20,278 bases of DNA, from IMG/VR virus record IMGVR_UViG_3300043786_000118, positions 1 through 20,278 of that record, one strand, 5' to 3'. Shown in pieces: positions 1 to 20,278 of the stretch (its first letter is position 1; each line of letters begins with the position of its first letter). The position numbers and the translations under genes are program-made. The stretch is from a virus. The notes below the pieces were generated by a model. The model was not told where the DNA came from. It did not search any database and saw only the letters and a program-made list of their open reading frames with translations.

Positions 1-3000
1 GGTTTTCTCCATTAGGACCAAGAAGTGATACAAGTTTGCCGCTAACAAGCGCTGGTATTTCATAACTTCCAAGTTCTTCTCCAAGGGCTGCAGCAATACT
101 TCTTGCTTGGCTTGTTGTTACTGCACCTTGAGCAACTGCTACTGCTAAGTTATTGGCTAAATTTTGAGATATTTGCTTAATAGATTGACCATTTTTAGAT
201 TGAATTTCTATATCTGCAAGTATTTGTTTTCCAAATTCACTACCCAATACATTTTGTCCAAATTGCCTTTGTCCCTCAACTGTTCCAGAAACGATATTCT
301 TTCTTCTTCTAGCAGCCTCTTCACTTGCGCTAACAGTTCCAGATATTACAGATAGATCAACAATTTTCTTTGAAGTCATACTCATTGCATTAGAAAGATT
401 AATTCCTTCTTGCCTTGCTTTTTCCATGTCTTTTGACATCTTATATAATGTTCCACCAACCAAAGCAATTGCTGCTACTGCTGCAACCCATGGATTTGCA
501 AGCATTGGAAGTAATGCAACTATACCTTGTAATCCAAAAACAAATGGCATTATTGTTTGAGCCATTTCTCCTAATTTACCGCCAGCAAAAGATGCTGCAA
601 TTGTAAGTCCAGAAACTGCACCTATACCAAGACTTGCCTTTGAACTAAACTCTGATAACTTTTGCTTTGTTGTCTTTTGAGCCTCTGTAGACTCATTCAT
701 TGCATTTGTTAGTTTGCCTTCTGCTGCTATACGTCTTTTGGCTTCTTTTAAACTTATTTTTTCTACCGCTGCCAACAACTGTGCACGAGATAGTCTTGCT
801 GATTGGGATACTTCTCCCATTGTTGTGCTTCCAGTTTTTGGATCAACTTGTGGTGCATTTGCAAACCCACGAAGTCTTCGGATTCTTTGAACTACAGTTT
901 CGTTTGGATTAAGTGTTGTTGTTCTATTGTCTGAAACATTTCTACTTGTTGTTTGAATGGATGCTGGTTTTCTTTCGGTGTTTTGTCCAGTTAGTGGGGT
1001 TAAATTACCCTTTGCGTCAACCTTGTACTCTCCTCTTGCTCTAACAGCAACAGTTTCTTTTTGAGGTTGTTTACCAATTAATCTATCAAAACGATCATTC
1101 ATTGATTTAGTAATTTTAAGAACTTGTCTTCCTCCACCAAGGAACTCTCTTTGTGATTTAAACTTACCATCAATTAGTCCATTAATTACGTTATTCTTTG
1201 TAATTTTTCCACCTGTTATTTCAGGTCTGCGGTAAGCAACAATTTCACCTTTATCATTTAAACTGGTTGGAATTAATAGTTTTGGATCAATTGCTTTCAA
1301 TTCATTTAATTTTTTAACTAATATTGGATTTGAATTAGTTTTTTGTACAGCCTTAATAACATCATCAATTGATTTTAATTTATCTGTTTTAATGCTTGAT
1401 CCACCAACAGCACTTGTAGATGCTGCACCAAGCAAGGTTCTTGCTGATCTAGATACAATTGGGTCTGCAGATTTTGCAAGAGCACCCATGATTCCAGACC
1501 TTTCATTACCCATTCTAGAATAAATCATCTTGTCATTAATTAAAGCATTATCTGGTAAAGAATTTAAAGATTTTAATAAATTAGTTCTAATTTCTTTTGC
1601 AACTCTAAGCGCATCTGTATCTGGAATTCCCTGCTTAGAAAGACTTATTGTCATTGTTCTTAAAGAGTTATCATCAAGAATTGCTCGTCTATATTCTCCA
1701 GCAGTAACTGTTGAATTTTTTCTATTTAGTTGCCCATTCATTTCTTTAGGAATATCAAACCCAACAGCAGTGTATAGGTTTTCTCTTCCAAAACCAAGTT
1801 TTCTAAACTGCTCTGAAACCTTTGTTCCAGAAATCTGTTTATGATCTACAGCATGTCCAAATACTAGGTTTGATTTTGTTTGAGATTTTGCCCCTTGCAT
1901 TCTTGCGAGAAGTGCTGCGTTTCTTGCAGCAAAGGCTTCGTTGGTTTCTGTAAATGCTGATTTGCCCAAAAGAAGACTATTTATTTGGCTTGGGTTAGTA
2001 TTAAGAACTTGTGCTGAAGGCCCACTAAGATCCATCTTTGGTTGGAACTTTGGAGAGTTAGCAAATGGTTGTGCATCTCCAGTTCCAGTTCCAAATGCCT
2101 GAAGTTTACCGCCAAGCAATGCTTCAATAATTGGCTGGACTTGTGGATTTTGTGCAATGTCTGTTGGAATTACCGCTTCTCCAGGCATAAGCACTGCAGG
2201 AACATTATCTTTGTTACCTCTTCCTGGTACAGATGCAGTTCCTCTTGCAAATTTCTTTGGTGCCCCGCCTCTGCCAGGCATCATCATTCCTGGATTTGTT
2301 CTTGCAAAGTTGGCTGCAGCGACTGTTGCATCAATATATGCTTGACGAAGTGCTCTTACAGCAGATGCCTCAATATTAAATTGTTGTGTGAGTCTATTAT
2401 GTGCTTGGTTTAATGATGCTGCTACTGTTGCAGCCTCTAGTTGCTCTACCGATAAATAGTTTGTTTGTTCTGCAAGAATTTTGCTATTTCCACCAAGTTT
2501 TAAAAATCCTGTACGCATTATTGCAAATAGTTTTATTCCGTTTGCTACTGCGTTCATTAATAAACCAAAAGTCATTAATAATACTGGACCAATAATTCCA
2601 ACCAGCGTTGTTGCAACTACAATAAACTTCTTTGTGCCATCTCCAAGATTATTAAACTTATCTAGCAAACCTGCAACTGATTGTGCAATTGGTGTTACTG
2701 CCTCTAAAAATGTTTTGCCAACTGGTTCAAGTGTTAATCTAAGATCCTCAATTGCTTTTTTAAACTTAGTTCCAACTGCATCCTCTAAAACTCCAAGTTC
2801 TCTTTCAGACATAATTGCAAGTTGTTCAACAGAATTTGTTGTTAATCCAAGAACTTTTGCAGCCTGTGTTCCGTCTTTTGTTACGTTTTGAAACAATGTT
2901 GATAAACGTGAGAACTGAAACTTACCAAATAACTGCTCAATTGCACGAGCACGATTAAGTGGGTCTAGAGTATCCAGCGCTCTTGAAAAGTCAATAACTG

Positions 3001-4252
3001 TACTCTTAATATCACCCTGATTACCTTCAACAATTGCTTTGATATTAATTCCCATATCTGCAAGCATTTCAGATGCTTTTTTAGTTGGATTAATGAGTGA
3101 TGCTAAACCAGACTTAAGTGCGTTAGCACCTTCTGATGCATTGATTCCGCCTTCTTTCATTGCTGTTAAAAAGAATGCTAAATCTTCAACATCTCCACCA
3201 AGTTGTTTTACAACTGGACCTGCTTTAGGAATTGCAATAGTTAAATCTTCAATAGATACGACTGTTTGGTTTTCAACTGCGTTAAGGAAGTTAATCTTTT
3301 TTGCCAAATCTTCTGCTGCTGTACCAAATGCGTTTGTAATAGATATAGTTGTTTCTAGAGCCTGTCCTTGCTCTACACCACCAAGAACTGCAAGTCTTGT
3401 TGCTTGGGCTACCTGCGCTGTAAGTTCTGCACCAGTCTTACCCATTGCTGCAGCATCTGCTGCCATCTTCATCGTATCTACAACTGCAATTCCATACTTA
3501 GTAAATGATTCTGCAAGTTGTCTTACATTTTCAAGAGCCTCATTTGTTTGTTCTGTTGTTGTAAATATATCTCCATATACACGCTTAAACCTGATGGCTT
3601 GTGCTTCAAGATCCATAAAAGTTTTTCCAGCAACAGTTCCAAGATAGGCAAGAGGAATTGTAAAACCAACCATAAGTTGGCGACCTGCCCACTGTGTATT
3701 TTTACCAAAGTTTAAAAGATTTGTAGATCCTTGTTTTACTAACTGATTGAATAATGCTTGCTTTTGTGCTGCTAATGCAACCTGTGTTCCGTAGTCTTTC
3801 ATATTTAGGCTAGTTGGAGTAACAGAGATAGCCTTCATTGCACCGCTTGCATCACGGCCTAACTTAATATATTGTGTTTGTAATCTTTTTACACGATCTT
3901 GTGCTACTTTGCCAATTGTGTCAAATTCTGATTTAAATAATCTTCCAAATGTTTTTGTAGATCCGCCAGCATAACGGAAATATTCCCGCATTGAAAGTTT
4001 GTTTTTTTCAAGAGCATTTGTGAAAGATTCTGTGGATGTTCTAACGACACCCATCTGTGCTGAGAATTTACCAGTAGCATTTATTGAGTTCAGCAGATTC
4101 TGCTGCATGTTTCTTTGTTGAGCAGCAGCAGAAGCACTACCCTTTGATACCGAAGTATGGAATAGTGCTAACTGTCGCTGTAAACTTTTAAGTTCCGCTA
4201 ACGCCTGCGACGTATCAATTTGTACGCCAATTTTGGCATTAACATCACTCAT
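1..4252 (-). CDS. Tape measure protein, C-terminus beyond the window
   Basis: The tape measure sets tail length and is threaded inside the tail tube during assembly. The frame is open from ATG 4252 to the left edge, at least 1417 codons, and no stop is reached. Residues about 195-400 look like the TP901-1 type phage tail domain. Strongly hydrophobic stretches lie near residues 540-580 and 1227-1274, the second containing LLPMLANPWVAAVAAIALVG. Around residues 672-697 is the glycine-rich motif VPGRGNKDNVPAVLMPGEAVIP-like segment, in which DNVPAVLMPGEAVIP recalls a motif recurrent in tape measures. The start follows GAGGTG with about five bases between and lies 15 bases after the short chaperone gene, the usual neighbour. 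At roughly 1.5 angstrom per residue (a general rule for the family) the visible part would span over 200 nm of tail. Function is confident from size, content and position; the true length is unknown. Confidence 0.93.
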   Translation of the reverse strand, partial: MSDVNAKIGVQIDTSQALAELKSLQRQLALFHTSVSKGSASAAAQQRNMQQNLLNSINATGKFSAQMGVVRTSTESFTNALEKNKLSMREYFRYAGGSTKTFGRLFKSEFDTIGKVAQDRVKRLQTQYIKLGRDASGAMKAISVTPTSLNMKDYGTQVALAAQKQALFNQLVKQGSTNLLNFGKNTQWAGRQLMVGFTIPLAYLGTVAGKTFMDLEAQAIRFKRVYGDIFTTTEQTNEALENVRQLAESFTKYGIAVVDTMKMAADAAAMGKTGAELTAQVAQATRLAVLGGVEQGQALETTISITNAFGTAAEDLAKKINFLNAVENQTVVSIEDLTIAIPKAGPVVKQLGGDVEDLAFFLTAMKEGGINASEGANALKSGLASLINPTKKASEMLADMGINIKAIVEGNQGDIKSTVIDFSRALDTLDPLNRARAIEQLFGKFQFSRLSTLFQNVTKDGTQAAKVLGLTTNSVEQLAIMSERELGVLEDAVGTKFKKAIEDLRLTLEPVGKTFLEAVTPIAQSVAGLLDKFNNLGDGTKKFIVVATTLVGIIGPVLLMTFGLLMNAVANGIKLFAIMRTGFLKLGGNSKILAEQTNYLSVEQLEAATVAASLNQAHNRLTQQFNIEASAVRALRQAYIDATVAAANFARTNPGMMMPGRGGAPKKFARGTASVPGRGNKDNVPAVLMPGEAVIPTDIAQNPQVQPIIEALLGGKLQAFGTGTGDAQPFANSPKFQPKMDLSGPSAQVLNTNPSQINSLLLGKSAFTETNEAFAARNAALLARMQGAKSQTKSNLVFGHAVDHKQISGTKVSEQFRKLGFGRENLYTAVGFDIPKEMNGQLNRKNSTVTAGEYRRAILDDNSLRTMTISLSKQGIPDTDALRVAKEIRTNLLKSLNSLPDNALINDKMIYSRMGNERSGIMGALAKSADPIVSRSARTLLGAASTSAVGGSSIKTDKLKSIDDVIKAVQKTNSNPILVKKLNELKAIDPKLLIPTSLNDKGEIVAYRRPEITGGKITKNNVINGLIDGKFKSQREFLGGGRQVLKITKSMNDRFDRLIGKQPQKETVAVRARGEYKVDAKGNLTPLTGQNTERKPASIQTTSRNVSDNRTTTLNPNETVVQRIRRLRGFANAPQVDPKTGSTTMGEVSQSARLSRAQLLAAVEKISLKEAKRRIAAEGKLTNAMNESTEAQKTTKQKLSEFSSKASLGIGAVSGLTIAASFAGGKLGEMAQTIMPFVFGLQGIVALLPMLANPWVAAVAAIALVGGTLYKMSKDMEKARQEGINLSNAMSMTSKKIVDLSVISGTVSASEEAARRRKNIVSGTVEGQRQFGQNVLGSEFGKQILADIEIQSKNGQSIKQISQNLANNLAVAVAQGAVTTSQARSIAAALGEELGSYEIPALVSGKLVSLLGPNGEN

Positions 4253-4267
4253 TTGTCACCTCATTGT

Positions 4268-4600
4268 TTAATTGTTTGCAAGAACTGTGTTCAAGAGTGC
4301 ATTTGCATCTTGAAGTTTTACCCCTGAAGCAGATTCAATAATCTTATAAACAGTTGGAAGATCAATATTCTCTTCTAACTTTTTAGCATCATCTGCAATT
4401 TCTGGCTTATATTGCTTCATAGCAATTTGAACACAATCAATAAGGACAGTCGTTGACTTGTCATTATCTTCTGCCACCTCTGCTAGTTCTGAAAACTTCT
4501 TCATAAATGGACGAAGTAATGAGATTTTAAGCGGTCTTGCCTTAATCTTTGTACCGTCCAAAAGAACTAGTTCTACCTCTTCATACGTGCTTGTTGCCAT
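4268..4600 (-). CDS. Short tail-assembly chaperone (gpG-like)
   Basis: This 110-residue acidic protein is placed directly before the tape measure, where phages encode the chaperones that coat the tape measure while the tube polymerises. Its whole length resembles the first ~95 residues of the 231-residue protein at 5382-6077, with exact shared blocks DGT, PLKI and IAMKQY and a similar helical pattern ending in S-A/S-G-x-K. It would be the equivalent of lambda gpG, the short product. There is no downstream open frame for a gpT-like extension, because the tape measure starts 15 bases after the stop, so a frameshift product from this gene is not expected. AGGAGG lies eight bases before the ATG, and a good promoter lies just upstream. 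The role is inferred from position and paralogy, since sequence conservation in this family is low. Confidence 0.78.
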   Translation of the reverse strand: MATSTYEEVELVLLDGTKIKARPLKISLLRPFMKKFSELAEVAEDNDKSTTVLIDCVQIAMKQYKPEIADDAKKLEENIDLPTVYKIIESASGVKLQDANALLNTVLANN

Positions 4601-4627
4601 TGATTTTTCCTCCTATAGGCTATGTTA

Positions 4628-4658
4628 ATTATATCATGTAAGGGCCTTATTTTTACAA
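4628..4658 (-). promoter_or_regulatory. Extended -10 promoter for short chaperone and tape measure
   Basis: On the minus strand TGATATAAT occupies 4636-4628: a perfect TATAAT with the TGn extension. A weaker -35-like TTGTAA lies at 4658-4653, with a long 19-base spacer. Inside the spacer is an 11-base near-palindrome, TAAGGCCCTTA (4649-4639). Transcription would start about 20 bases before the start codon, which also has a strong ribosome binding site. The promoter lies between the methyltransferase stop and the short chaperone start, so it could raise expression of the chaperone and tape measure independently of the genes before them. Confidence 0.6.
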
Positions 4659-4705
4659 GTATTTTTAATGCCTTAAATGCCTAAAAAACTAAATATGGGA
4701 GGTAA

Positions 4706-5353
4706 TTAAATAAAGGGGTCTATTTTTTCTAAAACAAAAAACCAGCCTAGGCAGTTTTCATAATTCTTGTTTAGTTCGTGCACTATTTCTTTTACATATT
4801 TTATATGAAATAAGCCAGAGGATGGTAATTCTACTGCTGAGATGTTTATGGCATCTGGTGTGGTATATCTGTTATTTTTATTATTTAGATTACCAGAAAT
4901 TAAAATTGCCTTTCCACCAGGCTTTAGCCTTGAGTACAAAATTTTAAAATAAGTATTTATTATATCTAAATTATTATGAAAACAACCCCTATCATATATA
5001 AGATCATATTTTTTGTCTGGCAAATCAAAGTGTAAATCTCCCACAATAAATTCTACGTTATTTCTACCGACATTATTTTCCTTAGCAATATTTATTGCAA
5101 CCTCAGATACATCTATGGCAGTTACGCTTTTTGCTTTTTTTGATAAGAATAATGTATCATTTCCAGACCCACATCCAAGTTCAAGAACATCATATTCTTC
5201 AATATTATTTTGATTTACAAATTCTTCCAAATTTTTATCATAGGTATACGTTTCCCATGGCAATTCTTTTGTACTATTTTTACTAACATATGAATGGTTT
5301 CCAGCCCAAACTGAATCCCAAAAGCCTTTTTTCATTTTTTTAGTTTTTTCCAT
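4706..5353 (-). CDS. Class I SAM-dependent methyltransferase (TehB/TPMT-like)
   Basis: The 215-residue protein has the Rossmann methyltransferase signature. Motif I is VLELGCGSGN at residues 56-65, the acidic ribose-binding residue is D81 in TAIDVS, and motif III is GDLHFD at 105-110, followed by YDRGCFHN (120-127) and LKPGG. The tryptophans near residues 12-16 and LPWE at 31-34, together with YDRGCFHN, resemble small-molecule methyltransferases of the TehB/thiopurine type rather than DNA methyltransferases; I see no DPPY-type motif. The substrate is unknown. It sits between two paralogous tail chaperone genes, where a methyltransferase has no obvious assembly role, so it looks like an inserted accessory gene (a moron). 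Two sample lines counted by hand give about 28% G+C, against about 47% for one line of the capsid gene, consistent with a separate origin. Confidence 0.88.
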   Translation of the reverse strand: MEKTKKMKKGFWDSVWAGNHSYVSKNSTKELPWETYTYDKNLEEFVNQNNIEEYDVLELGCGSGNDTLFLSKKAKSVTAIDVSEVAINIAKENNVGRNNVEFIVGDLHFDLPDKKYDLIYDRGCFHNNLDIINTYFKILYSRLKPGGKAILISGNLNNKNNRYTTPDAINISAVELPSSGLFHIKYVKEIVHELNKNYENCLGWFFVLEKIDPFI

Positions 5354-5359
5354 TCTTAT

Positions 5360-5368
5360 AGTTTATCA
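5360..5368 (-). promoter_or_regulatory. Possible leaderless promoter of the methyltransferase
   Basis: TGATAAACT at 5368-5360 has the TGn extension and a TAnnnT box (four of six bases match TATAAT). Only six bases separate it from the ATG, so transcription would begin at or next to the start codon. No Shine-Dalgarno is present before this start. The box is weaker than the other promoters in the window, so this is tentative. Confidence 0.3.
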
Positions 5369-5381
5369 CATACCTATTATT

Positions 5382-6077
5382 TTATTTTGTCAAATCTTCA
5401 TACTCTAATCCCATGCCAATACCAAACCCTGCTTTTTTAGCATTTTGTCCTTGGAGTGCCAAGATGTCTTTACTATCATTTGTTGCACCTTTGCTAAATA
5501 CTCTAGCCTTCATATCTTCCCACTCCTTTTGGCCTCGTGACGATCCAGACTGTTTGTCTAAATCTACCCCTTGAATTGCAGCAAGAAATTTTTTTTCTTC
5601 GTAATCAAGTTCTCTACGACTAGAAAGTGTAGCCATTAACTCTGGCATAGATAAAGACTCTTCTAACTCCTTATAATCTTTCCAAATACCCAATAAAAAT
5701 GCTTCAGCCTCAATTTTTGCTAAGTCTAAATCAGACCAGGTTGATCCACTCTCTGTTGCCTGAGTTTTAACAGTTTCCTCTGATCCCCTGTTTATTTTTA
5801 TTCCTGCTGAAACATCTAAAATTGTATATATTGTGGGCATATCAAAACTATCTTCTATGTCATCTTTTTTTAACGCTATTCCTGGATAATATTGCTTCAT
5901 AGCAATCCTAACACATTCCATTAAGCAATCTATTGCTTGGTCATCGTCCTCGGCCTTTTTTACATTTTCAAAAGCCTCCATAAACTCACGAAGATATTTT
6001 ATTTTTAATGGAATAATCTCTAGTTCTGTTCCATCAATAAGATTTATTACTTTATTTTGATAAACTGTTGTTGCCAT
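5382..6077 (-). CDS. Long tail-assembly chaperone (gpGT-like natural fusion)
   Basis: The 231-residue protein has two parts. Residues 1-95 are paralogous to the short chaperone at 4268-4600. Residues about 110-231 are an extra C-terminal region with helices around SMPELMATLSSRRELDYEEK and FLAAIQGVDLD, similar in style to the gpT-like half of long tail chaperones in actinophages. In most siphoviruses the long form is made by a programmed frameshift; here it is one continuous frame. It is the first gene after the tail-tube terminator. The ATG has no Shine-Dalgarno and lies nine bases from an extended -10 box, suggesting a near-leaderless message. Domain assignment is by eye, and the role rests on position and paralogy. 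Confidence 0.72.
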   Translation of the reverse strand: MATTVYQNKVINLIDGTELEIIPLKIKYLREFMEAFENVKKAEDDDQAIDCLMECVRIAMKQYYPGIALKKDDIEDSFDMPTIYTILDVSAGIKINRGSEETVKTQATESGSTWSDLDLAKIEAEAFLLGIWKDYKELEESLSMPELMATLSSRRELDYEEKKFLAAIQGVDLDKQSGSSRGQKEWEDMKARVFSKGATNDSKDILALQGQNAKKAGFGIGMGLEYEDLTK

Positions 6078-6086
6078 GATTTATCT

Positions 6087-6095
6087 ATTCTATCA
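6087..6095 (-). promoter_or_regulatory. Extended -10 promoter of the long chaperone
   Basis: TGATAGAAT at 6095-6087 (TGn plus TAGAAT, five of six consensus bases) lies just after the tail-tube terminator and nine bases before the ATG. With a normal -10 to start distance the message would have about 0-3 leader bases, matching the absence of a ribosome binding site. Confidence 0.5.
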
Positions 6096-6104
6096 TAGGC
6101 AAAA

Positions 6105-6137
6105 GAAAAAACCCACCTCATAAGAGATGGGCTTTTG
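6105..6137 (-). terminator. Rho-independent terminator after the major tail protein
   Basis: On the minus strand CCCATCTC, loop TTAT, GAGGTGGG form an eight-pair stem with one G-U pair, followed by TTTTTTCTTTT. Flanking A and U runs can lengthen the stem. On the plus strand the wobble becomes a C-A mismatch, so the hairpin favours minus-strand transcripts. A second small inverted repeat (6142-6157) overlaps the tail protein stop codon. Confidence 0.85.
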
Positions 6138-6155
6138 CTTTAATCTAAAATTAGA

Positions 6156-6788
6156 TTATGATTGACCAAATGTACGATCTACGATCTTACCGTATGATCC
6201 TGACGCATCTTCTGGAAGAAGACGGAATGAAACTTCAAACATTGACGCTTCGTCACGCTTTGCGGATACAGTTACGTTCTCAATTGATAGAGCACGATAT
6301 GCTGTGTAAACACGCTCAACAGAGTCAGAGTTGTCGCAATCTCCAGTTCCTGGTCCAACAGCAACGATTCCTCGTTCTACTGGACATTCTCCAAGTTCAC
6401 CTGCAGATAGATTAAGTGTCTGACCTGTAGATGCTGCCTTGTTTCCTGTAAGTTGTGCATCAGAAAATGCTAATGCAAGAAGCAAGTTTTCTAGTGTTGC
6501 TTCAGCAAAAGCGGTAGCAAGATTAACCTGCATACCTTGCTTATATAGTTTTGCAACGTCAAGAATTTGGTCTACCTGGACTTCACCGAAGTCTGGTTGG
6601 AACTGCAATTCTAGACCGTTCATGGTGTAACCTATGTTAGTGTAATCTGCTTCATCTGAAAGTGTATCTTTAAAAGACTCACTTGCGTCAAAAGCCTCCA
6701 GTGTACCTGGAGTTAGAGTTGTATCAGCAACGAAAAGTGCTGCTGCACCAACGATAATGTTGTTTGACGTACCACGGCTATATGGCAT
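6156..6788 (-). CDS. Major tail tube protein
   Basis: The 210-residue protein polymerises into the tail tube through which DNA passes. It has the composition and size of siphovirus tube proteins: mostly beta-type sequence, the early segment RGTSNNIIVGAAALFVAD, the central ALENLLLAL-like helix (TLENLLLALAF), and a C-terminal strand region FEVSFRLLPEDASGSYGKIV. It follows the tail terminator gene and precedes the chaperones and tape measure, the standard place for this gene. AGAGGTGA precedes the start with normal spacing, and a TATAAT box lies about 60 bases upstream. It is directly followed by a strong terminator, in keeping with high expression of a protein needed in hundreds of copies. No family motif is diagnostic, so the call rests mainly on order and composition. 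Confidence 0.8.
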   Translation of the reverse strand: MPYSRGTSNNIIVGAAALFVADTTLTPGTLEAFDASESFKDTLSDEADYTNIGYTMNGLELQFQPDFGEVQVDQILDVAKLYKQGMQVNLATAFAEATLENLLLALAFSDAQLTGNKAASTGQTLNLSAGELGECPVERGIVAVGPGTGDCDNSDSVERVYTAYRALSIENVTVSAKRDEASMFEVSFRLLPEDASGSYGKIVDRTFGQS

Positions 6789-6846
6789 ATTATTTCACCT
6801 CTTTCATAAAGTATATTAAGTTGTTTGGCGTGTTTCCTCAAAACCT

Positions 6847-6852
6847 ATTATA
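6847..6852 (-). promoter_or_regulatory. Possible -10 box for the major tail protein
   Basis: A perfect TATAAT sits at 6852-6847 in the 71-base gap before the tail tube gene. It is preceded by GG rather than TGn, and no good -35 is visible at 17-18 bases. It leaves about 50 bases of leader and a good Shine-Dalgarno. It could give the abundant tail protein its own transcript. Confidence 0.4.
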
Positions 6853-6859
6853 CCGCTGT

Positions 6860-7438
6860 TTATGTATATCTAGAATCTGGCTCAGTCTTGATGTGATAGT
6901 CATACTCAATAATTAGTTTGTTAACAAAAAGGGTTCTTGCGGATGCCAACTCTGCTACGTCCCTACTTTCGTCCGCCTGATATACCCTGGTATTGTGAAA
7001 ATAAATGTTATATGGGATAGATACTTCTCCAGCGGAGTTTAGTATTGGATTTGAAAGACTGTAGGAGTTGATGTCTTGGGCTGAGGCGTCTTCACGATCA
7101 AGGGCATTTGAAATAACACGAACTGAGTCTATTAATTTACCAACATCCGTAGAGTATATAAAATAGATCAACTGTTCTCTTTTATGAGCATAAAAAGGGG
7201 TAGGTCTAAATCTCATCAATCTATCATAGACAATTAATACTGGGCTTTCTGTTTGCCTAATTTGAATACTATCATTATATAAATCTTCAATATTGGTTGG
7301 AATTTGTGCTGGAACCATAGGATTTACACCTGGAGATAATAAATCTGATTCTGCTACAAGTTCATAAAATGCTAACTCAGACAAAACATATCTATTTAAA
7401 AATGTGGGTGGAAAACCAGTGTCCGTTAATATACTCAT
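6860..7438 (-). CDS. Probable tail terminator / tail completion protein
   Basis: This 192-residue protein occupies the slot between the HK97 gp10-like neck protein and the tail tube, where the protein that caps the tube and joins it to the head is usually encoded. Visible features are a polar N-terminus, a central stretch ILIVYDRLMRFRPTPFY-like (VLIVYDRLMRFRPTPFYAHK), IYFIYSTD, and a C-terminal LIIEYDYHIKTE strand, the alternating strand-helix pattern typical of tail terminators. The start lies four bases after the previous stop with no clear ribosome binding site, suggesting coupling to upstream translation. No catalytic motif is present. The call is positional. Confidence 0.6.
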   Translation of the reverse strand: MSILTDTGFPPTFLNRYVLSELAFYELVAESDLLSPGVNPMVPAQIPTNIEDLYNDSIQIRQTESPVLIVYDRLMRFRPTPFYAHKREQLIYFIYSTDVGKLIDSVRVISNALDREDASAQDINSYSLSNPILNSAGEVSIPYNIYFHNTRVYQADESRDVAELASARTLFVNKLIIEYDYHIKTEPDSRYT

Positions 7439-7442
7439 AGTC

Positions 7443-8120
7443 TTATTCTACCCCAATTGTTGCATTAGCAATCCATTTAAACCCTGTATCAATACCCTTG
7501 CTTCTACCCATTCTTGATCCAGCCTTCATGTTTGCCTTATAAAGTTTTGGCTTTTTAATATAATCATAAATACCAGAAGCCTTTAAAAATGATTGCTTAA
7601 AATATCTTAAGATAAACTCATCTACTGTTTTTTCAAAACTTCCATAAACCATATCTCCCCCAGGATTGTCTACGGTAATTGGCTTACTTGTAAAAACTTC
7701 TCCACTTGGTCCATCAAATTTTAACACCCTAGATTTAGTTGGCGCAATTGTAACTGGAACACCATTTTCCATAATCTTTGCTTTATTATAAAATGGCACA
7801 GTCATTTTTTCAGACACCGTTCTTGACTGTCTAAATGAAGAATTAATAGACAATCCAAGATTACTAACAGTATATTTTAAATCAAACAATCTTGCATTTG
7901 GGCTACCAGTTTGATTCCACTCATAAATATGGTGCAATGCTTTTGGATTTGATCTTGCTTCAACATCAACATATTGTGCAAGAGCCTGAATCACTCCGAG
8001 GCCTAACCTATCTAAAAATACTTTTTTACCTTTATGAATACCATCTAAAAATCCAACAGAATAGTCAATAATATTTTTCATTTGTTTATCAAAAAGTTTT
8101 GTATTCATTGTAACTATCAT
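7443..8120 (-). CDS. HK97 gp10-like neck / minor tail protein
   Basis: The 225-residue basic protein falls where HK97 gp10-like proteins, which help join head and tail, are found: after the head-closure protein and before the tail terminator. It has an N-terminal helix (FDKQMKNIIDYSVGFLDGIH), a lysine-rich middle and a basic C-terminus. Its start codon shares one base with the preceding stop (TAATG), so translation is probably coupled. A second in-frame ATG lies four codons downstream (8108) and could be the real start. I see no enzymatic motif; the assignment is by synteny and general character. Confidence 0.55.
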   Translation of the reverse strand: MIVTMNTKLFDKQMKNIIDYSVGFLDGIHKGKKVFLDRLGLGVIQALAQYVDVEARSNPKALHHIYEWNQTGSPNARLFDLKYTVSNLGLSINSSFRQSRTVSEKMTVPFYNKAKIMENGVPVTIAPTKSRVLKFDGPSGEVFTSKPITVDNPGGDMVYGSFEKTVDEFILRYFKQSFLKASGIYDYIKKPKLYKANMKAGSRMGRSKGIDTGFKWIANATIGVE

Positions 8121-8569
8121 TAGTCACCTACAGTCTGATTTTCAGTTCTACGCCATAGCATTTTATAATATTCTATAGATCCAAATGGTCCAGTAAATGG
8201 CTCAACTGTTGCTATCTCATAAATAGTTCCTCTGCCAGATCTTGGCCCAGCAGTTTCTTTATAAATTGTGTTATCACTTGCATCTCTAACATTTGTTACA
8301 AGTATATTTGTTGTTGCATTGTTAGCATTATTTGAAGAAAGTCTGGGGTCATTTTGGGTCCTTGCAATAAGTTTATTTTCATATTGTAAAAATGCTTCTG
8401 GTTTAATATCTTCTGTTCCTAAACCACCTACTGGTGTTGCATTGCAGATTATAGTTCTATCATAAACCCAATCCTTTTTAGGTTGACCATATTCCCCTTG
8501 TGTAAGAATTGGAAAATATACATCAGCCTTCATTGGATACATAAAGTCTGTAACTTCACATGAGTTCAT
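8120..8569 (-). CDS. Probable head-closure (stopper) protein
   Basis: The 149-residue protein would plug the portal channel after packaging. It has a beta-rich profile and the C-terminal segment IYEIATVEPFTGPFGSIEYY, which resembles the ending of small neck proteins in which a strand pair leads to a final YYKMLWRR. Its size (about 110-150 residues) and position right after the adaptor fit the stopper role. Stop-start overlaps TAATG bind it to both neighbours (8569 and 8120). No diagnostic motif is visible, so alternatives among small neck proteins remain possible. Confidence 0.55.
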   Translation of the reverse strand: MNSCEVTDFMYPMKADVYFPILTQGEYGQPKKDWVYDRTIICNATPVGGLGTEDIKPEAFLQYENKLIARTQNDPRLSSNNANNATTNILVTNVRDASDNTIYKETAGPRSGRGTIYEIATVEPFTGPFGSIEYYKMLWRRTENQTVGD

Positions 8570-9570
8570 TATAAAACTCCAGGACGAACAATATTATCAA
8601 CATACTTAGACAAAATTTTGTCTACAATAATATTTCCAGTACCCTCAATCATTCTCTTGTCATACTCAATTTTAAATTGATCAGTGCTGTAGTTTTTTAC
8701 ATATCTCTTATAATAATCTAATTTGCCACATTTAATATCATTAATCAATAACTTTGTAGCATCTTGAATATCAATAGGAACCACCTTATATCCTGTTTCT
8801 ACTAAGAAAATATAATCTGTTCCATTTGGAAATCCTACGCCAGCGGTGATGGTCTGAACATTTCCACTATCCTCTGTATCAAATATTGCAAATGAATCTG
8901 AAGAGGCTACTGGAATTCTTGCTGGACGTCTTTCTGCCCTATTTAAAGAATCTGTTGCTTGTACTGGGTCTTTTGTAATTGCAGTTTTATCTTTAGTAAT
9001 TAAATAATTAAAATCGCCTAATGCTGGTCCATCTGAATCATTAATATCGTAAACCAGTTCTGCATTTTCATATGCCTTTAAAATTTTATGTGTTCTATCC
9101 CAAAGTGGAATATAGTCTGTTTCTTGTCCAACTACCTCAAGATATTTGCGTTTATAATAAAATCCGTCAACTATAGTATCAATAATTGCTCGTGCTAACG
9201 ATTCATATTCTTTATACTTGGCAATATCTGTTGCAGAGGTTTCATTGTTTGCAATTGCCAGTTCTGTTGGATCTACGTATGGGCGCTCAATCTGTAGGTT
9301 ATCTTCAACTACAATGTCACCACGCTCTCCATTAATGTCTTCATAAATAGTAACTGCATAAGATTTGTCATATTTTACAAAATCTCCATTTAACTCATAT
9401 GTAATTGTTCCTTCTGAAGAAGATGTTAATCCAGATTCTCCACTAATGAATTCTTCAATTTCTGTTTGCTCTGGAACATCTTCAATGACAAGTATATAGT
9501 CTGCTGTTTCGTCTGGAACCTTATAGGTTACGGAAAGCGGGTATGGTGGTAAGCGAAGTACTGTTGACAT
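8569..9570 (-). CDS. Probable head-tail connector (adaptor) with extra beta domain
   Basis: The 333-residue protein has at least two parts. Residues 1-95 are strand-rich, with many acidic residues and a sheet-like SVTYKVPDETADYILVIED pattern. Residues about 105-190 are helical (AKYKEYESLARAIIDTIVD, then a helix around LWDRTHKILKAYENAELVYD), the kind of helical bundle seen in HK97 gp6-type adaptors that bind the portal. The C-terminal third (about 235-333) contains GYKVVPIDIQDATKLLINDI and a lysine/tyrosine-rich helix. Typical adaptors have about 100-150 residues, so this is a large, composite version. It is coupled by TAATG overlaps to the gene before (9570) and after (8569). The function is inferred from order. 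Confidence 0.5.
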   Translation of the reverse strand: MSTVLRLPPYPLSVTYKVPDETADYILVIEDVPEQTEIEEFISGESGLTSSSEGTITYELNGDFVKYDKSYAVTIYEDINGERGDIVVEDNLQIERPYVDPTELAIANNETSATDIAKYKEYESLARAIIDTIVDGFYYKRKYLEVVGQETDYIPLWDRTHKILKAYENAELVYDINDSDGPALGDFNYLITKDKTAITKDPVQATDSLNRAERRPARIPVASSDSFAIFDTEDSGNVQTITAGVGFPNGTDYIFLVETGYKVVPIDIQDATKLLINDIKCGKLDYYKRYVKNYSTDQFKIEYDKRMIEGTGNIIVDKILSKYVDNIVRPGVL

Positions 9571-9926
9571 TAATCTTTACGGTAATAAGATGCTACTTCT
9601 TCAGGCGACGCTATACGTACTAGCCTATGAGTTAGCCACTTTTCCGATGCCTCCTTTGATACTATGTTGTACCCCACTTTTAATGCACCTAAATTATCCA
9701 TGTGAAGATTTTTATCTGAATATAAGGCTACTTTGTTTGTTATGTTTTCAGCCTTATCCACTTCTTCTACACGCTCTTCTTTATTTTCTGGTGGAAACCA
9801 ACTAGCAATGATTTCTAAAATTTCAAGTTTGGTAGTTGCTTCAAAAAGTTCTATATTATTTTTTTTAGCATATGACTTTAATGCTAAGACACTTTTAGTT
9901 GATAGTTCTTCCATTGTTGTATTCAT
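9570..9926 (-). CDS. Small protein with Rho-N/SAP-like N-terminus, head-neck region
   Basis: The 118-residue protein starts with a two-helix pattern, LSTKSVLALKSYAKKNNIEL followed by a TTKLEILEIIASW helix, like the Rho N-terminal or SAP-type fold found in small proteins encoded next to phage capsid genes. A charged linker of about 20 residues leads to a second, probably globular part ending HRLVRIASPEEVASYYRKD. It is the first gene after the capsid terminator and has its own extended -10 promoter and AGGAG ribosome binding site. Its stop overlaps the connector start by one base. A head-tail joining or capsid accessory role is likely from position only. Confidence 0.6.
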   Translation of the reverse strand: MNTTMEELSTKSVLALKSYAKKNNIELFEATTKLEILEIIASWFPPENKEERVEEVDKAENITNKVALYSDKNLHMDNLGALKVGYNIVSKEASEKWLTHRLVRIASPEEVASYYRKD

Positions 9927-9948
9927 AATTCTCCTGTACTCATTTGTA

Positions 9949-9957
9949 ATTATACCA
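9949..9957 (-). promoter_or_regulatory. Extended -10 promoter of the neck/tail operon
   Basis: TGGTATAAT at 9957-9949 is a consensus TATAAT with TGn. No -35 match is seen at the normal distance; that region lies in the terminator stem. It begins four bases after the U-rich tail of the capsid terminator and is followed by a 22-base stretch containing AGGAG before the ATG at 9926. Confidence 0.65.
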
Positions 9958-9960
9958 GAA

Positions 9961-9995
9961 TAACAATAAGGAGGACGGTTTTTATACCGCCCTCC
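9961..9995 (-). terminator. Rho-independent terminator after the major capsid protein
   Basis: On the minus strand GGAGGGCGGT, loop ATAAAA and ACCGTCCTCC make a ten-pair stem with one G-U pair, followed by the U-rich TTATTGTTATT. On the plus strand the wobble becomes an A-C mismatch, so it acts on the minus-strand transcript. It lies about 20 bases after the capsid stop codon. Confidence 0.88.
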
Positions 9996-10016
9996 CTAGT
10001 ACGTGATTGTTATATT

Positions 10017-11168
10017 TTAGGAATCAGCGCTATCTGAGTCAACATAAGCGACTGCATCTAGTTCTTCCCATTGAATACCAAAGCGTACGAATACTGTGTA
10101 TTCAATTGTGTCTTTCTTTGGCTTGTATTCACGGTTTACAGTGATATCTCTCTGGAAGCCCCATACACGGTTCTGAGGGAATGTTAAATCAACATAACCT
10201 GCAGGGTAGTAAGGAACCTCAAGAACATCTACACCAAGTACACGAGTTGTACGTGCATTACCAAGTGTTTGTGCAGTTCCATCAAGGAATTCTTGACGGT
10301 TTGCTTGTGTGCTACCAGTGCGATCTGAGAACGCTGCTGAGATAGCATCTGCAAGAGTACCGTTATTACGAACGATACCAGCAAAAGCATCAGTACCAGC
10401 ATAGAACTTAAGGTTTGACTTAAGTGCACGATACTTGCGTGGCATTGCTAGAAGCAAGCCCTGCATTACTGATGTAGTGTAGTTGTTATCTGAAACTGTT
10501 GCAGCATATTCGTGAGCAGCATTTCCTACTGTTCCACGGGTCTGCTTTACGAATCCTGCCATAATTGAAAGGAATGCGTCTGCGCCTGTTCCAAGACCAT
10601 TGATAGCAAGATCTTCAATATCATTTGCGAAAGCATTGGTCATTAAGCGAACTAAATGATCTTCAAGTGCTCCACCTTCAATATTGTCTTCAAGTGCTTC
10701 AGTTGATACTTCCCAATCAAGACGAATCTTTTTGGTTGTAAGTTCTACCTTTGAGAATGTTGCACCGATGTTTGTATAATCTGGTGCGCCTTGAGCAGCA
10801 GCACGAATTACACGTTCACCAACGTTTACCTTCTCAATTTCCATGGTGTTTGCTCTCATGGTGACACGACGGCCATCTTTAGCGAGGACAGTTGCATCCC
10901 ATACGTAGTCAATAAAACGACGTGCTTGCTCTGGTGCTAAAATACCACCTGCAACACCTGTTGGGTTTACTGCGTTTGCTCCAGTTGTTGCACCGAATGC
11001 TGCAGTAGCAGTGTTACCAAGTTGTGATCCTACAGACTGTGCTGCAGAGTCCAAACCAGTTGCACTACCTACACCACCAGAAACGAATGAGCCTTGAGAG
11101 TTAATCTCTGCGCCTGCTCCGCCTGATCCTGGATAGTTTTTTTCTAGGTCTTTATTTTGTTCCGACAT
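10017..11168 (-). CDS. Major capsid protein (HK97 fold)
   Basis: The 383-residue protein forms the icosahedral shell. Residues 1-75 are a Gly/Ala/Ser-rich, low-complexity arm; from about residue 75 (GGILAPEQARRFIDYVWDAT) the sequence looks like the HK97-type core, with an extended loop region (GERVIRAAAQGAPDYTNIGA), the long spine-helix stretch EDNIEGGALEDHLVRLMTNA, and a C-terminal beta hairpin region ending in an acidic tail. The gene follows the protease/scaffold gene directly and has an excellent ribosome binding site (AGGAGGTGA). The N-terminal arm could be trimmed by the protease. Its G+C is higher than that of the accessory genes, with 47% in one hand-counted line. A strong terminator follows at once, consistent with very high expression. 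Confidence 0.93.
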   Translation of the reverse strand: MSEQNKDLEKNYPGSGGAGAEINSQGSFVSGGVGSATGLDSAAQSVGSQLGNTATAAFGATTGANAVNPTGVAGGILAPEQARRFIDYVWDATVLAKDGRRVTMRANTMEIEKVNVGERVIRAAAQGAPDYTNIGATFSKVELTTKKIRLDWEVSTEALEDNIEGGALEDHLVRLMTNAFANDIEDLAINGLGTGADAFLSIMAGFVKQTRGTVGNAAHEYAATVSDNNYTTSVMQGLLLAMPRKYRALKSNLKFYAGTDAFAGIVRNNGTLADAISAAFSDRTGSTQANRQEFLDGTAQTLGNARTTRVLGVDVLEVPYYPAGYVDLTFPQNRVWGFQRDITVNREYKPKKDTIEYTVFVRFGIQWEELDAVAYVDSDSADS

Positions 11169-11195
11169 TATTTTTCACCTCCTAGTGATTTTACC

Positions 11196-11771
11196 TTAGT
11201 TAAATAGGTCGGTTGATGTGAGGAAACGACCGCCCCATAGGGATTTTTGAACCACTTGTGGTGATTCCTGTACGATCTCGCCTAGATCGCCAGACTTGCG
11301 GAAAGCGGTATCTTGCTCTACAAGATCTACTCGCTTGCCAAACTCGTTAAAGTTATTCTTGATACCGTTAACATCTGATGTTACTGCATCAAGAGATTTT
11401 GTTACTGCTGTTACCTTCTCATTAAGAGATTTGATAGTTGCAGCAAGATCGCCAAAGGCATTAGTAAGAGAAGTATTAATTTCTGAAACTGCCTTGGCAA
11501 CTTCTTCTTTAACATCTGCAATAGATTTTTCCACTACATTCTCTACTTCAACTGCTGCTTTTGCAGCAGAAGATTCTGCACCACCATCATCCGATTTAGC
11601 AACAGCAAGTTCTTCAACTACTGGTGCTTCTTCAGCGACTGCAGGAGTTTCTGCTGTTTCTGCAACAACCTCTGTTGTTACGTCTGCTGCTACTTCTGCT
11701 GGCTGTGCCTCTGGAGCAATCTCTGCATTTTCAACTGCAGTTTCTACAACTGCTTCTGTTGATTCTGTCAT
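11196..11771 (-). CDS. Nested scaffold protein from an internal start
   Basis: ATG at 11771 (Met254 of the protease gene, same frame) is preceded by AGGAGG with an eight-base spacer, among the best ribosome binding sites in the window. It would yield a 191-residue protein made only of the Ala/Glu-rich segment and the coiled coil, with no protease residues. This is the arrangement of lambda C and Nu3, in which a scaffold is translated from inside the protease gene so that scaffold far outnumbers protease. The site and frame are seen directly; actual use is inferred. Confidence 0.75.
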   Translation of the reverse strand: MTESTEAVVETAVENAEIAPEAQPAEVAADVTTEVVAETAETPAVAEEAPVVEELAVAKSDDGGAESSAAKAAVEVENVVEKSIADVKEEVAKAVSEINTSLTNAFGDLAATIKSLNEKVTAVTKSLDAVTSDVNGIKNNFNEFGKRVDLVEQDTAFRKSGDLGEIVQESPQVVQKSLWGGRFLTSTDLFN

Positions 11772-12530
11772 TTGATTTACCTCCTTAGTAATCTTAATTG
11801 TATTAATGCCTTTAGCACTATCAACTAAGAATTTTATCATTTCTGCATTATCTTTATCATTCTTTTCTATAAAACCAATATTTTGCATTTTGTTTCCAGT
11901 TACTGGACTTGTTACTGAGTCAGAATCTGAAACCATAACAATACCGTTTTCTGAATCCCAAAATACATTTTCAATTTCTGTTTTTGATAAGTATCCATCT
12001 ACTACGTTTTGTCCATTTACCTTTTCAATAGATAAAATATTTGCAAATTGGTTTGCTGGATTATCTACAAGAGATAACTCATGTAGTTCATATGTTTTGA
12101 TTACACGAATTGTTTTATCAATTTTTTCATCATAAGCATCATCCCAAGTCTTTATGTTGCCACCAATTGAAAATCCAGTGTATGTTCCATCTAAAACTTT
12201 TTCCCAAGCATCTTGTGCACCTTTAGAAACATACGCAGATACGTAAACTCCACTATAAAACTTTTTGTCATTTGGATCAAAATATTTATCTTCTTTAAAA
12301 GAAACAATCTTTCCTACTGCGCTGGGCTGATGCATTTCACGAAGATTGCCACGGAAGTTTTTAAAAGCCTCTACACTAGATTCTGTTGTAACTATGTCGC
12401 CTTGACGATCAACATTATCAAGCGTAGCAAAGCCAGACACCATACGGCGTTCAACATCCACTTTTCCAATGGGCATTGAAAGGCGAACATTGTCACCTTT
12501 AGTTTCCCAATGAGCCTTGTTTATTAACAT
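11196..12530 (-). CDS. Prohead protease (XkdF/S78-like) fused to scaffold domain
   Basis: The 444-residue product joins a capsid maturation protease to a scaffold. Residues 1-170 form the serine protease domain: H67 in REMHQPSAVG, S121 in GFSIGG and the conserved strand ELSLVDNPAN at 151-160; His and Ser sit close to the catalytic positions known for HK97 gp4. Residues about 255-330 are Ala/Glu/Val-rich and probably disordered, residues 330-410 are a heptad-patterned coiled coil, and the end (SLWGGRFLTSTDLFN) may contact capsid protein. The start has no Shine-Dalgarno and lies nine bases from an extended -10 box, suggesting a near-leaderless message. A second start inside the gene would release the scaffold alone. 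It lies between portal and capsid genes, the expected place. Confidence 0.9.
   Translation of the reverse strand: MLINKAHWETKGDNVRLSMPIGKVDVERRMVSGFATLDNVDRQGDIVTTESSVEAFKNFRGNLREMHQPSAVGKIVSFKEDKYFDPNDKKFYSGVYVSAYVSKGAQDAWEKVLDGTYTGFSIGGNIKTWDDAYDEKIDKTIRVIKTYELHELSLVDNPANQFANILSIEKVNGQNVVDGYLSKTEIENVFWDSENGIVMVSDSDSVTSPVTGNKMQNIGFIEKNDKDNAEMIKFLVDSAKGINTIKITKEVNQMTESTEAVVETAVENAEIAPEAQPAEVAADVTTEVVAETAETPAVAEEAPVVEELAVAKSDDGGAESSAAKAAVEVENVVEKSIADVKEEVAKAVSEINTSLTNAFGDLAATIKSLNEKVTAVTKSLDAVTSDVNGIKNNFNEFGKRVDLVEQDTAFRKSGDLGEIVQESPQVVQKSLWGGRFLTSTDLFN
11780..11785 (-). promoter_or_regulatory. Strong internal Shine-Dalgarno for nested scaffold
   Basis: AGGAGG (11785-11780, within AAGGAGGT) lies inside the protease/scaffold coding region, eight bases before an in-frame ATG. 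The protease's own start has no such site, so scaffold translation should exceed protease translation. Confidence 0.8.
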
Positions 12531-12539
12531 AACGTTATA

Positions 12540-12548
12540 ATTATAGCA
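12540..12548 (-). promoter_or_regulatory. Extended -10 promoter of protease/scaffold and capsid genes
   Basis: TGCTATAAT at 12548-12540 is a consensus -10 with TGn. TTGAGA lies 19 bases further upstream, just after the portal stop codon. Nine bases separate the box from the protease ATG, so the message would have almost no leader, in agreement with the missing Shine-Dalgarno. Confidence 0.6.
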
Positions 12549-12570
12549 CTGCTTTATACAGTTTTCTCAA

Positions 12571-14175
12571 CTATTGAGACGATCTGCCTTCGCCTTGGGG
12601 ATTGCGTCCAGATATTGTAGTTGGTGAATCAGAATTATTATTTGTTCTTTCTGAATCTCTTTGGCGAGTACCCGCCAAATTTGCTCTAGAGTCAGTTGCT
12701 TGTCTTGGCGACATAACAAAAGGATCATCCCCATCTGCTCTTTGTGGCAAGTCTAATTTTTCACGAGCCTCATTTGGAGTCATAACCTGAGTCTTAACAT
12801 AACGCTCAATAATCTGAGATTGAGCAATTTCATCAGTAAGGGTAAGTTCATTAAATTTAAGTTCAAGGATATCTGTTTTTTCCTTAATAATTTTATTAAC
12901 TACTTTTTCAAGATGTTTTTGTGCTGGTCTAGCCACCTGCTCTTTAAATGTGCGATCTTGTGAAAGTGCTGCTGCAATGCCTGAATCAGCACCGCCAAGT
13001 TTAGAAATTGGAACCTGATGTGCAATTAAAATATCATCACGGTTTTGTTTGCGGTACTCCTTAAATGAGCCGTCCTGAATACCGTTTTCAATTGGTTCCA
13101 TCTTAAACTCAACCTTATTACCGTCCGTATCTCCAGGAAGTGGGATATAAAGAGTTCTATGGGATTGAGCCTTAAGTCCAGTCTGTAAAAATCTAAACAT
13201 TTTATCTTCGGCATCGCCAGATAATTTTGCACCCTTTAATGTTACTACATATCTTGGAACCGCCTTGTTTTCAAAGTAGTCAATATTGTATTGAGATGCC
13301 AACTGGTCTCCAATTAAAGACGGCATTGCTGCAACAATATCTGGAATTCCATAGAATGTATTTAAAGGAGAGTATTCTTTAAGATGAATAATCTCATTTG
13401 GTCTTGGATCTGTGCCCATAGGGTTTGCATTTCTTGCTCCAAAGTTTCTAAAATAAACTACCTTTTGACCAATAATTTGAATAAAACCATCACGTAAACG
13501 ACGTACACGAACAGTAGTTGCTGGAATATGTCCAACATATCCAATATCTCCAGCCACTGTTCTACCTACTTCAATAAAACCATTACCAGTTGCTTGAAGA
13601 TCTGTATAAACCTTTTCCATAGTTTTTGTAAAACTGTCATCATCATTTAAACTTTCTAACCAATCACGCAACTGTATCTTTGCTCTTTCAATACGATTAC
13701 GAGCACGATCTACCGCTGCTTGATCTTCGTTCATTTCAAACCTTAACATGGTTCTGTCTGAAATATCAAAGCGATATCCAAGACCGACTACGTTTTCTAC
13801 CTTAGCGTCAATAGCAGCATGGTTAGCAAATGATGTGTCATAAAAGTTGGCTAATTCGTACATGTTATATGGAGGAGTGATTACATCAAATAGTCCGTAA
13901 CCATTTCTATATACCGTGCCAGGATTGATTTGCTTTGAACTTGCATCTACTCCTGAAGGTGTAACATTTGCTGCATTTAAATATGCTTGGTTTGTTTCTG
14001 GACTAATATATTTTGATAAATTGCGGGTTGTTCTACGACGAAAATTTTGATCTAGTCCAGAATAATCTTTTAAATCATCCCAACTTTTATTAAAGGGATC
14101 TTGATGCCTAAAAGGATTTTCTTCTTTGTTCTGTGTATTAAGACCTACACGAATGTATTCTTGCTCATCACTCAT
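12571..14175 (-). CDS. Portal protein (PBSX/XkdE-like family)
   Basis: The 534-residue protein forms the dodecameric ring through which DNA enters and leaves the head. Recognisable parts are the N-terminal region with PPYNMYELANFYDTSFANHA, the wing region VRRLRDGFIQIIGQK, the ring segment IIHLKEYSPLNTFYGIPDIV, the long stem helices after SQYNIDYFENKAVPRYVVTL, and the C-terminal EAREKLDLPQRADGDDPF, which are typical of PBSX-type portals. The last ~50 residues are Ser/Asn/Arg-rich and probably disordered. The start overlaps the preceding gene by eight bases and is preceded by AAAGGA. The next gene is the protease/scaffold, as expected. No terminase is next to it in this window, which is uncommon. 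Confidence 0.93.
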   Translation of the reverse strand: MSDEQEYIRVGLNTQNKEENPFRHQDPFNKSWDDLKDYSGLDQNFRRRTTRNLSKYISPETNQAYLNAANVTPSGVDASSKQINPGTVYRNGYGLFDVITPPYNMYELANFYDTSFANHAAIDAKVENVVGLGYRFDISDRTMLRFEMNEDQAAVDRARNRIERAKIQLRDWLESLNDDDSFTKTMEKVYTDLQATGNGFIEVGRTVAGDIGYVGHIPATTVRVRRLRDGFIQIIGQKVVYFRNFGARNANPMGTDPRPNEIIHLKEYSPLNTFYGIPDIVAAMPSLIGDQLASQYNIDYFENKAVPRYVVTLKGAKLSGDAEDKMFRFLQTGLKAQSHRTLYIPLPGDTDGNKVEFKMEPIENGIQDGSFKEYRKQNRDDILIAHQVPISKLGGADSGIAAALSQDRTFKEQVARPAQKHLEKVVNKIIKEKTDILELKFNELTLTDEIAQSQIIERYVKTQVMTPNEAREKLDLPQRADGDDPFVMSPRQATDSRANLAGTRQRDSERTNNNSDSPTTISGRNPQGEGRSSQ

Positions 14176-14563
14176 TTACAGCATCCTTTCCATATTTATC
14201 TAATGTCTGTTGTGCTGCATGCCAAGCACCTAAGTCATTCATTGAAGGAATTAGTCCTTCTCTCATTCTTTCTTTTTGTTCAGAATATTCTTCTTCACTA
14301 ATTCTTGTAAGGCCAGGAACAAAAACTGCTTTGCCTTCACCGTCATCTCCATAATGCATGGCAGCCTTTCGTAGTTCTGCAATCTTGGATAAATCACCAC
14401 GATCTGAAGGGATGTTTAAGATTGATCCAGTGTCGTCTGTAAACCACTTTCCATCAGACTTCTTATATACGTAAAGTCCCCAGTCATAGTGCTTATCTAT
14501 TACTTTGCGACGAACATTTTGTACATACGGTTTACCAGTTTTTGGGTTAATTAGTGATTCCAT
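14168..14563 (-). CDS. Conserved-looking small protein upstream of portal, function unknown
   Basis: I do not assign a function to this 131-residue protein. It is hydrophilic, starting MESLINPKTGKPYVQNVRRK, with an aromatic segment HYDWGLYVYKKSDGKWF in the first half and a helical, acidic C-terminal half (RISEEEYSEQKERMREGLIP). There is no membrane segment or catalytic motif. Its last eight bases overlap the portal start, so the two are probably translated together and it may assist portal or packaging. I chose ATG 14563 over an in-frame GTG at 14569 because an extended -10 box ends seven bases before the ATG, so a leaderless message would begin there or one base before. Confidence 0.75.
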   Translation of the reverse strand: MESLINPKTGKPYVQNVRRKVIDKHYDWGLYVYKKSDGKWFTDDTGSILNIPSDRGDLSKIAELRKAAMHYGDDGEGKAVFVPGLTRISEEEYSEQKERMREGLIPSMNDLGAWHAAQQTLDKYGKDAVNE

Positions 14564-14570
14564 AACCACA

Positions 14571-14579
14571 AGTATATCA
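14571..14579 (-). promoter_or_regulatory. Extended -10 promoter giving a leaderless message for the pre-portal gene
   Basis: TGATATACT at 14579-14571 (TGn plus TATACT, five of six) ends seven bases before ATG 14563. A second TATAAT, without TGn, overlaps the stop codon of the LamG gene just upstream. No ribosome binding site is present. Confidence 0.55.
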
Positions 14580-14581
14580 GA

Positions 14582-17500
14582 TTATACTGGTGTGGCGACA
14601 GTGCTTAACCATTCTACTTCGGAGTATATTTTTAACTTTTCAGGCTGATAAATTAGCCCTTCTCCGTCATCAACTATAATTTTATTCGTTCCGATGTATG
14701 TTTTATAAATGTCTAATGGACTAATTCCATAAAACTCAGATGAGCCTATGACCAACATACCGTCCCAAGTAAAGTTATTATTCCAAAATTGCCAATCAAA
14801 GGTTGTAATTCCATCCGTTAAAACCTTATACCAAGGCCTGAAGGTTCTGCTTTCAACCTCTTGCAAACTATTTGCTTGATAGTATGCAATATTATTAAAT
14901 AGTGCTGGGCCTGTAAGATTTATACTTCCTAAATATGAATTATATACCAGGGATGTTAAAAATGAAACACCAATAGATGACCACTCCTTAAGCGACAAGA
15001 CTGGCTCTCTTACAAGATTGCCATTTAAATAAAAAGCAACTCCATTATATTCAACGCCATTTTCATTCAAAACGAATATTTTTGCCCTATTCATGCTAGA
15101 ACTATTTGCCTGAATATAAAACTTTAATGTACCATCTTTGTGATTAATTTCAAATATTTCTGTTGCTGTTTCTGGAAAGGTGTCCTGATCATATCTTAGC
15201 CAGAGTTGCATAGCACTTACCTTATAAGATGTTGCAAGTTCTTTATTAATTGGAAGAGAAAGCCCACGATTTTCTAAAACATTAAGTTCTCCACGCACTT
15301 CTAGCCCAGAAGTTTTGGTTAAATATAGATATGGTGTGCTTTCTTTGTATATGCTAAACGGATTTTTTGATTTATAATCAAAATATATTCCATTTTTCTT
15401 ATATGGGAACAAGTCTACACCAAATCTTGTTCCAACAGGATTTGAAGAATTGTTGTTAAATGCTTGAGAAGCCAACTGCAACTTATTCAACAATATGGGT
15501 TTGGTCAAAATACCACGGCTATTAAATTCAAGACTATAAACAATTGCAAGACTATTAAAGTCTTTTGTTTTAATAGGATATATTAATGTATTATTTAAAA
15601 CTTCAAACCTTGTGGTCTCCCAATCTTCATAATCATTTATATCAACAACTTTATATTGATTTAACGTTTGCTCATTTGCAAAAGGTGTTACAAGATTTGC
15701 TCCCTCAGAAACATATTGAAAAGTAATATAACTTTTTATTTGTGCTCCACTTGTATCATAATAGTATCCACCATTACCAGATTCTTCGGCTAAAGTTGTA
15801 GTAGTAGGGTATGCCAAGTTAAACTGTAAAAAATCTAAATCATAGTATTCTTCGCTATCTTTATTTTTTACAAATTGCCCAAAATAAGAAAGTGGTAAAT
15901 AATCTTGCCAATATCCAGCAACACCTATATCTAAAAAATATCTTTCATATGCTTCAGAAGGCAGAAGTGTATAACTTGCTGTGTGAGAAATTAATGATGA
16001 ACCATGACTTAAAATAACAATTCCATTTTCATCAAAATTATTTGATATCTTAGAAGCGTTAGTTGTGCTACAAACACCAACAGAATAAATTCTTCCAGTA
16101 AAAGCATATTCTCCAGAATCGTCACCACCAACATACATTTTTAAAGAATTTTGATTTCCTAAAAATGAATTAACACCTCCACCAAAATTATCAGATAAAC
16201 TTCTTAAATTAAACCCAACTGCAAAAGTAGTGTTTGCTGTTATCGGATCAGAGGTAAATAATAATTCAGTACCTTCACTATTGGTCAAAGAATATTTAAT
16301 TTCATCGCCATCTTTAATAATAGAAAAATAGTTGCCATTGACAGGATTATATATTTTAAACAATATTTCTTCAGAAACCAAATCATGGGAACTAAAAACA
16401 CCATAAAAAGCATCAACCTGATTTGCTAAAACATTAAACTTATCAAAATTAATGTAGGTATTTTTAGAATTCCAAGTGTTGTTTGGCCTAAATGACAAAA
16501 ACCTATTTTCAATAAATGGACCAGATTCGTTATCTTGTATGGCTTGATTGTCTTCATATAAATCTTCCAATGTTTTATCATCTAAAAATATTTCAGGTAA
16601 CAAATATTCTGGAGTTCTTAAACTTGTTGTGGTTGTTGTTAAATTATCAAAACTTCCTTGGTTCCATCCTGCAAAGTCTGGGTAATTGTAGTTTGCAGTA
16701 TAGTTAGCAAATGGATAGTCTACGAATGCAGTTATTCCTCCATATGCTGAGTTAATTCCTTCTGGAGATATAACTCCTTGTCCATATACCCATCTGCGTT
16801 TTGCTACTGTAACTGGAACTTGATATGAATAAATTGCAACACAGTCAATTTCAAAAGGATATACGCTGGCATCTGAATAAAAGCCAAGCCAATCCTGGCT
16901 ATCCCCGTTAGCATCAAGTTCTTCTGGTAAAGAAAGGGTAGATGTATCAAAAGACAGTGATAAAACCTCTTCTCCATTTATTAATAAAGATGCTGAGTTC
17001 CTAATTAAACGAATATGAATTAAAATTGGCCTAAACCATTCACCAATAAAGTGAGAAGCAAACTGATTTCCAACAACTAATGTTAAAAATCCATCTTCAA
17101 CATATAAGCCATCGTTAGATGCAATTGGTCCAAAAATTTTAAATGGTGTTAGTGTATTTGCTGCTATCCTTGCCCAAAATTCAATTGTGTAATCGTTATA
17201 CTGTCCTTTTTTATTTAAAAAACCTTTTCCTGGAATTATTAAAGATGCATCTGTATAAGGCTCTAACCTTGTTGCACCGCTTGCGCCATAAACCAAAGGT
17301 ATGCCTGCATTTTTGCTTTTTAATCCGCCTTCGGTAATGTAGTACCCAGAATCTTCTGCAATACCGTATGCTTGGGCCTCCACTGCATCCAAACCACCAT
17401 AAATGCTTACTGTTGATGGAACTGTAGTTTCTGTTATTCCATTTAAAGAATATGTGTTAAATTCTTCATTCCATTGACCTAAAGTAATACCATTAAAATA

Positions 17501-18046
17501 AAATTGATTTTCTGTTGTAAGTCCAGACCCTTCAAATATTTTTATTTTAAAAACAATTCTTAATTGTGCAGAGACATTTGGAATTGCAAAAGTTTCAGAG
17601 ATAAAGCCCCATTTTTGATAAAGCGTACTTGTAAAAGTTTTTAATTCTTGAACTATTTGAGAAGTGCTTGGATCTGTATATTCATATCCTATAGAAACAC
17701 TTTGCAAATAAACACTATTTGAATAAAAATATGAACCTATTGTAAATGTTTCAAGATCTTCAAGAACATTAAAGTTTAATATATTTGGGCTAATTATTGA
17801 TGCTTCAAGAGTTTCAGTAACTGGCACATCAACTTCAACTAATGTCAAAGCACTATTTAAAAATGGCTGCTTAAGAGATTCTGACTCTAATGTTGCTGTT
17901 GCATCTGATATAGTCCAAGAATCAGAGATATCACGCTGTGCTTCAGAAATTAAACTTTTATAATTAAGGGTATCGTCTAGTGCCCATAAAACTAATGGGT
18001 GCTCAGAATATATTTTTTCTGCATATAAATTTGATGGGGTAGACAT
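14582..18046 (-). CDS. Large LamG/concanavalin-like structural protein, probable fibre or adhesin
   Basis: The 1154-residue, strand-rich protein begins with SNLYAEKIYSEHPLVLWALD, an opening seen in phage structural proteins with LamG-like folds. At least three lectin-like regions can be made out: about 265-412 (YTIEFWARI, then LIHIRLIRNSASLLINGEEV), about 510-672 (ending YAFTGRIYSVGVCS), and about 895-1058 (VSAMQLWLRYDQD to GVAFYLNGNLVREPVLSLKE). Such domains bind carbohydrate, so a host-surface or capsid-decorating fibre is likely. It has no transmembrane segment or signal peptide. It lies between the ribonucleotide reductase and the portal rather than after the tape measure, so it may decorate the head or be a distal tail protein encoded away from its group. 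It has its own extended -10 promoter and an AGGAG site. Domain limits are by eye. Confidence 0.75.
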   Translation of the reverse strand: MSTPSNLYAEKIYSEHPLVLWALDDTLNYKSLISEAQRDISDSWTISDATATLESESLKQPFLNSALTLVEVDVPVTETLEASIISPNILNFNVLEDLETFTIGSYFYSNSVYLQSVSIGYEYTDPSTSQIVQELKTFTSTLYQKWGFISETFAIPNVSAQLRIVFKIKIFEGSGLTTENQFYFNGITLGQWNEEFNTYSLNGITETTVPSTVSIYGGLDAVEAQAYGIAEDSGYYITEGGLKSKNAGIPLVYGASGATRLEPYTDASLIIPGKGFLNKKGQYNDYTIEFWARIAANTLTPFKIFGPIASNDGLYVEDGFLTLVVGNQFASHFIGEWFRPILIHIRLIRNSASLLINGEEVLSLSFDTSTLSLPEELDANGDSQDWLGFYSDASVYPFEIDCVAIYSYQVPVTVAKRRWVYGQGVISPEGINSAYGGITAFVDYPFANYTANYNYPDFAGWNQGSFDNLTTTTTSLRTPEYLLPEIFLDDKTLEDLYEDNQAIQDNESGPFIENRFLSFRPNNTWNSKNTYINFDKFNVLANQVDAFYGVFSSHDLVSEEILFKIYNPVNGNYFSIIKDGDEIKYSLTNSEGTELLFTSDPITANTTFAVGFNLRSLSDNFGGGVNSFLGNQNSLKMYVGGDDSGEYAFTGRIYSVGVCSTTNASKISNNFDENGIVILSHGSSLISHTASYTLLPSEAYERYFLDIGVAGYWQDYLPLSYFGQFVKNKDSEEYYDLDFLQFNLAYPTTTTLAEESGNGGYYYDTSGAQIKSYITFQYVSEGANLVTPFANEQTLNQYKVVDINDYEDWETTRFEVLNNTLIYPIKTKDFNSLAIVYSLEFNSRGILTKPILLNKLQLASQAFNNNSSNPVGTRFGVDLFPYKKNGIYFDYKSKNPFSIYKESTPYLYLTKTSGLEVRGELNVLENRGLSLPINKELATSYKVSAMQLWLRYDQDTFPETATEIFEINHKDGTLKFYIQANSSSMNRAKIFVLNENGVEYNGVAFYLNGNLVREPVLSLKEWSSIGVSFLTSLVYNSYLGSINLTGPALFNNIAYYQANSLQEVESRTFRPWYKVLTDGITTFDWQFWNNNFTWDGMLVIGSSEFYGISPLDIYKTYIGTNKIIVDDGEGLIYQPEKLKIYSEVEWLSTVATPV

Positions 18047-18063
18047 ATTTCTCCTATCCCCTT

Positions 18064-18072
18064 ATTATAGCA
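18064..18072 (-). promoter_or_regulatory. Extended -10 promoter of the LamG protein gene
   Basis: TGCTATAAT at 18072-18064, identical to the protease promoter core, lies in the 35-base gap after the reductase. It is followed 17 bases later by the ATG, with AGGAG between. Confidence 0.6.
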
Positions 18073-18081
18073 GGATGAAGA

Positions 18082-20112
18082 CTAATATAATTTAATCTCA
18101 CATGCATCTGTAGAACAATATTTTTCAGACTCTGCATCAAGATTATCCTTGCCATCATAAATAGCAGACCAATCAATTTTACCAATTTTACCAACATAAG
18201 AGTTATATTCTTCTCTTGTAATATTTGTATATGGTTGTTGAGGATAAGTTTTATTACCCATAGGCAAAAATGAAACTGCCTTTAATTGACCTTCATGCAT
18301 GTGTAATGCTGGAGCAATGTGCTTGGTTTCAGATTCCTTGTCAAATGACAAAGTTACAGATACTCCATTATCAGACCAATATTTTTGAGCGGTAGCAGCC
18401 AAACCAATCTTTTCAAAAAGACTTACATCTTTTTCAGAACGAGGATGTCCAGATGCTACTGGGAAATATACTACTGAAGTGTTTGCTGATACTACGTCAT
18501 CTTCAATTCTATACCCTGCTGCTTTAAATAAATGCATCATTGGGTCTGTATTTCCAAACCTTATAGCACGAAGATAGAACTCTCCTCCTGGACCCCAATG
18601 AACTCCTGGTGTTGCACCAGATAACAATGAAACAGAGCCTGAAGGTTTGACGGTAGTTACACGAATTGATTCACGTACACATAGCCATTCTGAGTATGTG
18701 TGATCATATGAACGAATCTTTTTATACCCTTCGTCCATCCACTCACGAATAATTGGCATACCCTTTTTATCTGCAAAAGATGCAATGCCAGTAAGTGATG
18801 TTCCAATACGACGATTACGTTGCATGATTCCATTTGTAGTTTGCCAATGTGTTGGCATAAGCGTAACAGTCTTGCCGTATAAGTAAGCAAACTTTAATGT
18901 ACGTAAAAAGTCTTCTTTATTTTCATGACGATTTAGATGAACTTCTACAAGTGTGCATAATTCATAACTTTCCAATGGTTGTTCAGCGCATGGATTGAAT
19001 CCCATAACACGAGAATCTTTATAATCTGGAGCGTCTGCTAATCTTCCATAATCTCTAGCAACATCTAGCCAAATAAATCCTGGCTCCCCATTGTCTGCAA
19101 TTAAGTCAACATAGTCTTCATACTTTGTTCCAACCTCTGCAGAAATAGAATTATTAGACATCCAAGCCCATCCTGGATTCTCTGAATCAAATGAATTTCT
19201 ATCTGGAAAAACCTCTGCATTTTTTAAATTAATAAAATCTTTGTCTTCAGCATTTCCTAAAGCCAAGGTAGCAGAACGACGAACATTACCAGAAACAACG
19301 CATGTACCAATAAGGTTTACAATGTCTACTATTGCACGAGAATCAAGAGTTTCTCCTGATCTACCGCCAATTACTTTGTCTATCTTACTGTGTAATGCAA
19401 TCAGTGGTGCTGGACCGCTAGCCACCCCACCAAAGCCTTTTATTGGGGCTCCTAGAGGACGGATAAGGTCATAGTTAAACTTTTGTATAGCCTGATTAGG
19501 TCGTAGGTATGAATTTAAAAGCATTCTTACTGAGTCAACCCAACCTTCACGAGTGTCTGGGATTTCCCATACATTTTCTGGCTCTGTTGGAGCATAGATA
19601 GGCATTTCTTTGTCTTGACCGACGGTATCAAACCCTACACCAATACCCAGCATTAATGCATCCATTACCCATGCAAATAAGGCTCCTGGATCATTGCGAT
19701 CAAGGTCACGAGTTGATACCATTGCACAATTTTGAAGGGATGCTGAGTTACGCTTCTCCATAGTCATAGGAGTTCCAAATGCCCAGAGACCACGACCTGG
19801 TGGTGTCCACTTTAGTTCAAACATTCTCTGAAAGGCTTCTTGTGCAGACTTCTGTGCTTTGTTGTCGTTCCATGGAAGTCTATTATCTTTAGCGTGGTTC
19901 TTTTGTACTGAGTACATTCCTTCAATTACCCGCTTGCAAACCTCATGCCATCTTTCCTTTGTTCCATCTTCTTTCATCCGAGAGTAGGTACGTATAAAGG
20001 TAATTTCTCCTAAAGAGTTTGATCCAGCATCTGAAAAGCCAAACGGGGCTGGTACCTCAGTATATTTATTTACAAACTCATCTGACAAACGAAAAGAAAA
20101 GATATCTGACAT
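18082..20112 (-). CDS. nrdJ: Adenosylcobalamin-dependent (class II) ribonucleotide reductase, monomeric type
   Basis: This 676-residue enzyme reduces ribonucleotides (triphosphates in the monomeric RTPR type) to deoxyribonucleotides using coenzyme B12, supplying building blocks for phage DNA. All key residues of the Lactobacillus leichmannii enzyme can be placed: C129 in LQNCAMVSTRD and C386 in LESYELC (the disulfide pair), the radical cysteine C375 within NPCAEQ, with N373 and E377, the phosphate-binding VKPSGSVSLLSGATPG loop, and the C-terminal C666-x4-C671 that re-reduces the active site. It is shorter than the 739-residue reference: 43 residues fewer between the first and catalytic cysteines and 32 fewer before the tail. 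Host or environmental cobalamin would be needed. It has its own terminator-promoter pair upstream and only a weak GGAA site. Confidence 0.95.
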   Translation of the reverse strand: MSDIFSFRLSDEFVNKYTEVPAPFGFSDAGSNSLGEITFIRTYSRMKEDGTKERWHEVCKRVIEGMYSVQKNHAKDNRLPWNDNKAQKSAQEAFQRMFELKWTPPGRGLWAFGTPMTMEKRNSASLQNCAMVSTRDLDRNDPGALFAWVMDALMLGIGVGFDTVGQDKEMPIYAPTEPENVWEIPDTREGWVDSVRMLLNSYLRPNQAIQKFNYDLIRPLGAPIKGFGGVASGPAPLIALHSKIDKVIGGRSGETLDSRAIVDIVNLIGTCVVSGNVRRSATLALGNAEDKDFINLKNAEVFPDRNSFDSENPGWAWMSNNSISAEVGTKYEDYVDLIADNGEPGFIWLDVARDYGRLADAPDYKDSRVMGFNPCAEQPLESYELCTLVEVHLNRHENKEDFLRTLKFAYLYGKTVTLMPTHWQTTNGIMQRNRRIGTSLTGIASFADKKGMPIIREWMDEGYKKIRSYDHTYSEWLCVRESIRVTTVKPSGSVSLLSGATPGVHWGPGGEFYLRAIRFGNTDPMMHLFKAAGYRIEDDVVSANTSVVYFPVASGHPRSEKDVSLFEKIGLAATAQKYWSDNGVSVTLSFDKESETKHIAPALHMHEGQLKAVSFLPMGNKTYPQQPYTNITREEYNSYVGKIGKIDWSAIYDGKDNLDAESEKYCSTDACEIKLY

Positions 20113-20170
20113 TTACGTTCCAACTTTCTATTAATATTATAAGTACTTTGCAGAATCCAAAGTAGTGTTA

Positions 20171-20179
20171 AGTATATCA
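20171..20179 (-). promoter_or_regulatory. Extended -10 promoter of the ribonucleotide reductase
   Basis: TGATATACT at 20179-20171 sits just after the upstream terminator and leaves a leader of about 50 bases. A second TATAAT without TGn lies at about 20140, closer to the gene, and may be an alternative start. Confidence 0.5.
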
Positions 20180-20186
20180 TAGAATT

Positions 20187-20218
20187 AAAAAGAAAAACAC
20201 GCTTGTTTAAGGCGTGTT
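20187..20218 (-). terminator. Rho-independent terminator upstream of the reductase gene
   Basis: On the minus strand AACACGC and GCGTGTT form a perfect seven-pair stem around a nine-base loop, followed by TTTCTTTTT. It ends the transcript of the gene that enters from the right edge. Confidence 0.8.
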
Positions 20219-20227
20219 AATCTCTAG

Positions 20228-20278
20228 TTAAGAGTTAGTGCTTTGTATTTTATAAAGTACTATGCACCAATCAACATT
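20228..20278 (-). CDS. C-terminal end of an unidentified gene, cut by the window
   Basis: The last 51 bases carry 16 sense codons and a TAA in one minus-strand frame (peptide end VDWCIVLYKIQSTNS); the other two frames are stopped within the first few codons. The stop lies ten bases before a terminator, as expected for a real gene end. The fragment is too short to identify. Confidence 0.45.
   Translation of the reverse strand, partial: NVDWCIVLYKIQSTNS

Follow-up and report, generated by a model that had tools for sequence, protein, structure and literature searches.

Layout of the chaperone locus

The window analysed here is a 20,278-base IMG/VR record of an uncultivated phage. Two genes for putative tail assembly chaperones, referred to here as SHORT and LONG, lie on its minus strand between the genes for the major tail protein (MTP) and the tape measure protein, and the order is the same in all relatives' loci that reach both neighbours. 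From upstream to downstream, the features are:

6156..6788, minus strand: major tail protein gene, 210 aa, upstream neighbour of LONG (phrog_2175, 'protein with Ig domain', E 4.6e-34)
6106..6132, minus strand: terminator-like hairpin and T-run after the MTP gene, GCCCATCTC-TTAT-GAGGTGGG-TTTTTT
6087..6095, minus strand: extended -10-like element of LONG, TGATAGAAT, ending 9 nt before the ATG, with no Shine-Dalgarno sequence
5382..6077, minus strand: LONG tail assembly chaperone, 231 aa, an in-frame fusion whose G-like domain takes up residues 1-96 and whose T-like domain takes up about 112-231
4706..5353, minus strand: SAM methyltransferase gene, 215 aa, between LONG and SHORT (Methyltransf_25, E 4.7e-17)
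4628..4636, minus strand: extended -10 element of SHORT, TGATATAAT, of the TGnTATAAT pattern
4609..4614, minus strand: Shine-Dalgarno sequence of SHORT, AGGAGG (judged by SD energy)
4268..4600, minus strand: SHORT tail assembly chaperone (gpG-like), 110 aa
4301..4309, minus strand: slippery-site equivalent in SHORT, GATGCAAAT where relatives have GACCCAAAC (alignment of C-termini)
2..4252, minus strand: tape measure protein gene, 5' part, running off the record (PhageMin_Tail, E 5.4e-27; phrog_10030, E 8.5e-100)

The gene upstream of LONG also gives a weak match to phrog_885 (major tail protein, E 0.0062), and relatives have an annotated major tail protein at the equivalent place. The terminator-like hairpin after it is found in 130 of 130 measurable two-gene loci, with 43 stem variants, by a lax criterion that 236 of 650 shuffled sequences also pass.

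The methyltransferase gene was absent from the preliminary description of this DNA. A gap of more than 700 bases between LONG and SHORT occurs in two of 134 distinct loci (L006 and L051), each with a methyltransferase. Because the relative L009, whose LONG is 98% identical, lacks the gene, it appears to be a later insertion and is probably a passenger that lies outside the chaperone system.

Two paralogous genes with chaperone relatives

The separate open reading frames of 110 and 231 aa, the in-frame C-terminal domain of LONG, and the tape-measure start codon at 4252, 15 bases past the SHORT stop, are all as first described; past the end of SHORT, the -1 and +1 frames each contain several stops. 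The claim that the two N-termini align over about 95 residues also holds: BLASTP pairs SHORT 1-96 with LONG 1-95 (41/96 identical, 43%; 68/96 positive; E 9e-27), and the alignment contains the blocks DGT, PLKI and IAMKQY. The match of 18 bases between 4409-4426 and 5889-5906 is confirmed as exact, and no longer exact match was found between the genes. In 16 of 17 representatives, the end-to-end identity of SHORT and LONG from the same phage is about 32-43%; the remaining pair gives 31%, with the SHORT start placed too late there.

Similarity to annotated tail assembly chaperones connects both proteins to phages of Streptomyces. By tblastn, SHORT matches gene 58 of the Streptomyces phage LukeCage (E 3e-17), and LONG matches Circinus gene 34 (E 8e-29) and Targaryen genes 58 and 59 (E 7e-24), spanning both the G and the separate T open reading frames of Streptomyces phages. 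Profile matches of LONG are to phrog_10504 (residues 1-102), which has no function given and is matched in all 32 alignment rows, and to phrog_10474 (131-222); phrog_1932, the PHROG named tail assembly chaperone, is matched weakly in 5 of the 32 rows (best E 0.0011). Pfam yielded no match for SHORT; its two matches for LONG, DUF4778 and TetR_C_12, are weak, fall below their cut-offs and belong to no chaperone family. NCBIfam yielded none for 20 LONG rows. Structure models (pLDDT 72.8 for SHORT and 70.0 for LONG) found no PDB match at E <= 0.001 in the fold search; the SHORT model aligns with 88 residues of the HK97 chaperone 2ob9 at Z 4.1 and rmsd 4.9, a score that unrelated chains equal, and by Foldseek at E 5.8, rank 15.

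Two layouts among the relatives

Among the relatives fetched, 199 loci have the order major tail protein, LONG, SHORT, tape measure, with exactly two G domains each, and 46, including those of cultured Streptomyces phages, have a single G gene with T in another frame. These loci were picked by similarity, and the counts are not measures of prevalence. Once identical sequences are collapsed, and loci whose LONG comes within 60 bases of the end of a contig are dropped, 134 distinct LONG-SHORT sequences share the two-gene layout of the window; T lies in the -1 frame in all 39 distinct single-G loci printed. Eight odd loci, seven cut by contig ends plus L149, were assigned to neither layout. L149, with a broken LONG and a SHORT, was rejected as a transitional form, since the break comes from a short repeat in a single small contig. 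A search of genome contigs gave 69 and 67 candidate stretches, with no relative confirmed among them. The sole hint of a host is that relatives infect Streptomyces.

The frameshift signal distinguishes the two layouts sharply. An in-frame CCCAAAC/T is present in all 21 distinct uncultivated frameshift relatives and, within the last 20 codons, in 0 of 134 distinct SHORT genes; in the window the sequence at 4301..4309, which departs from that of the relatives, leaves no heptamer at this place. Past the stop, the -1 frame stays open for a median of 110 codons in the frameshift relatives vs a median of 5 (maximum 18) in SHORT, where the +1 frame runs for a median of 2 codons (maximum 25) before a stop, and the tape measure begins 15-25 bases past SHORT in 102 of 102 loci. 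The single start codon, the slippery sequence near the end of G and the T in the -1 frame that mark frameshift-encoded gpG/gpGT are thus not what the window contains. Two loci of the frameshift layout, L193 and L198, have a tape measure nested among those of two-gene phages (support 98), which indicates that both layouts serve related tape measures; by similarity, their G gene is not of the frameshift type.

Start signals and codon use

The start signals of the two genes are opposite in kind. Of the 134 distinct loci, 123 have a TGnTAnnAT that ends 6-9 nt before the start of LONG, against a mean of 0.6 and a maximum of 4 in shuffles. This first pattern missed 11 of the 134, and its last A was widened to A, C or G after those exceptions had been seen; with the pattern so widened post hoc, and with no shuffle control, a -10-like site ends 5-10 nt before the ATG in 134 of 134. 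The LONG start codon is ATG in all 134, and a strong Shine-Dalgarno sequence (SD energy <= -6) is found in none. SHORT, in contrast, has TGnTATAAT 18-37 nt upstream in 134 of 134 and a median SD energy of -10.2, which is <= -6 in 131 of 134 and stronger than that of LONG in every locus. This combination of signals resembles that of the frameshift-type G genes, which have TGnTATAAT upstream in 20 of 21 uncultivated relatives; control MTP starts have the -10 in 0 of 111 and the Shine-Dalgarno in 108 of 111. The position of the -10-like site so close to the ATG, together with the lack of a strong Shine-Dalgarno, suggests that the LONG mRNA is probably leaderless. Such a start need not imply a scarce product: M. 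smegmatis reporters gave about equal translation from leaderless and leadered mRNA (PMC4633059), and in M. tuberculosis there was no overall difference in mRNA:protein ratio (PMC3898074).

Codon use also separates the genes. AUA makes up 41 of 1012 Ile codons in SHORT, 930 of 1740 in the G-half of LONG and 23 of 1023 in the MTP, and UUA makes up 211 of 1821, 557 of 984 and 260 of 2443 Leu codons, respectively; the combined AUA and UUA rate is lower in SHORT than in the LONG G-half in 134 of 134 loci. In its use of rare codons SHORT is therefore like the MTP and LONG is unlike it, which hints that SHORT is the abundant chaperone. Codon use is no clean readout of abundance, however, because frameshift-type G genes, presumably abundant, use UUA for 106 of 286 Leu and AGA for 24 of 33 Arg codons, and because on an index built from the MTP the value for SHORT (0.620) is close to that of the tape measure (0.599), with LONG at 0.51. 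Across 10 pairs, dN/dS is 0.02-0.36 for all three parts, and the omega of 0.02-0.08 for the LONG T domain points to strong constraint.

Phylogeny of the chaperone domains

A careful G-domain tree was built after thinning to 41 loci and without the long-branch loci L184, L212, L235, L236 and L250, which were retained in a larger G tree and in the T, MTP and tape-measure trees. In the careful tree, whose bootstrap is not fully settled, LONG forms one clade (100/100), as does SHORT (98/88). The LONG G domain sits on a long stem of about 1.4 changes per column and is not paired with SHORT in free trees; in the larger free G tree, 11 of the 12 frameshift G genes from uncultivated relatives fall together with SHORT (support 94). 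AU tests keep all placements of LONG (p 0.317, 0.534 and 0.554), among them a LONG+SHORT clade at p 0.317. LONG T domains have no long stem and fall beside those of uncultivated frameshift relatives, separate from the Streptomyces group (support 93). In none of the T, MTP and tape-measure trees do the two-gene phages group as a single clade (2, 3 and 2 changes, respectively). The MTP, T and tape-measure trees disagree, which argues that the chaperone region recombines.

Discussion

Most long-tailed phages, among them lambda, TP901-1 and HK97, make a short and a long tail chaperone from one gene by ribosomal frameshifting, and in lambda both products, gpG and gpGT, coat the tape measure. This frameshift is a textbook case of recoding that fixes a protein ratio. 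The window shares with such systems the position between MTP and tape measure, an N-terminal domain common to the short and long forms, and a T domain found only in the long form. It differs in having two genes and two starts, and a SHORT with neither slippery site nor -1 extension; moreover, the shared domain is identical in the frameshift forms vs 43% identical between SHORT and LONG of the window. The Stanwilliamsviridae phages of Streptomyces (BillNye, Circinus, Evy) resemble the window in their homologues of both domains, their gene order, the hairpin after the MTP and an extended -10 upstream of G, which 15 of the group's 18 distinct sequences have; unlike the window, they encode G once and carry T in the -1 frame.

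We consider it likely that the window encodes a two-gene tail assembly chaperone in which SHORT corresponds to gpG and LONG to gpGT, with a ratio that would be set at initiation and not by frameshifting. At the level of sequence, the homology, the constant order, the loss of the frameshift signal, the in-frame fusion, the single G clades, the opposite start signals and the codon contrast are all observed. The preliminary description had proposed a duplication after which one copy lost the extension or the other fixed a fusion, a proposal supported by the 46 loci that have one G gene and read T in a different frame, by the single LONG and SHORT clades, by the loss from SHORT of the slippery site and the open -1 frame, and by the T domain that LONG carries in frame. 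One chaperone unit would have been duplicated in tandem. Fusion of G and T in one copy would have produced LONG, an uninterrupted equivalent of gpGT, and loss of the T extension and slippery site from the other would have left SHORT, with the promoter and Shine-Dalgarno type of a frameshift G. LONG, directly after the terminator-like hairpin of the MTP and most likely translated from a leaderless mRNA, would be made in few copies and SHORT in many, and both may coat the tape measure like the lambda proteins gpG and gpGT. A ratio once set by frameshift efficiency would now depend on promoter, initiation mode and codon choice.

Some of these observations would also fit other histories. The long stem of the LONG G-half, and an identity of SHORT to LONG within one phage of only about 32-43%, could mean that SHORT is the main chaperone and that LONG acquired another job, such as chaperoning another tail protein, so that no gpG/gpGT set exists. 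We find this improbable given the strong constraint on the LONG T domain, the 199 loci with exactly two G domains each and the occurrence of both layouts with related tape measures. Somewhat easier to entertain, if still doubtful, is that LONG did not arise by copying of the resident gene and was imported from another phage with G and T already fused. The placement of SHORT with frameshift G genes and not as sister to LONG in the larger free tree would agree with an import, as would recombination in the region; the LONG T domains, however, lack a long stem and group with uncultivated frameshift T domains, the LONG+SHORT clade is not rejected, and no outside donor appeared among the matches listed or in genome contigs.

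That the layout is not truly hard-wired, with SHORT still frameshifting or LONG yielding a short product by a shift, seems very improbable. In-frame TTTAAAY does occur in 17 of 134 SHORT genes, and some in-frame XXXYYYZ at codons 85-125 of LONG in 10 of 134, but these heptamers are not conserved and the tape measure follows SHORT closely; with its -1 and +1 frames closed, a residual frameshift in SHORT was rejected. An artefact of assembly or annotation might be suspected in an unisolated record, and one relative, L149, does have a broken LONG, but the survey of relatives, with 134 distinct LONG-SHORT sequences, refutes it, and low dN/dS for both genes in 10 pairs makes the chance negligible.

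Returning to the two-gene chaperone, this solution has reported precedents in phages of another group, the T4-like phages, which have contractile tails. Vladimirov, Gautam and Davidson reportedly described two-gene chaperones in some T4-like phages in 2022. Such chaperones are therefore not wholly new, being reported for some T4-like phages in section 19 of PMC10885494, and by the definition given there the window, with a separate short gene and a separate in-frame fusion gene, belongs with them. The likeness is one of two-gene arrangement; what distinguishes the window is its Stanwilliamsviridae-related lineage, frameshift relatives close at hand, and leaderless-like vs Shine-Dalgarno starts. 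In the literature searched, among the matches listed and in the selected passages of papers, no two-gene chaperone was found for a Stanwilliamsviridae-related phage group. A permanent gpG-gpT fusion in TP901-1 gave particles that looked intact and were non-infectious (PMC4493119).

It is, in our estimation, about an even chance that a conserved recoding event has here been converted, probably once, into paralogues dosed at initiation (a leaderless LONG with many rare codons, a Shine-Dalgarno SHORT with MTP-like codons), with frameshift relatives surviving alongside and the layouts seemingly exchanged between phages. Because related phages solve the chaperone problem with and without a frameshift, comparing natural pairs allows one to ask what frameshifting is for, whether ratio, identical interfaces or timing. 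A missing slippery site, in turn, may signal a two-gene chaperone rather than an overlooked annotation.

Two chaperone genes in place of one

The window spans an entire 20,278-base IMG/VR record. Its structural genes lie on the minus strand and are read from the portal through further head genes to the major tail protein (MTP). There follow LONG, a gpGT-like gene of 231 aa with its G-like and T-like domains in frame, and SHORT, a gpG-like gene of 110 aa:

6788-6156, minus strand: MTP, upstream of LONG
6077-5382, minus strand: LONG, after MTP
5353-4706, minus strand: SAM methyltransferase, between LONG and SHORT
4600-4268, minus strand: SHORT, after the methyltransferase
from 4252, off the record end, minus strand: tape measure, after SHORT

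A 676-aa ORF adjoining the structural genes (18082-20112, minus strand) looks by eye like a candidate ribonucleotide reductase.

The preliminary description proposed that two paralogous chaperone genes stand in here for the programmed frameshift, and its sequence observations hold. Specifically, the N-termini are homologous (43% identity across 96 residues, E 9e-27), the 18 bases common to both genes match exactly and are the longest stretch found in both, and SHORT has no room for an extension, with 15 bases from its stop to the tape-measure start and stops in both shifted frames. Both are designated putative tail assembly chaperones on the strength of where they lie, their similarity to annotated homologues and their frameshift relatives.

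The methyltransferase is a passenger gene. It is found between LONG and SHORT in the window and its nearest relatives (L006, L007, L008, L013, L087, L088) and is absent from L009, whose LONG is 98% identical to that of the window. A related gene occupies the same spot in L051, so this gap may be a repeated insertion site. The window's copy has its own -10-like sequence, TGATAAACT, ending 6 bases before the ATG.

Distribution of the two layouts

Searched against the phage collection, LONG matched 127 Streptomyces-phage records, at one place each and always below 60% identity; among the 20 matches listed, it aligns as two joined pieces, a G gene and a separate T ORF. In the cultured Stanwilliamsviridae phages BillNye, Circinus and Evy, MTP, G, T and tape measure come in that order, with T in the -1 frame. 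A survey of relatives, suggested in the preliminary description, found LONG then SHORT at 199 loci and the frameshift layout (a single G, with T overlapping in another frame) at 46, counts that do not represent prevalence because three of the four viral-contig scans supplying further loci took only the best 80 by similarity to the query. Seven more loci are truncated by contig ends. Layouts were called with G, T, MTP and tape-measure profiles on plus-strand stop-to-stop ORFs at every locus but L004 and L005. Some of the 199 are the same contig fetched twice, leaving 134 distinct LONG-SHORT sequences. In the first survey 99 of 104 sequences had a LONG-SHORT gap of 26-69 bases, and the tape measure lay 15-25 bases from SHORT in 102 of 102. 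In the small contig L149 (5227-5971), LONG is interrupted close to a T-run by a short repeat, probably an assembly error.

The shift is -1 in all 39 distinct frameshift-layout loci printed. Close to the end of G, all 21 distinct uncultivated frameshift relatives carry CCCAAAC or CCCAAAT in frame, and their -1 frame stays open beyond the G stop for a median of 110 codons. In the Streptomyces-phage group, whose 18 distinct sequences include some metagenome contigs, CCCAAAT occurs in seven and CCCGGAA, as printed, takes its place in the other 11. Neither CCCAAAC nor CCCAAAT was found in any of 134 distinct SHORT sequences, where the -1 frame is open for 18 codons at most (median 5); TTTAAAT or TTTAAAC, present in 17 of them, leads nowhere because that frame is closed. 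At the C-terminus, QDANALLNTVLANN of SHORT in the window can still be aligned with NDPNALAAALVGAN of a frameshift relative.

Start signals and codon use

TGnTAnnAT ends 6-9 bases upstream of LONG in 123 of 134 sequences (shuffles: mean 0.6, maximum 4), and the remaining 11 have near variants such as TGGTATACT; the count becomes 134/134 only with a pattern widened post hoc to fit these exceptions, without a shuffle control. LONG always starts with ATG, and a strong Shine-Dalgarno (<= -6 kcal) precedes it in 0/134. Upstream of SHORT, TGnTATAAT lies 18-37 bases away in 134/134 and a Shine-Dalgarno of that strength occurs in 131/134, stronger than that of LONG at every locus. Uncultivated frameshift-type G genes share the signals of SHORT (-10 in 20/21, Shine-Dalgarno in 21/21), and control MTP starts have a -10 in 0/111 and a Shine-Dalgarno in 108/111. 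In Mycobacterium tuberculosis the -10 motif is centred 7-12 bases upstream of the transcript start (PMC3898074), and either a -10 or a Shine-Dalgarno before the start codon is said to separate leaderless from leadered mycobacterial genes (PMC4633059). By this rule LONG would be leaderless and SHORT would not. The MTP-LONG interval holds a terminator-like hairpin in 130/130 (43 stem variants) by a lax scan that 236 of 650 shuffles also pass.

Elsewhere in the window, at the place of the relatives' capsid maturation protease (11196-12530, minus strand), a gene has TGCTATAAT ending 9 bases before its ATG and no clear Shine-Dalgarno, so other late genes of this phage may use leaderless starts.

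Codon use across the 134 loci (AUA/Ile; UUA/Leu)
MTP: 23/1023; 260/2443
SHORT: 41/1012; 211/1821
LONG G-half: 930/1740; 557/984
LONG T-half: 200/660; 836/2064
Tape-measure N-part: 412/1387; 1134/3380

SHORT has a lower joint AUA and UUA rate than the LONG G-half at 134/134 loci and than the T-half at 132/134; in these codons SHORT thus resembles the abundant MTP, whereas LONG does not. Fourfold-site divergence is likewise lower in SHORT (0.154) than in LONG (0.371; 746 non-independent pairs). However, an MTP-based codon index places SHORT (0.620) near the tape measure (0.599) and gives 0.51 for LONG, and frameshift-type G is intermediate (AUA 28/205, UUA 106/286, AGA 24/33). Codon use alone does not prove dosage.

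Origin of the two-gene layout

In a careful tree of 61 G domains, whose bootstrap had not fully settled, LONG forms one clade (100/100) on a long stem (1.4), and SHORT another (98/88). In a larger tree SHORT falls together with 11 of the 12 G genes from uncultivated frameshift relatives (94); the careful tree does not fix their order. Approximately unbiased (AU) tests reject neither LONG with SHORT (p 0.317), SHORT with frameshift G (p 0.534) nor LONG with the Streptomyces group (p 0.554). The LONG T domains lack the long stem and fall with those of uncultivated frameshift relatives (93). The trees of T, MTP and tape measure do not unite the two-gene phages in a single clade (2, 3 and 2 changes), so these parts by themselves show no single origin. 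Across ten pairs of two-gene loci, dN/dS is 0.02-0.36 for every part.

L193, L198 and L213 are mosaics: they have the frameshift layout, with MTP and T near frameshift relatives, but their tape measure belongs to the two-gene lineage. L193 and L198 have the frameshift layout, yet lie inside the two-gene phages in the tape-measure tree (98). Compared with three frameshift and five two-gene loci, the three have tape-measure N-termini 56-63% identical to two-gene and 34-46% to frameshift phages, whereas their T domains show the opposite trend (56-64% and 66-75%). MTP identity to frameshift phages reaches 91% (L198 with L196) and 84% (L193 with L185). Their G genes are about as similar to one type as to the other (63-68% identity with frameshift G, 61-71% with SHORT). 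Exchange of the chaperone region is the simplest account of these sequences; they may also represent a return from two genes to one. Whichever the history, related tape measures are served by both layouts, which argues that both do the same job.

Implications for tail assembly

In lambda the tape measure is bound by numerous gpG molecules and a small number of gpGT, whose T domain recruits the major tail protein (PMC5009743). In TP901-1, tail assembly stops without gpG or gpT, and a permanent gpG-gpT fusion gives intact-looking but non-infectious particles (PMC4493119); by analogy, a phage with a fixed fusion would still need separate gpG. Here SHORT would supply separate gpG and LONG gpGT, with promoter, mode of initiation and codon choice presumably setting their ratio. 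In mycobacteria, however, leaderless translation need not be weak (PMC4633059, PMC3898074).

In some T4-like phages, the short form and the fusion are said to be encoded by separate genes (PMC10885494); a report on the Pseudomonas phage Adele, which cites the primary paper behind that statement, mentions slippery motifs in T4-like chaperone genes too. Among the literature matches listed, none describes the LONG-SHORT arrangement for this Stanwilliamsviridae-related phage group.
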